This document shows positions 1 through 64,000 of a stretch of DNA of 64,000 bases, piece by piece. The notes under the pieces were generated by a model, which saw only the letters and a list, made by a program, of their open reading frames with translations, did not search any database and had not been told where the DNA came from. This DNA is from a virus. The stretch lies in the IMG/VR virus record IMGVR_UViG_3300017772_000001, positions 17,344 through 81,343 of that record; one strand, 5' to 3'. Each line of letters begins with the position of its first letter. Position 1 is the first letter of the stretch. The translations under genes and the position numbers were made by a program.

Positions 1-147
1 AGTATCTATGTAAAACATAACTCTAAAGGCAAAACTTATGAAGATTTCTATAGTGATATGGAACGTGATAAGTTCATGGGCCCAGAAGAGGCACTAGAAT
101 ACGGGTTAATTGATAAAATTATCAATGAAAGACCTGAAAATCAGTAA
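1..147 (+). CDS. clpP: ClpP-like protease, C-terminal fragment (5' end outside window)
   Basis: The reading frame is open from the first base to a TAA at 145-147, giving 48 residues. The stretch [18 protein letters not shown] is the typical C-terminal part of the ClpP serine protease (in bacterial ClpP: ERDxFMSPEEAxEYGLID), followed by the usual short tail. ClpP forms a barrel-shaped protease that works with a Clp unfoldase; phage copies are known in T4-like marine phages and are thought to act in prohead maturation or host protein turnover. The catalytic Ser and His lie upstream of the window, so activity cannot be judged. A terminator follows directly. Confidence 0.8.
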
Positions 148-161
148 GTAGTCTAATACTT

Positions 162-204
162 AACGGGTTAAAATGTAATTAAATGCAATTTAACCCGTTT
201 TTTT
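162..204 (+). terminator. Rho-independent terminator after clpP
   Basis: An 11-bp perfect inverted repeat (AACGGGTTAAA at 162-172 with its complement at 189-199) closes a 16-nt loop and runs into a T tract ending at 204. It separates clpP from the next promoter. Confidence 0.8.
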
Positions 205-216
205 ATGGCTAAAAAC

Positions 217-244
217 TTGACAGATTAGCGAATCGTAGTATAAT
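217..244 (+). promoter_or_regulatory. Sigma70-type promoter, copy 1 of a conserved module
   Basis: TTGACA at 217-222 and TATAAT at 239-244 with a 16-bp spacer. The spacer contains TAGCGAATCGT, which recurs in the promoter at 634-661. It drives the gene at 277. Confidence 0.8.
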
Positions 245-276
245 AATAGTATATTCAATAAAGAGAGGGTTTAAAT

Positions 277-630
277 ATGACTACAATGACAGTAAAAGAA
301 CTAAGTGTGTTAGCAGAATCAAAAGCAAATCAGGCTTCTTTAGATTATTTCAATTCAAAACTAGGTGGTAAGGACAATTATCCCTGTGGTTTTGCATGGG
401 TTACTGTTCGTCCTGAAAATAAGGGCAATACTAAGCTAGGTAAAGAAGAACGTAGAGTGTTAGAATCTATGGGATTTTCAAAAGATTGGACTGGCAAAGC
501 GTGGCAAATCTGGAATCCAGGTAAAGTTAACGTACAAAATGTTGATGTTAAAGAAGCAGGTGCTCAGGCATATGCAGATGTAATGTCTTCTGCTGGGTTT
601 AATGCTTCTTGTGGTTCACGTTTAGACTAA
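277..630 (+). CDS. Conserved phage protein of unknown function, 117 aa
   Basis: Small soluble protein with no recognised catalytic motif. The central segment GFAWVTVRPENKGNTKLGK and the C-terminal pattern VKEAGAQAYADV...GSRLD are typical of a family I know only as a conserved hypothetical in diverse phages. The start ATG has a strong Shine-Dalgarno (GAGAGGG) 7 nt upstream and lies 32 nt after the promoter -10 box, so the gene is probably expressed early from its own promoter. No membrane segment. Function unknown. Confidence 0.8.
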   Translation: MTTMTVKELSVLAESKANQASLDYFNSKLGGKDNYPCGFAWVTVRPENKGNTKLGKEERRVLESMGFSKDWTGKAWQIWNPGKVNVQNVDVKEAGAQAYADVMSSAGFNASCGSRLD

Positions 631-633
631 AAC

Positions 634-661
634 TTGACAAACTAGCGAATCGTGTTATATT
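634..661 (+). promoter_or_regulatory. Sigma70-type promoter, copy 2 of a conserved module
   Basis: TTGACA at 634-639, a 16-bp spacer with the same TAGCGAATCGT as at 217, and TATATT at 656-661. It lies immediately after the stop of the preceding gene and drives the gene at 692. Confidence 0.75.
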
Positions 662-691
662 AATTACATAATCAACAGAGAGGTTACTAAT

Positions 692-1039
692 ATGAAATAC
701 AAGTTATATCAAATTCATCTTACAGATGCAGAAATTGATTTAATCAATGAAGAAGGACATGATGCTGTTCATAAGCAATCATTGAAATTAGATATGAATT
801 TTTCAAAGAATGACACAGGTATGGTTGCCCGGGATGCATTCAATCGTGGATACTACACGCATGTTAGTAACATCACTGCTGATAGTTTAGAGGGCGTGTT
901 TCATGTAGGGAACATGGGCCCAGAAGAAGACATTGAGCGTTTGTCTCGTATGTACAGTGTTAGTGTTGGTGACATTGTGGAAGATGAAGATGGCAAGCAA
1001 TCAGTAGTTGCTAATTTTGGTTTTAAAGAGGTAGCCTAA
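692..1039 (+). CDS. Conserved phage protein of unknown function, 115 aa
   Basis: Acidic soluble protein. The C-terminal part (LSRMYSVSVGDIVEDEDG then VVANFGFKEV) resembles a family of small phage hypotheticals that end in a similar SVSVGDI...FGFxEI pattern. It has its own promoter and a GAGAGG Shine-Dalgarno 7 nt before ATG. Its leader at 677-685 is perfectly complementary over 9 nt to the CU-rich loop of the small RNA at 15.2 kb. Its stop overlaps the stop of the convergent gene at 1036-1674 by a few bases, with no terminator between. Function unknown. Confidence 0.75.
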   Translation: MKYKLYQIHLTDAEIDLINEEGHDAVHKQSLKLDMNFSKNDTGMVARDAFNRGYYTHVSNITADSLEGVFHVGNMGPEEDIERLSRMYSVSVGDIVEDEDGKQSVVANFGFKEVA

Positions 1040-1674
1040 CTAAAGCCAGGAACAAAACTCCACATCTTAGAAGTTTTAATTTTCATAGCGGCTAGTTTTT
1101 CATTAATCTGGCCGTTATTCTTTTTAATATTAGTCTGAATTTCATCTGTAATATTATACCATTTTTCATTATTAATCAATGCAATGATAGGATGTCCTTC
1201 AATTTTATCAACGCCTTCATTGAAGAAATAATATAACAATGCATCAAATTGTGGTTGAGATAATTCTTTCTTAACAAACTTTTCTAAAACATTTCCTATA
1301 TTACGTAATTGCTTTTCTAATATAAAGTTTGCCATTGGTTTTGTAATTTTGCCTGTACCTATGTCTATTCTCTGTGAGGCAACGGTTATATATCCATAAC
1401 GCTTTTCTGTATTTGTTATTTTATAACCAAACCCAACAGTATCATCTGTTATCTCTAACATAGGTTTGTTTGTATCAATGATTGCATTCTTACTCATTTC
1501 ACTGAATATTAAATCTGTTATTGGAAAGCATGTCAATCTAACGTGTGATAATATATAAGTAGGCTCACCGGTTTCTTTGTAGCCCGTACCTAAATAAGTG
1601 CCATTAGGAGTTACAACATTCAACGGAAGTTGAATATAATTTAGCAATGACCCTTTTCTTTTATCAAATAACAT
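1036..1674 (-). CDS. Lysozyme-fold (GH24-like) baseplate-operon protein
   Basis: 212 aa, last gene of the minus-strand baseplate operon and directly downstream of the gp5-like spike (1-nt overlap). The C-terminal half resembles the phage lysozyme (GH24) helical domain: LSQPQFDALLYYFFNEG corresponds to the LTQxQxDALVSFxxNxG helix, preceded by a GKITKPMANFILEK helix and followed by IIALINNEKW, the usual LLxxLNxGxY position. VGFGYK sits where GH24 enzymes have TIGxGH. The T4 Glu-Asp-Thr catalytic arrangement is not clear, so it may be a non-catalytic structural relative. No signal peptide. It could be a baseplate lysozyme or a structural remnant of one. Confidence 0.5.
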   Translation of the reverse strand: MLFDKRKGSLLNYIQLPLNVVTPNGTYLGTGYKETGEPTYILSHVRLTCFPITDLIFSEMSKNAIIDTNKPMLEITDDTVGFGYKITNTEKRYGYITVASQRIDIGTGKITKPMANFILEKQLRNIGNVLEKFVKKELSQPQFDALLYYFFNEGVDKIEGHPIIALINNEKWYNITDEIQTNIKKNNGQINEKLAAMKIKTSKMWSFVPGFS

Positions 1675-3530
1675 TATGCTAACCTCACTGCGGTTGTTCC
1701 TGTAACAGAAGAACTATCTGCTACACTGTATGAACGAGTTAATCGGTATGCGCCTCTTTCTGCACTTGCGGCTGAGAAATGCATTGGATCCCATGGAGCA
1801 CTCCAGTTTCCGCCCCAACCTAAACCGTGCCTTGCGGCTATCTCACCGATGTTAAGTGGGAAGTCACAGCCTTGGTCTGCGCCTCTAGTCACGCCTGGAT
1901 TCCAACCAGCTGGTCTTGTTCGTGCATATCCGTTTGGTGCATATGCATTAATATCTATTGCGGCTCCCATTGCATGGAAGCTAGGTCTTGAACCACCTCT
2001 TTGATTTCTATTACAGTAACCGCCCAATGTTTTAATAACGTATCCGGTTGCTTCTAAATCATCAATTAATCCTTGGAAGTTAGATTGGAATATTGCCGCA
2101 ACCTGACAGCCTACTCCATTACTTGCACGTATAGATGCCAAGCCTTCTCCGGGAGGAAGCCCAGGAACATCTTCGTTTGATGTTTCATTTGAATCTTGAT
2201 TTGCGGCATCCATTTGTCCAGATGCACTATTTGGATCACTTGCTATTTCATTACCAGCGTTTTGTGTTTCGTTGTTATTCTCGCCAGGCGTAGACCCATC
2301 TGCGGCTTTTTGTACTGTTTCTGTACCACGCAAGAAAGGTTCATGTGTTGGGAATTTAGGTATAATACTTTTTTCAATTACTGTGTTTTCTAAATTCTGA
2401 ATATCTGGTTGTGTTTCTAATGGTATATCATAAGCGATAGAAGCCATAGGACCATTAAGATGTAGCTTGCCATTAACTGTAGAAACATACATACTTGTTT
2501 CAACTTTCTGATGTAGTGACCCACCACTTTCATAAAACTGCGAACCAATAGTCTTAGTATGCATTTGATTATCTACGTTAATATTATAATTGTTTATAGC
2601 ATGTAGATTAATATTTTCACCAGCTTCAAGGTTTATATTTTTATCTGCACGTAGATTGAAATCTTTTTCTGTACGCATCGACAATGATCCTTCAGCATAA
2701 ACCATCACTTCACCATCTGCTCCAATTTCAACCCAACCGGAACCTGAACTATTGATTGCATATACAAAATCATTTGTGCCATCAACAATAACTTGTGCGC
2801 CTGAACCTGTCGAAATTCTAATTTGATTAGGGTGTATTGTGCCATCGTCTCCGACAGACCCATCATCCATTGTAATTCCATTACCACCTGGTGTAGTCCA
2901 GCCATAAACTTTTGAGTGTTGCGTTGTTTCATAGTTTGCATCACGTAATGGACTTGCAGTAGATTGTCCTCGTTTATTATCAGCAAATATACCTTGACTT
3001 GCTGAGTTTACATTTCTGTTAGAATTTCCTTGGTCTGCTTCATCTGTATTTTGTAATTCTGCTAATGTGTTAGGTGTAGACTTTGCAACTTTAACATCTT
3101 TGGCAATTCCTTCACCCATTCCACTGCCGTCAGGATTGGCAGTACCTGCCGCACCACCTGGTACAGTGCCGGGAACTTCTTGTGCAACTGCGAACCAATA
3201 ACCTTCGTTTAGATTTCCGTTATCTGCAAAGAAAACTAATATAGTAACTCCGCCATCTGGTGGGACAGAGAACATACCATATGAACCTTGAGAGTTTGAG
3301 CCTCCGAAAGAACTTGCATACATAAAATACATTGGCTCATCTGGATCTCCGCCCAATTTAGGAACATAAGCCGCTATACGTCCTCGTCCTTCTGGATCTG
3401 GTTTTCCTCCAACAGTTATGGCTTTATATATGCCACTTTTAATATTCTGTAAAATAGGATTTTCTTGCGACTTTCGATTGCTCAAAAGAGATTTTGCAAG
3501 ACTGTTTCCTATAGTAGATTGATTAGCCAT
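1674..3530 (-). CDS. 5: Baseplate central spike, gp5-like, with C-terminal M15 peptidase domain
   Basis: 618 aa. Residues about 30-120 form a gp5-type OB-fold (GRIAAYVPKLGG, then MYASSFGG and a VTILVFFADN strand). Residues about 235-370 have the alternating repeats expected of a trimeric beta-helix needle (RADKNINLEAGENINLHA). Residues 468-600 are a metallopeptidase of the M15 type (D-Ala-D-Ala carboxypeptidase or VanY-like): SFHAMGAAIDIN gives zinc ligands His519 and Asp526, and WDPMHFS gives Asp581 and His584. T4 gp5 instead carries a lysozyme domain in the middle, so here wall cleavage has moved to the C-terminus and changed chemistry from glycan to peptide. The start overlaps the upstream SGNH gene by 8 nt, indicating translational coupling. 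Confidence 0.8.
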   Translation of the reverse strand: MANQSTIGNSLAKSLLSNRKSQENPILQNIKSGIYKAITVGGKPDPEGRGRIAAYVPKLGGDPDEPMYFMYASSFGGSNSQGSYGMFSVPPDGGVTILVFFADNGNLNEGYWFAVAQEVPGTVPGGAAGTANPDGSGMGEGIAKDVKVAKSTPNTLAELQNTDEADQGNSNRNVNSASQGIFADNKRGQSTASPLRDANYETTQHSKVYGWTTPGGNGITMDDGSVGDDGTIHPNQIRISTGSGAQVIVDGTNDFVYAINSSGSGWVEIGADGEVMVYAEGSLSMRTEKDFNLRADKNINLEAGENINLHAINNYNINVDNQMHTKTIGSQFYESGGSLHQKVETSMYVSTVNGKLHLNGPMASIAYDIPLETQPDIQNLENTVIEKSIIPKFPTHEPFLRGTETVQKAADGSTPGENNNETQNAGNEIASDPNSASGQMDAANQDSNETSNEDVPGLPPGEGLASIRASNGVGCQVAAIFQSNFQGLIDDLEATGYVIKTLGGYCNRNQRGGSRPSFHAMGAAIDINAYAPNGYARTRPAGWNPGVTRGADQGCDFPLNIGEIAARHGLGWGGNWSAPWDPMHFSAASAERGAYRLTRSYSVADSSSVTGTTAVRLA

Positions 3531-4509
3531 TGTTTATTTTCCTATACGCTTGATGTATGTTTTCAGCTAAATCTTTATTTGCAATTTCATCAAAATGCCC
3601 ACAACTTAGCCTACTATAATCAAGTGGTGTATTGATAATTTCTACTTTTCTGTCTAAAGTATTCATATCGTTTATGTATTTATTTGCCAATTCCATTGCA
3701 TCTGGTAAAATATTATACTGTTCCCAAAATCCTATATTAACAAATATAATATTCCATTTGTTTGCAAGAGTTAACCAATGCAATCGTCTTAATATTATCT
3801 CAACATTTTTAATAAAAGAATTTGCATTAGTATTAATATGTAGCATATGCGCCGCCCAAGATTCGTCTAATGCTTTTTGGGCTTTTGCACTACGTTTGTT
3901 AAAATTTGTATGAAACTCTTGCGATGCTTCTGGTAGTTCCCATAGAATTTCTGGATCAACTATCGGCATTTTTCTTATTCCTAAATTTGGATTAATATTT
4001 GCATTTGTATCCCAAGCTCTTAGTAGCTCATTGTATATTGGCTTAGTTGGTTTGTCTATACCAGGTGACAAAATGTTCATATACCATGCATGTCTCATCA
4101 TCGAGGACATACTATACACAATAGTTTTTGTCTGTTTAGACTTTGGTTCATTTGTCCATTGTTCTAATCTTCGCATTATTGTTTCGTTTCCAGAACCAGG
4201 TTTTGCTAAATTTATCCAAAACTTATTTTTATCTTTTTTATTCAATAACGCACTCAAGCACCATTTCTCTGGTAACCCATCGCCAAACATAAAACTATCA
4301 CCGAATATAGGAATTATTTCTTCTTCGAAATCTTCAAAATTTGTTAAGTCTGTTCTTGTAGGCCAAGCATTAGGCCATACTTCTTTTTGTTCACCAAATT
4401 TAGGGTCAATGGTATACGGAGTATAATATGTTTTATCCATATCATGTCTTCCATCATCAAACAACTTACTGAAAGTTGAATACTCATTATTAAATTCGTT
4501 AGTCTTCAT
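3523..4509 (-). CDS. SGNH/GDSL-like hydrolase in baseplate operon
   Basis: 328 aa. IIPIFGDSFMFGDGLPE is a GDSL block I with the nucleophile Ser72; NLAKPGSGNETI fits blocks II-III (Gly and Asn oxyanion residues); CGHFDEIANKDLAE near the end resembles block V with the catalytic His305. The acid normally three residues before that His is Ser302, so the triad is incomplete or uses another acid. SGNH enzymes remove acyl groups from carbohydrates or lipids. Lying between the hub and spike genes with 8-nt overlaps, it may be a tail-borne deacetylase acting on surface glycans, or a cytoplasmic enzyme carried along in the operon. Function is inferred from motifs and position only. Confidence 0.6.
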   Translation of the reverse strand: MKTNEFNNEYSTFSKLFDDGRHDMDKTYYTPYTIDPKFGEQKEVWPNAWPTRTDLTNFEDFEEEIIPIFGDSFMFGDGLPEKWCLSALLNKKDKNKFWINLAKPGSGNETIMRRLEQWTNEPKSKQTKTIVYSMSSMMRHAWYMNILSPGIDKPTKPIYNELLRAWDTNANINPNLGIRKMPIVDPEILWELPEASQEFHTNFNKRSAKAQKALDESWAAHMLHINTNANSFIKNVEIILRRLHWLTLANKWNIIFVNIGFWEQYNILPDAMELANKYINDMNTLDRKVEIINTPLDYSRLSCGHFDEIANKDLAENIHQAYRKINNG

Positions 4510-4517
4510 TCTATTTC

Positions 4518-7500
4518 CTACGGCGTTGGTGGGTTAACTATCACAAAATCAGCGGCATTAAATCGAACGCCTATTTGCAATGCACCAGTTTCTGGGTTTC
4601 TACTATCTTCATTTGCAACTCCCGATGCAGTTGTTACCGCAATATCTGGGTACTCATTGGCTATTGTATTTTTTAAATTCATTGGGTTTAGTCCAGGTTT
4701 ATAATATTCAAATGATCCAACAGGCGCAGTTGAATCGACTAATCCAAAATGTGTTACTGGGTCTGTTATCGTTTGTATTGTTCCTGAAGAGTCTCTATAT
4801 GTTATAGGACCAATTGCACTGTAATCTAATACTTGCGAGGTGTAAGTTTCTCCATCAAAAGTTTCTGTTAATGTTGTTCTTGGTGCCGCTTCAACTTTGG
4901 TTAATATATCATTGTACACATCTTTTGCATTAGTATATTGTGCAACTTGTGAAGCAGACACTTCTCCGTCTGATATTGCATCAACTATATTACTGTTAGA
5001 AATTGATGTGCCAGTCCTATCACCAAGTGTTTCAACTACTATTATAGGTGCAGTAGCATTTGGTTCTTTGATTGGTACTGCAACATTTTCATATTTAATT
5101 TCGCCATTTTCTTCAACTGGTATTATACCAGTAGTTACACCATCGGTTGAACTTAAATCACTTCTTATATCATTTACTTCGGTTTGTAATTTAGATGCAA
5201 GTTCTTCGTCACTTTCTCTTCCTGCTTCTGTCCAATACCAACTCTCTAATCTTTCTTCTGTGTCTTTTAGTTCTGCTTCTTTTTCATTTAGCAACTCTAA
5301 TTTCTTTTGTTTCTTCAATGCATCTATTGCCTCTCCTCTAGTTCCTGAGGTTGCGTTTGTTGTAATTGTATCAATAGTGCTTTCTATTGCTTTGACTTCC
5401 GAATATTCTTGGTCTGTTAAATCATGTAAACTTCTGCCATCGATAATATTAATGGCTTTTTGGTTCAATGCTGAAACTTTGTCTGCTTCGTTTACTGTAA
5501 GAGTATTAAGCCCAACATCAACTGAATAATTTCTTGTGCCAAGTCCTGTTCGGTAACTTTCTACGTTTACCTGATGTCCGTGATTTTCTATTGGAACAGT
5601 ACCGTCAAGAATTGACGCGGCACCATTGATACTTGCCGCCTTTTCTGCATTGGTTGTGTTAGGGTCGTTCACATCTATCGTTTCTAAATCAGACATTATT
5701 GATTGTGGATCTTTTATAATATCATCCTCGCCTTTAAGGTATCGTTCTGATTCTATTCGATTTGCTTCGTTTACCTTAGTTAGTGCTTCTTGGTCTAATC
5801 CTGTTACAGTTGTTCCCACGGTTGCATTTTCAGTTGCCTCAAGTGCGTGGTCTATCTCTGCCATAGTTTGTGCTGTTACAGTATAACCTTCGTCTATGGC
5901 TTCATTGTAAGCATTTCGAGTTGCATCCGATACTGACTCATTTCCTGTTTGATAATCGTCTGCTAATCTTTTTGCAATCTTTTGTGCAGATTGTTGTACC
6001 GCAATACAAGATTGTTCATGACCTAATGCACATAGTCCCTCGGCCTGTTGTCTAGCAAGTGCTAATTGTTTTGCAACTGATTCATTTGGAACTGCGTAAT
6101 CGTTTTGGTTTGAAGGTTCAAGAAAGTTATTTGTTGCAGTTTGTAATGCCATGACCGCATGCGGTCCCGCACCATCTATATCAACTACATACACATCGCC
6201 CTCTGGTGTTATTCCAGTACCTGCGCCCTGTGGTGCAACTATATCATCTGCAAATTCTTTTGCTTCCGCGTCTTCTTTTGCATTTGGATTCACAACAGCA
6301 TCGCCTCCATCATTGAGTCCTAATCTATCTTGTACTGGTAATTGAAAATAACCGTCTGACATTAATTCTGGATTAGGAGCTCCTAGTACTGCATCTACTG
6401 TTTGAAATTCTTCCGCCGCTGGTATCTTTACCATTTGTAATGTTTGTGTAAATAATCCACCACTGAATGAACTAATAACTGAGTTAACAGAATATACACT
6501 AGTCATTAGTCGTGTCTTTTTTATTCCATCATAATTTTCTGCATCTAGTCCTACTCTCTCTGGGTTATTTAAATAAACGCCTTCTGCTTTATCTGTAACT
6601 AAGATAAGATAATTTACTCCATTAATATTCGTAGAATGCATTTTATATTCATCAAGTGCATTTGCATTGCCGTATTTTGCTTTTATCATAGAAGGAGAAT
6701 ACACGCTATCTACCCAATATGGGTCTCCTTTGATAGTCATTTGTGCATTCATCATACTTAAATTATTATTTCTTCCTTCATAATATTTTGCTTGTGCAAG
6801 TTCAATATCTTCTTGGTCAGCCGATTTAATAACATTCAAGTTAGTAGGATTTTCTAATAATGATTTAGTAATACGTGAAAAGTTAACTGGGTTTTCTACA
6901 AGTGCTTTTAATAAACTATCAAATTGGTCAAGACTTAATTTACTAATCATTTCTTTATCTAAATTTTCAGTAAGTATAAGTTCCTGTCCTTCACTGCCAG
7001 GGAATAATCCCAAGTCATTCCAATTGTCTCCGATGGTTGAAGTGCTTTCAATAATTTTAGTTGAGTATAGTTGTCCCAATGCCTCACGCATTAAGTCATT
7101 TTGTGCAATTTCATTTTCTTTTTCTTCTCTTAGTAAATCATTTTGACTTTGGTTTGAATCTTGTATTTGATTAAATAGCTTGTTACGATTTTCACGAACT
7201 TCTCCCTTCATAATATCTTGAAGAATTTCATACTCTTGTGAATCTTCATCAAACATACTCATCATTTGATTTGCATCAGCATTTTTAATTTGTTCATATA
7301 TTTTTTGTGCTTCGGCGGCCTCTCCTGGTCCACCAACACGACTCATAAGTCTGTCTCTGAATTCGTTTCGTACTTCTGCACTAAGGTCTGCAAATTGTCC
7401 TTCAAGTGTTCGAGCGTTTGCTCTATGCATTCTAAGTGTTTCACCCAATGTTCCAGACTCTTCTTCCAGTTCTGTTAGCTTCTGTTGGGCTCTTTCATCG

Positions 7501-9383
7501 ATTTGTGTACGCCAATCTCCAACTGCTTCTAAGAAACCATTTGCCATGTAGGTATCGCTAGGTTTTACGTATGCTTTTTGAAGTTGATTATCCAGTGATA
7601 TAGTTAAATCTAATATGTGTTCATTCCTACCAGTATATTGATAGTAATATCTTTTATTACAATGTCCTTCTAAGAATATACTTCTTAAAACTTTTGCAGT
7701 ATCTTCTGTTAGCTTTGCGTTGTGTGATTGATTTTGTACTATTAAACTTTTTTGCACAGTTAAAAAATAATTTACTTCATAAGTTTGTTTACTTGTCAAT
7801 ACATTATAGCCACCTAACTTAGGTGTTGCATGTGGTAGAACTCTAAACAAGTTTGATAGTTGAGGAGAATCATCAGTTAGTGCTTCTCTAATTAAACTTG
7901 AGTTTAAACAAATACTTTCTATTGCATTATATATAGATGAACCAGGCGTTATAACACCAGTTTGCTGTCCTATTTTAACACTAGCTGTTTCAGATGTTTC
8001 ATTATTTCCAGATGAAGTATTGGGAACATCCGGAGAAGTCATTTGGCCTTGACCAAACATTTGTTTAAAATCGTCAGACATTTCGAAATTATATTCATTA
8101 ATAAAATCTGAGTTTGACGTTACTGCTTTTTCTTCTATCTTTGCATTTAGTTTTTTAAAGAAGTTGTCTAGTGTTTCTTCTAAGGTAGCCGCAACATCAA
8201 ATTCAAAGTTATAATCCATTTGAGACAGTTCAGTATCAGCTACTACTTTATCATTTACGATTGTACCATCTAATATTAAGTTTGTACCTTTACTTTCTGT
8301 TTGAGATTGTAGTTCATTATATTTTGTAATAACAAATGGGAATATTTTTGTAGCGGGTAAGTTTCTAACTTGGTTACCACTTTCATCATAACCCTTAAAG
8401 CGTACTTTCATAAAGAATATTGCATTCTGTAAGTCAGGATATCCGCACAATAAAATACTGTTTTGTAACATATCAGGCAAAGAAGTTCCGCCAACTTGGC
8501 TGATAGTAAATTGTAAATTAGTGGCAGTACCTGCCATTTTTGATGCTGAACCAGTTCCGTTACCGACACTAGTGATAGTTAAATCTGTAATGTTTAATTC
8601 TGTGGTGACGCCTGTTCTTGCTATCGTAATCACATTCATGTTGTTAGTAGGCCAAGCATCGTTTACCACATCGTCTATAAGTTGTGGAGTCTGTTCATAG
8701 GCAAGAAACTTATTTGCTTCTTGTTGGTTAACAACAAACAAATCTAAATTGTAAGTATAATGTTCAAACGCATCTAATTCATTTTCCCAAAATAAATTAT
8801 TCGATTCCATATTTTTTAATAAACTGGACAAACTTCCTGAACCAGATATCGCATTACTTTTTAGGCTTCTCGTATCGTCAATTCCTTGAGTTGGGGGTTC
8901 ACTAAGCTGTTCGCCATTTGAAAATAAATCACGCTGAGTATCATCATCAATAACAGGAGAACTATCAGGTATATTACCATATGCCATGTCCAACCCAGTA
9001 CCGATACTGTCTGCGAAATAGGCAGATGCTTCATTTCCGCCTTCTTTTTGAATCATTGCACTTACCATTTTTTCTGCTAGTTCTGGATTAGCAGATAAAT
9101 CAATAGGAGTATTTTTATCTATTCCCATTTTATTTGCTACAAAATCTACATATCCAGATGTATCATTTTCATTAGGAGGAGCCCAACGTTGAATCATTCC
9201 CTCTACATCAGTTAGTCCGTGCCTATCTTGGTAAGTTTCTAGCGTTTTGCCTAAAGCCCTTACTCCATGCTCAGGCGTAGCAAATGAAACAAATGAACCA
9301 TCGCCACCTGTTGCACCTTGCCATGCTGTTGCATTGCTTCTGATGTTACCTGGGTTATTATTTCTTACGCTTCTGACTGCCAT
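4518..9383 (-). CDS. Giant baseplate hub protein with N-terminal lytic-transglycosylase-like domain
   Basis: 1621 aa. Residues about 7-130 (RNNNPGNIR, PEHGVRALGKTLETY, IQRWAPPNENDTSGYVDFVA) match the P5-type virion lytic transglycosylase family. Residues about 190-500 hold beta-rich structure including CGYPDLQNAIFFMKVRFKGY. A glutamine/glutamate-rich coiled coil spans about 640-800. KGDPYWVDS and FSGGLFTQTLQMVK at about 890-1020 are signatures of gp27/gpD-type hub domains that organise the tail end. The last 550 residues are low-complexity and acidic, of unknown role. It is probably the hub that holds the gp5 spike, fused to a wall-cleaving module. Five bases separate it from the gp53-like gene. 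Confidence 0.7.
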   Translation of the reverse strand: MAVRSVRNNNPGNIRSNATAWQGATGGDGSFVSFATPEHGVRALGKTLETYQDRHGLTDVEGMIQRWAPPNENDTSGYVDFVANKMGIDKNTPIDLSANPELAEKMVSAMIQKEGGNEASAYFADSIGTGLDMAYGNIPDSSPVIDDDTQRDLFSNGEQLSEPPTQGIDDTRSLKSNAISGSGSLSSLLKNMESNNLFWENELDAFEHYTYNLDLFVVNQQEANKFLAYEQTPQLIDDVVNDAWPTNNMNVITIARTGVTTELNITDLTITSVGNGTGSASKMAGTATNLQFTISQVGGTSLPDMLQNSILLCGYPDLQNAIFFMKVRFKGYDESGNQVRNLPATKIFPFVITKYNELQSQTESKGTNLILDGTIVNDKVVADTELSQMDYNFEFDVAATLEETLDNFFKKLNAKIEEKAVTSNSDFINEYNFEMSDDFKQMFGQGQMTSPDVPNTSSGNNETSETASVKIGQQTGVITPGSSIYNAIESICLNSSLIREALTDDSPQLSNLFRVLPHATPKLGGYNVLTSKQTYEVNYFLTVQKSLIVQNQSHNAKLTEDTAKVLRSIFLEGHCNKRYYYQYTGRNEHILDLTISLDNQLQKAYVKPSDTYMANGFLEAVGDWRTQIDERAQQKLTELEEESGTLGETLRMHRANARTLEGQFADLSAEVRNEFRDRLMSRVGGPGEAAEAQKIYEQIKNADANQMMSMFDEDSQEYEILQDIMKGEVRENRNKLFNQIQDSNQSQNDLLREEKENEIAQNDLMREALGQLYSTKIIESTSTIGDNWNDLGLFPGSEGQELILTENLDKEMISKLSLDQFDSLLKALVENPVNFSRITKSLLENPTNLNVIKSADQEDIELAQAKYYEGRNNNLSMMNAQMTIKGDPYWVDSVYSPSMIKAKYGNANALDEYKMHSTNINGVNYLILVTDKAEGVYLNNPERVGLDAENYDGIKKTRLMTSVYSVNSVISSFSGGLFTQTLQMVKIPAAEEFQTVDAVLGAPNPELMSDGYFQLPVQDRLGLNDGGDAVVNPNAKEDAEAKEFADDIVAPQGAGTGITPEGDVYVVDIDGAGPHAVMALQTATNNFLEPSNQNDYAVPNESVAKQLALARQQAEGLCALGHEQSCIAVQQSAQKIAKRLADDYQTGNESVSDATRNAYNEAIDEGYTVTAQTMAEIDHALEATENATVGTTVTGLDQEALTKVNEANRIESERYLKGEDDIIKDPQSIMSDLETIDVNDPNTTNAEKAASINGAASILDGTVPIENHGHQVNVESYRTGLGTRNYSVDVGLNTLTVNEADKVSALNQKAINIIDGRSLHDLTDQEYSEVKAIESTIDTITTNATSGTRGEAIDALKKQKKLELLNEKEAELKDTEERLESWYWTEAGRESDEELASKLQTEVNDIRSDLSSTDGVTTGIIPVEENGEIKYENVAVPIKEPNATAPIIVVETLGDRTGTSISNSNIVDAISDGEVSASQVAQYTNAKDVYNDILTKVEAAPRTTLTETFDGETYTSQVLDYSAIGPITYRDSSGTIQTITDPVTHFGLVDSTAPVGSFEYYKPGLNPMNLKNTIANEYPDIAVTTASGVANEDSRNPETGALQIGVRFNAADFVIVNPPTP

Positions 9384-9389
9384 TGTACA

Positions 9390-9683
9390 CTACTTCATTT
9401 CGTCTAATTGATTTTTGCTAGGTATTTTAATTTTAGTACCCGCTGTGAAATCGTTTATCGGGTCCTGAATAGTATCAGGATTTCTTTTAGCAAAAACCCA
9501 CCAGTATTTGGAAGTACCATATAGGTCATAACTACACAAATCAGGTCTAAGATTGTAGTTCTGTGGTATAGTATACGTTTCGTCTAACGCACTTTTTTGT
9601 AAGTAGACAGGATTTTGTATGTCTAGTACTTTATTTTTTATTACCGCAGTTTTCTTCCACGGTGAAGTTGGATCATATGCCAT
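9390..9683 (-). CDS. 53: Baseplate wedge protein, gp53-like (short form)
   Basis: 97 aa. The sequence YNLRPDLCSYDLYGTSKYWW, then FAKRNPDTIQDPINDF and the C-terminal AGTKIKIPS, is the conserved core of the gp53/LysM-like baseplate family; T4 gp53 is about twice as long. It probably joins wedge to wedge around the hub. The start ATG overlaps the stop of the upstream gp48-like gene, consistent with translational coupling. Confidence 0.8.
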   Translation of the reverse strand: MAYDPTSPWKKTAVIKNKVLDIQNPVYLQKSALDETYTIPQNYNLRPDLCSYDLYGTSKYWWVFAKRNPDTIQDPINDFTAGTKIKIPSKNQLDEMK

Positions 9684-10252
9684 TATACATACCCCTTACT
9701 AGCTAAACGCCCATTCAAATAATCATTCATAGTAAAGTTTTCTCTAACGTTCTTTGGAGAATATGTTGTAGTCAATGACATAACAAACATATTTTGTACT
9801 GGAACTCTTGCGCCGCTTCTTGTATTAATATAGTCAATATCAGAGTCTAAGTTCCACGTAAAGTCTCTTATTAGCACGGGAACATTTGTGTAAATACCAT
9901 GTGCATCTAACCTTAATATCGGTGGGGGTAATCCAGCATTTGCTGACTGCATACCGAAATCCATCTTTAATGCACCCCTCATAAAGTTGGCCATCTGTAA
10001 TACTGTGTCTGCTTCTTGTTCACTGCGAACAATAATAGGAGCTGTCATGTTAAATTCTGTATTTGAAGACATATCAAACGCTCTTTGTTGAAAGTTTGTA
10101 TGCGATAGGTCATATGAACTATACCCAGTACTTGTCAACACTGTTATCGTTGGTGTATACGGAAATTGTATTGCACCAAGACCAGACGCACCTAAACGAC
10201 CACTAGGGTCACGTATAGTTACGGGCTGTTGTTCTTTGTAGATATTATCCAT
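9683..10252 (-). CDS. 48: Baseplate tail-tube cap protein, gp48-like
   Basis: 189 aa, first gene of the minus-strand baseplate operon. FPYTPTITVLTSTGYSSYDL and TNFQQRAFDMSS, EADTVLQMANFMRGALKMDF, GLPPPILRLDAHG and VPVQNMFVMSLTTTYSP are typical of gp48/gp54 proteins that cap the baseplate and nucleate the tail tube. T4 has two such proteins; only this one is clearly seen here. A strong AAGGAG Shine-Dalgarno precedes ATG and a late promoter lies 20 nt upstream. Confidence 0.75.
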   Translation of the reverse strand: MDNIYKEQQPVTIRDPSGRLGASGLGAIQFPYTPTITVLTSTGYSSYDLSHTNFQQRAFDMSSNTEFNMTAPIIVRSEQEADTVLQMANFMRGALKMDFGMQSANAGLPPPILRLDAHGIYTNVPVLIRDFTWNLDSDIDYINTRSGARVPVQNMFVMSLTTTYSPKNVRENFTMNDYLNGRLASKGYV

Positions 10253-10272
10253 GTTATACTCCTTGTTTCTTG

Positions 10273-10280
10273 TATTTATC
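10273..10280 (-). promoter_or_regulatory. T4-type late promoter for the baseplate operon
   Basis: GATAAATA on the minus strand, 20 nt upstream of the gp48-like start. It matches the T4 late -10 element TATAAATA at seven of eight positions and is the same 8-mer found before most structural genes here. Confidence 0.7.
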
Positions 10281-10322
10281 GTTACTTAAACTTCGAAGTT
10301 TAAGAATATATACAATTAGCAC

Positions 10323-10351
10323 TTGACATTGGTTTTCATATGTATTATAAT
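10323..10351 (+). promoter_or_regulatory. Consensus sigma70 promoter of gene 55
   Basis: TTGACA at 10323-10328, 17-bp spacer, TATAAT at 10346-10351. It lies 25 nt before the gp55 start, which argues against any translation start inside the promoter at 10323. Confidence 0.85.
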
Positions 10352-10376
10352 TAATAATATTAATAGGAGCAAAACC

Positions 10377-11249
10377 ATGGCACGTAGAGGTCAAAATTAT
10401 TTAAACAACAAAGATATGCTGAAAGAAATTCATATCTCTAAAGCCAACTTTAGTTGGTTTGAAAACAGAGATTTGCATCATCAACATGATATCATCTTAG
10501 ATGATGTAAGTGAAATTCATCAAGCAGAAGAACAAGCAAGAACCAATCGGGCAAACAGATTACAAAAGGCCGCTTGGGACTTAAATGAAGATAAAAAGAA
10601 AAGACAAGTAGACTTTGCAGTAGATCCAGCATCTTTCGAAAAAGAATCGTTGGTTTTCAGAGTTATGACTTTCGACCATATTCCAGATGAACCTGGCCGT
10701 AAAGCAAACCCAAAGACTATTGCAGACCATAAAGTGAAATTGCATTTCCCACCATTCAAGCATTATGTAATTGAAGGGAAAGGTGTAAGAGAAGTAGCAT
10801 ATTCACATCATAACAAAGACAAAGAGTTTGATTTACGTGGCGGTAAGATTACGGCAACGTTAGCCAACATGTATATCAAATTAGTCGAGCGTTATTCTCA
10901 AAGAAGTAACTGGAGAGGCTATACGTATATTGACGAAATGCGTGGACAGGCATTATTACAACTTGCACAGATTGGATTACAGTTCAATGAAGCAAAGAGT
11001 GATAACCCATTCGCATATTATACAGCGGCTGTAAACAATTCATTTACACGTGTTCTAAACACTGAAAAGAAAAATCAAGGCATTCGTGACGACCTATTAG
11101 AGAAATCAGGTCAGATGCCAAGTTGGACTAGACAATTAGAACATGAAATGAAGTCTCAGGAAAGATGGCAAAAAGTAATTAAAACAAGAATTACTGATGA
11201 ACAAATCCCAACAGAAACTATCAAAGAGATTTACGCTGACAATGACTAA
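10377..11249 (+). CDS. 55: Late-transcription sigma factor, gp55-like
   Basis: 290 aa from the ATG that follows a TAGGAGC Shine-Dalgarno; an in-frame ATG at 10323 overlaps the -35 box and is not used here. The core NWRGYTYIDEMRGQALLQLA, then GLQFNEAKSDNPFAYYTAA and SFTRVLNTEKKNQ, is the sigma region-2-like domain conserved in T4-type gp55 proteins. gp55 binds host RNA polymerase and reads the late element TATAAATA together with the sliding clamp and gp33. Many late-type elements lie in this window, so this is their likely reader. Its own promoter is of the host sigma70 type. Overlaps gp47 by 8 nt. Confidence 0.9.
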   Translation: MARRGQNYLNNKDMLKEIHISKANFSWFENRDLHHQHDIILDDVSEIHQAEEQARTNRANRLQKAAWDLNEDKKKRQVDFAVDPASFEKESLVFRVMTFDHIPDEPGRKANPKTIADHKVKLHFPPFKHYVIEGKGVREVAYSHHNKDKEFDLRGGKITATLANMYIKLVERYSQRSNWRGYTYIDEMRGQALLQLAQIGLQFNEAKSDNPFAYYTAAVNNSFTRVLNTEKKNQGIRDDLLEKSGQMPSWTRQLEHEMKSQERWQKVIKTRITDEQIPTETIKEIYADND

Positions 11250-12258
11250 TCTTTTCAACAAAGCCGCTTGGTTCACTGATATTCACTATGGCATGCGTAA
11301 CAATGCACGCCTACACAATCAAGATTGTGACGAATTCATTGATTGGGTCATAGGAGAAGCTAAATCAAAAGGGTGCGAAACCTGTATATTTGGCGGAGAT
11401 TGGCATCATAACAGAGCCAGTCTGAATATTTCAACTATGAAGTACAGTCTTGCAGGCTTAAGAAAACTCAACGATGCTTTTGAAAAAGTTTACTTTATCT
11501 TAGGCAACCATGATTTATTCTATCGTGAAACACGTGACGTTAACTCAGTTGAGTTTGCAAAAGAATTACCTAATATAGTACTAATCAATGAACAATTTGT
11601 ACAAGATGATGTAGCTATTGTTCCGTGGTTAGTTGGTGATGAATGGAAAAAAATTCCGAAAATTAAAACAAAGTATATGTTTGGTCACTTTGAACTACCT
11701 ACGTTTAAGTTAAACGCAATGGTAGAAATGCCAGACCATGGTGGTCTGAAAAGTGAAATGTTTGAACACCAAGACTTTGTTTTTAGTGGACATTTTCATC
11801 ATCGTCAAGTAAAAGGTAATGTGATATACACAGGTAATGCATTCCCACATAACTTCTCTGACGCAGGAGACGATGACCGTGGTTGGATGTTCTTAGAATG
11901 GGACAAAGAACCAGAATTCTTTGCATGGCCTGATGCTCCTAAATATAAAAACATCACATTATCTAACTTACTTGAAAATCCATCTGCGTACTTGTTACCT
12001 AAAACAAGTGCAAGAATTTCACTTGATATTGATATATCATACGAAGAAGCAACATTCATCAAAGATACATTCATTGAGGCATATGACTTACGAGACATAA
12101 CACTTCAACCTATGAAAAACACTGAACACGAAGATGACACTGGTGCTGAAATTCATTTTGAAACTATTGACGAAATTGTGATATCACAATTAAACTCAAT
12201 AGATGATAATGGTAGCTTTAATAAAAAAGTTCTCGTAGAACTATATCAAAATCTATAG
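11242..12258 (+). CDS. 47: Recombination nuclease subunit, gp47/SbcD/Mre11-like
   Basis: 338 aa from the ATG overlapping the gp55 stop. The calcineurin-type phosphoesterase motifs are in order: DIHYG (Asp13, His15), GGDWHH, GNHD and GHFHHR, which bind two metal ions. It is the nuclease partner of the ATPase gp46 (12862-14670) in end processing for recombination-dependent replication and host DNA breakdown. In T4 the two genes are close together; here a dehydrogenase-like gene lies between them. Confidence 0.9.
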   Translation: MTNLFNKAAWFTDIHYGMRNNARLHNQDCDEFIDWVIGEAKSKGCETCIFGGDWHHNRASLNISTMKYSLAGLRKLNDAFEKVYFILGNHDLFYRETRDVNSVEFAKELPNIVLINEQFVQDDVAIVPWLVGDEWKKIPKIKTKYMFGHFELPTFKLNAMVEMPDHGGLKSEMFEHQDFVFSGHFHHRQVKGNVIYTGNAFPHNFSDAGDDDRGWMFLEWDKEPEFFAWPDAPKYKNITLSNLLENPSAYLLPKTSARISLDIDISYEEATFIKDTFIEAYDLRDITLQPMKNTEHEDDTGAEIHFETIDEIVISQLNSIDDNGSFNKKVLVELYQNL

Positions 12259-12260
12259 AC

Positions 12261-12857
12261 ATGAAAAACGTTTTAATAACAGGAAACAGAGACTATGGGC
12301 TTTGCAAGAGTATTTGCAATCTGTTTGATACTGTGGATGATATTAACTATACTACTGTCAGTCGGAGCAATGGTTGGAATTTGGACGTAGGCCCAGAACA
12401 AAAACGACTAGCAGATTATTTTGTAGATAATAAATTTGATATCTTTATTAACAATTCCGCAATATGGAAGTTTCATCAAATTATGATTGCTGAACAAGTT
12501 TATGCAAAATGCGTTGAAGAAAAACATTCTGCATATTTGATACATATGGGTTCTACAGCCGATACAGGTGTAAAAGGAAGAACGTGGAGATACCCAACTG
12601 AAAAGAAAGCATTAAGAGATTACAATCGTGACCTAACATACATGACAATGGGTGGGTCTAATATAAAGACTACATGTTTGTCACCGGGCAGTTTGACTAC
12701 ACCAAGTGTGATGAAAAAACACCCTGATAGAAAGTTTTTAGATACAGAGTATGTAGCCGATTTAATTTTATGGTTGATTAATCAACCAGATTATGTTAAT
12801 ATTAACGAAATTTCTGTAGACCCAATACAAGCAGGAATATACGCAAGAGAGAGGTAA
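12261..12857 (+). CDS. Short-chain dehydrogenase/reductase-like protein
   Basis: 198 aa. VLITGNRDYG (TGxxxxG nucleotide-binding loop, residues 5-13), INNSA (65-67, the NNAG position), HMGSTAD (Ser98), YPTEK (Tyr111 and Lys115, the YxxxK active site) and LSPGSLTTP give the full run of SDR motifs. It is somewhat shorter than the usual 250 residues. It sits between genes 47 and 46 with gaps of 2 and 4 nt, so it is co-expressed with recombination genes. The substrate is unknown and no other gene nearby suggests a pathway; it could be a redox enzyme or a sugar-nucleotide enzyme. Confidence 0.75.
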   Translation: MKNVLITGNRDYGLCKSICNLFDTVDDINYTTVSRSNGWNLDVGPEQKRLADYFVDNKFDIFINNSAIWKFHQIMIAEQVYAKCVEEKHSAYLIHMGSTADTGVKGRTWRYPTEKKALRDYNRDLTYMTMGGSNIKTTCLSPGSLTTPSVMKKHPDRKFLDTEYVADLILWLINQPDYVNINEISVDPIQAGIYARER

Positions 12858-12861
12858 ACGT

Positions 12862-14670
12862 TTGCTAAAGATTAAGAATATAACAGTTAAAAACTTCATG
12901 AGTGTAGGTAACGTCACGCAGTCTGTAATACTGGACCGTGATGCATTAACACTCGTTTTAGGTAATAACTTAGACTTGGGAGGCGATGGTTCTCGTAACG
13001 GTACAGGAAAGACCACACTTATTAATGCACTTTCATATGGTATATATGGCAATGCACTTACTAATATTAGAAAAGACAATCTAATTAATAAGACAAATGG
13101 TAAGAACATGATTGTCACCATTGATTTTGAATTCAATGGAAGTCAGTACAGGATTGAACGTGGACGTAGACCTAATATATTCAGATTCATTAGAGACGGT
13201 ATAGATTTAAATTCAGCCGATGATGTAGCACAAGGCGAAATGAGACAAACACAAGTAGAAGTTGATTCTATTATTGGTATTTCTCATTCAATGTTTAAGC
13301 ACATTGTTGCACTCAATACCTATACTGAACCTTTCTTAAGTATGAGAGCAAACGACCAAAGAGAGTTGATTGAAGAACTTTTAGGTATTACAGAATTATC
13401 TCGCAAAGCTGATGCACTCAAGGAAGTAGTTAAAGAAACAAAAGACCAAATCAAAGATGAAGAATATAGTCTTAAGGCAAAAGAAGATGCAAATTCTCGT
13501 ATTCTAAAGAGTATTACAGACATAGAACGTAGGCAACGTATATGGAATGATAAACATGATACAGAATTAACTGAATTAGAATCTGCCCTAGACGCATTAT
13601 CTCATGTAGATATCAAACAAGAGATTGCTAATCATCAATTATTAAATGCATACAATGATAAGAAAACAAAGTTAGATGAAGCGAACCGTTGGGTTACAAG
13701 TATTACTGCCGACAATAAAAAGTTTTCTGATTTAGAAGTAAGAGTAGTCGGTGATATAGAATCTATCAAAGACCATAAATGCTTTGCATGTGGGCAAGAA
13801 GTACACGATAGCAAACAAGAAGAAATTCTAAAAGATAAAGAAGAACTATTAGCAGATACACGCAGTCATTTATCAGAAAATAATGTAAAACTAGAGGAAC
13901 ACACTACCACAATAAATAACGTAGGTGAACTCGGTAGCAAGCCTTCGGTGTTTTATGAAGACTTAAATGATGCATACGAACATCAAAACTCAGTTAGTAT
14001 GCTAAAGGAACAAATTGAAAGTAAGAAAACACAAGAAGACCCGTACACTGAACAGATTAAAGAAATGCGTGAAAGTAGTTTAGAAGAATTAAACTATAAT
14101 ACAATGAACGCACTTATTTCTTATCGTGAACATCAGGACTTCTTAATGAAACTATTAACAAACAAAGATAGTTTTATTCGTAAAAAGATTATTGACCAAA
14201 ACTTATCATACTTAAATACACGGTTAGAAAAGTATCTTGATAAACTAGGTCTACCACATGAAGTCAAATTCTTAAGTGATTTGACAGTAGAAATTACAGA
14301 GTTAGGTCGTGAACTTGACTTTGACAACTTAAGCAGAGGTGAACGTAACAGACTTATTCTAGGACTATCATGGGCATTCCGTGATATCTATGAATCACTT
14401 TATAGTACTATCAATGTTCTATTTGTTGATGAACTTATTGATAGTGGTATGGATACTAATGGTGTTGAGTCGTCATTAGCAACACTTAAAAAGATGCAAC
14501 GTGATAGAAATCGTTCTATCTTTTTAGTGTCACACAGGGACGAGTTATACGGTCGTGTAACAAACGTGCTTAACGTAATTAAAGAAAACGGATTTACTAC
14601 ATTTTCTCACGATGATGCAGTAGAATTAACTGATACAAATAAACCAGTAGAAGGAGTACCTAATGTCTGA
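12862..14670 (+). CDS. 46: Recombination ATPase subunit, gp46/SbcC/Rad50-like
   Basis: 602 aa. The start is TTG, supported by a GAGAGAGG Shine-Dalgarno 7 nt upstream; no ATG fits. Walker A is SRNGTGKTT at 44-52, a zinc hook CFAC lies near 307-310 between two coiled-coil arms, the ABC signature is LSRGERNRL near 490, and Walker B is VLFVDEL. It forms the DNA-end-processing complex with gp47. The ribosome-binding site (12847-12855) is perfectly complementary over 9 nt to the CU-rich loop of the small RNA at 15.2 kb. Confidence 0.9.
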   Translation: MLKIKNITVKNFMSVGNVTQSVILDRDALTLVLGNNLDLGGDGSRNGTGKTTLINALSYGIYGNALTNIRKDNLINKTNGKNMIVTIDFEFNGSQYRIERGRRPNIFRFIRDGIDLNSADDVAQGEMRQTQVEVDSIIGISHSMFKHIVALNTYTEPFLSMRANDQRELIEELLGITELSRKADALKEVVKETKDQIKDEEYSLKAKEDANSRILKSITDIERRQRIWNDKHDTELTELESALDALSHVDIKQEIANHQLLNAYNDKKTKLDEANRWVTSITADNKKFSDLEVRVVGDIESIKDHKCFACGQEVHDSKQEEILKDKEELLADTRSHLSENNVKLEEHTTTINNVGELGSKPSVFYEDLNDAYEHQNSVSMLKEQIESKKTQEDPYTEQIKEMRESSLEELNYNTMNALISYREHQDFLMKLLTNKDSFIRKKIIDQNLSYLNTRLEKYLDKLGLPHEVKFLSDLTVEITELGRELDFDNLSRGERNRLILGLSWAFRDIYESLYSTINVLFVDELIDSGMDTNGVESSLATLKKMQRDRNRSIFLVSHRDELYGRVTNVLNVIKENGFTTFSHDDAVELTDTNKPVEGVPNV

Positions 14671-14923
14671 TTTTAAAATAGTTCATAAACCACATAAAAT
14701 GTTAGATTGGCTAGAAGGCGAAGTTACTGATTGGGCGCATAATATTATCAAAGAACATTTTAGTATAGAAGATACTGATGAACTTTCCAAAGAGCAAATA
14801 GAAGAAGTTATTGCTGAATGGGAAAAACTAACAGAAGCCGAAATGGGTTACGATTGGTTAGCAATCGGTTTCAGAAACATAATCGGTTCATGGGAAAATG
14901 AACATGATGATTATTTAATTTAA
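14663..14923 (+). CDS. Unknown small acidic protein, 86 aa
   Basis: Starts inside the end of gene 46 (ATG at 14663, 8-nt overlap), so it is translationally coupled to the recombination ATPase. Sequence is acidic and rich in Trp (WLEGEVTDWAHNI, VIAEWEKL, DYDWLA-like). No known motif recognised. The position next to gp46 suggests a role in replication or recombination, or a small transcription co-factor, but nothing in the sequence proves it. Confidence 0.7.
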   Translation: MSDFKIVHKPHKMLDWLEGEVTDWAHNIIKEHFSIEDTDELSKEQIEEVIAEWEKLTEAEMGYDWLAIGFRNIIGSWENEHDDYLI

Positions 14924-14935
14924 AAGGAGTATACA

Positions 14936-15112
14936 ATGAATACACATGAAAAAATCGTAGAACAATATGAAAACTATTTAACTGAACATGCGGCATGGGA
15001 AGAAAAAGGTGTTAAAGCCGCGGCCGCAAGAGCAAGAAAGGCTCTTGGTGAAATTGGTAAAATGACCAAAGAACGCCGTAAAGAAATTCAGGAAAAAAAG
15101 AATAATATGTAA
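14936..15112 (+). CDS. Small basic Hc1/histone H1-like protein, 58 aa
   Basis: ATG at 14936 follows a strong AAAGGAGT Shine-Dalgarno; stop at 15110-15112. The segment GVKAAAARARKALGEIGKMT followed by KERRKEIQEKK resembles the N-terminal part of chlamydial histone-like Hc1 proteins, and a similar family exists in T4-like phages. Lys/Arg-rich and probably helical. It may bind nucleic acid. It is followed by a new promoter. Confidence 0.65.
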   Translation: MNTHEKIVEQYENYLTEHAAWEEKGVKAAAARARKALGEIGKMTKERRKEIQEKKNNM

Positions 15113-15120
15113 AAAAAGTG

Positions 15121-15149
15121 TTGACAACACTTACTTTTTTTGCTATTAT
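15121..15149 (+). promoter_or_regulatory. Sigma70 promoter of a non-coding unit
   Basis: TTGACA at 15121-15126, 17-bp spacer, TATTAT at 15144-15149 with an extended -10 TG at 15141-15142. No gene starts until after the terminator at 15241-15267. Confidence 0.8.
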
Positions 15150-15155
15150 AGTAAG

Positions 15156-15267
15156 TATATTAAAGATGTGAAGTGTCTCCTCTCAACCTCTCTCATCTAA
15201 CTGAGCATCTTTATTATTCTCACACAGAGAGCAACATCAAGCCCGGCACAGTGTGTCGGGCTTTTTT
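15156..15267 (+). ncRNA. Candidate small RNA with CU-rich loop
   Basis: A promoter and a terminator about 110 nt apart enclose no ORF. The transcript would form a perfect 8-bp stem (TAAAGATG at 15161-15168 with 15206-15213) closing a 37-nt loop rich in C and U, including CTCCTCTC and ACCTCTCTC. This loop can pair with Shine-Dalgarno sequences of the type GAGAGG: 9 nt match the leader of gene 46 (12847-12855) and 9 nt the leader of the gene at 692 (677-685). The layout resembles bacterial small RNAs with anti-Shine-Dalgarno loops. Existence of the transcript is inferred. Confidence 0.65.
15241..15267 (+). terminator. Rho-independent terminator of the small RNA
   Basis: GCCCGGCAC pairs with GTGTCGGGC (one G-U pair) around a short loop, followed by six T. 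It ends the candidate small RNA; read-through would reach the small genes from 15284. Confidence 0.85.
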
Positions 15268-15283
15268 ATAGAAAGATTATGTT

Positions 15284-15475
15284 ATGCAACAACCGATTGA
15301 TAGAAACAAAATTAAACAAATAGAAAAAGAAAAACTAGATAAGCAAGTTAAAAAATATTTGAAAAAAGGCGGAACTGTTTCAGTATACCCCGAAGGCGCA
15401 ATCACAGATGAAGGCCAAATGAATTATAAATTTAGACGTGGTATGAAGAAGAAAACTAATAATGAAAAGCCGTAA
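15284..15475 (+). CDS. Unknown small basic protein, 63 aa
   Basis: Lys-rich (KIKQIEKEKLDKQVKKYLKK) with a central GGTVSVYPEGA turn. No membrane segment or known motif. The Shine-Dalgarno is weak (GAAAG), and no promoter separates it from the terminator, so it may depend on read-through. It overlaps the next gene by 14 nt, which supports a small operon 15284-15861. Confidence 0.55.
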   Translation: MQQPIDRNKIKQIEKEKLDKQVKKYLKKGGTVSVYPEGAITDEGQMNYKFRRGMKKKTNNEKP

Positions 15476-15650
15476 ACTATTAGATGGGAAAAAAGTTAAA
15501 GAATTAGAACGTGCAATAACTTTAAAAGTTTATACCAAGTGTCCAAATAAATATAAACTCATAGATATGGAAACAGGAGACATATACATAGGTATAGATA
15601 ATCCTAATTCCAATTGGCAGAAAGTATTAGACAATGAAACCAAAGATTAA
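15462..15650 (+). CDS. Unknown small protein, 62 aa
   Basis: Basic N-terminal half (KSRKLLDGKKVKELERAI) and a GDIYIGIDNPNSNW segment. Starts within the preceding gene and ends 16 nt inside the next one, giving a chain of overlapping small genes typical of phage early regions. No recognised domain. Confidence 0.55.
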   Translation: MKSRKLLDGKKVKELERAITLKVYTKCPNKYKLIDMETGDIYIGIDNPNSNWQKVLDNETKD

Positions 15651-15861
15651 AGGTTGGGAATTTGATGTAGACGATATACATTGGATTGAACATGCACTTG
15701 CATACAGATTGGGCAGACTTATAAAACGTCAAGGCATTGTAGAAAAAGATTCTAGCAAAGATGTTATAATAGCAGAGATTAAAGTCATAACCGCCCTTCA
15801 AGGCAAAATACACAATCAGAAAAATTGGTATCGTCCTAGGGGATTTGTACCAGGCGGTTAA
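15634..15861 (+). CDS. Unknown small protein, 75 aa
   Basis: Starts inside the previous gene. It contains an aromatic, acidic N-terminus (GWEFDVDDIHWIEHAL) and ends in a Pro/Gly-rich tail (RPRGFVPGG). No membrane segment or known motif. Confidence 0.55.
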   Translation: MKPKIKGWEFDVDDIHWIEHALAYRLGRLIKRQGIVEKDSSKDVIIAEIKVITALQGKIHNQKNWYRPRGFVPGG

Positions 15862-15908
15862 ACATAACAACGTTGTTAAGTTGTACAGCTATTTCCATAA
15901 ATACATAT

Positions 15909-16136
15909 ATGAAAGTGTTTATGATTATCATCTTTATGGTATCCTCCGGAGAACAAATAGTTCCACCCGGAATGGAACCTAGAGAATTCAACACAATAGA
16001 AGAATGTGAATTGAAGCTAGCCGCCGCGGTAGAGTTTATCGAATACGGTATTAGAACCGAACAGTTGCCTAGATATTATATTGGGTATAAAGCGGAATGC
16101 GTTCAATCAGAAGACGTAGCGCCTTCGATGCAGTGA
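15909..16136 (+). CDS. Possible small secreted protein, 75 aa
   Basis: From the ATG at 15909 the protein begins with a short hydrophobic stretch (KVFMIIIFMVSS) that could be a signal peptide, then a soluble part with Cys pairs and a FNTIEECELKLAAAVEF helix. I prefer this start to the upstream 15873 because the latter would bury the hydrophobic stretch. No clear Shine-Dalgarno is seen at either start. The end overlaps the convergent nuclease gene by 34 nt. Function unknown. Confidence 0.45.
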   Translation: MKVFMIIIFMVSSGEQIVPPGMEPREFNTIEECELKLAAAVEFIEYGIRTEQLPRYYIGYKAECVQSEDVAPSMQ

Positions 16137-16642
16137 TTCTCAAATGCATTTGAATTATACTTCCAAAATTCTTCTGCACTTGTAATAATCCAACAACCAT
16201 TCTTCTCAGACTTGTAAGTTGTACTAATCGGTGAACGCCATCCGATTCCATTCATATGTTCTTGATATGCAACATAAGTTCCTATACGATTAAATTTCAT
16301 AAAGATAATGTTAACGTCACTATCTTCTGCAATCTCCATAGTTTGTACAATCCAGTCCTCTAAAAGAGGAATTTTTTTATCGTACAATAAATGGTGCCAA
16401 GGGAATTCTTTATAAAACTTACACTCACAGTTAAAGTACTTCCAGTTATCAGGAGGTATAATATCTCCTTTAAAACCTCGTACTTGTCCTTCGCTTAAGT
16501 TAGTTGCTCTATGGAAATTACTTCCACCTATAAATGCTCCAGAATTAGGGACACGTACAAAACTACCATTATATTTCTCACTTAGGAATTTTGCTTGTTC
16601 TCTTTCATATCCAGAACCTTTAGATTTGCTTTTACTTGGCAT
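16103..16642 (-). CDS. PD-(D/E)XK nuclease, Holliday-junction-resolvase-like
   Basis: 179 aa. The fold signature is clear: SGYEREQAKFL (Glu13), VRVPNSGAFIGG, FKGDII (Asp60) and CECKFY (Glu73-x-Lys75), the order used by Hjc-type resolvases and related PD-(D/E)XK nucleases. The basic N-terminus (PSKSKSKGSGY) suits DNA binding. It may resolve branched replication intermediates or act as another DNA-repair nuclease. It has its own sigma70 promoter on the minus strand and a GAGA Shine-Dalgarno. Confidence 0.7.
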   Translation of the reverse strand: MPSKSKSKGSGYEREQAKFLSEKYNGSFVRVPNSGAFIGGSNFHRATNLSEGQVRGFKGDIIPPDNWKYFNCECKFYKEFPWHHLLYDKKIPLLEDWIVQTMEIAEDSDVNIIFMKFNRIGTYVAYQEHMNGIGWRSPISTTYKSEKNGCWIITSAEEFWKYNSNAFENHCIEGATSSD

Positions 16643-16742
16643 ATGTTTAATCTCTTTTCATTATAAAAGGTCTAAAGACCTAATCCCAATTAATATTCAT
16701 TCGTTAGCACTCATTCATATTAATCGGTATTTCTATTTCTTT

Positions 16743-16771
16743 ATTATATAACATTAATTGGTATAAGTCAA
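16743..16771 (-). promoter_or_regulatory. Sigma70 promoter of the PD-(D/E)XK nuclease gene
   Basis: On the minus strand TTGACT (16771-16766), 17-bp spacer, TATAAT (16748-16743). The leader of about 95 nt contains a small AGGTCTTTAGACCT hairpin before the start at 16642. Confidence 0.8.
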
Positions 16772-16784
16772 ATGATATTATATT

Positions 16785-17260
16785 ATGAGTCTCTGTCCCG
16801 TGAAGAAGCCATAATTGCCCTGTTGCCAGGACAATTAAAAAATGGCTGTACAGAAAATCTTGTCTTATCTGTCCCTTGCTCATCGCCTCTATGTCTAAGT
16901 TAGTCGCTAGTTACGACGGAGTCGGTTGACGATCCCTCCTTAACTTAGTATTGCGCCTTTCGGCTCAACGGCACCTTTTATAATCCACATAGATAGAAAC
17001 TATAAAAAGCCGATAGTGTTATAAAAACCTATCATCGGTAATATTATACTAGTCAACCATGTTCTTTAGGAACCATGGCTGTTTTATGATTATGAATACT
17101 CTTTTGTGGTTTACGAGAAGAATGTCAGAATTCATCCTGACTAGTCTGACGGCAAACACTACATTTGCAATCTCAATCCCGAATCGGCAACCCGATTAAC
17201 AGTTCCACTATGTATGCTGAGGTATTAGTCATTATCTTTTCCCTTTGCAAATTATATTAG
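16785..17260 (-). ncRNA. Candidate large structured non-coding RNA, about 475 nt
   Basis: The 650 bp between the nuclease and gp26-like genes hold no ORF of 60 codons. Read on the minus strand they form a chain of helices: an 8-bp closing stem (17245-17252 with 17163-17170) around a perfect 6-bp hairpin (17182-17197); a 10-bp bulged hairpin (17055-17080); a 9-bp stem (17001-17009 with 16974-16982); a hairpin with GAAA tetraloop (16951-16968); an 8-bp stem (16941-16948 with 16895-16902); and a 10-bp hairpin with GCAA tetraloop (16808-16846). The GNRA loops indicate minus-strand sense. A 7-nt long-range complement (17052-17058 with 16924-16930) could be a pseudoknot. The middle looks richer in GC than flanking genes. 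The family is unknown. Confidence 0.55.
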
Positions 17261-17290
17261 TTATGTAAATGTATTAGTTGTTATTAGTCT

Positions 17291-17524
17291 TTATAATATC
17301 GGTGTGCCTGCTTTTTTGCTCATTTCAAAGTTCTGGTCGATAATCTCATTCAGATGTTTGATATGGCCCACTGGCATTTCATGAAGTTCAGAGATTGAAA
17401 CCCCTCCTCTCATGTACCAAGATAATTGTAACAGATTCTTATGTACTTTGTCAAGCTCTTTTTGAAAGTTTTTTTGTTTTTCTACAATTTCTTCACCGCT
17501 GGCGGTTGCTAGCCAGCTTAGGAA
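17291..17524 (-). CDS. -1 frame extension of gp26-like gene (tail assembly chaperone C-terminal part)
   Basis: A 77-codon open frame overlaps the end of the gp26-like gene in the -1 frame and has no usable start of its own. It would be reached by -1 slippage at 17524-17530, making a 353-residue fusion. The extension is helical (GEEIVEKQKNFQKELDKVHK) and ends with LSWYMRGGVSISELHEMP, a pattern seen in small proteins encoded next to gp26 in T4-like phages. Frameshifted paired tail-assembly chaperones (lambda G/GT type) are usual next to tape-measure genes, and the tape-measure-like gene begins 108 bp away, though on the other strand. Confidence 0.7.
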   Translation of the reverse strand, partial: FLSWLATASGEEIVEKQKNFQKELDKVHKNLLQLSWYMRGGVSISELHEMPVGHIKHLNEIIDQNFEMSKKAGTPIL

Positions 17525-17530
17525 AAATTT
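17498..17530 (-). promoter_or_regulatory. Programmed -1 ribosomal frameshift signal
   Basis: On the minus strand the heptamer A AAT TTT (17530-17524) lies in the zero frame, exactly in the X XXY YYZ form, followed by a 6-nt spacer that includes the zero-frame stop TAA, then a perfect 6-bp stem GCTGGC/GCCAGC (17517-17512 with 17503-17498) with an 8-nt loop. Slip site, spacing and hairpin all match the textbook arrangement. Confidence 0.75.
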
Positions 17531-18351
17531 GCAGGGTTTATTTCAATGTTTACTTTTTCTGTAGATTGACACTCTGGGCATGTGAATTCGAATGTATTCA
17601 ATGATTCTGGCTTCTTAGCAATAGTTTTAACTCTATTGTCCATGCTAGTAACTACTTTAGTTGGAACGTTAGCAAGAAACTCAATAATTTGTTTCTTGTC
17701 TGATACGTTACCATCTGGTGTTTCTATATGGTCTATAGTTTCAGATATTAAGTCCACATTATACTCTGCTACACGTTTGAAACTTTTGTAAAATCTTTTA
17801 GCAAGTTCCAACTCATCCTTTTCATCTTCCATAGTGTGCTTTACATTATCGATGATTCGCTTTTCTTCAAGCTGGATAAGAGCAACCCGTGTAACACTTT
17901 CTAGTGTTGGTGGTCTTAAATGTATTGTTAAGTCTTCATATATTACAGGCTCTACCTCATTAATTTCTGGGAACTTGTTTAATACAAAGTCAATATCTAT
18001 ATTGAATTCATTTTGGTTTTCACACTCTTTACATTTGTGCGTATATGTAACGTCTTTTCCATTTGTTGCATATTGTATTGCCAAATAAAGAGCCTCAGCA
18101 TCAATGTTACACAACTTTCTTGCATCTTTGATACTAGGAACACAGCTTTCTATTAAAGATATTAACGCCTCACCATTAAGAAGTGCATCTGGATTACGCA
18201 TTGTAATCTCATCGATTGCAGTCATAGGCATAACACCCACTTCTTCAATAATGGTTTGGTCAATTTCTGGATTAAATTTGCCTTTAGTTGGCAAACTAAC
18301 ATATAGTGCTGGCTTTCTAAAGTATTTGTTCAGCGGGTTGTCGGTCATCAT
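17518..18351 (-). CDS. 26: Baseplate hub/tail assembly protein, gp26-like
   Basis: 277 aa in the zero frame. The N-terminal NPLNKYFRKPALYVSLPTKGKF and the MPMTAIDEITMRNPDALLNGEAL helix are characteristic of the T4 gp26 baseplate family. Two CxxC pairs (CKECE near 107-111 and CPECQ near 261-265) suggest a zinc site. gp26 is needed to assemble the hub and is probably a chaperone. The 3' end carries a -1 frameshift signal. The start is ATGATG after an AAGGAAT Shine-Dalgarno; either Met is possible. A consensus sigma70 promoter lies upstream on the same strand. Confidence 0.8.
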   Translation of the reverse strand: MMTDNPLNKYFRKPALYVSLPTKGKFNPEIDQTIIEEVGVMPMTAIDEITMRNPDALLNGEALISLIESCVPSIKDARKLCNIDAEALYLAIQYATNGKDVTYTHKCKECENQNEFNIDIDFVLNKFPEINEVEPVIYEDLTIHLRPPTLESVTRVALIQLEEKRIIDNVKHTMEDEKDELELAKRFYKSFKRVAEYNVDLISETIDHIETPDGNVSDKKQIIEFLANVPTKVVTSMDNRVKTIAKKPESLNTFEFTCPECQSTEKVNIEINPANFS

Positions 18352-18365
18352 TAATTCCTTGGATT

Positions 18366-18373
18366 GATAAATA
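18366..18373 (+). promoter_or_regulatory. T4-type late promoter for the tape-measure gene
   Basis: GATAAATA on the plus strand, about 87 nt before the tape-measure start, inside the leader of the divergent gp26-like gene. Confidence 0.55.
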
Positions 18374-18418
18374 CACTTATAATAAAACTTAAAGTGTTAT
18401 ATACGTATATTTAGACAT

Positions 18419-18447
18419 ATTATAAACTACGTAGTTTAACTTGTCAA
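18419..18447 (-). promoter_or_regulatory. Consensus sigma70 promoter of the gp26-like gene
   Basis: On the minus strand TTGACA (18447-18442), 17-bp spacer, TATAAT (18424-18419), both boxes perfect. The spacer contains the palindrome CTACGTAG. Confidence 0.8.
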
Positions 18448-18459
18448 GAGGTATTTTGA

Positions 18460-20733
18460 ATGGCTGAAGGAAATGTTTACATTGAAGGTATTGATCCTTC
18501 CATCCCGGGATGGGCAACTGAGACTACTATGGCTCAGATACGTCAAATATTGGCAACAATATCTGGTAACTCGGCTGAGACAAGCACAGCATTAGATAAA
18601 ATTTATACAAGCGAGAGCGGAGACGCTCAAAAACAGTATAAGATATTGCATGATACGTTAGGTGCAGTTAGGACACAATCACAAGAGACTGCAAAAGCCA
18701 CACAAAAAGAACAGCAAGAAAGTGCAAAAAATACAATTCATCAAAACAAAATAGCTGGATTTTTTGAAACACTTATAAGACAAAACGAAACACAAGCAAA
18801 TATTTTAAAAACTACCGCAGAAAGACAGCGTGAATTAGCAATTAACAAAAATATCACTGCACAAGGCGGCGATATGACTGATGCTACGACCAGAGAACTG
18901 GCAGGCATGAAATACGATGAAGAAGCATTAGCAGAAAGATTTAAAGAAGCAGGCAAAGTCGTATCAAGAGCGGCAGTAGGAATTTTAGCAACGACTAAAG
19001 CTATTAACAGCTTTATGGGACAACAAACAGAAGACAGATTTAACATGGCACAAGAAATTAGACAATCGGGTCTAATGGCAGGCCTTTCAGATGTAGAGTC
19101 TGGTCTTACAAGTATGTCTAAAATGATACACGAAAACAATTTCACATTAGGTGAAGCGGCAGAATTTACAAAACAGTTTTCAAGGTCTGTTGGTATTGTA
19201 GGAGTTAAATCATCTTTGGAATTCGCAAGTTCTTTGCAGAAAGCACGTAGTGAAGGCGGACTTGCTATGACAGCCGAATTCGGACTTGAGTTTGGAGAAA
19301 TAACTTCATTGGCAGGTGAGTACTTAGACTCATTAAGAAATATGGGTGTACTTGACAGAATGAGTCAACAGCAATTACGTGATGGTATGGACGATTTCAT
19401 GTCAGGCGTTTCGTCAACTGCAAATGTTTTAAAAATAAACTTAGAAGATGCGGCTAAGATGATTTCGCAAACTCTACAACGTGACGATGTAACATCAAGA
19501 TTGGTTACGATGGATCCTAATAGAGCAAACGCTATTAGAGAAACTATTGGCTCAGCGGGAATGTTAGAAGGTACATTGGGACAGGCAGTTATTGAAAGAA
19601 TGGCGGCAGGAAGCCAAGGTGCATTTGTACGTGAGCAATCATTCCAACAGTTAAGTGGTACAGGTATTGGTAAAGAATTACTTCCAATTGTAGAGCGTCT
19701 TGCGATGGCAGGCGAACAAGGACCAGAGGCATTTCAAACTGCTATTGCTGATTTGTCTCCCGATATTCAAGGCATTATTGCAAGTGCAAGTCAAGAAGGC
19801 AATCGTGCAGTTTTACAGACAGACCAATTTTTGCAGTCAATGATTGCAGATTTGTCTCGTCTTAGAGCAACGGTTGAAGATGCAGATAAAGGACCAACTG
19901 GCCCATCAGAAGCAGACAAGGCTGTGCTAGAAGGAATTGATACAAGAAGACAGGCGGTAGTTGCCCTTGAACAAGTACTTGACGAACAGGTTAAAGGTTT
20001 TACATCTATATTAGGCGAACAAAATACTGCAAATAAAGCCTTATTGGCAGAAGCAGTAGAATTTGCAAACACATTTAGTCCACTAGCATCAACAGTAACA
20101 CTACTAACTGGTAAATTTGATGTTGCGGTAACTGACCTACAAACAAGTTTGTTAAGTGCTGGCACAAGTATTGTCGATTGGGCAAACAAAATAGTGGGCG
20201 CTGAGGTTTCTGAAAGCCAGACAGATAGTAGTAATGAAACAAGAGACATACAAACGGCAACAGATTCTACGTTAGAAACAGGCAGAGAAGTTCTAAATCA
20301 AAATGATTTAACCAAGGACGACCGAAACATTATTAAAAGAGTATTTACTGATACCGATGCTGAAAATATGTTTGATAAAATCAATAGTATACTGCTAACT
20401 GAAGGACCAAATAAAAGCGAAGATATCGCAGATGATTTAAAAGATTTGACTAAACTACTTGGTTTGTTTAAGCCAGGTGAAGAATACGGCGAAACTCAGG
20501 CGGCACAATTACGAGCAGTTATGGAAGCAATCGGAACTACAGATGCGTCAAAGACTGAGGAAGGCCAAGAAAATATGAGATTAATGATACAAGCATTAGA
20601 AAACCTAGAAACCAAGTATACAAGCATTAATCCTGGGTCTTATTTTGGAAGAGACAACGTTGAAAATGCGGCAGAGAAAGATGCAGTATTAATTGAATTA
20701 CGTAATCTAGTGAATGCGTTAAATAATAATTAA
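18460..20733 (+). CDS. Tail tape-measure-like protein (gp29 role)
   Basis: 757 aa, almost entirely predicted helix with long Gln/Glu/Ala-rich stretches at 60-140 and 440-560, as expected for a rod that sets tail length. At the usual 0.15 nm per residue it would span about 110 nm, close to a T4-type tail. A central domain (about 170-420: GLMAGLSDVESGL, FTLGEAAEFTKQF, DDFMSGVSSTANVL) recalls other phage tape measures. It lies next to the gp26-like chaperone, which supports the call, though it is divergent from it. The Shine-Dalgarno is AAGAGGT. Not matched to T4 gp29 by any single motif. Confidence 0.65.
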   Translation: MAEGNVYIEGIDPSIPGWATETTMAQIRQILATISGNSAETSTALDKIYTSESGDAQKQYKILHDTLGAVRTQSQETAKATQKEQQESAKNTIHQNKIAGFFETLIRQNETQANILKTTAERQRELAINKNITAQGGDMTDATTRELAGMKYDEEALAERFKEAGKVVSRAAVGILATTKAINSFMGQQTEDRFNMAQEIRQSGLMAGLSDVESGLTSMSKMIHENNFTLGEAAEFTKQFSRSVGIVGVKSSLEFASSLQKARSEGGLAMTAEFGLEFGEITSLAGEYLDSLRNMGVLDRMSQQQLRDGMDDFMSGVSSTANVLKINLEDAAKMISQTLQRDDVTSRLVTMDPNRANAIRETIGSAGMLEGTLGQAVIERMAAGSQGAFVREQSFQQLSGTGIGKELLPIVERLAMAGEQGPEAFQTAIADLSPDIQGIIASASQEGNRAVLQTDQFLQSMIADLSRLRATVEDADKGPTGPSEADKAVLEGIDTRRQAVVALEQVLDEQVKGFTSILGEQNTANKALLAEAVEFANTFSPLASTVTLLTGKFDVAVTDLQTSLLSAGTSIVDWANKIVGAEVSESQTDSSNETRDIQTATDSTLETGREVLNQNDLTKDDRNIIKRVFTDTDAENMFDKINSILLTEGPNKSEDIADDLKDLTKLLGLFKPGEEYGETQAAQLRAVMEAIGTTDASKTEEGQENMRLMIQALENLETKYTSINPGSYFGRDNVENAAEKDAVLIELRNLVNALNNN

Positions 20734-20743
20734 AGGAAGAGTA

Positions 20744-20772
20744 TTGACAAACATATCAAATTATGATAGTAT
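20744..20772 (+). promoter_or_regulatory. Sigma70-like promoter before the portal gene
   Basis: TTGACA at 20744-20749, 17-bp spacer and a weak -10 TAGTAT at 20767-20772, 19 nt before the gp20 start. Confidence 0.55.
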
Positions 20773-20791
20773 TAACTCTAAGGAATAAAAA

Positions 20792-22489
20792 ATGAGCTGG
20801 AAAAAATATTTTAAAACATACGACGGAATGCCCGAAAAGATGCCACGTTCATCTGGTGGGGGATATGCCGGCGATGCAGATACCAAACGATATAGTAGTT
20901 GGTTACCTGAGGTTTATCAGGGACAACCTAATCGTGTACAAAGATATGGTCAATATGACCAAATGGATTTAGATAGTGAAGTGAATACTGCATTAGATAC
21001 TATTGCAGAATTTTCTACATTGAAAAACGAATATAGTAAACTTCCTTTTCATGTTGAATATAATCAAGATTCAAGCGAAACAGAAAATGATATTATTCAA
21101 AAATCACTAAGACAATGGTGTTCTCTTAATAAAATTAATAAGAGAATGTTCCGTATCTTTAGAAACACAGTCAAATTCGGAGACCAAATATTTGTTCGTG
21201 ACCCGGAAACATATAAACTTTTTTGGGTAGATCCAGCTAAAATCGAAAAAGTTATTGTTAACGAAGGCAAAGGCAAAAAAATTGAAGCATACTATATTAA
21301 AGATTTAGATATTAATCTACAGAGCCTTAATATTACTGCCGATACAACTAAACTATTACAAACACAAACAGGTCTTACAGGAGCACCTAATATTAATGCG
21401 AACACTACACAAGGCTATACAGCCGGCGGCGCTGGTGGTAGTAGATTTGTGTCAGACCAAACATCAACGCCAGTTGATGCAAAGCATATTGTTCATATTT
21501 CATTAAGTGAAGGTATCGATGGCTTCTGGCCTTTTGGCAACTCAATACTTGAACCAGTGTTCAAAGTTTATAAACAAAAAGAATTATTAGAAGATGCTAT
21601 TCTGATTTATCGTGTTCAAAGAGCACCAGAACGTAGAGTATTCTATATCGATGTTGGTAACATGCCAACACACAAAGCAAGAGCCCACTTAGAACGTATC
21701 AAAAGTGAAATTCATCAAAGACGTATTCCAAGTAAAACAGGTGGCGGTCAGAATATCACAGATAGTGCATACAATCCACTATCTATTATGGAAGATTACT
21801 TCTTTGCTCAGACGGCTGAAGGTCGTGGTTCTAAAGTTGAGACACTACCTGGTGGTGAAAACTTAGGACAGATTGATGATTTGAAATACTTCAATGATAA
21901 GATGATGCGTGGACTTAGAGTTCCACCAAGCTATCTAGGTAGCTTAGACAGTGACGGTAACGGCTACAATGATGGTCGTGTAGGTACTGCATTCATTCAA
22001 GAATTTAGATTTACTAAGTTCTGTGAACGTTTACAAGCATTAGTATGTGAAGACTTGGACAGAGAGTTTAAGATGTTCATGAAGCACAGAGGTGTGGTTA
22101 TTGAAAGTTCTTTGTTTGACTTGAAATTTAATCCTCCACAAAACTTTGGTAAGTATCGTCAAGCAGAAGTAGACCAAGTTATGATGAATGTATTTACTGC
22201 AATCGAAGGCGCAGAGTATGTAAGTAAGCGTTTTGCAATGAAACGTTTCTTGGGATTATCTGATGAAGAAATCATGGAAAACGAAAAGTTATGGCATGAA
22301 GAAAAAGGCACTGGCGACCCACAAGAAGCAGACGGACTTAAATCAGTAGGGGCAAGTGTTCCCGGCGGTGAGTTTGAAGGCGGCGATCCAGAGTTTGATG
22401 AAACGGATGCAGAGACAGATGAAGAAGGTTCACCAATAAGTGGCGCGGAAAATTCCGAAGAAACAGACGAAATCGATCCAAACGTATAA
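20792..22489 (+). CDS. 20: Portal vertex protein, gp20-like
   Basis: 565 aa. The N-terminal LPEVYQGQPNRVQRYGQYDQ, the clip and wing regions, and the core LPGGENLGQIDDLKYFNDKM, RGLRVPPSYLGS and GRVGTAFIQEFRFTKFCERL are diagnostic of T4-type portal proteins. Twelve copies form the channel through which DNA is packaged and ejected. The last 60 residues are very acidic (Asp/Glu-rich) and probably disordered. First gene of the head block gp20-gp67-like-gp21-gp22-gp23, as in T4. Confidence 0.95.
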   Translation: MSWKKYFKTYDGMPEKMPRSSGGGYAGDADTKRYSSWLPEVYQGQPNRVQRYGQYDQMDLDSEVNTALDTIAEFSTLKNEYSKLPFHVEYNQDSSETENDIIQKSLRQWCSLNKINKRMFRIFRNTVKFGDQIFVRDPETYKLFWVDPAKIEKVIVNEGKGKKIEAYYIKDLDINLQSLNITADTTKLLQTQTGLTGAPNINANTTQGYTAGGAGGSRFVSDQTSTPVDAKHIVHISLSEGIDGFWPFGNSILEPVFKVYKQKELLEDAILIYRVQRAPERRVFYIDVGNMPTHKARAHLERIKSEIHQRRIPSKTGGGQNITDSAYNPLSIMEDYFFAQTAEGRGSKVETLPGGENLGQIDDLKYFNDKMMRGLRVPPSYLGSLDSDGNGYNDGRVGTAFIQEFRFTKFCERLQALVCEDLDREFKMFMKHRGVVIESSLFDLKFNPPQNFGKYRQAEVDQVMMNVFTAIEGAEYVSKRFAMKRFLGLSDEEIMENEKLWHEEKGTGDPQEADGLKSVGASVPGGEFEGGDPEFDETDAETDEEGSPISGAENSEETDEIDPNV

Positions 22490-22492
22490 ATA
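22485..22492 (+). promoter_or_regulatory. T4-type late promoter, exact TATAAATA
   Basis: TATAAATA overlapping the last codons of gp20 and 24 nt before the next gene. It is an exact copy of the T4 late consensus. Confidence 0.7.
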
Positions 22493-22515
22493 GATATAGT
22501 CAACGGAGTTTTTAA

Positions 22516-22734
22516 ATGAAGTATAGTGATATCAATGAAAATTATTCACCTGATAGGGATGAACATAATAGCATAGAATTAGATGATACAAGAAAAAATC
22601 GTCTAACACTTACTCACCTTAATGACCTACGTAAGATGCGTGAATATAGAAAAGTACAGAATTCAGAAGCAAAAGAACGACTAAGCACTCAATATGGTGG
22701 TAGTTCTGATGCATCTGCTGAGCCTGAACTATAA
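22516..22734 (+). CDS. Small head-block protein of unknown function, 72 aa
   Basis: Hydrophilic, charged protein (SIELDDTRKNRLTLTHLNDL, then a KMREYRKVQNSEAKERL helix) between portal and prohead-core genes. T4 has small prohead-core genes 67 and 68 at this place, and this may be an equivalent, but the sequence gives no direct match. A GGAG Shine-Dalgarno and a late promoter precede it. Confidence 0.6.
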   Translation: MKYSDINENYSPDRDEHNSIELDDTRKNRLTLTHLNDLRKMREYRKVQNSEAKERLSTQYGGSSDASAEPEL

Positions 22735-22797
22735 TATTTAAGTGTCAATAAATGTCTGAAAAGACAGTTAAATGAGTACATAAGTGATTGACATACT

Positions 22798-22825
22798 TTG
22801 TTAAATAACTTATATCACAAAATGG
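22798..22825 (+). promoter_or_regulatory. Possible sigma70 promoter upstream of the prohead-core gene
   Basis: TTGACA at 22798-22803, 16-bp spacer, TTATAT at 22820-22825. A terminator-like hairpin follows at once at 22829, so the promoter may be weak or not used. Confidence 0.45.
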
Positions 22826-22828
22826 CTT

Positions 22829-22855
22829 GAAAAAATAGCCGTTTTGTTGCATTTC
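22829..22855 (+). terminator. Terminator-like hairpin
   Basis: AAAATGGCT pairs with AGCCGTTTT (one T-G pair) over a 9-nt A-rich loop, ending in four T. Only a weak terminator by its short T run. Confidence 0.5.
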
Positions 22856-22877
22856 CTTAATAAACCCTCAAAACCTC

Positions 22878-22885
22878 TATAAATA
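22878..22885 (+). promoter_or_regulatory. T4-type late promoter, exact TATAAATA
   Basis: TATAAATA 92 nt before the prohead-core gene. The leader that follows holds a 5-bp GCCAC/GTGGC stem (22919-22947) just before the AAGGAG Shine-Dalgarno. Confidence 0.7.
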
Positions 22886-22976
22886 CATTTGAAACAATAG
22901 AAGTGTTTCTACAACCTTGCCACATCAAGCGACTTTGCAAACGTGGCGATTATAGAAGATAAGGAGATATAATATT

Positions 22977-23861
22977 ATGTCAGACAAAAGTACATTAGAG
23001 AACGTACTAGAACTTCTAATCAACGAGGAAAAAGACGCCGCAGAAAACATGTTGCATGACTTTATTGTAGCAGAGGCTCGTAGGATCCATGAAGAACTTC
23101 TTAACGATAGTGACGAAGTTGTAGAAGAAGACCTTGAGGATATAGACGAATCTGAGGCCGAGACTGACCAAGTTGAGGAAAACGAAGAACTAGAGGAAGT
23201 ATCATTGGAAGATGGCGAAGCTATCGAAGATGACGCATCCGAAATAGAAAATGAAGAATTCTATGATGCAGACGAATCATCAGAAGATGAAGCAGAAGAA
23301 GACCTAGAAATGGGTGATGAAGAGGCTCCAGCTGAGGATATGGAAGCACGTGTAGATGACCTAGAGTCAAATCTAGCGGATCTTGAAGCGGAATTCGAAA
23401 AAATTATGTCAGGTGAAGGCGATGACATGGAAGATGAAGCAGACGAAGAAATGGATGTGGAAGATGACATGGAAGAAGCAACTGAAATTGAAGCTGTTGA
23501 AGAAGAAGCAGTAGATGAATCAGATGAACTAGAACTTGATTTAGAAGAATCAGAAGACGAAGCAGAAGCAGATGAAGACAAGTTGGACGAGTATGTTACT
23601 CCGGCAACAGCGTCAACAGGCGACAATGGTGACAACACAGCATCAACAGTCAATGCAAATGCAAAGCGTCCTGGTGACGATTCAAATGCAAAACCAGTAG
23701 GCCAAAACGATGGTAACACATCAGGCGGCAAAGGTGATGCACCAAAAGATATGTCAACAGGTAACGTAAACGTATCTGGAAACAGTAAAGCACCTGCAAT
23801 GAGCCCGAAATCGGCTTCTGAAGGTGATAACGGCGCTAACACTAAATCAGTTAGTAGCTAA
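22977..23861 (+). CDS. Acidic prohead-core protein, gp67-like by position
   Basis: 294 aa. Residues about 40-205 are dominated by Asp and Glu with interspersed Ala and Ser; the C-terminal 90 residues are Gly/Asn/Ser-rich and unstructured. A helical N-terminus (ENVLELLINEEKDAAENMLH) is the only ordered-looking part. T4 gp67 is a small acidic prohead-core protein encoded between portal and protease, and acidic proteins occupy this slot in related phages. The call is from position and composition, not from homology. Confidence 0.65.
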   Translation: MSDKSTLENVLELLINEEKDAAENMLHDFIVAEARRIHEELLNDSDEVVEEDLEDIDESEAETDQVEENEELEEVSLEDGEAIEDDASEIENEEFYDADESSEDEAEEDLEMGDEEAPAEDMEARVDDLESNLADLEAEFEKIMSGEGDDMEDEADEEMDVEDDMEEATEIEAVEEEAVDESDELELDLEESEDEAEADEDKLDEYVTPATASTGDNGDNTASTVNANAKRPGDDSNAKPVGQNDGNTSGGKGDAPKDMSTGNVNVSGNSKAPAMSPKSASEGDNGANTKSVSS

Positions 23862-23878
23862 AACTTTGGAGATAACCA

Positions 23879-24508
23879 ATGACCGTTCTTATTGAAAGAC
23901 TATCCCACAAACAAGCGAATGTGAAATCACGTATCGTGGAAGGTGAGGACGGCGGAAAAAACATGTTCATGGAAGGCATTTTCGTTCAAGGTAACGTTAA
24001 GAATGCTAACCAAAGGGTATATCCTGTAGCTGAAATTACTAGGGCAGTTGAATCTGTACAATCTAAAATCAGCGAAGGTTTCCCAGTATTAGGTGAATGT
24101 GACCATCCGCCAGAATTAACTGTCAATGTAGACAGAGTATCACATATTATTGAGAATATGTGGATGGATGGGCCGAACGGATATGGTAAACTTAAAATTG
24201 TTCCTACACCCATGGGTAACATTATCAGAACATTAATCGAATCAGGTGCCACGCTAGGTGTCTCATCTCGTGGTTCAGGTGAAGTTGGTCACGATGGGAA
24301 TGTGAAGAATTTTGAGATTGTCACTGTAGACATCGTAGCACAACCAAGTGCTCCAGATGCCTACCCGAAGGCAATCTACGAAGGTTTAATGAACATGCGT
24401 GGTGGTTACCAAACTTGGCAACTAGCACAGAATGTACAAACAGACAAGGTCGCTCAAAAATACTTGTCAGAACAAATCGTTAAGTTCATTAATGAACTTA
24501 AACTATAA
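23879..24508 (+). CDS. 21: Prohead core scaffold protease, gp21-like
   Basis: 209 aa. Serine protease of the T4 gp21 (U9/S80) type: FPVLGECDHPPEL carries the catalytic His76, and TLGVSSRGSGEV the nucleophile (Ser129 or Ser130). VTVDIVAQPSAPDAYP is the conserved strand after it. The enzyme sits in the prohead core, cleaves scaffold, capsid and internal proteins, and destroys itself. It is followed after 14 nt by the scaffold gene. Confidence 0.93.
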   Translation: MTVLIERLSHKQANVKSRIVEGEDGGKNMFMEGIFVQGNVKNANQRVYPVAEITRAVESVQSKISEGFPVLGECDHPPELTVNVDRVSHIIENMWMDGPNGYGKLKIVPTPMGNIIRTLIESGATLGVSSRGSGEVGHDGNVKNFEIVTVDIVAQPSAPDAYPKAIYEGLMNMRGGYQTWQLAQNVQTDKVAQKYLSEQIVKFINELKL

Positions 24509-24522
24509 CAGGAGAAGCAACA

Positions 24523-25638
24523 ATGGCAACAGAAATCCTTGCTAATCTTTTAGAGTCAGGTGCCCTATCCGAAGAGGCTGGCGCACAAATTAAAGAGGCT
24601 CTTGAGACAAAACTAAATGAAGCAAGAGAGGAGATTACAGCCGAGTTGCGTGAGGAGTTCGCACAAAAGTTTGAACACGACAAATCAGTGATTGTAGAAG
24701 CTATGGATAACATGCTTAATACATCAATTAAAGCTGAAATGGCAGAGTTTAAAACAGACCGTGAACAACTTATCGCAGAACGAGTTGCATATAAGAAAGC
24801 AATTTCTGAACATGCAAAACTCCTTGAAAAATTCATTACTTCTCGTTTAGCGACCGAAGTTAAAGAACTACAGGCAGACAGGGCTAAAGTTAACGAAAAT
24901 CTACAGGAAACTAAGAAATTCGTTGTTAAACAACTAAGCCGTGAACTATCTGAGTTCCATAATGATAAACGTGAATTAGTTAACACTAAAGTACGTTTGG
25001 TAGCAGAAGGCAAAAATATTCTTAACAAGACTAAAGAATCGTTTATTAAACGTTCAGCGGAACTTGTTGAAAATACAATTAAGAATTCTTTACGTTCAGA
25101 AATGAAAGCGTTAAAAGAAGATATCGTACAAGCTAAAGAAAATGAGTTTGGACGTAAGGTCTTTGAAGCGTTCTCAGGCGAATTTATGGCTTCACAATTA
25201 AATGAAGGCACAGAAGTAGCTAAAGTGAACAAGAAACTTAACGAATCTGCTAACAAGGTTGCAGAACTTGAAAAAGTGATAGCTGATAAAGATGCGGACA
25301 TTGAAGGCGCTAAGAAAACTCAACGTATACTAGAAGACAAGATGAACAGAAAAGAAGTTCTATCTGGTTTACTAGCACCGTTAGGTAAAGAAAAAGCAAC
25401 AGTAATGTCTGATTTATTAGAGTCAGTAAAAACTTCAAATCTACAAACAGCATTTAAAAAATATCTACCAGCTGTTTTGGATGAGAAAAACGTTTCTACA
25501 AAAGAAACAAAAACATTAACAGAAGGCAAAGTGACTGAAAGAACTGGTGACCGTGGGGTAGCAACACACGTAGAACCACAGTCGTCAGGAAGCGATGCCG
25601 AAATAATTCAGCTTAAGAAATTGGCTGGATTGAATTAA
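24523..25638 (+). CDS. 22: Prohead core scaffold protein, gp22-like
   Basis: 371 aa of almost pure coiled coil (Glu, Lys, Ala, Leu-rich), placed between protease and capsid genes as in T4. Segment EAREEITAELREEFAQKFEH and the repeated KVxELExxxAxK heptads fit a scaffold rod. It is expected to be cut to peptides by gp21. The C-terminus ends in EIIQLKKLAGLN, a motif similar to segments in the protein at 48858-50030. Confidence 0.88.
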   Translation: MATEILANLLESGALSEEAGAQIKEALETKLNEAREEITAELREEFAQKFEHDKSVIVEAMDNMLNTSIKAEMAEFKTDREQLIAERVAYKKAISEHAKLLEKFITSRLATEVKELQADRAKVNENLQETKKFVVKQLSRELSEFHNDKRELVNTKVRLVAEGKNILNKTKESFIKRSAELVENTIKNSLRSEMKALKEDIVQAKENEFGRKVFEAFSGEFMASQLNEGTEVAKVNKKLNESANKVAELEKVIADKDADIEGAKKTQRILEDKMNRKEVLSGLLAPLGKEKATVMSDLLESVKTSNLQTAFKKYLPAVLDEKNVSTKETKTLTEGKVTERTGDRGVATHVEPQSSGSDAEIIQLKKLAGLN

Positions 25639-25664
25639 CCAGGATAATATCAGGAGAATAAAAG

Positions 25665-26819
25665 ATGGAAAATCTTTTTGAAGGAAATAACTGGGACGGT
25701 ACACGTGATGCACTACTAGAAGGTCTAGAAGGCACAAAACGTGATACAATGTCCGCAGTTTTAGAAAACACTAAAGTAGCACTTAATGAAAGTGCAACTG
25801 CTGGTGCAACACAGGCTGGTAACATCGCTACTCTTAACAAAGTGATCCTACCAGTTATCCGTCGTGTAATGCCAACAGTAATTGCAAACGAAATCATCGG
25901 CGTACAGCCAATGACAGGCCCAGTAGGCCAAATTCACACTCTAAGAGTACGTTACGCAGAAGCAAAAGCTGGCGTGGCGGCAGGTGATGAAGCACTAAGC
26001 CCATTTGATATTGCTAACGCATATTCAGGTGACGCGGCAGGGGCTCCGGCTTCTACAGCATCACTAGAAGGTGAAGCAGGATCAAAAATGTCAATTCAAG
26101 TTCTAAAGCAAACAGTTGAAGCGAAAACTCGTAAACTGTCTGCACGTTGGACTTTCGAAGCGGCACAAGACGCTAACTCAATGCACGGTTTAGATATCGA
26201 AGCTGAAATCATGGCGGCATTAGCAATGGAAATCACTGCTGAAATCGACCAAGAAATCTTAGGTTCACTATCTAACTTAGCATCTACTGGCGCTACATAT
26301 GACATGTCAGCATCATTCACAGGTACACCAACGTTTATCGGTGACAGACATGCCGTACTTGCGACATTAATCAACCAACAAGCTAACCTAGTAGCACAGC
26401 GTACAAGACGTGGCGCGGCTAACTGGGCAGTTATCTCACCATCAGCACTAACAGTTCTACAATCTGCAACTACATCAGCATTTGCACGTACAACTGAAGG
26501 TACTTTTGAAGCACCAACTAATACTAAGTTCGTAGGTACTCTAAACAGTACTATGAGAGTATATGTAAACACATATGCATCAAACGATGACGTATTACTA
26601 GGCTACAAAGGTCAAGGCGAAATCGATGCGGCGGCGTTCTATTGCCCATACGTACCGTTAATGTCATCAGGCGTTGTGGTAGATCCAAGTTCATTCGAAC
26701 CAGTAGTGTCATTTATGACTCGTTACGGTTATGTTGAACTAACAAACACTGCATCATCTCTAGGTAATGCGGCAGACTACGTTTCTAAAATCGCAGTCTC
26801 AAATCTAGCATTCGTATAA
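25665..26819 (+). CDS. 23: Major capsid protein, gp23-like
   Basis: 384 aa, shorter than T4 gp23 (521) but typical for compact marine relatives. AGNIATLNKVILPVIRRVMP, VIANEIIGVQPMTGPVGQIH, LRVRYA and the C-terminal VYVNTYASNDDVLLGYKG, YCPYVPL and RYGYVEL are the conserved gp23 blocks of the HK97 fold. A GGAGAAT Shine-Dalgarno precedes ATG, and a strong terminator follows. Codon usage favours GCA and similar codons as in the tail genes, consistent with high expression. Confidence 0.97.
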   Translation: MENLFEGNNWDGTRDALLEGLEGTKRDTMSAVLENTKVALNESATAGATQAGNIATLNKVILPVIRRVMPTVIANEIIGVQPMTGPVGQIHTLRVRYAEAKAGVAAGDEALSPFDIANAYSGDAAGAPASTASLEGEAGSKMSIQVLKQTVEAKTRKLSARWTFEAAQDANSMHGLDIEAEIMAALAMEITAEIDQEILGSLSNLASTGATYDMSASFTGTPTFIGDRHAVLATLINQQANLVAQRTRRGAANWAVISPSALTVLQSATTSAFARTTEGTFEAPTNTKFVGTLNSTMRVYVNTYASNDDVLLGYKGQGEIDAAAFYCPYVPLMSSGVVVDPSSFEPVVSFMTRYGYVELTNTASSLGNAADYVSKIAVSNLAFV

Positions 26820-26844
26820 TTTTTTATACAAATTAGATTACAAG

Positions 26845-26873
26845 AAAGCCGGGATTTATTCCCGGCTTTTTTT
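26845..26873 (+). terminator. Terminator after the capsid gene
   Basis: AAAGCCGGGA and TCCCGGCTTT form a perfect 10-bp stem with a 5-nt loop and a T tract to 26873. Confidence 0.92.
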
Positions 26874-26896
26874 ATGGCTAAAAAACCATGAATTCT

Positions 26897-26904
26897 GATA
26901 AATA
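26897..26904 (+). promoter_or_regulatory. T4-type late promoter before the first fibre gene
   Basis: GATAAATA 41 nt before the start at 26945, directly after the capsid terminator. Confidence 0.7.
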
Positions 26905-26944
26905 CAATTAGATAAGAAACCTAATCGTTTGAGAGAGAATTCAT

Positions 26945-28681
26945 ATGGCAGAGCAAATTAAATTCGGTGACAGATTATTTCTAAAAGGTGAAAAACTGAT
27001 TTTAGATTCTGTTGCAAACGCAGTAATTAAACCTAAAAATGGTGTACTAGAAATTGATGGTGATTTACGTGTATTAGGAGCCACAACTACAGTAGATTCA
27101 GAAACAGTAAGTGTTGCTGATCCATTTATGCTATTGAATGGAGACTTAACAGGTTCTGCTACCGAAGATGTTGGTATTGAGATTAATAGAGGAACAGATG
27201 ACAACAAGAAGTTTGGTTGGGACGAAACCTCTGGTAAATTTTCAACGTTCAGTGATGATTTTAAAACAGGCGCTATTGAAGGAACTGATATTGCACTTAC
27301 GGGTGCATTAGTAGGTGATATAAATTCAGAAAACGGTGATGTAATAATTGATGTAACTGGAAACGGCACAGTAGATATTAACTCGGGTAATATTGATGGC
27401 ACTGTTATTGGTGCAACTGCACCAGCACAAGCAACATTCACTACTATAACTGGTGATGGTACTGCGATTACAAATGTTCTAACAAATTATGATACAGATG
27501 ATTTGACTGAAGGTACAAATCTTTATTATACAGATGCAAGAGCAAGAGCGGCTATCAGTATGAATGCTGGTAGTGAATTGACGTATGATCCAGCAACTGG
27601 TGTAATATCTTTTTCAGGAAATTATTACCAAGATTCAGATGCTAGACAGGCAATCAGTGTAACAGGTAATGAAATAGGTTATGACAATACAACTGGTGTT
27701 ATTAGTTATGATGCTCCTACAGACTTTGGTCTATTGACAGACACAACTGTTATTTCAGGAAGCACTGGAGGCTCAACAGGCACTAGTCTACCGACTAATG
27801 TTGGTTCTTTTTACAATGATGCAGGGTATGTCACACAGAGTTATCAAGGCTTTGCCGCAGATTGGCAAGCAGATGATGTTACAAATTTGAATGCGGCAAA
27901 TACGTATACAGAAGGCCGTATAAATGATGTGGTAGATGTTGCACCAAATCAATTAAACACATTAAAAAAGATAGCGGCATCAATAAACAATGATGATGAT
28001 TACAACGGAACACTGCAAACACAGATAAGCACGTTAGCAGTAGCAAGTAATTTGGCAACAGTGGCTACATCGGGTAGTTATAATAATTTAATAGATAAAC
28101 CGAATGTCCCTACAGCTATAAGTGATTTACCAAATGATAGCGGTTATTTGACTTCCGGAGATTTACCAACGAACCATATGGTAAATGATGCCAATAATAC
28201 AGTAGCAGGCTCTATAACACCATTAACTGATGCAACATATAGTTTGGGCAGTCCATCAAAAAGATGGGAATTTGTTCACGGCGAAACGATTGAAGCCACT
28301 TATGCCGACCTTGCAGAACGTTACGAAGCTGATGCTATTTACGAACCAGGAACTGTCCTTATATTTGGCGGAGATAAAGAAGTCACTAAGACCGATGTGC
28401 CCGCAGATTACAGAGTGGCAGGCGTTGTAAGTACTAATCCAGCTTATAGAATGAATGCAGAAGCAGGCACAGATGATACACACCCTTACATTGCATTGCG
28501 TGGTAGAGTACCATGTCAAGTAATTGGACCAGTTAAAAAAGGTGATTTAATGGTAACGTCTAGTGTCAAAGGTCATGCAAAAAGTGTTGCTGGTGTTGAT
28601 ATGGGACGTGCAGTTTTTGCCAAATCCTTAACGACGGAGTCCTCTGAAGGCTCTAAAATTATTGAAGTAGTAATACTTTAA
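26945..28681 (+). CDS. Tail-fibre-like virion protein with shared C-terminal domain
   Basis: 578 aa. The N-terminal part is beta-rich (GVLEIDGDLRVLGATTTVDS); residues about 185-225 include one LTEGTNLYYTDARARAAIS repeat of the type multiplied in the next gene. The C-terminal 125 residues (TYADLAERYEADAIYEPGTV, RVAGVVSTNPAYRMN, ALRGRVPCQV, GPVKKGDLMVTS) form a domain found at the end of many phage fibre proteins and again in the gene at 31252. It probably makes a trimeric adhesin or a fibre-attached structural protein. Late promoter and GAGAGAG Shine-Dalgarno upstream. Confidence 0.75.
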   Translation: MAEQIKFGDRLFLKGEKLILDSVANAVIKPKNGVLEIDGDLRVLGATTTVDSETVSVADPFMLLNGDLTGSATEDVGIEINRGTDDNKKFGWDETSGKFSTFSDDFKTGAIEGTDIALTGALVGDINSENGDVIIDVTGNGTVDINSGNIDGTVIGATAPAQATFTTITGDGTAITNVLTNYDTDDLTEGTNLYYTDARARAAISMNAGSELTYDPATGVISFSGNYYQDSDARQAISVTGNEIGYDNTTGVISYDAPTDFGLLTDTTVISGSTGGSTGTSLPTNVGSFYNDAGYVTQSYQGFAADWQADDVTNLNAANTYTEGRINDVVDVAPNQLNTLKKIAASINNDDDYNGTLQTQISTLAVASNLATVATSGSYNNLIDKPNVPTAISDLPNDSGYLTSGDLPTNHMVNDANNTVAGSITPLTDATYSLGSPSKRWEFVHGETIEATYADLAERYEADAIYEPGTVLIFGGDKEVTKTDVPADYRVAGVVSTNPAYRMNAEAGTDDTHPYIALRGRVPCQVIGPVKKGDLMVTSSVKGHAKSVAGVDMGRAVFAKSLTTESSEGSKIIEVVIL

Positions 28682-28717
28682 TAATTAAATACATACAGTC
28701 AAATATCCACTATCTTA

Positions 28718-28725
28718 GATAAATA
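28718..28725 (+). promoter_or_regulatory. T4-type late promoter before the repeat-rich fibre gene
   Basis: GATAAATA 74 nt before the start at 28799. The leader includes a TACACT/AGTGTA hairpin (28735-28757). Confidence 0.65.
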
Positions 28726-28798
28726 AGAGTAGATTACACTTAACCCAATTCAGTGTAGTTTATAATAAATCGATTTTTTATAGACGGGAGAATATAAT

Positions 28799-31165
28799 AT
28801 GGCGGCATATGCAATACAGTTCCGTCGTGGTACAACGACACAACACTCATCATTTACTGGCCTAGTAGGTGAAGTTACGGTCGATACAGACAAGAAAACT
28901 CTTGTAGTACACGATGGCGCAACAACTGGCGGTTACCCACTTATGAGAGAAGGCGGAACGTCTTCTTCTACTACTGGTGCATTTACAAGTAATGTAACAG
29001 TTGGCGGTACACTAGCAGTAACAAATACAGCTACATTCTCAGCAGGCGTAAATGTCACAGGTAATTCAGAATACACCGGTGATATCCTACCTGGTACGGA
29101 TGATACATACGACTTAGGCTCAACAACAAAAAGATGGCGTGACCTTTACTTAGGGCCAGGATCACTATACATCAACAACAAAAAGATTCTAGAAGACGAT
29201 AGTGGCACTATCACAGTTAAAACGGACGCTAACGAAACGTTGAAACTGATGACTACTGGTACTGGTACTTTGCAAATTGAATCAAGCAACGGAATTCAGT
29301 TTACAGGTGAACTTAAGACTTCATCTGGTGATATTCAAGTGGGTGACCACATTGACATGAATTCAAATGTTATCAAAGAAGTTGGAACTCCAACAACTGG
29401 AAGTGACGCGGCGAACAAGACTTATGTTGATAATGCAATAAGCACAGGCATTGGTTCAGGTTCAAACGCTGTTTCAGGTACAACTGGTACTTTCTCAAGC
29501 AACGTAACAGTTACAGGTAACTTAACAGTTAATGGTACAACAACTACAATCAATACATCACAAATTGACTTAGCAGATAATATTCTACTATTAAATTCAG
29601 ATGCAACTGGTACAGCATCAATTTCAGGCGGTATCGAAATTGAACGTGGTGATGACCTAAACGTACAACTATTATGGGACGAAACTAACGACCGTTGGTC
29701 AATCGGCGCAGAAGATTTTTATTCTTCTGGTGACGTAACAGCGGCAACATTTATTGGTGACGTAACAGGTGACGTAACAGGTGATGTAACAGGTACAGTA
29801 TCTAGCATTTCAAATCACTCAACAACTAACTTGTCTGAAGGTTCAAATCAGTATTTCACTGATGCAAGAGCAAGAGCGGCAATTTCAGTTTCAGGTGACT
29901 TGACATATAATTCATCAACTGGTGTTATCTCAACACAAGGTTTAGCATCAAGCGACACAGATGATTTAGCAGAAGGTACAACTAACCTTTATTATACTAA
30001 CGCACGTTTTGATACAAGATTAGGCACTAAAGATACAGACGATGTATCTGAAGGTTCAACTAATCTTTATTACACAGACGCACGTTGGGATACAAGATTA
30101 TCAACTAAGAATACTGATAATTTAGCAGAAGGTTCAACTAATCTGTACTTTACAGATGCGAGAGCAGATGCAAGAGTTGCCGCGGCAACTGGTGCTAACT
30201 TAAACTTATCCGCTTCTGATACAGATGATTTGACTGAAGGTACAAATAACAAATACCATACAGATGCTAGAGTGAACACACTATTTGATACAAGACTAGC
30301 TATTAAAGATACAGATAGCCTTTCTGAAGGTTCAAATAATCTTTATCATACAGATGCTAGAGTGAACGCACTATTTGATACAAGACTTGGTAATAAATCA
30401 ACAACTGACGTATCTGAAGGTACAAACTTGTACTATACAGATGCAAGAGTTGATGCTTATATCAATGCAAGTATGGACAGTGATGATGTATCTGAAGGTT
30501 CAACTAATCTTTATTACACAGATGCACGTGTAAGTTCTTATCTAACAACTAACTCATACGCAACACAGGCTTACGTAACAGCGGCAGTTCAAGGTGTTGA
30601 TAACTCAGACGAAATTACTGAGGGATCATCAAACTTGTTCTTCACTGATGAAAGAGCCCAAGATGCGGTAATGGCTAATGTTTCAGCAGGAACAGGTATT
30701 GGCATATCATATGATGATGCGGCAGGTACTTTAACTGTTACTAACACACAAACAGAAGTCAATGACTATGTAGATGGTGCTTCATTCTCAAGTGGTACAC
30801 TAACTTTATCAGTTGGTACACAGTCAGATGTTACAGTATCACTAGATGGTCGTTATGTACAGTTAGGTAACACTTCTAAAAAACACACACATGCTTATGA
30901 GACAACTGCACAAGACGAAACAGATAACACTGGTTCATCGCACTCAATCACATGGGCAAATTTAACTTCTGGTAAAATTTCTTTAGGCTCAAACGCCGTA
31001 GATTTTGCATCAGAAATAAATGATTCACCATATGCTGTTGTTTATATCAACAGAATTATGGCGAGACCAAATGAAGTAACAATTACTTCAAGTGGACTAA
31101 CTTTTGCCTCAGACGTTCTTGCAGAAGACGATGAAGTAGAAGTAGTTTACATGGACGAGCAATAA
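28799..31165 (+). CDS. Tail fibre protein with nine DARxxxx repeats
   Basis: 788 aa. The N-terminal IQFRRGTTTQHSSFTG, GEVTVDTDKKTLVVHDG is a widespread phage fibre attachment domain. Residues about 343-623 hold nine repeats of about 20-30 residues with the core (S/A)EG(S/T)xNLYYTDAR, which would form a long trimeric beta-rod. A short GDVTGDVTGDVTG run precedes them. The C-terminal 120 residues (SGKISLGSNAVDF, IMARPNEVTITSSG) are probably the distal tip. It likely contacts the host surface. A GGGAG Shine-Dalgarno precedes ATG. Confidence 0.82.
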   Translation: MAAYAIQFRRGTTTQHSSFTGLVGEVTVDTDKKTLVVHDGATTGGYPLMREGGTSSSTTGAFTSNVTVGGTLAVTNTATFSAGVNVTGNSEYTGDILPGTDDTYDLGSTTKRWRDLYLGPGSLYINNKKILEDDSGTITVKTDANETLKLMTTGTGTLQIESSNGIQFTGELKTSSGDIQVGDHIDMNSNVIKEVGTPTTGSDAANKTYVDNAISTGIGSGSNAVSGTTGTFSSNVTVTGNLTVNGTTTTINTSQIDLADNILLLNSDATGTASISGGIEIERGDDLNVQLLWDETNDRWSIGAEDFYSSGDVTAATFIGDVTGDVTGDVTGTVSSISNHSTTNLSEGSNQYFTDARARAAISVSGDLTYNSSTGVISTQGLASSDTDDLAEGTTNLYYTNARFDTRLGTKDTDDVSEGSTNLYYTDARWDTRLSTKNTDNLAEGSTNLYFTDARADARVAAATGANLNLSASDTDDLTEGTNNKYHTDARVNTLFDTRLAIKDTDSLSEGSNNLYHTDARVNALFDTRLGNKSTTDVSEGTNLYYTDARVDAYINASMDSDDVSEGSTNLYYTDARVSSYLTTNSYATQAYVTAAVQGVDNSDEITEGSSNLFFTDERAQDAVMANVSAGTGIGISYDDAAGTLTVTNTQTEVNDYVDGASFSSGTLTLSVGTQSDVTVSLDGRYVQLGNTSKKHTHAYETTAQDETDNTGSSHSITWANLTSGKISLGSNAVDFASEINDSPYAVVYINRIMARPNEVTITSSGLTFASDVLAEDDEVEVVYMDEQ
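29826..30670 (+). repeat. Nine in-frame repeats inside the fibre gene
   Basis: Degenerate 60-90 bp direct repeats encode (S/A)EG(S/T)xNLYYTDAR units. The best-preserved DNA copies include gaaggttcaactaatctt followed by tattacacagacgcacg. Such arrays can expand or contract by recombination. Confidence 0.8.
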
Positions 31166-31176
31166 AACTTAACAAC

Positions 31177-31234
31177 GTAGGGGAGTTTATCTCCCCTACA
31201 GTTCAATTATGAACATGAGGTCATCTAAAGACCT
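31177..31234 (+). promoter_or_regulatory. Cluster of three hairpins between fibre genes
   Basis: A perfect 9-bp stem GTAGGGGAG/CTCCCCTAC (31177-31199) is followed by GTTC/GAAC (31201-31214) and AGGTC/GACCT (31218-31234). The first and strongest hairpin has no T tract, so it is not a normal terminator; it may stabilise or process mRNA. Confidence 0.5.
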
Positions 31235-31251
31235 TTCGATTTAAGGAGACA

Positions 31252-32442
31252 ATGATGGGAAGAAAATTTAGACACAACGGTTCCACGAATACAAAAATTC
31301 AACGTGGTAAGCGTTATAAGTATGACAGTACTGGTAACATTGCAGAGATTACAGGCACAGTCGATATGACCACTGATGATATTATCTTCACTGGTACAAA
31401 ATCAAATTTAAGACGTATTTCAGACCTAGAACGTAACGTATCTATTCTTGCATCGCAAGATAAAGGTGATGGTGGTGCAACAATCGCCAAAACTATGAGT
31501 GGTAAAATCAAATTCAAAAATCAAATTGAAGTTGATGGAACTGCTAATTTAGACGGCGGCGCCGATGTTGCAGGTACACTAGATGTACAAGCAGGTCTAA
31601 CTCTTGGTGCAACTGCACAAGAAGTTGTTCAAGACTTAATCGGTGGTATGGCTAACACAGGTCTATCATACGATGATGCGAACAATCAAATCAATGTTGA
31701 TACGTCAACAATAGCGACAAAATCTTATGCAGACACGGCGGCAACAGATGCCGCGAATGCAGTAGTGAATGCGGCACCTGGTTCATTAGATACACTAAAC
31801 GAACTAGCGGCGGCTCTTGGTGATGATGCGAACTTTAGCACAACAATCACTGACTCAATCGCAACAAAAGCCGCACACGCAAGAACTATTACTGCGGGTA
31901 ACGGTCTTTCAGGCGGTGGTGACTTAAGTGCAGACAGAACAATCGCAATGGACGGTTCATATACTGGTAACTTTACAGTATCGGGTGATATCACTGCTAA
32001 TGGTGGTGACGTGACAGCAACACGTTTCAACGGTGAAGCAACAACGGCAAAATATGCCGACCTTGCAGAACGTTATGAAGCAGATGCAGAATACGAAGAA
32101 GGCACAGTAATGATGTTTGGTGGCGAAAAAGAAGTAACAGCGGCAGAAGGTCACGGTTGTGACAGACTAGCAGGTGTTGTTTCAATGAAACCAGCTTATC
32201 TAATGAATGGCGAAGCAGGTGATGATGCGTCACACCCAGCTATCGCACTACAAGGTCGTGTTCCAGTTAAAACTATGGGGTCAGTCAAAAAAGGCGACAT
32301 CATGGTAGCGGCTGATAACAAAGGTCATGCTACAGCATGGAAAGAAGACCACGATCCTAAAATGACTGCATATATCGGTATCGCTATCAAGGATAAACTT
32401 GAAGAAGGCGAAGGTATGGTAGAAGTTAAAGTAGGTAAGTAA
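31252..32442 (+). CDS. Fibre-like virion protein, paralogue by C-terminal domain
   Basis: 396 aa. The C-terminal half (KYADLAERYEADAEYEEGTV, RLAGVVSMKPAYLMNGEAG, ALQGRVPVKTMGSVKKGDIM) closely matches the end of the protein at 26945-28681; the N-terminal half (KIQRGKRYKYDSTGNIAEI, SDLERNVSIL) is different. LSYDDANNQINVDT and LDTLNELAAALGDD are modules common in phage fibres. It may be a short fibre or a connector. Two adjacent ATG codons follow an AAGGAG; the start could be 31252 or 31255. Confidence 0.72.
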   Translation: MMGRKFRHNGSTNTKIQRGKRYKYDSTGNIAEITGTVDMTTDDIIFTGTKSNLRRISDLERNVSILASQDKGDGGATIAKTMSGKIKFKNQIEVDGTANLDGGADVAGTLDVQAGLTLGATAQEVVQDLIGGMANTGLSYDDANNQINVDTSTIATKSYADTAATDAANAVVNAAPGSLDTLNELAAALGDDANFSTTITDSIATKAAHARTITAGNGLSGGGDLSADRTIAMDGSYTGNFTVSGDITANGGDVTATRFNGEATTAKYADLAERYEADAEYEEGTVMMFGGEKEVTAAEGHGCDRLAGVVSMKPAYLMNGEAGDDASHPAIALQGRVPVKTMGSVKKGDIMVAADNKGHATAWKEDHDPKMTAYIGIAIKDKLEEGEGMVEVKVGK

Positions 32443-32468
32443 GTAACTTAATAATTTTACAATATAGG

Positions 32469-32502
32469 GAAGGTCGGCATCATAGTCGGCCTTCTTTTTT
32501 TT
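32469..32502 (+). terminator. Terminator after the fibre block
   Basis: GAAGGTCGGC pairs with GTCGGCCTTC (two G-U pairs) around a 6-nt loop, followed by eight T. Confidence 0.88.
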
Positions 32503-32517
32503 AAGGAGGAGAAAGTT

Positions 32518-32622
32518 ATGAAGAAACTAATGAAGAATAAAAAAGTATGGATTGCAGTAGCAGTTGTAGTAATTGTTGCTTGGTACATGTTTGGCGGTCA
32601 CGTACCTGCTAATGCAGTATAG
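32518..32622 (+). CDS. 34-residue single-span membrane peptide
   Basis: ATG at 32518 follows an unusually strong AAGGAGGAG Shine-Dalgarno; stop TAG at 32620. A basic start (MKKLMKNKK) leads into one hydrophobic span (VWIAVAVVVIVAWYMF) and a short tail (GGHVPANAV), so N-in orientation is likely. Small membrane peptides of phages can be holins, antiholins or superinfection factors; nothing here decides between them. It lies between two terminators, so it is probably expressed by read-through from the fibre genes. Confidence 0.7.
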   Translation: MKKLMKNKKVWIAVAVVVIVAWYMFGGHVPANAV

Positions 32623-32647
32623 CAATTTAATAATATAAAGATACATG

Positions 32648-32668
32648 AAGGGCGCTACGGCGCCCTTT
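32648..32668. terminator. Bidirectional terminator between convergent genes
   Basis: AAGGGCGC and GCGCCCTT form a perfect 8-bp stem closed by TACG, a UNCG-type stable tetraloop, with A and T runs at the ends. It serves both the plus-strand peptide gene and the minus-strand operon ending at 32667. Confidence 0.8.
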
Positions 32669-33368
32669 ATTCTTCTCCGCAGAAGAAATTTTTAAGTGTT
32701 TGATATAATCCGCCACCCTGAGCATTAGAATGCTCATCCACCCAAACGGGAAACGTTTCGAATAGTCTTTTCCATTGTAGCATTTCATTATACAAGTCTA
32801 TTATTTTCTTGTAATATTCGCTCTTATTTGCAAATCCAAGTTCTTCTCTTATTTGTATAATTCTTTCTCTACATTCTTGTAAATCTAGCAAATCTTTATC
32901 AACTGCTACGATGATATCATTAAATGATTCTTTGTTAGAGAATTTTTCTATTAAAAACTTGTGGTGTTTATTTTTAGGTTTGCCGTCATAAAGAAACATA
33001 ATCTCTTGTAAATCATAATATAATGCTTTTACTGGATTTATAGTTTCTCTATATCTTTCTGTGACTTCTTTAATTTCAAATCTTACATCATCGGTCGCTA
33101 ATCTTTCTAATGTTGCTAATGCAATTATATTAATTTTTTGACGATTAGATGTTATTTTCTTTTGTGATGATGTTCTAATCTTTTTTATTACAGCGTCTAT
33201 TACTATAATAGTATCGTATTCTATATCTTTTTTAATATATTCTATATATTCTGGTGTGGCACTATTAATGATGGCTCGGAGTTCAACCTCAGCATTCCCG
33301 GTCTTTAGGTACTCAATACAGTCCCTAATGAACTTTTGTTTTTTAAAATCTATTATGCCTGTTTCCAC
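32667..33368 (-). CDS. Unknown protein, 233 aa
   Basis: Last gene of the minus-strand gp14-gp15-Nudix operon. Mostly helical and charged, with Lys/Ile-rich segments (EYIEYIKKDIEYDTIIVIDAV) and a C-terminal WKRLFETFPVWVDEHSNAQG region. No motif recognised. It could be a virion or morphogenesis factor because it is co-transcribed with neck and tail-completion genes. Confidence 0.6.
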   Translation of the reverse strand: METGIIDFKKQKFIRDCIEYLKTGNAEVELRAIINSATPEYIEYIKKDIEYDTIIVIDAVIKKIRTSSQKKITSNRQKINIIALATLERLATDDVRFEIKEVTERYRETINPVKALYYDLQEIMFLYDGKPKNKHHKFLIEKFSNKESFNDIIVAVDKDLLDLQECRERIIQIREELGFANKSEYYKKIIDLYNEMLQWKRLFETFPVWVDEHSNAQGGGLYQTLKNFFCGEE

Positions 33369-33407
33369 TCACTTCTCCCATACAGTATTTAATAGAATCT
33401 ACAAATA

Positions 33408-33833
33408 TTATAGTGACGATATAATGTCTCTAATCACTCTTAATTTATGTTTTTTAAATAATGTTCTACGTGTACCAGGGTGTAGTGGTTTTGGGAAATA
33501 ATCATGCTCTATCCAAGCATATCCTCCACTCTCATGGTTGAGTGTTGGTATAAATTCTTTCTCTACAATTATCACAAACGAATAATAACTGAAATCTTTG
33601 TTTCTTGAATGATATTGGTCTAGAGGATAAATTTTGTTTATATCATCTTTGATATCAAGTCCAAGTTCTTCACATACTTCTCTTAGTAACGCTTGTGCAA
33701 TATTTTCGTTTTCTTCAACTTTGCCACCCCAAAATCCCCAATTTCGTGGATGTGAACCTGATTTGTCTCTTTGTTGAAGAATAATTCTTTTTGTGTCTTT
33801 AGCAATTATACATGCGCCCGCGGCTTTTAACAT
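33408..33833 (-). CDS. Nudix hydrolase
   Basis: 141 aa. Residues 37-59 match the Nudix box Gx5Ex7REUxEExGU exactly (GKVEEN, E43, REVCEELGL). QQRDKSGSHPRNWGFWGGK is the usual strand before it. Nudix enzymes hydrolyse nucleoside diphosphates linked to another group, such as oxidised dNTPs, ADP-ribose or RNA caps; T4 has NudE. The substrate here is unknown. It lies 14 nt after gp15 in the minus-strand operon, an unusual place for a nucleotide-clearing enzyme. Confidence 0.9.
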   Translation of the reverse strand: MLKAAGACIIAKDTKRIILQQRDKSGSHPRNWGFWGGKVEENENIAQALLREVCEELGLDIKDDINKIYPLDQYHSRNKDFSYYSFVIIVEKEFIPTLNHESGGYAWIEHDYFPKPLHPGTRRTLFKKHKLRVIRDIISSL

Positions 33834-33847
33834 TTTTTACAACTTTC

Positions 33848-35227
33848 CTATTGTAGTAACTCTAGTCGCCAATATCCACCATCATAAATTCCTTGGAATG
33901 TGTCATTCCATGTTCCATCTTCAAACTTAAACTGTTGTCCAGTTTTTGCATTTGTTACATATGCACGTAAAGTATATGTTTTGGAATCAAAAGATTTAAT
34001 CCAGCCACTGCCGTTATACTCAATTATATCATTTTCATTTATATCTATTCCCCATATGCTTTGAGAATTAGCATCAGTCAATGAAAGATACCTTTGACCT
34101 AGTGCAGGATTTGGAAAGTTATTAAATCCAGGCTTAACATTGCCTGCATCTATGACCCTATCTACTGCGCCAATTGTATTAGTTGGCAATGTTGCAGTAT
34201 CTACAGCGAATTCAATTATTTCAGGATTTGGTGTTGAAGATATTGTACCGATAATATCAGACCCATCATCTTCAAGATTTCCATGAAATTTAAGTCTTAA
34301 TCTTGATATCCCATCATCTAAATTTCCATAATTTTTGAAAACATCTTCCCACTTTATGCCATCGGCATAATTGCCGTTTGCCAGAGGCTGTGCGACATAC
34401 TGACCATTATTTTCAGTAATTTGTAATGCATAATTTTCGGGTGTTACTACCACACTTGCTTCTTTTTGTAAATCTCTAAAGAATTCAAATGCATCAGGAT
34501 CATAATCTAATGTATCTAAATCTGAGTATGTGTATAAGTTGTGTATAATGTTTCTTATAACATTTTGTCTTGTTACTTGTGCTGGAGGATTAATCCAAAT
34601 AGGTATTTGAAAGAACATAGTAGCAATATCGATTTGGTCTTCAATGCCTGCAGGAATACCTCTACTTGACCACTGAATATCAGTTAGTTCTACAGTAGTA
34701 ATTGTAGTCCAATCAACAGGGTTGTCATTGTGTTGTATCTCTAACGCTGGATTGAATAACACTAATATTTGTTCCATTAGTTGTAATTTTTGGTCTGTAT
34801 TACTAGTCCAAACATCAACTTGCATGTTTAGTAGATAAGGAACTGGCATAAGTCTTTTAACATTATACCTATTGCCTTCTGCATTTGTGTACTTTTGTGT
34901 GTTCTCATCAAACTTACGTTCTGTGACTGCTACAGCATCATTGAAGAATGGTTCTTGTACTCTTGACCTATCTGGTTGTAAACTTTGTATCCAACAACTA
35001 ATAAATGGAGCCGAATTGATAATATTTTCACTATTACCTTTCATAATAGTAGCCGCCATTCGAGATACGTCACCATATCTTGCTGGTGTTCTTATATAAT
35101 AATCAGTTACACCGTCGTTCATTTTCTTACCAGTTTTTACTGTGAACCCACTGAATATCCTAATAAACTGTAGAATATATCGTCTTATTTGTTCATCGTA
35201 AAAATGTGTTTGCTTTACTGTCGCCAT
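33848..35227 (-). CDS. 15: Tail sheath stabiliser/completion protein, gp15-like
   Basis: 459 aa. Residues 1-250 carry the gp15 core: FYDEQIRRYILQFIRIFSGF, RYGDVSRMAATIMKGNSENI, NSAPFISCWIQSLQPDR, RLMPVPYLLNMQVDVWTSN, QLMEQILVLFNPALEI and QWSSRG. The ring formed by gp15 closes the tail and joins the head. T4 gp15 is 272 aa; here about 190 extra residues at the C-terminus contain a beta-rich segment (WGIDINENDIIEYNGSGWI) that may decorate the neck. It starts 1 nt after the gp14 stop. Confidence 0.87.
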   Translation of the reverse strand: MATVKQTHFYDEQIRRYILQFIRIFSGFTVKTGKKMNDGVTDYYIRTPARYGDVSRMAATIMKGNSENIINSAPFISCWIQSLQPDRSRVQEPFFNDAVAVTERKFDENTQKYTNAEGNRYNVKRLMPVPYLLNMQVDVWTSNTDQKLQLMEQILVLFNPALEIQHNDNPVDWTTITTVELTDIQWSSRGIPAGIEDQIDIATMFFQIPIWINPPAQVTRQNVIRNIIHNLYTYSDLDTLDYDPDAFEFFRDLQKEASVVVTPENYALQITENNGQYVAQPLANGNYADGIKWEDVFKNYGNLDDGISRLRLKFHGNLEDDGSDIIGTISSTPNPEIIEFAVDTATLPTNTIGAVDRVIDAGNVKPGFNNFPNPALGQRYLSLTDANSQSIWGIDINENDIIEYNGSGWIKSFDSKTYTLRAYVTNAKTGQQFKFEDGTWNDTFQGIYDGGYWRLELLQ

Positions 35228-35228
35228 A

Positions 35229-36224
35229 TTAATCTACCTTTGGTTTAACTGCTTTTGACAAATTAACCTTTCCTGCAACAACTGTGCCGTCTTCTAGTTT
35301 GACTACGCCATCGTTATTGATAAATTTATGATGCAAGTGATTACCAACTTCCCAACCACCGTCACTGTCTTCTATCTTGTACCATTTATTAACACGGTAT
35401 TGAAACAGTCTATTTGGAGAATAATCAGTTCTTAAGAAATAAGTATTCTCTGCTGGTTCATTTGGAAAACTCTTACCATTTGCAACAGTTGCCATATCTA
35501 AATCTTCTGGATGTTCGCCACCCTTTACATACTGTAAACTGTTTGTTCTATAATCCCAATACTTTCCTGGAACATTTTCTTGGGCTTCTTCTACAATGGC
35601 ATCATTGACTTGTAATTCTTTATTGTATGTAGACAGAAGATTTTTCAAATCATCTGCTTCTTCGCCTGTTCCAAGTATATCTGAGTATTCTTGTGTATCT
35701 TGTAATTGTTTACAACGGAAACGCCATATGTGAGGCCACCAACCTGGATCAAATCCTTCTGCGGCTTTTGATGCATCTTGTACGACCCAATATTGATTTA
35801 CTGCCGAAGCCTCTTCATCAAGTAATAGGTCTTCTCTCATATGTGGAAGTTCAATGACATCTCCTGTCATTATTTTTCTTCCTAATTTTTCTACCATATC
35901 ATTTATATGACAAGTAAAGATAATCTGGTCATTGCCTAGGAACATACCAAACTGAGATAAGTCCATATCTTGGTCTGTAACTGTATATACGCCACGTAGG
36001 TCATAGATGTTATCATCATATTTTCTGTCACGGTTCTCCATGAATAGCAAATCTTGTATTGCTGGTTTGGTAGGGTCATAGTCAGGATCAGTTGTGTCTT
36101 GTGAACCTAAATATTTGTGAACAAGTAGTGAGGTACCGCCGTGGTCGAAGTGCCCCTTCACCATCTTATCGATGAATTTGTAATCATTTCCCTTACGAGG
36201 ATTCCATAAACTTAATCTTGGCAT
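35229..36224 (-). CDS. 14: Neck protein, gp14-like
   Basis: 331 aa. MPRLSLWNPRKGNDYKFIDK, LFMENRDRKYDDNIYDLRGV, YTVTDQDMDLSQFGMFLGND, DMVEKLGRKIMTGDVIELPH and WPHIWRFRCKQLQDTQEYSDI are diagnostic of T4-type gp14, which with gp13 completes the head and binds the tail. First gene of the minus-strand operon. A late promoter lies 26 nt upstream. Confidence 0.9.
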   Translation of the reverse strand: MPRLSLWNPRKGNDYKFIDKMVKGHFDHGGTSLLVHKYLGSQDTTDPDYDPTKPAIQDLLFMENRDRKYDDNIYDLRGVYTVTDQDMDLSQFGMFLGNDQIIFTCHINDMVEKLGRKIMTGDVIELPHMREDLLLDEEASAVNQYWVVQDASKAAEGFDPGWWPHIWRFRCKQLQDTQEYSDILGTGEEADDLKNLLSTYNKELQVNDAIVEEAQENVPGKYWDYRTNSLQYVKGGEHPEDLDMATVANGKSFPNEPAENTYFLRTDYSPNRLFQYRVNKWYKIEDSDGGWEVGNHLHHKFINNDGVVKLEDGTVVAGKVNLSKAVKPKVD

Positions 36225-36235
36225 ATTTTTTTTCC

Positions 36236-36264
36236 TTGACTTCTATACGTATTTATCATATAAT
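36236..36264 (+). promoter_or_regulatory. Sigma70 promoter of the PhyH-like gene
   Basis: TTGACT at 36236-36241, 17-bp spacer, TATAAT at 36259-36264. The spacer contains the opposite-strand late element for gp14, so the two promoters overlap. Confidence 0.8.
36250..36257 (-). promoter_or_regulatory. T4-type late promoter of the gp14-gp15 operon
   Basis: GATAAATA on the minus strand, 26 nt before the gp14 start, lying inside the spacer of the divergent sigma70 promoter. Confidence 0.75.
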
Positions 36265-36290
36265 AAGGAATATATGTAGGAGCATAACAC

Positions 36291-36989
36291 ATGGATGACC
36301 GATTAACTAGTGCAGGATATATTATTGCACGTGATTATTTACCTAGAATTGCAATAGAACAATTTAGATTATGGGCAATGAACCCTGATAATGCACACAG
36401 AGGCAATGGATCAGACGGTATTTACTATAATGAACATGACGGAAAACGTACATATGATGTTTGGTGGACAAAAGCACCTCCTAGAGAAATGTGGTTACCA
36501 GTTGTTGTACCATTAAACAAGTATATTGATACGTTATTTGGATCCAAGGAGTGGAATATACATGCGGTTGACTGTATTACCACTGCACCTAAATCAAGTA
36601 AAATTTATGCACACATAGATACGCCTTATCGATTTGAAAAATATGCCAAAGTAGATGCTACATTGGGTGTACAAATAATTATACCTCTTAATGATTTCAC
36701 TTTAGAGAATGGCGGCACTGCGTATCTTCCTGGTTCGCATTTGGAAAAGATATATTATAAAGATATTCAGGACAACCAAGAGCATTACAATGATAGATTA
36801 GTTAATGAAGGTCACCAATTTTTAGCAAAAGCAGGCGATGTGCTAATGTATGATGGTAGAACATTGCATAGTACAATGCCTAATAAATCTAATTTATATA
36901 GAAGTGCATTGCTTATAAACGCACTACGCAATGATGTACTTGAGGATGCTAATTTGTTAGATAATAACACGGATAGACTTAAAACTTGA
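36291..36989 (+). CDS. Phytanoyl-CoA dioxygenase-like 2-oxoglutarate/Fe(II) oxygenase
   Basis: 232 aa. YAHIDTPYR gives the HxD iron ligands His108 and Asp110; GGTAYLPGSH is the conserved PhyH turn; AGDVLMYDGRTLHSTMPN gives the distal His193, and Arg204 is placed to bind 2-oxoglutarate. All required residues are present, so it is probably active as a hydroxylase. Substrate unknown; marine phages often carry such oxygenases. It is expressed from its own sigma70 promoter and has a GTAGGAG Shine-Dalgarno. Confidence 0.85.
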   Translation: MDDRLTSAGYIIARDYLPRIAIEQFRLWAMNPDNAHRGNGSDGIYYNEHDGKRTYDVWWTKAPPREMWLPVVVPLNKYIDTLFGSKEWNIHAVDCITTAPKSSKIYAHIDTPYRFEKYAKVDATLGVQIIIPLNDFTLENGGTAYLPGSHLEKIYYKDIQDNQEHYNDRLVNEGHQFLAKAGDVLMYDGRTLHSTMPNKSNLYRSALLINALRNDVLEDANLLDNNTDRLKT

Positions 36990-37014
36990 CAAAAAACACT
37001 ATTTGTAGTTAAAT
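36986..37014 (+). promoter_or_regulatory. Sigma70-like promoter
   Basis: TTGACA at 36986-36991, 17-bp spacer, TTAAAT at 37009-37014, overlapping the stop of the PhyH-like gene and 46 nt before the gene at 37061. Confidence 0.7.
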
Positions 37015-37060
37015 AGAAACTGAGATTAAATGATTCGAATTATCACGGAGCGAAAATTAA

Positions 37061-38335
37061 ATGGCATTGGCGAAAAAGAAAAAAGCAATAAAGAGAGCCC
37101 CATCCAAACGAGGAGCAAAACTAGAATCACCGAAATGGGATGGTTGGGAAACTTTGTCCGGAGCAGAATATCATCGTAAGAAAGAACATGCCCGTAGTTT
37201 CTACTATGAAAATTATCAACCAAAAGATTTATATGCATACATATTTTCATGGATGGGAAAGAACGGATATACAAACGAAGAAATAAAGTTAGCAAAGATC
37301 CCACCAGAATCGTCATTGAGTGTAACATGTGCAATATGTTCAAGGTTACTACTGGATGGTATGCCTGACTTTAATCAAAAGGAAGATGATTACTGGCAAA
37401 CTCTTCCGGGCACTGGCGGACACATAACTCCAATTAGTGAATTTATTCGCAAACAAGTTACTACTGCAATCGCACGTGGAAAAGAAATGCGTGAGGCAAA
37501 AGAAGAAGTAGAAAAAGAAGAACAAAAGAAAAATAAATATCGTCCTTCTATACAAGAACTTCTACGTTTAAAAGCATTGTCTATGACAGATGAATTAGAA
37601 GACTTTATTGATGAATTTGATATGGATACAAACTCATTGAAAAATTTCAAGCCTATTAATATTTTGCGTAAGCAGGAAGCAAAAGCCAATCACGCTAAAG
37701 TTATTAGGGAGTTGTACGTTGCAAATTTTAATGAGTATGATGAACTAATTAATCCTCCTAAGACAAAAGGAATGTCTGAAAAGGAACTTGATTGGCACGA
37801 ACAACTTATTGAAGGCTATTCTCATTTAGAAAAGTCTGAAATTAAAGCAATGTACGAAATGTATAAGAGTATTGTACAGGCTTGTGATATGGTAATTGCT
37901 AATGCAAAATTTGACCGAAAGCCTCGTAAAAAGAAACCTGTTAGTTCTGAAAAACTTGTATCTAAAATGAAGTTTATGAAAGAACATGTTGATACTGGAT
38001 TAGTTAGTATTAATCCTATTGAGATAGTTGGGAGTAATATACTAGTTCTTTATAATACAAAATCACGTAAGCTAGGTATATATCATACGAGTAATGTAGA
38101 TCCAATGAACCAAAAACGTGAAGGAAGCGGCCTTAGTGTTAAAGGTACTACCATGATACGATTTAACGAGGAAACTAGTGTACAGAAGACCCTACGTAAG
38201 CCTCAAGAGCAATTAAAGATATTTAAAGATATCAATAAACGTTCTCTTAACAAGCAATTTGAAGCAATTAAGAGTGTCCCTACAAAGATGAATGGCAGAA
38301 TTAATGAACATACCCTGCTTCTCAAGGTATTTTGA
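37061..38335 (+). CDS. Conserved phage protein of unknown function, 424 aa
   Basis: Basic protein. The N-terminus (AKKKKAIKRAPSKRG) is a Lys/Arg-rich tail; CAICSRLLLDGMPDF has a single CxxC; a Glu/Lys-rich helix covers about 140-165. The C-terminal part (NPIEIVGSNILVLYNTKSRK, IYHTSNVD, LSVKGTTMIRFNEETS) is beta-rich and ends in LLLKVF. I recall similar proteins in T4-like marine phages without a function. The basic nature suggests nucleic-acid binding. It has a sigma70-like promoter rather than a late one. Confidence 0.7.
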   Translation: MALAKKKKAIKRAPSKRGAKLESPKWDGWETLSGAEYHRKKEHARSFYYENYQPKDLYAYIFSWMGKNGYTNEEIKLAKIPPESSLSVTCAICSRLLLDGMPDFNQKEDDYWQTLPGTGGHITPISEFIRKQVTTAIARGKEMREAKEEVEKEEQKKNKYRPSIQELLRLKALSMTDELEDFIDEFDMDTNSLKNFKPINILRKQEAKANHAKVIRELYVANFNEYDELINPPKTKGMSEKELDWHEQLIEGYSHLEKSEIKAMYEMYKSIVQACDMVIANAKFDRKPRKKKPVSSEKLVSKMKFMKEHVDTGLVSINPIEIVGSNILVLYNTKSRKLGIYHTSNVDPMNQKREGSGLSVKGTTMIRFNEETSVQKTLRKPQEQLKIFKDINKRSLNKQFEAIKSVPTKMNGRINEHTLLLKVF

Positions 38336-38341
38336 TAAATA
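38334..38341 (+). promoter_or_regulatory. T4-type late promoter
   Basis: GATAAATA overlapping the stop of the preceding gene and 65 nt before the start at 38406. Confidence 0.65.
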
Positions 38342-38405
38342 GTATGTAGATGCTGACGAGCATACTAAATTAACATTACTAATTTATATCCCGGGAGAGA
38401 TAGAT

Positions 38406-38894
38406 ATGGCAAACAACAAAAAACGATATTACTTCGCGGAAGTAACTGTACCCGATGCGGTTATTACTGCTCAAGGTGGCGCAGAAGTAGATGGTGGCAA
38501 AATGATTAAGAACTTACTTGATGAATATATTGCCGCAGATGGTACAAAATATGCCAAAGCATTAAGAGATTTTATTTTTGAAAATACTAGATTATATGGT
38601 TGGCACCCAGAAGACGCTAATAAATTTGCATACGGTCTGACATTTATTAATTCAAGACACTACGATAACTATCAGGCGTATACAACTCCTTTTAGACAAT
38701 GGATGGAAGATACACATAATGTATCATATACATATGAAGTTAAAACTGATGTACCTTATGAAATTGCAGATTCAGGAGTTTCAGGTGCAGGTGAACCAGT
38801 TAAGGATGAAGACGGGTTCAATCATACATATGCAGAAGCTACAAGGAATGAAATATTAGAAAATATCCCAACAGACCGAGGTTATTCTACATAA
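38406..38894 (+). CDS. Probable virion protein of unknown function, 162 aa
   Basis: Soluble protein with aromatic-rich segments (NTRLYGWHPEDANKFAYGLTF, SRHYDNYQAYTTPFRQWMED). No known motif. A late promoter upstream, a GGGAGAG Shine-Dalgarno and a terminator downstream make it a single late gene, which suggests a virion or assembly role. Confidence 0.65.
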   Translation: MANNKKRYYFAEVTVPDAVITAQGGAEVDGGKMIKNLLDEYIAADGTKYAKALRDFIFENTRLYGWHPEDANKFAYGLTFINSRHYDNYQAYTTPFRQWMEDTHNVSYTYEVKTDVPYEIADSGVSGAGEPVKDEDGFNHTYAEATRNEILENIPTDRGYST

Positions 38895-38916
38895 TATTAT
38901 ACAAATTGTAAATAAA

Positions 38917-38944
38917 AGAGCCCATTCGTTAATGGGCTTTTTTT
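38917..38944 (+). terminator. Rho-independent terminator
   Basis: AGCCCATT and AATGGGCT form a perfect 8-bp stem with a 4-nt loop and a seven-T tail. Confidence 0.9.
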
Positions 38945-38959
38945 ATATCTCCAGTAAAT

Positions 38960-38967
38960 GATAAATA
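38960..38967 (+). promoter_or_regulatory. T4-type late promoter of gp13
   Basis: GATAAATA 25 nt before the gp13 start and after the terminator at 38944. Confidence 0.72.
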
Positions 38968-38991
38968 CTGTATATAGTTGGAGTATAGTCA

Positions 38992-39741
38992 ATGGCTAAG
39001 AACACAAAAGTTAGAAACGATGTAATTAAGGAAGTACGATTATTGCTAGGTGACGGCATGGTCGATATCGAACTTGATCCTGACCACTATGATTTAGCAG
39101 TAGATGTTGCTTTATCAAAAATAAGACAACGTTCTGAAAATGCAGTAGAAGAAGATTTCTATGCTATGGAATTGAAAAAAGATGTAGACGAATACACGTT
39201 GCCGGCAGAAATTGTTGAAGTTAAGAAGATACATCATCGTTCATTTGGTCACGGTATATCGGGCGGTGTAGATATGGATCCGTTTGAACTAGCATATGCC
39301 AACTCTTATTTTTTCTTAAACAATCATATAGGTGGGCTTGCTACGTTTGAAGCATTTGCTCAATATCGTGAATCTTTAAATAGAGTTGCCGCAACTGATA
39401 TTCAATATATTTGGAATCCAACAACTAATAAAATAAAACTATTACGTAGAATGAGAGCCGACGAAATGGTTCTTATGCATGTCCATTTAGAAAGACCAGA
39501 AGAACAACTTCTAGTAGACCCATATCTTAAATCTTGGATGAGAGATTATACATTAGCATATTGTAAAAAAATGTTAGGCGAAGCACGAAGTAAATTTTCT
39601 TCATTACCTGGCGCCCAAGGTGGAGTATCACTTAATGGTGCAGAAATGAAAAATGAGGCAGATGTTTTAATTGACAAGTTGGAACAAGACCTATCAACTT
39701 ACATAGATGGTTCTTCTCCACTTGGATTTGTAATTGGATAA
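38992..39741 (+). CDS. 13: Neck protein, gp13-like
   Basis: 249 aa. ALSKIRQRSENAVEEDFYAM, LPAEIVEVKKIHHRSFG, DPFELAYANSYFF, FEAFAQYRESLNRV and the C-terminal MLGEARSKFSSLPGAQGGVSL are the blocks seen in T4-type gp13 neck proteins. With gp14 it seals the portal after packaging. In this phage gp13 is separated from gp14 by about 2.7 kb and lies on the other strand. The end overlaps the radical SAM gene by 8 nt. Confidence 0.8.
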   Translation: MAKNTKVRNDVIKEVRLLLGDGMVDIELDPDHYDLAVDVALSKIRQRSENAVEEDFYAMELKKDVDEYTLPAEIVEVKKIHHRSFGHGISGGVDMDPFELAYANSYFFLNNHIGGLATFEAFAQYRESLNRVAATDIQYIWNPTTNKIKLLRRMRADEMVLMHVHLERPEEQLLVDPYLKSWMRDYTLAYCKKMLGEARSKFSSLPGAQGGVSLNGAEMKNEADVLIDKLEQDLSTYIDGSSPLGFVIG

Positions 39742-40858
39742 TATACCCAAAACTGCTTGTTCCTTACTGTGGTCTCATGCGAGATTAAAGGTAGATGGTA
39801 CTGTATTGCCTTGTTGCTTTGTAGAAGAAAGCAATATCCCAAACATAGACGAAGCCCCAAAATTAAAAGATGGGTTGCATAACGCATTTAATTCTAAATT
39901 CTTCAATGATATAAGAAGTAAAATGTTGAAAGGTGAAAAACTTTCAATGTGCGACAAGTGTTGGCGTGCAGAAGATAATAATACACAATCATTCAGGCAA
40001 CAATTTAATCAGTACGATAAATTCATAGGACAAGAGCCAAAGATAAGATATATAGAGACTGCGTTATCGACACATTGTAATTTATCTTGTAGAATGTGCA
40101 ATGATACTTTTAGTAGTAAATGGAAATTAATAAAAAATCCAGGTATGTCGGTTGATGTATCTGTAGATTCATTTGATTTAGAACATTATAATACTGACTT
40201 GTCTAAACTAGATTTTGTTAAATTTATTGGCGGCGAACCATTATTGGATAAGAAGCATTCAAACTTTTTAAATCAAATCATAAACAAATCAGATGCTCCT
40301 AGTAACGTAAGATTGTTTTATAATACTAATGGTACAATAATACCAAAGCAGGAAATATTTGATGCTTGGTCTAAAATAAAAGAAGTAGAAGTAGTCTTTA
40401 GCATTGATGCAATAGGTGAAGCAAACGAAGTGCTTAGACCACCGCACACCTGGGATACTATTCAGAGCGCCATAAATCACTTTACAGAGCATAAATCAGA
40501 TAATATGACGTTAGGTATGCATACTGTGATAAACGTCTTTAACATACACCTATTAAAGGATATAGTAGAGTTTTCATACAGTCATTTTGGAAAGATGCCT
40601 GATGTTGATATGTTGGACTACCCGGATCATATGTCATTAAAAAATTTAGAAAGTAGTTTAAAGATTAAACTATCTAATGTACTTAAACATGCATTTGATG
40701 GACAAGAAGAATTACAATTATTAATAGAATTTATAAATCAACCAACTACACATTCATACACTCTCGACCAAATTATAGATAAAGAAAAAGAAAATGATAT
40801 CTTAGTAAATACTAAGATAGATAAGATAGGATTAAGAGAAGTATGGAATTCATTTTAA
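39734..40858 (+). CDS. Radical SAM protein with N-terminal twitch-type cysteine cluster
   Basis: 374 aa from a TTG start overlapping the gp13 stop. The cluster-binding CNLSCRMC (Cys115, Cys119, Cys122) is the radical SAM CxxxCxxC, followed by FIGGEPLL. N-terminal cysteines (Cys9, CC at 27-28, Cys73, Cys76) form a twitch/SPASM-like site for a second iron-sulphur cluster. Such enzymes modify peptides or cofactors by radical chemistry. No obvious substrate peptide is nearby. No clear Shine-Dalgarno is seen, so translation may depend on gp13. Codon use resembles the metabolic genes rather than the structural ones. Confidence 0.85.
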   Translation: MDNIPKTACSLLWSHARLKVDGTVLPCCFVEESNIPNIDEAPKLKDGLHNAFNSKFFNDIRSKMLKGEKLSMCDKCWRAEDNNTQSFRQQFNQYDKFIGQEPKIRYIETALSTHCNLSCRMCNDTFSSKWKLIKNPGMSVDVSVDSFDLEHYNTDLSKLDFVKFIGGEPLLDKKHSNFLNQIINKSDAPSNVRLFYNTNGTIIPKQEIFDAWSKIKEVEVVFSIDAIGEANEVLRPPHTWDTIQSAINHFTEHKSDNMTLGMHTVINVFNIHLLKDIVEFSYSHFGKMPDVDMLDYPDHMSLKNLESSLKIKLSNVLKHAFDGQEELQLLIEFINQPTTHSYTLDQIIDKEKENDILVNTKIDKIGLREVWNSF

Positions 40859-41166
40859 AAGCTATAATATCTGGTATAATTGTTGCATCAGTAAGTATGA
40901 TGGCTAATCGTAGCGTTACTATGGCGGCTTTATTGATGGGCATACCATTCACTGCATTTCTGGCAATGATTTTTATGTGGTTCGGAGGCGTTGATACTGC
41001 AACGTTTTCAAAATTTTCTATACAAACTATATATTTTGTCTTGACAAGTCTCTCGTTTTTTGTTATATTTGGGTTACTGGTTCAAACTTATGGCTTTTGG
41101 TTTTCAGCATCAATAGGCGCAATAGTTACCATAATACTGTATAACATAATACTGAGGATTATATGA
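40843..41166 (+). CDS. Small integral membrane protein, DUF3147-like
   Basis: 107 aa with four hydrophobic spans (about 4-20, 25-48, 60-82, 86-106). MAALLMGIPFTAFLAMIFMW, SIQTIYFVLTSLSFFVIFGLL and the C-terminal GFWFSASIGAIVTIILYN resemble the DUF3147 membrane family of marine bacteria. It overlaps the radical SAM gene by 16 nt and the kinase by 4 nt. Its role is unknown; four spans and no charged cluster do not fit a typical holin well. Confidence 0.7.
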   Translation: MEFILKAIISGIIVASVSMMANRSVTMAALLMGIPFTAFLAMIFMWFGGVDTATFSKFSIQTIYFVLTSLSFFVIFGLLVQTYGFWFSASIGAIVTIILYNIILRII

Positions 41167-41780
41167 AGAAAATAATAGGCATTTGTGGGTTAATAGGACA
41201 TGGAAAAGATACAGTAGCAGGTAATTTAATTGAACAAGGGTTTCAACGTATTAGTTTTGCAGGTGTGCTAAAAGATGCATGTGCAAATATATTTGGTTGG
41301 GATAGAATTCTATTAGAAGGCAATACACCAGAGAGTAGAGTATTCAGAGAACAAGTAGATGAATGGTGGGCAAAAAGATTAGGTATTCCTAACTTTACAC
41401 CTAGATGGGCTTTACAACATGTAGGCACTGATGTATTCAGAACACATTTTCACCCAGATATTTGGGTAGCGGCTTGTGAAAGACAAGTAGAATTGACAGA
41501 TAAAAATGTAGTCATTTCTGATTGCAGATTTTATAATGAGTTAGATGTAATTAAACGTTTAGGCGGTAAAACTACAGTAGTATGGCGTAAAGAAAAACCC
41601 CAATGGTGGGATTACGCTGTTAGGTCTAACACAAAAAATCAAATAGATTTAATGACTAGATATCCAGATGTACATAAAAGTGAGTATAGTTGGGCAGGCT
41701 GGGACTTTGACATAGAGTTTGACAACTCAAAAGACTTGGAACATCTATATAGCCAAGTTTCAGATGTATTGTCTACGTAG
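41163..41780 (+). CDS. 1: Deoxynucleoside monophosphate kinase, T4 gp1-like
   Basis: 205 aa. P-loop GLIGHGKDT at 9-17, then RISFAGVLKDACANIFGWDR, RWALQHVGTDVFR and VVISDCRFYNELDVIKRLGG are typical of phage dNMP kinases. The enzyme phosphorylates dNMPs released from host DNA and complements NrdA/NrdB at 59.5-63 kb. ATG overlaps the upstream stop (ATGA). Confidence 0.87.
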   Translation: MKKIIGICGLIGHGKDTVAGNLIEQGFQRISFAGVLKDACANIFGWDRILLEGNTPESRVFREQVDEWWAKRLGIPNFTPRWALQHVGTDVFRTHFHPDIWVAACERQVELTDKNVVISDCRFYNELDVIKRLGGKTTVVWRKEKPQWWDYAVRSNTKNQIDLMTRYPDVHKSEYSWAGWDFDIEFDNSKDLEHLYSQVSDVLST

Positions 41781-41814
41781 TTAATTCAAAAACACCCACT
41801 TTTTTGCATTTTTC

Positions 41815-41822
41815 GATAAATA
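41815..41822 (+). promoter_or_regulatory. T4-type late promoter of the sheath gene
   Basis: GATAAATA 69 nt before the gp18 start. Confidence 0.7.
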
Positions 41823-41890
41823 CTTGTAGCAATAAAAGAATTTTGCTATAAAGCAATTTATATAATTAAGTATAATTAAGGAGAAACAGA

Positions 41891-44572
41891 ATGCCTACAT
41901 TAGTATCACCGGGCGTGTCAGTTGTTGTTAGTGATGAGTCGCAATATGCGGCCGCTACACAAGGTACACTTCCACTACTAGTCGTTGCTACGGCAACAAA
42001 CAAAACAGACGCATCTGGTTCAGCAATCGCATCTGGAACACTACAGGCTAACGCCGGTGTTGCATATCTGGTTTCTTCACAACGAGAATTAGTTGAAACT
42101 TTCGGCGAACCAGTGTTCTACGAAGTTGGTGGTTCAGTTGTGCAAGGATCAGAGACAAGTGAATATGGCCTATTAGCGGCGTATCAATACTTAGGAGTTT
42201 CAAATAACGCCTATGTAATACGTGCGGACGTAGACATGTCACAACTAGAAGCGACTTCAACAGAACCAGCTGGCGCAATAACAAACGGAACATATTGGCA
42301 TGACACAGCATCATCTGATTTCGGTATTTTTCAATACGACGGTACAACATGGAATTCAGTTGCACCAAAAATATTGACAGATGCACCTGGAACAGGTAAT
42401 GTTGAGGCTATCAATGCAGACGGTTTTGCGGCACCATCAAATACTTTTGGTTCAGCAGGCGACATCGCAGTAGTTACGTCAACAGTTAAAATTACAATTT
42501 GGGAAAAAGTCGGCGTATCTTGGGTAGTTGCAGGCGATGTAGGCGGATCAGATTTTCAATGGTCCCTATTTGCTCCAACACACCAGTCAGATAACGTAAC
42601 GCCAGTTGCAAATGGTAATATTTATATTAGAAAAACAAAACAAGGCGGAGGTATGGATTTATCTGCGGCTGTTTACAGTTCAACATCTGGTCTATGGACT
42701 ACAGTTCAAGCACCATTATATACATCAGATGATATAGCAGGCACAACATTAATTGATGCAGGCGATATATATGCACGACATAACGATACAAAAGGTTTTG
42801 TCGAGTTACGTAGAAATACAGGTAAAACTGCGACAACAATTACATCTGGAGCAATTCCAGATACAGCATCAATCACTGCAAACTTCACAGTAGAAGGAAC
42901 GCAATTCAATGAAACAGCAACAACATTAGACGCACTTGTAATTAAAATGCAAAATAGTGCGGCTTTGAATACAGCTAATGTTTCAGTTGAAAAAGTAGGT
43001 GCAGACAAAGTTAGATGGACCAAATCAGACGGATTAGAATTAAATATTGTATTCACTTCTGGCTTCGGTGCTATGGGCTTTACAGAATCAACTTTAGTAG
43101 ATTCAGCTTGGTCTGATTTATCATACGAAGCATCAAACTCAACACCAAAAGGCGCAGTAGCAGAAGGCACTTTATGGTTTGACGCAGACCTAAAAATAGA
43201 GATTCTTAAAAACGCATATGTCGGTGGTGTTCAGAAATGGCAACAACATGCATGGTCCGAAGACACTAACGGTGTTATGGGCAATGAATTACAACTACGT
43301 TCAGGCATGCCAACAAAACGTAAAGATGGTACAACAAATCTTTACACTGGTGATGTATGGGTTGATAGTGATGCTATGCCTTATCCACATATCTATCGTT
43401 GGAGTGGATCAGAATGGGTCAAGCTAGACAATGCTGACCAATCATCTAGCAATGGTGTGATATTCTCACATTATTCAGACCTCCCTCCACGTGATGAAGA
43501 CGGCAACGTAATGTCTCGTACAGTACATGCTAAGACTACTAATCCAGAATTAGCACCAGAAGGTATGTACATGGTAAACATGGATTACTCTACTTACAAT
43601 GTTAAAAGATATACTAACGGTAAGTGGGAATGGGCATCAGGTATTAACCTAGATGGTTCAGGCAAATTCGGTAAACCAGCACAACGTCATATGGTTGTAG
43701 AAGCTATGCAGGCGGCAGTTGCAGGTAACGATGGTATTCGTTCAGAAGGCGTTTACTTTAACTTGATTGCATCTCCTGGATACCCAGAGTTAATGGACGA
43801 AATGATTGCTCTAAACAAAGATAAGAAAGAAGTTGCTTTCGTTATTGGTGATACACCAATGGACTTGAAATCAGATTCTACATCTTTGAAAACATGGGCA
43901 ACAGACAATGTTCCAGCAGAATCGTATGCGGCAGTTTATTACCCACATGGTCTTTCAACAGACTTATCAGGTAATGATGTTGTTATTCCATCATCAGCAA
44001 TCGCATTGCGTACTATTGCATTCTCAGACCAAGTATCATTCCCATGGTTTGCTCCAGCGGGCTTGACACGTGGTGTTGTAACGAATGCAAGTAAAGTAGG
44101 TTATGTAAACGATGAAAACGAATTTGCACAAGTTCGTTTAAGCAATGGGCAACGTGACGTACTATACACTTCACGTGTTAATCCAATCGCAGACCTTCCA
44201 AACCAAGGTCTAGTAGTTTATGGGCAGAAAACAACACAGGCATTTGCATCAGCACTTGACCGTGTTAACGTTGCAAGACTTATTAACTACATGCGTTTTC
44301 AATTGGATCAACTTTCACGTGGTTTCTTATTCGAACAGAATGATAAAATCACACGTGATAACATGCGTGATGCAGTAGAACGTTTCTGTGGTGAATTAGT
44401 TACTAATAGAGGTTTATATGACTTCTTAGTAGTATGTGATGAATCAAACAATACACCGGCTCGTATCGATAAGAATGAGTTATGGGTAGATGTTGCAATT
44501 CAACCAGTGAAAGCTGTAGAATTCATCTATATCCCACTACGTATCAGAAATACAGGCGAATCTCTAGCATAA
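41891..44572 (+). CDS. 18: Contractile tail sheath protein, gp18-like
   Basis: 893 aa, larger than T4 gp18 (659). The N-terminus LVSPGVSVVVSDESQYAAAT and the C-terminal DRVNVARLINYMRFQLDQLS, RGFLFEQNDKITRDN, VERFCGELVTNRGLYDFLVV and the final VKAVEFIYIPLRI are classical sheath blocks. A middle insertion (about 130-480) with repeated GTxWHDTASSDFGIFQYDGT-type units may form surface domains on the sheath. Strong GGAG Shine-Dalgarno, late promoter and terminator frame the gene. Confidence 0.95.
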   Translation: MPTLVSPGVSVVVSDESQYAAATQGTLPLLVVATATNKTDASGSAIASGTLQANAGVAYLVSSQRELVETFGEPVFYEVGGSVVQGSETSEYGLLAAYQYLGVSNNAYVIRADVDMSQLEATSTEPAGAITNGTYWHDTASSDFGIFQYDGTTWNSVAPKILTDAPGTGNVEAINADGFAAPSNTFGSAGDIAVVTSTVKITIWEKVGVSWVVAGDVGGSDFQWSLFAPTHQSDNVTPVANGNIYIRKTKQGGGMDLSAAVYSSTSGLWTTVQAPLYTSDDIAGTTLIDAGDIYARHNDTKGFVELRRNTGKTATTITSGAIPDTASITANFTVEGTQFNETATTLDALVIKMQNSAALNTANVSVEKVGADKVRWTKSDGLELNIVFTSGFGAMGFTESTLVDSAWSDLSYEASNSTPKGAVAEGTLWFDADLKIEILKNAYVGGVQKWQQHAWSEDTNGVMGNELQLRSGMPTKRKDGTTNLYTGDVWVDSDAMPYPHIYRWSGSEWVKLDNADQSSSNGVIFSHYSDLPPRDEDGNVMSRTVHAKTTNPELAPEGMYMVNMDYSTYNVKRYTNGKWEWASGINLDGSGKFGKPAQRHMVVEAMQAAVAGNDGIRSEGVYFNLIASPGYPELMDEMIALNKDKKEVAFVIGDTPMDLKSDSTSLKTWATDNVPAESYAAVYYPHGLSTDLSGNDVVIPSSAIALRTIAFSDQVSFPWFAPAGLTRGVVTNASKVGYVNDENEFAQVRLSNGQRDVLYTSRVNPIADLPNQGLVVYGQKTTQAFASALDRVNVARLINYMRFQLDQLSRGFLFEQNDKITRDNMRDAVERFCGELVTNRGLYDFLVVCDESNNTPARIDKNELWVDVAIQPVKAVEFIYIPLRIRNTGESLA

Positions 44573-44600
44573 GCTGAGATAAACCAATAAAAATCATGAA

Positions 44601-44625
44601 AACCCGGCAGTTATGTCGGGTTTTT
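44601..44625 (+). terminator. Terminator after the sheath gene
   Basis: AACCCGGCA pairs with TGTCGGGTT (one G-U pair), loop GTTA, five T. Confidence 0.85.
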
Positions 44626-44656
44626 ATTAACTACAACTTTAATTATATTCATATTA

Positions 44657-44664
44657 GATAAATA
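44657..44664 (+). promoter_or_regulatory. T4-type late promoter of the tail tube gene
   Basis: GATAAATA 46 nt before the gp19 start, after the sheath terminator. Confidence 0.72.
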
Positions 44665-44709
44665 CTCTTATATAAAGTAAAGTTTCGAAACTTTTTAGGA
44701 GACAAAAAC

Positions 44710-45309
44710 ATGGCAAGAACATTAAATACTTTCGGTGTACCTACAGACAGTGGCGATGGCGTAACTGGCTCAGGTATTCTACAGCCTAAATTAAACTATC
44801 GTTTCCGTGTTCAAGTAGCAGGCTTCGGTGGTGTAACTACGAATACAACCGAATTCACAAGACAGGTTATGAACGTAACTCGTCCAAAGATTACACACGA
44901 ATCAATTCCTGTAGATTCATATAACTCTCGTATGTACATGATGGGTAAACACACATGGGAACCTATCACAATTACTCTACGTGATGATATTGCAAACAAT
45001 TTAACTAAACTAGTAGGTAGACAAGTACAGTCACAGTTGAACCACAGAAATCAATCTGGTCCAGCGGCAGGTACTAACTACAAGTTTTCTACATTAATTG
45101 AAATACTTGACGGTAACTCAGGCAATCCAAACGAACAATGGCAACTAGAAGGTTGTTTTGTTCAGAATGCAGATTATTCTCAGTCAGATTACTCAGTTTC
45201 AGATCCAGTAACTATCGCACTTACATTACAGTACGATAATGCTGTGTTCACTGATACTGAAATTATGCCTGATACGACATTTACAAATAATTCAAGCATT
45301 CTTGGTTAA
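44710..45309 (+). CDS. 19: Tail tube protein, gp19-like
   Basis: 199 aa. NYRFRVQVAGFGG, FTRQVMNVTRPKITHESIPV, SYNSRMYMMGKHTWEPITIT and EGCFVQNADYSQSDYSVSDP are the conserved strands of T4-type tube proteins. Hexamers stack inside the sheath. Directly followed by a second tube-like gene. Confidence 0.93.
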   Translation: MARTLNTFGVPTDSGDGVTGSGILQPKLNYRFRVQVAGFGGVTTNTTEFTRQVMNVTRPKITHESIPVDSYNSRMYMMGKHTWEPITITLRDDIANNLTKLVGRQVQSQLNHRNQSGPAAGTNYKFSTLIEILDGNSGNPNEQWQLEGCFVQNADYSQSDYSVSDPVTIALTLQYDNAVFTDTEIMPDTTFTNNSSILG

Positions 45310-45326
45310 TCTTGAGGTAGGCTATT

Positions 45327-46889
45327 ATGGCTACAGATAGACAAGGCGGTAAAAATAAACCAGGCAATATTGTAGTCCAGGATAGCAGTAACGCCAGAAA
45401 AAGATTTGGGTTCGACGGTGTCGGACCCATTACATCCGCTCCAAAATTGGGAGACATGTGGTATGTTGAATTCCACCAAGTCAACCGAGGAGTAGGACAG
45501 ACACTTCCAAACAACAAATTCGTAAAATCAGTAGGTGGGATTAACATTTCTACTTCTACTGTACCAATAGATAGGTACGGTAAAAGAGTACATATTCCCA
45601 CACGTGTAGATTTTGGTGAAGTGGCAATTAGCATGTATGATACTATCAATGGTGATGGTTTTCATTTAATGAATAATATCTATAATAGATTTTTTAAGAA
45701 TGGCGCTATACCAACTGATAGTGCAAATATAGAAAATAGTATTAAAGATATTAATCAAGGTAGAAAATTTCCAGATAGTGGAAAAGCATATCATCAGAAC
45801 TTTGAAAAAGTTGTTATATTTCATTTTTTCGGAAACCTAGACAGAGAGACTGGCGGAACTGGTAAAATACAAAAGATTACGTTAGTCAATCCAATTGTAA
45901 CATCTATTAATTTTTCAGCAAGTGACTATGCAGATAGTAACTTAAAAATGATTGATTTTAATTTGCAACCAGAAAATATCACATTCGAAACAGTTGCAGA
46001 TGAGATAACATTCCCTACATGGATGACAGACGGTCAGCCATATATATTAGAGTCTTTATTTTCTCAATCAGGCACAAGTGATATTTTACAACATGACCAA
46101 TGGAATGATAAACTTAATGATTTATTAACACAAATGAAAAAAGATCCAAGTGATGTAAATAGTGCAACAAACCCAGCACCTGATGACACACCTTGGAAGA
46201 TTAATACAAATCAACTTGCTAATCAAACAGCAGAACAAGCCGCACTAATTAATAAACAAAAATTAGACGAATTAACAAGATTAAATAATGCAGTAGAGCA
46301 ATCTAAGTCTGTTAACATGAATGAATTCAATGGTCAGGATATTGATCCAGTACAATTTTCAAATGTTCTACAAGCACAGAATGATATTGCACAAGCAAAA
46401 TTCGAAGAAGCAAAATCAAGACACCAGTTTGTTGAAGCAGTTTCAACAGAAGCTAGATTTAGCGACCCATTTACTCCAGAAACAAAATATCCACAAGTAG
46501 CAGATTTTGCCAATATTGGCAATACATATGATGGTGGTACCGGATCATACGGCTCAAGCAATTTCGGTGGCGCAATAAAAAATGAATTAGTAAATGCGTT
46601 TTTTAACGGAAGAAGTATTAATTGGGGCAATATTAAAAACTCAGCGGCTCAAGGAATAATAGGAAACTCTGGTATAGGCTCTTTACAGAATCTAAGCAAA
46701 ACTAGTCAGAGTAAATATGGGATATTGGGCGATTTAGTTAGAGACGGTATTAATAATTCAAGTAGGACCAGCGGCGGACAAGTCCAAACAACCACAGTTC
46801 CTTCTAATAATATTAATGCTACAACTACTGCTCTTAATAATTCACAATCTTCTATAAATGTATTGAAGAATTTAACGAGAGGTCAGTAA
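45327..46889 (+). CDS. Second tail-tube-fold protein with long C-terminal extension
   Basis: 520 aa. Residues about 45-245 follow the tube-protein pattern (MWYVEFHQVNRG, GGINISTSTVPIDRYGKRVH, FGEVAISMYDTINGD, NPIVTSINFSASDYADSNLK, FNLQPENITFETV). The remaining 270 residues are Asn/Ser/Gln-rich and probably flexible with one coiled coil. It may be a tube terminator or initiator, or a gp54-like baseplate cap. It lies 17 nt after gp19 and is co-transcribed. Confidence 0.65.
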   Translation: MATDRQGGKNKPGNIVVQDSSNARKRFGFDGVGPITSAPKLGDMWYVEFHQVNRGVGQTLPNNKFVKSVGGINISTSTVPIDRYGKRVHIPTRVDFGEVAISMYDTINGDGFHLMNNIYNRFFKNGAIPTDSANIENSIKDINQGRKFPDSGKAYHQNFEKVVIFHFFGNLDRETGGTGKIQKITLVNPIVTSINFSASDYADSNLKMIDFNLQPENITFETVADEITFPTWMTDGQPYILESLFSQSGTSDILQHDQWNDKLNDLLTQMKKDPSDVNSATNPAPDDTPWKINTNQLANQTAEQAALINKQKLDELTRLNNAVEQSKSVNMNEFNGQDIDPVQFSNVLQAQNDIAQAKFEEAKSRHQFVEAVSTEARFSDPFTPETKYPQVADFANIGNTYDGGTGSYGSSNFGGAIKNELVNAFFNGRSINWGNIKNSAAQGIIGNSGIGSLQNLSKTSQSKYGILGDLVRDGINNSSRTSGGQVQTTTVPSNNINATTTALNNSQSSINVLKNLTRGQ

Positions 46890-46890
46890 G

Positions 46891-47160
46891 ATGGCATTTG
46901 ACATAGATGTACTAAAAGCAAAATTCCGAAAGAAAGGCTTCACAGAAGCCAAGGCAGATTCGTTTGCTAGAGAAATAACTAACGTAGCTAGAAGTTATGG
47001 AGTTAGTCCTTATGCACTAGTTGATGAAATTGGCCCTAACTTTGACTTAAATGATTTAGGCGCATTCGTAATTAATAGTTCTTTGAGATTTGGGTACCAG
47101 ACTGGTAAAATAAAACCATCTAAACCTAACACACTGGTTCAAAGAGCAATTATTAAATGA
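46891..47160 (+). CDS. Unknown small protein, 89 aa
   Basis: Begins 1 nt after the preceding stop. Helical N-terminus (DIDVLKAKFRKKGFTEAKADSF, ITNVARSYGVSPYALVDEIG). Overlaps the head-completion nuclease gene by 4 nt (ATGA). Probably part of the tail/head-completion operon; no domain recognised. Confidence 0.65.
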   Translation: MAFDIDVLKAKFRKKGFTEAKADSFAREITNVARSYGVSPYALVDEIGPNFDLNDLGAFVINSSLRFGYQTGKIKPSKPNTLVQRAIIK

Positions 47161-47645
47161 AGCAAAAGTATCATCAAGGAAAATATACAATAAGAAACCC
47201 ACAGAAATATTCTGGTAAGGGAGAACCTACCTTTAGAAGCAGTTGGGAGCAAACTTTTATGAATTTCTGTGATGATAATCCAAGTGTTGTTGCGTGGGCA
47301 AGTGAACCTTGCAAAATAACCTATCAAAATCCAATGACTGGAAAAGTTACTGGGTATGTTCCTGACTTTATTATCGTATATATGGATAAAAAAGGAAATA
47401 AGAATGCAGAGTTAGTCGAAATTAAACCTGCAACACAATCTAACCCAGAATTAGCAAGAAGAAAAACAGATAAATCGGCAGTTGTAGTTAATTTTGCTAA
47501 ATGGGATGCCGCAACTCAATGGGCAAAGAAACGAGGCATGCGTTTTCGTGTTTTGAATGAAGGTGATATATATCAAAATACTAAAAAACCAAAACCAGTA
47601 AAGGCTAAAGTTAAAAAACCTAAACCTATTAAAAGAAAAAAGTAA
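47157..47645 (+). CDS. 4: Head completion nuclease, gp4-like (TnsA-like fold)
   Basis: 162 aa. Matches T4 gp4 (also named gp50/65): YSGKGEPTFRSSWEQTFMNF, VVAWASEPCKITYQNP, TGYVPDFIIVY and ELVEIKPATQ, ending in NFAKWDAATQWAKKRGMRFR. Glu31, Asp70 and Glu88-x-Lys90 form a TnsA-like nuclease site. The C-terminal 20 residues are a Lys/Pro tail. It acts after packaging to finish the head. Confidence 0.85.
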   Translation: MKQKYHQGKYTIRNPQKYSGKGEPTFRSSWEQTFMNFCDDNPSVVAWASEPCKITYQNPMTGKVTGYVPDFIIVYMDKKGNKNAELVEIKPATQSNPELARRKTDKSAVVVNFAKWDAATQWAKKRGMRFRVLNEGDIYQNTKKPKPVKAKVKKPKPIKRKK

Positions 47646-47660
47646 TAGTTAAAATAGATT

Positions 47661-47668
47661 GATAAATA
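47661..47668 (+). promoter_or_regulatory. T4-type late promoter of gp16
   Basis: GATAAATA 32 nt before the gp16 start. Confidence 0.72.
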
Positions 47669-47699
47669 CTATTAACTACTGATATAATAGGAGCAACAA

Positions 47700-48272
47700 A
47701 TGACAAAGAAATTAGAAGAAACATTTAATATCTCTAGTAGTGATGAAATTGAAAAAATTATCGCAAATGAAGATGATATTGATGAAGGTGTGCCTACTAT
47801 AGAAGAATCTACTGAAATATCCAAAATAATTAATACTGAAATGAAGAATGCAGAGAAAATTGATGCTTCTTTGCCTATGGTATCAGATTTAAATGAACAC
47901 GATAGAGAAATGGATGATATTCATGGCAAGGCTATGCAGACATTTGAAGATTTATTGCAATTAGGCATGAATGTGGAAGTACACGCTGGTGCAAAGATAT
48001 TAGAAACTGCAAATCAGCTATTAAAAACAGCAAAAGAGGCTAAAGATAGCAAAGTAGACAGAAAATTAAAAATGATTAATTTGCAATTACAAAAAGCAAA
48101 GCTAGACCATCAGAAAGATAGAGATTTACTTAAAGATGATGACGAAATTGAAGCTGAAGGCTCTTTAAATATGGATAGAAACGAATTATTAAAAAGAATT
48201 GCTTCTGCACAAGCAGTTGCCGATGAAGCAACCGGTAAAAAATCAGAAAAAAATAACAAAAATGATAAATAA
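47700..48272 (+). CDS. 16: Terminase small subunit, gp16-like
   Basis: 190 aa. The central SDLNEHDREMDDIHGKAMQT, FEDLLQLGMNVEVHAGAKIL and KVDRKLKMINLQLQKAKLDH helices are the conserved coiled-coil core of T4-type gp16, which recognises DNA ends and stimulates gp17. Unlike T4, where gene 16 abuts gene 17, here 4.6 kb separate the two. Confidence 0.87.
   Translation: MTKKLEETFNISSSDEIEKIIANEDDIDEGVPTIEESTEISKIINTEMKNAEKIDASLPMVSDLNEHDREMDDIHGKAMQTFEDLLQLGMNVEVHAGAKILETANQLLKTAKEAKDSKVDRKLKMINLQLQKAKLDHQKDRDLLKDDDEIEAEGSLNMDRNELLKRIASAQAVADEATGKKSEKNNKNDK
48264..48271 (+). promoter_or_regulatory. T4-type late promoter
   Basis: GATAAATA overlapping the stop of gp16 and 23 nt before the gene at 48295. 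Confidence 0.65.
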
Positions 48273-48294
48273 GAGTAGTACGTTGGAGAGCAAC

Positions 48295-48861
48295 ATGAAA
48301 AAATTTAAAGAATTTTTAATAGAGTCAGAAAAAGAACATAAACACACATTGCGTTTTTGCTGTGAGTTAGATGCGAATGCAGAAGATAGAATTGAAAAGT
48401 TTCTAGGCAAATATGACCTTAGAAGCATATCAAAAACATCTACTACTCCAATCGCAAAGAACCCAATGTTTTTTAAAGAAGTAGAAAATTCAGAAGTATC
48501 TAAAATTGACATTGTTACTGGTTATCCGGTATCAGCCGACATCTTACGTCAGCAACTTTCAGATTTATTAGGTATGCATCTAACACATGTTGCAGTACAT
48601 CCAGAAGGATGGGAACCAAAAGAGGAAGTAGAAGCAGAAGATAAAGAAGCATTACTTACTTCCGAAGAAGAATCAAAATCAGACAATGGTGAAAACTATG
48701 GTCGTACTTTTGTAGACGATTTTCTAAAGTCATTAACACCAAAAGAAAATGACACAGTAGAAAATGAATTAAGTCCGAAAGAAGTACGAGACCAAGCACC
48801 AGAACAAATGGATACAGAAGAAAAGTCTAGTCCATCTGTTATCTCAGGAGATAAAAAATGA
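48295..48861 (+). CDS. Possible internal head protein with capsid-targeting-like N-terminus
   Basis: 188 aa from the ATG after GGAGAGCAAC; a longer in-frame start at 48199 lies inside gp16 and lacks a ribosome site. The N-terminus MKKFKEFLIE matches the pattern of the capsid-targeting sequence of T4 internal proteins (MKTYQEFIAE). A compact domain follows (TLRFCCELDANAEDRIEKFL, DIVTGYPVSADILRQQLSDL, THVAVHPEGW), then an acidic tail. Late promoter, and position between terminase genes, agree with a virion role. Overlaps the next gene by 4 nt. Confidence 0.65.
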   Translation: MKKFKEFLIESEKEHKHTLRFCCELDANAEDRIEKFLGKYDLRSISKTSTTPIAKNPMFFKEVENSEVSKIDIVTGYPVSADILRQQLSDLLGMHLTHVAVHPEGWEPKEEVEAEDKEALLTSEEESKSDNGENYGRTFVDDFLKSLTPKENDTVENELSPKEVRDQAPEQMDTEEKSSPSVISGDKK

Positions 48862-50030
48862 GCAAACATTATAATTTAACTGTTACTGATGATAACGGAA
48901 AATCAGTTACTACATCAAACACAAGTACAGAACATTCAGAAGAAGTTTTACGTATGATGCAATTAGCAGGTATGCAAGATTCGTCATGTGGGTGCGATGA
49001 GTCAATCGAAGAAAACGAATATCAACCAACACCAGCTAACGATAAGTTAGATTTAGATGACTACTCAAAGAAATCTCCAGAAAGCATTTCAAAACAATCC
49101 AAAAAGTTACAACCTTCAAGAGGTGATAACCCATTAGAGTATTCACTAGACGAAAGTGAAATTTATGAATCACTAATGGCTGAAATAGAAAAAGTAGAAG
49201 AAAAGAAAGCAAAGCCTGACTTTGCTGATATCGATGGTGATGGTGACAAAAAAGAAACAATGAAAAAAGCGGCTAAAGATAAAAAAGAAAAAGCCGATGA
49301 ATCAATCAATGAAGCAAAATGTGATTGTGATTGTGGAAAAGACCCATGTGAAGAATGTGGTAAGTCTCATCATAAAGTAAATGAATCAGAACTAGAAGGC
49401 GAGTTTAAATCACCAGAAGGTGGCCCACTATCATACAAGAGAGTAGGCGAATATACATATATTGTTAAAGACGAAAATGGCGAAGAACACAAAGCAGAAG
49501 TGGGTGCCATGGGTGATGAACAAGATAACTATTCAGGTGATGAAATAGAGCAAACTATGGACCAAGAAGGATTAGAGATGCTAGTTCGTCAAGCAAAAAT
49601 GGGTGCTCCAACTAATGAATCAGAACCAATGGGTGAATCCACTGACAATGAATTTGCTTGTATTAATACTGATACAGGTGCTTTTGGATATTGTGGCAAA
49701 GACGAACTTCACAAGTTTACACACATGATGCCAGCAAGTGAATTTACATATTTTGAACCACAAGATAATAACTTCCAAGGCATGGATGATGAAATGGCTG
49801 ACCAAGAAGGCTGGTCAAAAATTAAAAAAGAAGAAAGCCCAGAATTAGCAAGACTAAGAAAACTTGCAGGTACTGAGAAAGTTGACGAATTGGCACCATT
49901 AGCAGTGTTGGCACCAGTAGCGAAAGCAGTAGGTGGTGCATTGCTTAAGAAAGGCATCAAAGGCATGGCGGCACGTGCTGGAGCAAGTGCAGTGGCAAGC
50001 AAGGCACTTTCTAATAAAAATCCTCAATAA
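48858..50030 (+). CDS. Acidic virion-type protein with Cys-rich segment, 390 aa
   Basis: Highly charged, low-complexity protein. CDCDCGKDPCEECGKSHHK near residues 155-172 could bind metal. Two short segments, VLRMMQLAGMQ near 30 and LARLRKLAGTE near 330, resemble the C-terminal end of the scaffold protein gp22. An ADIDGDGDKKE segment near 115 looks like a calcium-binding loop. The C-terminal 50 residues are Ala/Gly-rich and hydrophobic (APLAVLAPVAKAVGGALLKK). Translationally coupled to the upstream gene. Function unknown; internal head protein is possible. Confidence 0.6.
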   Translation: MSKHYNLTVTDDNGKSVTTSNTSTEHSEEVLRMMQLAGMQDSSCGCDESIEENEYQPTPANDKLDLDDYSKKSPESISKQSKKLQPSRGDNPLEYSLDESEIYESLMAEIEKVEEKKAKPDFADIDGDGDKKETMKKAAKDKKEKADESINEAKCDCDCGKDPCEECGKSHHKVNESELEGEFKSPEGGPLSYKRVGEYTYIVKDENGEEHKAEVGAMGDEQDNYSGDEIEQTMDQEGLEMLVRQAKMGAPTNESEPMGESTDNEFACINTDTGAFGYCGKDELHKFTHMMPASEFTYFEPQDNNFQGMDDEMADQEGWSKIKKEESPELARLRKLAGTEKVDELAPLAVLAPVAKAVGGALLKKGIKGMAARAGASAVASKALSNKNPQ

Positions 50031-50039
50031 TAAGTATTT

Positions 50040-50070
50040 GTAATACGCTTTATATAAGTGTATTACTTTT
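50040..50070 (+). terminator. Weak terminator
   Basis: GTAATAC and GTATTAC form a 7-bp AT-rich stem with a 13-nt loop followed by four T. Confidence 0.5.
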
Positions 50071-50080
50071 CCACCTTTAT

Positions 50081-50088
50081 GATAAATA
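50081..50088 (+). promoter_or_regulatory. T4-type late promoter
   Basis: GATAAATA 46 nt before the gene at 50134. Confidence 0.7.
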
Positions 50089-50133
50089 TATACAATAAAG
50101 ATTAACTGATATATTTTTTTAGGAGATGGTATA

Positions 50134-50985
50134 ATGGCAAAATATCGTGGGGTTACTTGGCAAAACGCAGGTGCTGGCCCAAAAGTAATAGTTAGACGTT
50201 CTATTTGGTTAGCAGAACTAGAAGATTTCGGTTCAATTACAGATGATGCGGTTGATTTGCCAACATCGGGAGCGGTACACAGAGCATCATTTGGGGGATC
50301 TAAATCAGGTACAAGAGAATTCGTAGATTTATCTACAGTAAATGATTTGGTAGTAGTCGATACACAAGACCATGGACTAATAACAGATACAGCGGTTACG
50401 ACTGCATGGCCAACTCAAACATCAACTGGAACGCCAACACAGGCACGTACTCATTATCTACGTGTTACAGGTGCTAGTTATAATACTAATATATCATCTT
50501 ACATAAATGACCATGTTGATATGGATAGTGACCACCCTGATTGGACTTCAACTGGTATGACTACTGACGTTACACTTGTTAAAGTAGTACATGCTCCATC
50601 AAGTACAACACTGGAATTAGGCGATACAATACCGTCTAATACGTTTACCTTGTCGGGCAACAGTGCATATCATACTTGGGGATTGGATGATTCTGCATAC
50701 TCAAGCATTCATGCACCAAATGGATATCATATATCAGGATTTACAAAAGATGCTCAGTCAAGTTATACAAGATGGAACATTGATTATGACGGTTCGCAAT
50801 TCGGTGCAAGAGCAACAGTACTTGACCAATTGTTTGAAGGACAAGTAATTTCAAATTATGAAAATACTACATGGCTTACTTTTTACGATGCTGATGGCTA
50901 TAAATATGAGTTTTCTCATCATAGAAGAAGTACAAATGGTTACTCTGACCAGTTCGAATATAACGGCACAACACAAGTATATTAA
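50134..50985 (+). CDS. Probable virion structural protein, 283 aa
   Basis: Beta-rich, Thr/Ser/Asp-rich and low in Lys, in the style of phage structural proteins (TTDVTLVKVVHAPSSTTLEL, WLTFYDADGYKYEFSHHRRS). No domain recognised. It stands alone between a late promoter and a terminator, with an AGGAGA Shine-Dalgarno, so it is a single late unit. A decoration or fibre-associated role would fit. Confidence 0.65.
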   Translation: MAKYRGVTWQNAGAGPKVIVRRSIWLAELEDFGSITDDAVDLPTSGAVHRASFGGSKSGTREFVDLSTVNDLVVVDTQDHGLITDTAVTTAWPTQTSTGTPTQARTHYLRVTGASYNTNISSYINDHVDMDSDHPDWTSTGMTTDVTLVKVVHAPSSTTLELGDTIPSNTFTLSGNSAYHTWGLDDSAYSSIHAPNGYHISGFTKDAQSSYTRWNIDYDGSQFGARATVLDQLFEGQVISNYENTTWLTFYDADGYKYEFSHHRRSTNGYSDQFEYNGTTQVY

Positions 50986-51008
50986 TAATTTTCAACTTAT
51001 CTAAAATT

Positions 51009-51038
51009 AAAAGGGAGTTAGGCTCCCTTTTTTTTTAT
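51009..51038 (+). terminator. Rho-independent terminator
   Basis: AAAAGGGAG pairs with CTCCCTTTT around a 5-nt loop with a T tract to 51036. Confidence 0.87.
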
Positions 51039-51039
51039 G

Positions 51040-51047
51040 CATAAATA
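51040..51047 (+). promoter_or_regulatory. Late-promoter variant CATAAATA
   Basis: CATAAATA, one base from GATAAATA, immediately after a terminator and 31 nt before the amidinotransferase start. Confidence 0.5.
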
Positions 51048-51078
51048 GTATTATATTAGAAGTTAATTAGGATAATAC

Positions 51079-52113
51079 ATGATATGGACAGAATGGGATA
51101 AACTAACAGAGATTATTGTTGGTTCCACTTATGATACAAAGTCTTTAGAACAATTCAATGATACACAATTTGTTGATAGTATGTCAAAGATACTAGAAGA
51201 AACAGAACAAGATTTTCAAAAATTATCAGATATATTTAAATCAGCAAGTGTTAAAGTTCATAGACCAAAGAATATACCTTTGCAGGCTGAAAGCACAAGA
51301 CAATGGAAATCAGAGTTTCCATATCCTGCTATATGTCCTCGTGACCATCATATAGTTTATGGAGATACTATTATCAATACTATAGGTGGCGATTGTAATA
51401 GATATACTGAAAGTGATTACTTCTTAGATATAATGTTAGAAAAACATAAACAAGGAAGAAACTATGTTGCAATGCCTAGACCTTTATTGCAGTCTCAGTA
51501 TCAGCATTATGAGACAATGGAACCTCAGATAATGTATCATGCCGCAAATATTATAAAATGCGGTGATACTTTAATTCATTCAAGACCGTATCATGATCCA
51601 GAAGGCAGAGATTTTGGGGCAAGAGGAACAAGAACAGGGTTAGATTGGGTAAAAAGAAATATAGGTTGTGAAACTAAATGGATAGAAATCCCTGAGTGCG
51701 GTCATGCTGATGGTATGTTAGCAATTATCAAACCAGGATTACTAATGACATGGAAAGAAGAATATATTCCCGAAGAATTAAAACATTGGGATAAGATTAT
51801 TTTAACACCATGGGATTTACCTGAGTGGTTTCACGAAATGAGAATACAACACTTCTATAAAGACAAAGTAGAAAATTGGCTATCACATTGGATTGGGTAT
51901 GTAGATGAAACAGTATTTGATTTGAATGTAGTAAGTATTGACGAAAATACATTGATTACAAATGGGCATGATACAAGAATTGAAAAAGAATTAAAGAAAT
52001 ACGGAGTTGAAATGATACCTTTTGATTTTAGACATAAATATTTCTGGGACAGTGGCTTACATTGTGTCACTTTAGATTTGAGTAGACAAGGAGAAAGACA
52101 AAGCTATGTATAA
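51079..52113 (+). CDS. Amidinotransferase-like enzyme
   Basis: 344 aa. The guanidine-modifying enzyme pattern is complete: CPRDHHIVYGD (residues 86-96), GGDCNRYTESD, ECGHADGML (His209, Asp211) and the C-terminal SGLHCVTLDLSRQG with nucleophile Cys329. Glycine/inosamine amidinotransferases and arginine deiminases share this fold; GLHC and length favour the amidinotransferase branch. It could make guanidino compounds from arginine for host metabolism or for modification of phage or host molecules. Overlaps the oxygenase gene by 8 nt, suggesting a joint pathway. Confidence 0.8.
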   Translation: MIWTEWDKLTEIIVGSTYDTKSLEQFNDTQFVDSMSKILEETEQDFQKLSDIFKSASVKVHRPKNIPLQAESTRQWKSEFPYPAICPRDHHIVYGDTIINTIGGDCNRYTESDYFLDIMLEKHKQGRNYVAMPRPLLQSQYQHYETMEPQIMYHAANIIKCGDTLIHSRPYHDPEGRDFGARGTRTGLDWVKRNIGCETKWIEIPECGHADGMLAIIKPGLLMTWKEEYIPEELKHWDKIILTPWDLPEWFHEMRIQHFYKDKVENWLSHWIGYVDETVFDLNVVSIDENTLITNGHDTRIEKELKKYGVEMIPFDFRHKYFWDSGLHCVTLDLSRQGERQSYV

Positions 52114-52879
52114 TGTTGTTATGAGAACACCAGAGTGTTTGATTGTTGATGACTTCTTACCAGAAGAAGTACAAGATAAGATTTTAAATCAAGTTCAAGT
52201 CGATGAATGGGAACAGACGCAAGGTGATGATAAGTTTTGGCACTATACTGATGGTGCAAATTATAAAAATAAAAAACGTTGGCAAGGTGGATATCCTAGA
52301 GGCGATAACTCTGATTTGTGGTTTGAATATTTTAATAAATTTTTAAATGAATATGAACATATCGATGAGTATGTTACAGGAGGCAAATTTGAAGATTATG
52401 CAATGCGTTGTCATGCCTATCCTGCTAATTCTAAAAACCCTTGGCATTGTGATTTTGGCTTTACAACATACACTTATTATTTGCATAAGAAATGGCAAAT
52501 AAACTGGGATTCTACATTGTGTATTTTGCCTTTAGGGTCTGCACAAGAATATTCGCAGTGGTTAGAATTAAAAGAAGGCACTGTGCATCATGATAGTTAT
52601 AAAGAATTAAATAGTCCATTAGAAATGTTTGAACAACAAAGACAATTTAAACCTATTATGGATGTTGGCTTAGGTACATTTGTAAGTCCTAAACCAAATA
52701 GATTAATATTAATACAGAAAAATTCAATACATGGTATAACACGTGTTGACCCGGATGCAGGTGATAACATAAGAGTAACACTCACCGGAGCAATAGGTGA
52801 AGTGGGTTGGAGAGACAGAGTTAAGAGACTTGCTGATACAGAAATTAAAGCAGACGGTAAAGTAGGAAAAATAGAATAG
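52106..52879 (+). CDS. Prolyl-4-hydroxylase-like 2-oxoglutarate/Fe(II) oxygenase
   Basis: 257 aa. NPWHCDFG gives the iron ligands His114 and Asp116; KNSIHGITRV gives distal His209; Arg223 in NIRVTLTG binds 2-oxoglutarate. All catalytic positions are present. It overlaps the amidinotransferase gene and lies 3 nt before gp17. A joint action on a guanidino or arginine-containing substrate is an attractive but unproven reading. The start could also be the ATG at 52121. Confidence 0.8.
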   Translation: MYNVVMRTPECLIVDDFLPEEVQDKILNQVQVDEWEQTQGDDKFWHYTDGANYKNKKRWQGGYPRGDNSDLWFEYFNKFLNEYEHIDEYVTGGKFEDYAMRCHAYPANSKNPWHCDFGFTTYTYYLHKKWQINWDSTLCILPLGSAQEYSQWLELKEGTVHHDSYKELNSPLEMFEQQRQFKPIMDVGLGTFVSPKPNRLILIQKNSIHGITRVDPDAGDNIRVTLTGAIGEVGWRDRVKRLADTEIKADGKVGKIE

Positions 52880-52882
52880 CAT

Positions 52883-54442
52883 ATGGCAGATTTAACTAAA
52901 AAAGCATATCAAAAAACGAAGTTTAGTAATGCACAACTATTAGAATTTAGTAGATGTGCTAGTGATCCTTTTTACTTTTTGAATAATTATTTCAAAATAC
53001 AACACCCAACTAAGGGTAGTATGATATATGATGCATATGGATACCAAAGGGGATTACTTCATTCTTATCATGATTATAGATTTTCTATTTCTATGTTAGG
53101 TAGACAGATGGGAAAATCTACTACTGCGGCAGGATATCTATTATGGTATGCTATGTTTATGCCAGACCAAACTATTCTAATTGCGGCACACAAATATTCA
53201 GGTGCCCAAGAAATTATGCATAGAATTAGACATGCCTATGAATTATGTCCCGACCATATTAGAGCAGGTGTTACGAGTTATAACAAAGGCAGTATGGAGT
53301 TTGATAATGGTTCACGTATCATAGCACAAGCAACTACAGAAAATACAGGTCGTGGTCTTTCAATCTCTTTACTATACTGTGATGAGTTTGCATTCGTTAG
53401 ACCTAATATTGCAAAAGAGTTTTGGACTTCAATATCTCCTACTCTAGCAACAGGTGGTAAAGCTATTATTACCTCAACACCAAACTTAGACGATGACCAA
53501 TTTGCATTGATATGGAGCGGCGCAAATAAAAATATCGATGACCATGGCAATGAAAAAGAAACAGGCATCAACGGATTTAAACCATTCAAGGCTGTCTGGT
53601 ATGAGCATCCAGATAGAGATGAACAGTGGTCAAAAGAAGAAAGAACACGTGTAGGTGAAGAACGTTTTTTACGTGAACATGAATGCGAATTTATTGCATT
53701 TGATGAAACACTTGTAGATAGTATTAAGTTGTCACATTTAGAAGGCAAAGAGCCACTTATGAAAACTGGACAAATAAGATGGTATGAAAAAATTAACAAA
53801 AATTCTACTTACGTTATTGGTCTTGATCCTGCTATGGGTACTGGTGGGGATAATTCTGCTATTGAAGTATGGTCTTTGCCTGAACTAGTACAAGTAGCAG
53901 AATGGCAAAGCAATCGTACTGATATCAGAGGCCAAGTAAAAACTATGCACGATATTCTTACAATACTAAATGACGAAATGAAAGAAATGGGAAATCAACG
54001 ACCGGAAATTTATTGGTCTGTTGAAAACAATTCACTGGGAGAAGCGGCTCTTATAGTTATAGAAGAAATGGATGAAGACAAATTCCCAGGAGAATTCTTA
54101 CATGAGCCTAAGAAAAAAGGAATACAAAAAGCAATTAGAAAAGGTTTCACTACATCTTACAAAACTAAAATAACAGCATGTATGAAGCTGAAATCTTGGA
54201 TTGAGAGCGATAAAATGGTACCGCTGAGTAGAAACTTAATTAGAGAATTTAAAACATTTATTGCAAAAGGTAAAAGTTACGAAGCAAAATCTGGTGAAAC
54301 AGATGATTTAGTTTCAGCTACTTTACTTTGTATTAGGCAGATACAAGTAATATCAAGATTTGATGAAGAATTTATGGAAACGTTAGGAGAATCTTTAGAA
54401 GCCGGAGACGATTTTAACGACCCTCTTCCTGTACTATTTTGA
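52883..54442 (+). CDS. 17: Terminase large subunit, gp17-like
   Basis: 519 aa. ATPase: Walker A LGRQMGKST at 72-80, Walker B LLYCDE at 163-168, then TSTPNL (coupling motif). Nuclease: GLDPAMGTGGDNSAIEV around 312-328 with the catalytic Asp, VENNSLGEAAL, and the C-terminal GETDDLVSATLL. The motor packages DNA through gp20 and cuts concatemers. It follows accessory metabolic genes instead of gp16. Confidence 0.95.
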   Translation: MADLTKKAYQKTKFSNAQLLEFSRCASDPFYFLNNYFKIQHPTKGSMIYDAYGYQRGLLHSYHDYRFSISMLGRQMGKSTTAAGYLLWYAMFMPDQTILIAAHKYSGAQEIMHRIRHAYELCPDHIRAGVTSYNKGSMEFDNGSRIIAQATTENTGRGLSISLLYCDEFAFVRPNIAKEFWTSISPTLATGGKAIITSTPNLDDDQFALIWSGANKNIDDHGNEKETGINGFKPFKAVWYEHPDRDEQWSKEERTRVGEERFLREHECEFIAFDETLVDSIKLSHLEGKEPLMKTGQIRWYEKINKNSTYVIGLDPAMGTGGDNSAIEVWSLPELVQVAEWQSNRTDIRGQVKTMHDILTILNDEMKEMGNQRPEIYWSVENNSLGEAALIVIEEMDEDKFPGEFLHEPKKKGIQKAIRKGFTTSYKTKITACMKLKSWIESDKMVPLSRNLIREFKTFIAKGKSYEAKSGETDDLVSATLLCIRQIQVISRFDEEFMETLGESLEAGDDFNDPLPVLF

Positions 54443-54448
54443 TAAATA
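54441..54448 (+). promoter_or_regulatory. T4-type late promoter
   Basis: GATAAATA overlapping the last base pairs of gp17 and 22 nt before the gene at 54470. Confidence 0.65.
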
Positions 54449-54469
54449 CATCTATAAGGAAAAAACAAT

Positions 54470-55912
54470 ATGGCTGTAAATATATCAACAATCGCAGAAA
54501 AAGTGATGAGAATTATTCAAGGAAATGGTATTTCTTTGAAGATGTTCAATGCTGAGAATGGAAAAAGTGTATCTAATCCAGAGGAAGCTAGATTTTTCTA
54601 TATAGACGAACCAAATATGATGGTGTCTATTGATGAAAGTACTAATGAAGTCAAACTTCATTTTGGTGAAGGAGTTGATATAGATAAACCTCTAGCCAAA
54701 ATATTAATGGATAGCTTGAGACAGTTATCACGTGAATACATGTTAGATTTTGATATGCGTTCATTTGGTAAACATATTGAACCTAAGAATTATACATATA
54801 AATTAGACAAAGACAAGGAGCAGACTATGAGTGACGTAATGAAAGAGGGCTTATCGCCTTTAGAAGGATCATCACGTACCAGTCGCCAAACACTAGAAAA
54901 TGTAAGACTAATCGTCAAACACCGCAACGCAGTAAACGAAGAATCACGTGGTGCACGTTCTCGTAATATTTCAGCAATATTTGTTGAAAACGCTGAAGGT
55001 GAACGTTTCAAGTATCCATTCAAACACTTGAACGGCGCAAGAGCAATGGCGAGACACGTTTCACATGGTGGTGTACCTAGCGACATGGTGGGTGAGGCTA
55101 TTGTAGAACTTTCATCAAACCTAGCAAAATTAAAAGAGTTTATGAATGTTGTTAATAAGCAATCACTAATCAATGAAAGCAATCGTTCAGTTGTACTTAA
55201 TGTTAAGCGTAGAATGGAATCAATTAAAGAATCTATTAAGCGTGTACAAGGTGCAAAAGGATACGCAAGTTTTGTTGAAAAAATGGCAACAACAGAAGCA
55301 AAACAAAATGCTGAAATTACAGAAGATACCGTAAACAGCTATGTTTCTAAATTTACAAAATCAACATTTGAAGAATCTTTAAGGGATGTTTTGCCGTTAA
55401 TTCATCGTGTAAATGAAGAAGAAATGGAAGATAACCGTGCTGACCAAATTGCACGTGTTAAAGAAATTATTCTAGCAAAAGATAAGAAAACTGGTGAAAA
55501 GAAAAACAAAATTACTTTTCCTAGAAAGCCAGGCGCAGAATACGATTACGATGCAATTAAGAAACAATATGCAGAACCTCGTACTCCACAAGAAGCAGAA
55601 GAACAAAAGAAACTTAAGTTAGCATTATCAATCGATGATTTAGCAGACAGAGTAGACGTTGACACTACTGATGACAATAAGCGTAAAAATAAAGGCCACG
55701 ACAGAGCGGCTGAATTGTCAATGTTCTTAATGGATATGGGTAACTCGATTCGTTCAGGCAAAGGTCTTACAAAAGAAAAGATTCAAATTACTGGATACTT
55801 GAGAAAACTAGCAACACAGAACGAAGCAGTAGAAACTGCAGGTACTCCTGTGAATGAACAGTTTGATAGAATGCTTTCAGAAGCATTTTCTAAGTTCGAA
55901 ATTCCAGCATAA
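54470..55912 (+). CDS. Conserved phage protein, probably virion-associated, 480 aa
   Basis: The N-terminal block (KMFNAENGKSVSNPEEARFF, DKPLAKILMDSLRQLSREYM, FDMRSFGKHIEPKNY) is one I recognise from T4-like marine phages without assigned function. The middle has a beta segment (SAIFVENAEGERFKYPFKHL) and the C-terminal half is highly charged helix. A GYLRKLATQNEAV stretch near 440 resembles the Leu-Ala segments of gp22 and the 48858 protein. Expression is late by its promoter; a terminator follows. Confidence 0.7.
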   Translation: MAVNISTIAEKVMRIIQGNGISLKMFNAENGKSVSNPEEARFFYIDEPNMMVSIDESTNEVKLHFGEGVDIDKPLAKILMDSLRQLSREYMLDFDMRSFGKHIEPKNYTYKLDKDKEQTMSDVMKEGLSPLEGSSRTSRQTLENVRLIVKHRNAVNEESRGARSRNISAIFVENAEGERFKYPFKHLNGARAMARHVSHGGVPSDMVGEAIVELSSNLAKLKEFMNVVNKQSLINESNRSVVLNVKRRMESIKESIKRVQGAKGYASFVEKMATTEAKQNAEITEDTVNSYVSKFTKSTFEESLRDVLPLIHRVNEEEMEDNRADQIARVKEIILAKDKKTGEKKNKITFPRKPGAEYDYDAIKKQYAEPRTPQEAEEQKKLKLALSIDDLADRVDVDTTDDNKRKNKGHDRAAELSMFLMDMGNSIRSGKGLTKEKIQITGYLRKLATQNEAVETAGTPVNEQFDRMLSEAFSKFEIPA

Positions 55913-55937
55913 CATACCAAAAAAACCAATAAAATCA

Positions 55938-55964
55938 GGGATCCTATTAGGGTCCCTTTTTTTT
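55938..55964 (+). terminator. Rho-independent terminator
   Basis: GGGATCC pairs with GGGTCCC (one T-G pair) around TATTA, followed by eight T. It ends the packaging block before gp32. Confidence 0.87.
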
Positions 55965-55998
55965 GTGGAAAAAAATACAAAAAACACGTATTTAACGC

Positions 55999-56027
55999 TT
56001 GACTTTGCTCCCGAAGATAAGTATAAT
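55999..56027 (+). promoter_or_regulatory. Sigma70 promoter of gene 32
   Basis: TTGACT at 55999-56004, 17-bp spacer, TATAAT at 56022-56027. The leader of about 80 nt contains AC-rich, weakly structured RNA, which could be used for gp32 autoregulation as in T4. Confidence 0.8.
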
Positions 56028-56112
56028 AGTAAACATGTTTGAGAGTAAACTGTTTACACTTAGGCTAATAAAACAAAACAAACTAATACAGGCTAATATA
56101 GGAGAATAAAAT

Positions 56113-57132
56113 ATGGCTACTTTAGCAGAAATCCGTGCAAAACTTCTTGCACAAGATAACAAATCGGCAGATAATGCCAACGCAAATAGAGGCACAGATG
56201 CCATCTATCCTTTCTGGAATATGGACACTGATTCTACATCAGTTATTCGTTTTCTTCCGGATTCAGACAATTCAAATACTTTTTTCTGGCGTGAGAGACA
56301 AATCATCAAGATGCCTTTTCCAGGTGTCAAAGGGGGTGACGAATCGAAACCAGTAACAGTACAAGTTCCTTGTATTGAAATGTGGGGTGATACATGTCCC
56401 GTACATGCAGAAATTCGTCCTTGGTTCAAAGACCCTTCTATGGAAGATATTGGACGTAAGTATTGGAAGAAACGTTCTTACATCTTCCAAGGATTTGTTG
56501 TTCAAGATCCAATGAACGAAGCAACTCCAGAAAATCCAATTCGTAGATTCGTAATTGGGCCACAAATCTTCAAACTATTGAAGGCGGCTCTAATGGATCC
56601 AGATATGGAAAATCTTCCAACTGACTATGATGCAGGTACAGACTTCCGTCTTACTAAAACGCAAAAAGGTCAGTATGCAGACTATTCAACTTCAAATTGG
56701 GCACGTAAAGAGCGTTCTCTAAATGAAGAAGAACGTCAGGCGGTTGAAACTCATGGTCTATATGACTTGGGTGATTTTATGCCGAAGCGTCCTAGTGATG
56801 AAGAAGTTCGTATCATTATGGAAATGTTCGAAGCATCAGTTGATGGGCATCTTTATGACCCAGAAAAATGGGGTTCTTACTATAAACCATATGGATTGGA
56901 TGTAGGTAATACTAAGCCAGCATCATCGGCACCAACTGCATCAGCAGTAACACCGAAGGTTGCGGAGGCTCCAGTAGCACAAACTTCAACTCCAGCTGAA
57001 ACACCGGCTCCTGTACAAGCAGAAGCAACACCTCAACCAGCAATGGCAGAGGCGAGTGCGCCAGCAAGTGGTGGTCAGGGAACTGATGCCGCTGATATCC
57101 TGAAAATGATTAGAAGTCGTAAATCTGATTAA
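56113..57132 (+). CDS. 32: Single-stranded DNA-binding protein, gp32-like
   Basis: 339 aa. A basic/helical N-terminus (MATLAEIRAKLLAQ) for cooperative binding, an OB-fold core (YPFWNMDTDSTSVIRFLPD, FFWRERQIIKMPFPG, KYWKKRSYIFQGFVV) and Cys87, Cys95 and His98 where T4 gp32 binds zinc. A Pro/Ala-rich linker (about 265-320) leads to the short C-terminal ADILKMIRSRKSD. It coats DNA during replication and recombination and loads UvsX, encoded next. Confidence 0.93.
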   Translation: MATLAEIRAKLLAQDNKSADNANANRGTDAIYPFWNMDTDSTSVIRFLPDSDNSNTFFWRERQIIKMPFPGVKGGDESKPVTVQVPCIEMWGDTCPVHAEIRPWFKDPSMEDIGRKYWKKRSYIFQGFVVQDPMNEATPENPIRRFVIGPQIFKLLKAALMDPDMENLPTDYDAGTDFRLTKTQKGQYADYSTSNWARKERSLNEEERQAVETHGLYDLGDFMPKRPSDEEVRIIMEMFEASVDGHLYDPEKWGSYYKPYGLDVGNTKPASSAPTASAVTPKVAEAPVAQTSTPAETPAPVQAEATPQPAMAEASAPASGGQGTDAADILKMIRSRKSD

Positions 57133-57147
57133 TCATTAACAACTAGT

Positions 57148-57170
57148 GAGGGAGACTTTGTGTCTCCCTC
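57148..57170 (+). promoter_or_regulatory. Strong hairpin between gp32 and UvsX genes
   Basis: GAGGGAGAC and GTCTCCCTC form a perfect 9-bp stem with a 5-nt loop, 20 nt before the uvsX start, without a T tract. It is not a standard terminator and resembles the hairpin at 31177 in form. It may block exonucleases or be an RNA-processing site. Confidence 0.6.
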
Positions 57171-57189
57171 CATATCAAAGGAGTAGAAT

Positions 57190-58281
57190 ATGCCAAGAGC
57201 ATTTGACGTAAGTAAATTTAGAAAAAGTATCACAAAAGCAGTTCCAGGCGTTAGTTCTGGTTTTCGTGACCCTGATACTTGGATCTCAACAGGTAACTAC
57301 TGTCTAAACAAGTTAATCAGTGGAGACTTTTATAAAGGTATTCCACTAGGAAAAGTAACAGTATTTGCAGGCGAAAGCGGTGCAGGTAAATCATATGTTG
57401 CGGCAGGCAACATTGTCAAGGCGGCACAAGACCAAGGTATCTTTGTAGTTCTGATAGACTCAGAAAATGCATTAGATGAGAAATGGCTACATGCATTGCA
57501 AGTAGATACTGCCGAAGACAAACTGTTGAAATTAAATGTGGCAATGATTGACGATGTTGCTAAAATTATTAATGACTTTATGAAAGATTACAAGGCGGAG
57601 TATGCTGATGCAGAAGACTCAGAACGTCCTAAAGTAATGTTTGTTATTGATAGTTTAGGAATGATGTTGACACCAACTGACGTTGACCAGTTTCAAAAAG
57701 GTGATATGAAAGGTGACATGGGTCGTAAACCTAAAGCACTAGCATCACTAGTTCGTAACTCAGTTAATATGTTTGGTGATTACAATGTAGGACTAGTATG
57801 TACTAATCACACATATGCATCACAAGATATGTTTGACCCGGATGATAAGATTTCAGGTGGACAAGGGTTTATCTATGCATCAAGTATTGTTGTTGCAATG
57901 AAAAAACTTAAACTTAAAGTTGACGCAGACGGTAATAAAACATCACAAGTACACGGTATTCGAGCGGCTTGTAAAGTAATGAAAACACGTTATGCAAAAC
58001 CATTTGAAAGCGTACAAGTAGAAATTCCATACGAAACAGGTATGAGTCCTTACAGTGGTCTTTTGGATTTCTTTGAAGCAAAAGGTGTACTAGTCAAGCA
58101 AGGCAATCGTTTGAAATATATGACTAAAGCAGGCGAAGAAATGATTGAGTTCCGTAAAAACTGGACTGATGAAAAACTTAACGTAGTAATGGAAGAATGG
58201 AATGATAGAAATTTTGATGATGAATCAGAAGAACTAGAAGCTCCAGAATTAGATAACATCGAAGTAAACGAGGAAGCATAA
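57190..58281 (+). CDS. uvsX: RecA-like recombinase UvsX
   Basis: 363 aa. Walker A GESGAGKSY at 61-69 within IPLGKVTVFAGESGAGKS, FVVLIDSENALDEKWL, VMFVIDSLGMMLTPTDVDQF (Walker B), MKGDMGRKPKALASLVRNSV, GLVCTNHTYASQDMFD and a DNA-binding KISGGQGFIYASSIVVAMKK are typical UvsX. The C-terminus is acidic. It catalyses strand exchange for recombination-dependent replication with gp32, gp46 and gp47. The stop overlaps the next start (TAATG). Confidence 0.95.
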   Translation: MPRAFDVSKFRKSITKAVPGVSSGFRDPDTWISTGNYCLNKLISGDFYKGIPLGKVTVFAGESGAGKSYVAAGNIVKAAQDQGIFVVLIDSENALDEKWLHALQVDTAEDKLLKLNVAMIDDVAKIINDFMKDYKAEYADAEDSERPKVMFVIDSLGMMLTPTDVDQFQKGDMKGDMGRKPKALASLVRNSVNMFGDYNVGLVCTNHTYASQDMFDPDDKISGGQGFIYASSIVVAMKKLKLKVDADGNKTSQVHGIRAACKVMKTRYAKPFESVQVEIPYETGMSPYSGLLDFFEAKGVLVKQGNRLKYMTKAGEEMIEFRKNWTDEKLNVVMEEWNDRNFDDESEELEAPELDNIEVNEEA

Positions 58282-58745
58282 TGGCTAAATATTTTTCGAC
58301 CAAGTGCTATGGGCATAACATTGGACTAAGTGCAGTGTTTAGACAGCCCCATGCAGATTCACATTGTAGTTTATTACATGGATATAGTTTATCATTCAAA
58401 TTTACATTTGGATGTAATGAACTAGATGAACGTAATTGGGTAGTAGATTTTGGTGGATTAAAACCACTAAAGAAATGGCTAGAGGATAGTTTCGACCATA
58501 AAGTAGTTTGTGATAGAAATGACCCTCTGTTGTATAAGTTGACTGAATTAGAATCATCTGGTCTAGCAGAACTTACACTATTAGATGGTGTAGGGGTCGA
58601 AAAATTTTCAGAACACGCTTGGCGTTTTGCGGATAAACTCGTAAGAGAATCTTCAAATGGTAGGTGTTTTTGTGTAAGAGTAGAATGTGCGGAACATGGC
58701 GCAAATTCGGCAATTTATGAGGCATACATGCCTCATCGTTTATGA
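58281..58745 (+). CDS. queD: 6-carboxytetrahydropterin synthase (QueD)-like protein with altered zinc site
   Basis: 154 aa. T-fold features: Cys29 and LHGYS at 32-36 (family LHGH), WVVDFGGLKPLKKWLEDSFD and DHKVV at 69-73 (family LDHxxLN), and C-terminal VRVECAEHGANSAIYEA. QueD is the second step of preQ0 synthesis, used for queuosine in tRNA or 7-deazaguanine in DNA. The second zinc His of HGH is Tyr35 here, so activity is uncertain. QueC and QueE are not in the window. It is coupled to uvsX. Confidence 0.72.
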   Translation: MAKYFSTKCYGHNIGLSAVFRQPHADSHCSLLHGYSLSFKFTFGCNELDERNWVVDFGGLKPLKKWLEDSFDHKVVCDRNDPLLYKLTELESSGLAELTLLDGVGVEKFSEHAWRFADKLVRESSNGRCFCVRVECAEHGANSAIYEAYMPHRL

Positions 58746-58752
58746 GGACCAA

Positions 58753-58977
58753 ATGGCGGCAGTAGAGTTAGAAACAGTATTTGAGTTATGGGAAAAAGTT
58801 TTACCTTTTATCCCAGCAAAAGATAAATTAGAAGCGGCAGAAACATTTATTAAAGTGTGCGATGATAGTGGAATCGAACAAAATGAGATAGATGAATTTG
58901 CTGAAGGAGACAAGATACTTGAAACGGCGGTAGACAGGTATTTCGAAGAATTTGAAGATGAAGAGGAAGACTGGTAA
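58753..58977 (+). CDS. Unknown small acidic protein, 74 aa
   Basis: Start chosen at 58753, after GAGGACCAA; a longer in-frame start at 58687 would lie inside queD. The protein is helical, acidic and ends in DEEEDW. It overlaps the next gene by 1 nt. Part of the uvsX operon; no domain recognised. Confidence 0.65.
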   Translation: MAAVELETVFELWEKVLPFIPAKDKLEAAETFIKVCDDSGIEQNEIDEFAEGDKILETAVDRYFEEFEDEEEDW

Positions 58978-59447
58978 TGGAAAATTGGTATAGTAAGGTA
59001 GTTAAGGATTGGGCTAAAATTCCTGATTGCGTTGATTACTTCACCAATGAATTATCGGATGCACGTTCAGAAGTAAGAATTTATGGCAATGTGGAGAAAA
59101 ATGCTACACATTTGCCATCTTACGTTGAATTGCGTTTTGCTCAATTACAAGAACTTGAAGCAATCCTAGAACATCTAAATATACAGTTACGTAAAAAACG
59201 TAGTGAATATTTACGAAAATATTTAGAGAACTACAACAAGGCACTTAGTTCCCGTGATGCAGAAAAGTATGCAGATGGCGAAGCTGAGGTTGTTGCTATT
59301 AGTGAACTAATAAATCAAGTAGCATACACCCGTAATCAGTATTTAGGTATAACAAAAGGTTTTGAGATTAAACACTTTCAGTTAACCAATATAATTAAGT
59401 TAAGAGTAGCAGGAATGGAAGATGCAGAAATAAACAACAGACATTAA
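58977..59447 (+). CDS. Possible UvsY-like recombination mediator, 156 aa
   Basis: All-helical protein (YVELRFAQLQELEAILEHLN, QLRKKRSEYLRKYLENYNKA) with a C-terminal HFQLTNIIKLRVAGM segment that recalls the end of UvsY, where a similar helix precedes a FxxG end. Size and position downstream of uvsX fit the mediator that loads UvsX on gp32-coated DNA. Similarity is weak by eye, so the call is tentative. Confidence 0.45.
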   Translation: MENWYSKVVKDWAKIPDCVDYFTNELSDARSEVRIYGNVEKNATHLPSYVELRFAQLQELEAILEHLNIQLRKKRSEYLRKYLENYNKALSSRDAEKYADGEAEVVAISELINQVAYTRNQYLGITKGFEIKHFQLTNIIKLRVAGMEDAEINNRH

Positions 59448-59494
59448 TGAACACCGGTAATGAGTAAATACATTACCAGTTAGAGAGATAAAAC

Positions 59495-61807
59495 ATGAGC
59501 GAAATTAAAGTAATCAAAAGAGACGGCATCCCAGAGCCACTAGACTTAGAAAAAATGCACAAAGTTGTGATGTTTGCATGTGAAGGCATTGCAGGTGTAA
59601 GTGCAAGTGAAGTAGAATTAAAATCACATATTCAATTTTTTGATGGTATTACTAGTGTAGAAATACAAGAAACATTGATTAAAGCCGCGGCAGATTTAAT
59701 ATCAGAAGAAACTCCAAACTATCAATGGGTAGCGGGTAATCTTGTGAACTATCATTTGAGAAAAATGGTATATAACAGTTTTGAACCATGGCATATTCGT
59801 GATATTATTAAATTAAATACAGAAAAAGGTTTCTATGATCCATCACTACTTGAAGATTATTCAGAAGAAGATTGGGAAGAAATTAATAGTTTTATCAAAC
59901 ACGAAAGAGATTTCAATATTGCATATGTTGGTATGGAACAGTTTCGTGGCAAATACTTAGTTCAAAATAGGGTAACTGGGCACCATTTTGAAACACCGCA
60001 GATTACATACGCTCTAATTTCTGCATCTTTATTTGGTAACTATCCAAAAGAAACAAGAATGAAATATGTCAGAGAATACTATGATTCAATTAGTAATTTT
60101 GATATCTCTCTGCCTACTCCTGTTATGGCTGGCGTACGTACGCCACAGCGACAGTTTTCATCCTGTGTTCTGATTGAAACAGACGATTCACTAGATTCTA
60201 TAAATGCTACCTCTAGTGCAGTGGTCAAGTATGTTTCTCAGAAAGCAGGCATAGGTATTGGTGCCGGTAGCATCCGTGCTATAAATTCACCAATACGAAA
60301 TGGAGATGCAAGTCATACAGGAGTTATTCCTTTTTATAAATTATTTCAAGCAAGTGTAAAATCATGTTCGCAAGGCGGCGTCCGTGGCGGAGCGGCAACT
60401 TTATATTATCCGTTATGGCATTACGAAGTAGAAGACTTATTAGTATTAAAGAATAACAAAGGCACAGAAGATAATAGAGTACGTCATATGGATTATGGTG
60501 TACAATTTAATAAATTAATGTATGAACGTCTAATGAGTGGAGGAGATATTACATTATTCTCTCCATCTGATGTTCCTGGTTTATATGAAGCATTCTTTGA
60601 TGACCAAGATAAATTTCGTGAATTGTATGAAAAAGCAGAACGTTCTACTAAAATTCGTAAAAGAACAGTTCCTGCATTAGACTTATTTTCAGCATTTATG
60701 AATGAACGTAAAAATACAGGTCGTATATATTTGATGAATGTAGACCATGCAAATGAGCATAGTTCATTCATTTCAGATATGGCACCTATACGACAGTCAA
60801 ACTTATGTTGCGAAATTAATCTACCAACGAAGCCTTTAAAACATTTACATGATGAAGAAGGTGAAATTGCTCTTTGTACTCTTAGTGCGATTAATTGGGG
60901 AAATATTAAAACACCAGAAGACTTTGCTAAACCTTGTGAGTTAGCAGTGCGTGGCTTGGATGCTCTATTAGATTATCAAAGATATCCTGTACTTGCGGCT
61001 GAAATTTCAACTAATAATAGAAGACCTCTTGGTGTTGGTATTATTAATTTTGCATACTGGTTAGCTAAGAATGATACAAACTATTCTGACCCTGATTTAA
61101 AACTTGTTGATGAATGGGCAGAAGCGTGGTCGTATCATCTTATCAAAGCATCTAATACTTTAGCACAAGAATACAATGCATGTCCGTTATCATCACAAAC
61201 TAAGTACGGAAACGGAATTTTGCCAATTGATACATATAAACCTGAGGTTGATGAATTAGTAAAAAGAAAATATACACAAGACTGGAAAGGTCTAAGAAAA
61301 GATTTAAAAAAACACGGCATTCGTAACTCAACACTGATGGCACTTATGCCTGCTGAAACGTCTGCACAAATATCAAATTCAACTAATGGTATAGAACCAC
61401 CGAGAAGTATGGTTAGTGTTAAGCAGTCCAAACATGGTGTGTTAAAGCAAGTTGTACCCGGTATTCACAAGTTAAAAAACAAGTATGAGTTGTTATGGGA
61501 CCAAGAGTCGCCAGAGGGATATCTAAAAATTATGGCTGTATTACAAAAATATATTGACCAAGGTATATCAGTTAATACTTCATACAACCCTATATTCTTT
61601 GAAGATGAAAAGATACCAATGTCAGTGATGTTGCAACATCTTATTATGTTCTACAAATACGGTGGTAAACAACTTTATTACTTTAATACATTTGATGGAC
61701 AAGGGGAAATTGATGTAAGTAAAGATATTCCAGAGGATTTGAAGTCAAGGGAAGAGTTTAACAGCGACATAGAGTATGAAGAATATTGTGATAGTTGTGC
61801 TATCTAA
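59495..61807 (+). CDS. nrdA: Ribonucleotide reductase class Ia, large subunit
   Basis: 770 aa. An N-terminal ATP-cone (residues 1-95: VIKRDGIPEPLDLEKMHKVV), SSCVLIETDDSLDSI with the redox Cys, SNLCCEINLPT near 436-446 with the thiyl Cys, MALMPAETSAQISNSTNGIE, and a C-terminal Cys765-x-x-Cys768 pair for reduction by thioredoxin/glutaredoxin. The full-length enzyme reduces NDPs to dNDPs. A GAGAGA Shine-Dalgarno precedes ATG. Works with NrdB encoded next. Confidence 0.97.
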   Translation: MSEIKVIKRDGIPEPLDLEKMHKVVMFACEGIAGVSASEVELKSHIQFFDGITSVEIQETLIKAAADLISEETPNYQWVAGNLVNYHLRKMVYNSFEPWHIRDIIKLNTEKGFYDPSLLEDYSEEDWEEINSFIKHERDFNIAYVGMEQFRGKYLVQNRVTGHHFETPQITYALISASLFGNYPKETRMKYVREYYDSISNFDISLPTPVMAGVRTPQRQFSSCVLIETDDSLDSINATSSAVVKYVSQKAGIGIGAGSIRAINSPIRNGDASHTGVIPFYKLFQASVKSCSQGGVRGGAATLYYPLWHYEVEDLLVLKNNKGTEDNRVRHMDYGVQFNKLMYERLMSGGDITLFSPSDVPGLYEAFFDDQDKFRELYEKAERSTKIRKRTVPALDLFSAFMNERKNTGRIYLMNVDHANEHSSFISDMAPIRQSNLCCEINLPTKPLKHLHDEEGEIALCTLSAINWGNIKTPEDFAKPCELAVRGLDALLDYQRYPVLAAEISTNNRRPLGVGIINFAYWLAKNDTNYSDPDLKLVDEWAEAWSYHLIKASNTLAQEYNACPLSSQTKYGNGILPIDTYKPEVDELVKRKYTQDWKGLRKDLKKHGIRNSTLMALMPAETSAQISNSTNGIEPPRSMVSVKQSKHGVLKQVVPGIHKLKNKYELLWDQESPEGYLKIMAVLQKYIDQGISVNTSYNPIFFEDEKIPMSVMLQHLIMFYKYGGKQLYYFNTFDGQGEIDVSKDIPEDLKSREEFNSDIEYEEYCDSCAI

Positions 61808-61833
61808 ATATCGAATGACAAAGTAACAAAAAA

Positions 61834-61841
61834 GATAAATA
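61834..61841 (+). promoter_or_regulatory. Late-type element before nrdB
   Basis: GATAAATA 33 nt before the nrdB start. A late element in front of a nucleotide-metabolism gene is unexpected; it may give extra nrdB late in infection or be chance. Confidence 0.45.
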
Positions 61842-61873
61842 TCACATTAGAACTAGAAAGTAGAGAGATATAA

Positions 61874-63004
61874 ATGTCAGTATTCAATTCAGATAATAAA
61901 GCAGACCATACGAAAGCATTGGCTTTCTTAGACCCATCAGGCGGAGTAGCAATTCAACGTTTTGATATGTTAAAATACAAACAGTTTGATAAACTTACTG
62001 ACAAGCAACTAGGTTTCTTTTGGCGTCCAGAAGAAGTAGATGTAACTAAAGATTCAAATGATTTTAAAAATCTTACAGACCATGAGCGTCATATCTTTAC
62101 ATCAAATCTAAAGCGTCAAATTCTACTAGATAGTGTACAAGGTCGTGCACCAGTAGAAGCATTTGGCCCACTAGTATCTATTCCAGAACTAGAAGCATGG
62201 ATCCAAACTTGGACATTTTCAGAAACAATTCACTCACGTTCATATACACACATTATTAGAAATGTTTATTCAGACCCATCAAAAGTATTTGATGAAATGA
62301 TGGATATCAATGAAATCATGGATTGTGCAGATGATATTTCTAAAAACTATGATGAACTAATTGAAATGACAGGTTTCTATAACTTGTTGGGCGAAGGCAC
62401 ACATACAGTCAATGGTAAGAAAGTACCAATCAGTGAATATGAAATTAAAAAATCTCTATATAAAACACTTATGAGTGTTAATATTTTAGAAGGTGTTCGT
62501 TTCTATGTCTCATTTGCTTGTTCATGGGCATTTGCAGAACTTAAAAAGATGGAAGGCAATGCTAAGATTATTAAGCTAATTGCACGTGATGAAAATCTAC
62601 ACTTGGCATCTACACAAACACTTCTAAAACTTCTACCAAAAGATGATCCAGACTTCATTCAGATTGCTAAAGAGACAGAAGAAGAATGTATCCAAATGTT
62701 TGTAGATGCAGTAGAACAAGAAAAAGAATGGGCACAGTATCTATTTAAAGATGGTTCAATGATTGGTTTGAATGCAAAATTACTTGATGACTATATTGAG
62801 TGGATTTGTTGCAAACGTATGACAGCCGTTGGACTAAAATGTCCATACAAAACGTCACAAGCAAACCCATTACCTTGGACACAAAAATGGATTGCTGGCG
62901 CAGATGTACAAGTTGCACCTCAAGAAACAGAAATTTCATCTTATGTTATTGGTGGTGTAAAACAAGACGTTGATAAAGAAACATTTGGCGGAATGTCTCT
63001 ATGA
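61874..63004 (+). CDS. nrdB: Ribonucleotide reductase class Ia, small subunit
   Basis: 376 aa. The di-iron ligands lie in EAWIQTWTFSETIHSRSYTH and IARDENLHLASTQ; VNILEGVRFYVSFACSWAF is the helix with a third ligand; the C-terminus ends with the short NrdA-binding tail. The radical Tyr is expected in the ENLxxxxY/SxxYxH region. It forms the tyrosyl-radical cofactor for NrdA. The stop overlaps the next start (ATGA). Confidence 0.95.
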   Translation: MSVFNSDNKADHTKALAFLDPSGGVAIQRFDMLKYKQFDKLTDKQLGFFWRPEEVDVTKDSNDFKNLTDHERHIFTSNLKRQILLDSVQGRAPVEAFGPLVSIPELEAWIQTWTFSETIHSRSYTHIIRNVYSDPSKVFDEMMDINEIMDCADDISKNYDELIEMTGFYNLLGEGTHTVNGKKVPISEYEIKKSLYKTLMSVNILEGVRFYVSFACSWAFAELKKMEGNAKIIKLIARDENLHLASTQTLLKLLPKDDPDFIQIAKETEEECIQMFVDAVEQEKEWAQYLFKDGSMIGLNAKLLDDYIEWICCKRMTAVGLKCPYKTSQANPLPWTQKWIAGADVQVAPQETEISSYVIGGVKQDVDKETFGGMSL

Positions 63005-63255
63005 TTGATGCAACTGCAATGGGTACTGTAGTTTATGATGTTCAAGACCATATAGCACTAGAACCAAATAATAATGCACATTATTGTTTAATACCTAAAC
63101 AAGTAGACCAAAATCTTATCTTAAAGCTACACAAGATAATGATGGATATTGGTAATCATAATATCAGATTAGAGAATTGTGATACCTATGAAATAACAAT
63201 GCGATTTATAGATAAACATCCAATAGTAGAAATGTTTATCAACAAAGAGGACTAA
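63001..63255 (+). CDS. Unknown small protein, 84 aa
   Basis: Overlaps the nrdB stop by 4 nt and ends directly before the methyltransferase gene. Alpha/beta composition (VVYDVQDHIALEPNNNAHYC, IMMDIGNHNIRLENC). A small redox partner such as a glutaredoxin would suit this place, but no CxxC is present. An alternative start is the ATG at 63019. Confidence 0.6.
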   Translation: MIDATAMGTVVYDVQDHIALEPNNNAHYCLIPKQVDQNLILKLHKIMMDIGNHNIRLENCDTYEITMRFIDKHPIVEMFINKED

Positions 63256-63906
63256 ATGACTGAATTTACGGAAGAATGGATTAGGCTTAATAACTTTAAG
63301 TTTTCTATGCAAAATGAGGTAGCAAGACTACCAGAAACTGAATTAGACAGAAAAATAATTGATAGACAATTAATACCATTTATACAGAACTCATATCCAG
63401 ATAAGAAAGATATCAATATCTTAGATATTGGCTGTAATGAAGGTTATGCTATGGAAAAATTTTCCGAGTTGGGATACACTAACGTTCAGGGAATTACTAT
63501 TGAAAAAGAAGAATGGGACAAATGTAAAGCAAAAGACTTAAAAGTACATCTTATGGATTACAATTTTAATCAAGTAATGAACAACTATTTTCATGTGGTA
63601 TGGATGCGTCAATCATTGCAGTTTTCTCATATGCCATTTTTTACGCTTTTAGAACTCAATAGAATGATGAAAATCAATGGTTGGGCTTATATTGAAGTTC
63701 CGCATTCAACAAACGAACACAAATATTATGCTACATTACATCCGGATAACTACAGATTGTTTATGATTCGTGCAGGATTTGAAATAGTACAATATGACTA
63801 TTATGAATTAAATTCAGATGGCAAAAGTGAGAGGCATGTTTTCTTTGCTTTAAACAAGCGTAGAAACATCCAACTAGCTAACGCAGATACAATTTCAGAC
63901 AAATAA
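63256..63906 (+). CDS. Class I SAM-dependent methyltransferase-like protein
   Basis: 216 aa. ILDIGCNEGYAMEKFSELGY at 55-74 is motif I of Rossmann methyltransferases; VQGITIEKEEWD is the acidic strand-2 loop; HVVWMRQSLQFSHMPFFTLL, MMKINGWAYIEVPHS follow in family order. It resembles small-molecule or lipid methyltransferases more than DNA methylases (no DPPY). Substrate unknown. Begins 1 nt after the previous stop. Confidence 0.8.
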   Translation: MTEFTEEWIRLNNFKFSMQNEVARLPETELDRKIIDRQLIPFIQNSYPDKKDINILDIGCNEGYAMEKFSELGYTNVQGITIEKEEWDKCKAKDLKVHLMDYNFNQVMNNYFHVVWMRQSLQFSHMPFFTLLELNRMMKINGWAYIEVPHSTNEHKYYATLHPDNYRLFMIRAGFEIVQYDYYELNSDGKSERHVFFALNKRRNIQLANADTISDK

Positions 63907-63912
63907 TTTTAT

Positions 63913-63939
63913 AAAAAGCTAATAAAACTGCGGCTTTTT
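63913..63939 (+). terminator. Probable terminator
   Basis: AAAAAGC pairs with GCTTTTT across a 13-nt loop with a T run of six. Moderate quality because of the AT-rich stem. Confidence 0.55.
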
Positions 63940-63954
63940 TGACTATTTTTTTCC

Positions 63955-63981
63955 TTGACATACTATGCAACTTATTATATT
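63955..63981 (+). promoter_or_regulatory. Sigma70-like promoter at the window end
   Basis: TTGACA at 63955-63960 with TATATT at 63976-63981 (15-bp spacing, slightly short). An AAAAGGA Shine-Dalgarno-like sequence at the last bases suggests a gene starting just outside the window. Confidence 0.5.
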
Positions 63982-64000
63982 CTAATTCCTAACAAAAGGA

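Follow-up and report, generated by a model that had tools for sequence, protein, structure and literature searches.

Does the N-terminus MKKFKEFLIE of a 188-residue viral protein act as a capsid-targeting signal (CTS) of the phage T4 type, and if so, what would the protein do inside the head? The gene lies at 48295-48861 of the 64,000-nucleotide stretch analysed here (the window), which is part of a virus record of 81,343 bases. The first-pass annotation of this DNA had likened the N-terminus to MKTYQEFIAE of T4 internal proteins and proposed that the product might be injected into the host to act on it or on its defences, as T4 IPI does. Our analysis separated the two halves of that interpretation: the CTS half held up, with a match beyond chance, invariant determinant residues, a Peptidase_S77 protease encoded in the same window and homologues in virions, and the anti-host or anti-defence half did not. 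We favour, at a probability of roughly 55%, a conserved structural component of the head interior that would be loaded by its CTS, cut after Glu10 by a gp21-type protease and serve in the core or inner body rather than as an injected weapon.

The capsid protein encoded in the window is closest to that of the Pseudomonas jumbo phage PA5oct (69% identity), followed by those of Phosso, Vibrio 2.275.O, 121Q, CBB and RaK2, and close homologues of the 48295-48861 gene lie on contigs of up to 342 kb, which places the source among the T4-superfamily jumbo phages, as a marine representative of the RaK2/121Q/PA5oct clade. The T4-type head set in the window comprises the portal, the Peptidase_S77 protease, a PHROG 10922 gene at the place of gp22 and the gp23-type capsid protein; tail sheath, tube, gp4 and large terminase genes are present as well (Table 1). 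The first-pass description of the gene as lying beside terminase was loose, in that the large terminase begins 4.0 kb downstream, at 52883, beyond four other genes. Likewise, the assignment as a late gene follows from its neighbours only, and no site for the late-promoter motif TATAAATA, which is that of T4, was found near the gene. Elsewhere in the structural region, a radical SAM and SPASM protein is encoded at 39734-40858, between neck and nucleotide kinase genes, and the reading frames at 51079-52113 and 52106-52879, which lie after the structural cluster and before the large terminase, had no Pfam match, the second of them matching endonuclease V in PHROGs (E 1e-9).

Table 1. Coordinates of the 188-residue protein gene, its parts and the genes discussed with it (positions in the window).
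Feature	Position	Strand	Basis or remark
gp21-type prohead protease (Peptidase_S77), presumed cutter	23879..24508	+	Pfam PF03420 E 1.6e-26, above curated cut-off; phrog_207 E 6.4e-61
Major capsid protein (gp23 type), 69% identical to that of PA5oct	25665..26819	+	
Predicted cut LNE/S in major capsid protein, codons 40-42	25782..25790	+	sequence
gp4-type head closure protein, syntenic neighbour	47157..47645	+	phrog_218 E 3.5e-40
Upstream neighbour, 190 aa, order kept across clade	47700..48272	+	phrog_16202 E 3.5e-9
Ribosome-binding site GGAG	48285..48288	+	6 nt before ATG
CDS, 188 aa, ATG start, PHROG 14802 family virion structural protein with CTS-like N-terminus	48295..48861	+	
CTS-like propeptide MKKFKEFLIE, codons 1-10	48295..48324	+	helix 4-10 predicted
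Putative prohead-protease cut E10/S11	48322..48327	+	sole L/I-x-E in the 188-aa protein; rule from PMC9026906
Beta-alpha-beta-beta-alpha-beta (ferredoxin-like) domain, residues 15-103	48337..48603	+	AlphaFold2 model, moderate confidence
Acidic, largely disordered tail, residues 104-188, helix 137-147 predicted	48604..48858	+	AlphaFold2 and composition
Downstream neighbour, 390 aa	48858..50030	+	4-base overlap with stop of the 188-aa gene
Terminase large subunit (gp17 type)	52883..54442	+	4.0 kb downstream of the 188-aa gene, four genes between

The open frame of the 188-residue protein extends upstream to a TTG at 48199, and the preceding gene stops at 48272. The ATG at 48295 is common to 60 of 60 full-length IMG/VR homologues (61 loci less L060, which ends at a contig edge), and the sequence TTGGAG ahead of it is retained in many marine homologues.

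The T4 rules used for comparison are those described in PMC9026906, according to which residues 4 and 7 of IPIII control targeting, residues 8 and 10 control processing, Asp at position 10 stops processing and not targeting, and gp21 cleaves after L/I-x-E; the CTS itself goes back to Mullaney and Black 1996, as cited in PMC9026906 and PMC5694885. The window protein has an N-terminal stretch of the T4 type, about ten residues long with aromatic residues at positions 4 and 7, sharing five of ten residues with MKTYQEFIAE of IPII and IPIII and six of ten with MKTFKEFTST of IPI. A gp21-type L-x-E ends exactly at position 10 and is followed by serine, as in T4 gp24, whose exact cut we take to be MAKINELLRE/S.

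This likeness exceeds chance. We took each ORF at all of its plausible starts and scored its first 11 residues by BLOSUM62 against MKTYQEFIAEA, taken from T4 alone. The 188-residue protein scored 31 and ranked first of 63 window ORFs, the runner-up scoring 17 and T4 IPI reaching 29 on the same scale; among 20,000 shuffled versions of the protein, one scored at least 31. Its orthologue in a 342-kb relative (G001) scored 32, first of 437 ORFs and followed by scores of 31 and 19, and the PA5oct homologue scored 17, ninth of 426. The G001 ORF with a score of 31, at 168710-169057 (L083:8710-9057; phrog_22149, function unknown), begins with MTTYQEVANEA and was considered as a second CTS protein. We rejected it: it has neither an aromatic residue at position 7 nor L or I at position 8, and its score is probably due to chance, since the look-alike ORF at window positions 277-630 begins differently.

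A search of the phage's proteins for the same N-terminal pattern, which the first-pass annotation had suggested as a check, gave a concordant result. We used the pattern M..[FY]..[FY][LI].E, built on the T4 determinant positions, and counted an ORF once if any start preceded by a ribosome-binding site fitted it. The 48295-48861 gene was the only match among 55 window ORFs and its orthologue the only one among 349 in G001, and in an 80-kb stretch of T4 with 106 ORFs the two matches were IPII and IPIII. The single match among 280 ORFs of PA5oct was a gene other than the homologue.

Conservation within the family follows the positions that matter in T4. Across the 47 distinct marine sequences K2, F4, L8, E10 and S11 are invariant, and in every one of them the first L/I-x-E ends at position 10, position 7 being F, Y or I and positions 3 and 6 varying; additional L/I-x-E sites are present in 39 of the 47 proteins. 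Conservation is 0.85 over residues 1-11 and 0.83 over residues 12-106 of the marine sequences, so the evidence lies in the pattern of residues and not in the overall level. One locus, L015 (N-terminus MKQFKEFLTES), was inadvertently left out of the residue-conservation, position-count and 44-sequence sets. Of 173 relatives 80 were retained, and the position counts drew from these 80 the ones not already in the first homologue set. Among 14 distinct non-marine IMG/VR sequences (RaK2-like and Atu_ph07), L occupies positions 4 and 8 throughout, position 7 is I, F or Y, and position 10 is E in five, D in seven and S in two. Elsewhere position 10 is A in PA5oct and XaC1, S in Phosso, E in Vibrio and D in RaK2; 121Q has LTE10/K, and CBB and GAP32 have LTE10/L. 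Distant members of the family keep the hydrophobic helix and have often lost E10. By the T4 rule, the tag may target the protein throughout the family and be cut only in some lineages.

The presumed cutter is encoded in the window (Table 1), and the capsid protein offers a parallel substrate. At the same place, capsid proteins of the clade carry LNE42/SATAGA (window), LTE43/SATSGA (121Q), LME/S (Vibrio), LKE/S (SCTP-2) and LVE/N (PA5oct). A cut there would leave 37.24 kDa of the 121Q protein, for which Table 1 of PMC5646251 gives 42.2 kDa, and 37 kDa by SDS-PAGE estimate. As judged from the residues, LIE10/S of the 188-residue protein is a predicted site of the same kind.

The first-pass statement that the product is not otherwise known proved wrong. 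The window protein matches PHROG 14802, annotated as a virion structural protein (E 3.2e-4 over residues 1-112), and this profile matches 41 of 44 family members, most strongly the RaK2-like ones among them; the 44 were taken from 61 distinct sequences and include none from the phage collection. The PHROG 14802 members CBB_210, GAP32_204, 121Q gp557, RaK2 ORF047 and PA5oct EST35_0202 are homologous to the window protein from residue 1 and lie in the same neighbourhood. The RaK2-like members are 18-23% identical to it; they have L instead of F at position 4 and, in many cases, D, S or A in place of E10.

Mass spectrometry places relatives of the protein in virions. PMC5259590 lists CBB_210 with 13 unique peptides that cover 60.5% of it, PA5oct EST35_0202 is marked ESI-MS/MS, and phAPEC6 gp270c is listed with 4 peptides, 41.1% coverage and a mass of 16.20 kDa (PMC7247149). 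That mass is the one of 121Q gp557 counted from Met38 (16.204 kDa), and the place of gp270c in the gene order fits. Because the PA5oct list also names enzymes, such as ribonucleotide reductase, lists of this sort do not by themselves prove a structural place. The start of phAPEC6 gp270c is probably annotated 37 codons late (121Q gp557, L094:4001-4534), in which case the N-terminal peptide was probably missing from the phAPEC6 MS database. For the Atu_ph07 homologue AUZ94910 (L064:6001-6088), the annotated start lies 29 codons downstream of the conserved one and leaves out the CTS-like stretch. In RaK2-like phages the family gene is followed by one assigned to phrog_16152 and labelled Hsp70 (L093:4549-5109, L094:4541-5083 and L096:4554-5099). 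In most of the copies read, its product has an L-x-E near residues 15-20 that a conserved PY[GS]RTQ block follows directly, and this may be another propeptide.

The family is widespread in the clade. With the window protein as query, tblastn found the gene in 15 phage records, and with the Vibrio homologue as query in 56, at one place in each. Of the 58 records selected by a capsid protein identity of 58% or more to that of the window, 55 carry the gene (accessions matched by eye); the other three are two short records and Salicola phage SCTP-2. SCTP-2, a clade member by its capsid protein, gave no match to the family profile in a search that had no positive control. Scanning IMG/VR with a pattern derived from the PA5oct homologue yielded no confirmed relative. 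The clade records that carry the gene come from phages of hosts as varied as Pseudomonas, Klebsiella, Vibrio and Agrobacterium. In outline the neighbourhood is conserved, with sheath, tube proteins, gp4 and a small gene preceding the family gene, and other genes are inserted into it in Phosso and Atu_ph07.

The AlphaFold2 model (44 sequences) has a helix at residues 4-10, a domain at 15-103 and an acidic tail that is disordered over most of its length, with a mean pLDDT of 60.6. The domain is modelled as beta-alpha-beta-beta-alpha-beta, with pLDDT of 72-83 over most of its length and lower values at 51-70; folding residues 1-108 from the single sequence gave a poor model (mean pLDDT 49). The best matches among solved structures were S6-like and ACT-like, with a VIA-align Z of 7.8 for ribosomal protein S6, which is a common arrangement. 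Neither this protein nor MamM, matched by a PDB sequence profile (E 0.0055), was accepted as a specific relative, and both were read as instances of the common ferredoxin-like arrangement. The Atu_ph07 homologue is among the Foldseek matches in the viral library with E values no higher than 0.001.

No homology to the T4 internal proteins was detected beyond the CTS. The window protein shares with IPI, IPII and IPIII the CTS-like first residues, one L/I-x-E and a companion gp21 protease; its single L/I-x-E ends the CTS, as in IPII, IPIII and Ip7, and that of IPI is at position 19. In contrast, it is acidic (pI 4.8 versus 8.9-9.5 for IPI, IPII and IPIII) and conserved, whereas the T4 internal proteins are described in PMC9026906 as basic, not highly conserved and dispensable. 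A candidate homologue was Ip7, the T-even internal head protein represented by PHROG 2667 (E 2e-41), whose profile matches 14 of the 44 family members (best E 2.1e-4). The match was lost in four of four members tested once the first 10-13 residues had been removed, indicating that the Ip7 HMM recognises the CTS. Ip7 shares with the family a CTS followed by a beta strand and a helix in the same order (hhalign with full profiles, 41 columns, P 6e-4) and a weak Foldseek match (E 9.5e-3, rank 29), and differs in being basic and only 102 residues long. HMMER and hhalign comparisons of the family with Ip7 after removal of the CTS detected no mature-domain homology, and we did not accept homology to Ip7 as established.

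The most serious competitor of a head-entry tag, less probable than it in our estimate but by no means remote, is that the amphipathic helix at the N-terminus may simply be a structural element of a neck, tail or capsid-associated virion protein, the resemblance to the T4 CTS having arisen by convergence in the marine clade with neither targeting nor cleavage. Several observations that weigh against our preferred reading point this way: in the relatives looked at, the gene sits among sheath, tube and gp4 genes, and its neighbours are tail and neck genes; distant members keep the hydrophobic pattern and not Glu10; and the PA5oct homologue is unremarkable beside the T4 CTS, as its rank of ninth of 426 shows. 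The acidity of the protein also weighs against the preferred reading, the T4 internal proteins being basic. An ordinary helix would not, however, account readily for F4 and the L8-x-E10/S11 register being exact in all 47 marine members, among which positions 3 and 6 do vary, nor for the specificity of the pattern in T4, where it finds IPII and IPIII alone.

Injection with the DNA, the role first proposed, appears improbable. PMC3012670 describes T4 IPI as an injected protein that blocks a restriction enzyme, and a CTS-like N-terminus on the sole full-pattern ORF of both the window and G001, ended by the single L/I-x-E as in IPII, IPIII and Ip7, is what such a protein might be expected to have. 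Yet the gene behaves as a structural core gene, with one copy per record, a fixed neighbourhood, near-universal presence in the clade (55 of 58 records) and many host genera, and anti-defence is therefore not our main reading; the contrast with the T4 internal proteins, described in PMC9026906 as not highly conserved, the pI of 4.8 and the lack of detectable domain homology to Ip7 outside the CTS also argue against it. An even smaller chance attaches to a role like that of T4 gp67 and gp68, as a core or scaffold-like protein of the prohead most of which is broken down and lost during maturation. The acidic tail and the CTS-like N-terminus would suit such a protein, but the 188-residue protein has one L/I-x-E versus 19 in the gp22 homologue of the window, and 60.5% of CBB_210 is covered in mature CBB virions in the data of PMC5259590.

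Under the preferred reading, that of a head-interior component loaded by a T4-type tag, residues 1-10 would form an amphipathic helix whose positions 4 and 7 dock the protein on the prohead core, as in the T4 CTS, and the shell would close around the docked protein. The S77 (gp21-type) protease would then trim it after Glu10 (L-I-E/S), as predicted for L-N-E/S of the capsid protein, leaving in the head 178 residues made up of the ferredoxin-like domain and the acidic tail. A protein rod, or inner body, has been described inside the heads of 121Q and phAPEC6 (PMC7247149, PMC5646251), which belong to the same clade, and we would guess from this that the family is a candidate for a part of it, and a candidate only. 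A more specific version, which we regard as doubtful and which leans on the T4 analogy, is that the family forms a CTS-loaded block of the inner body or core, with cleavage kept where position 10 is E and lost where it is D, S or A, the tag then being retained by the T4 rule.

CTS-like propeptides have been discussed in PMC5694885 for SPN3US and related giants, which are another group. In the literature as surveyed by titles and the opening of abstracts, with subscription papers mostly outside the survey, the T4-type CTS has not been joined with the RaK2/121Q/PA5oct clade. As a known virion-protein family the gene is ordinary; its interest lies in the putative T4-type tag for head entry carried by a protein that is conserved among jumbo phages. 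The label of structural protein thereby gains a predicted location and a predicted cut, and the family becomes a first named candidate for the contents of giant T4-superfamily heads, the rod included. The natural variants at position 10 (E, D, S and A) parallel mutations already tested in T4. If the reading is true, the N-terminus would serve as a tag for packaging cargo into heads with about double the DNA content of T4 (378 kb in 121Q versus 175 kb; PMC5646251, Table 2).
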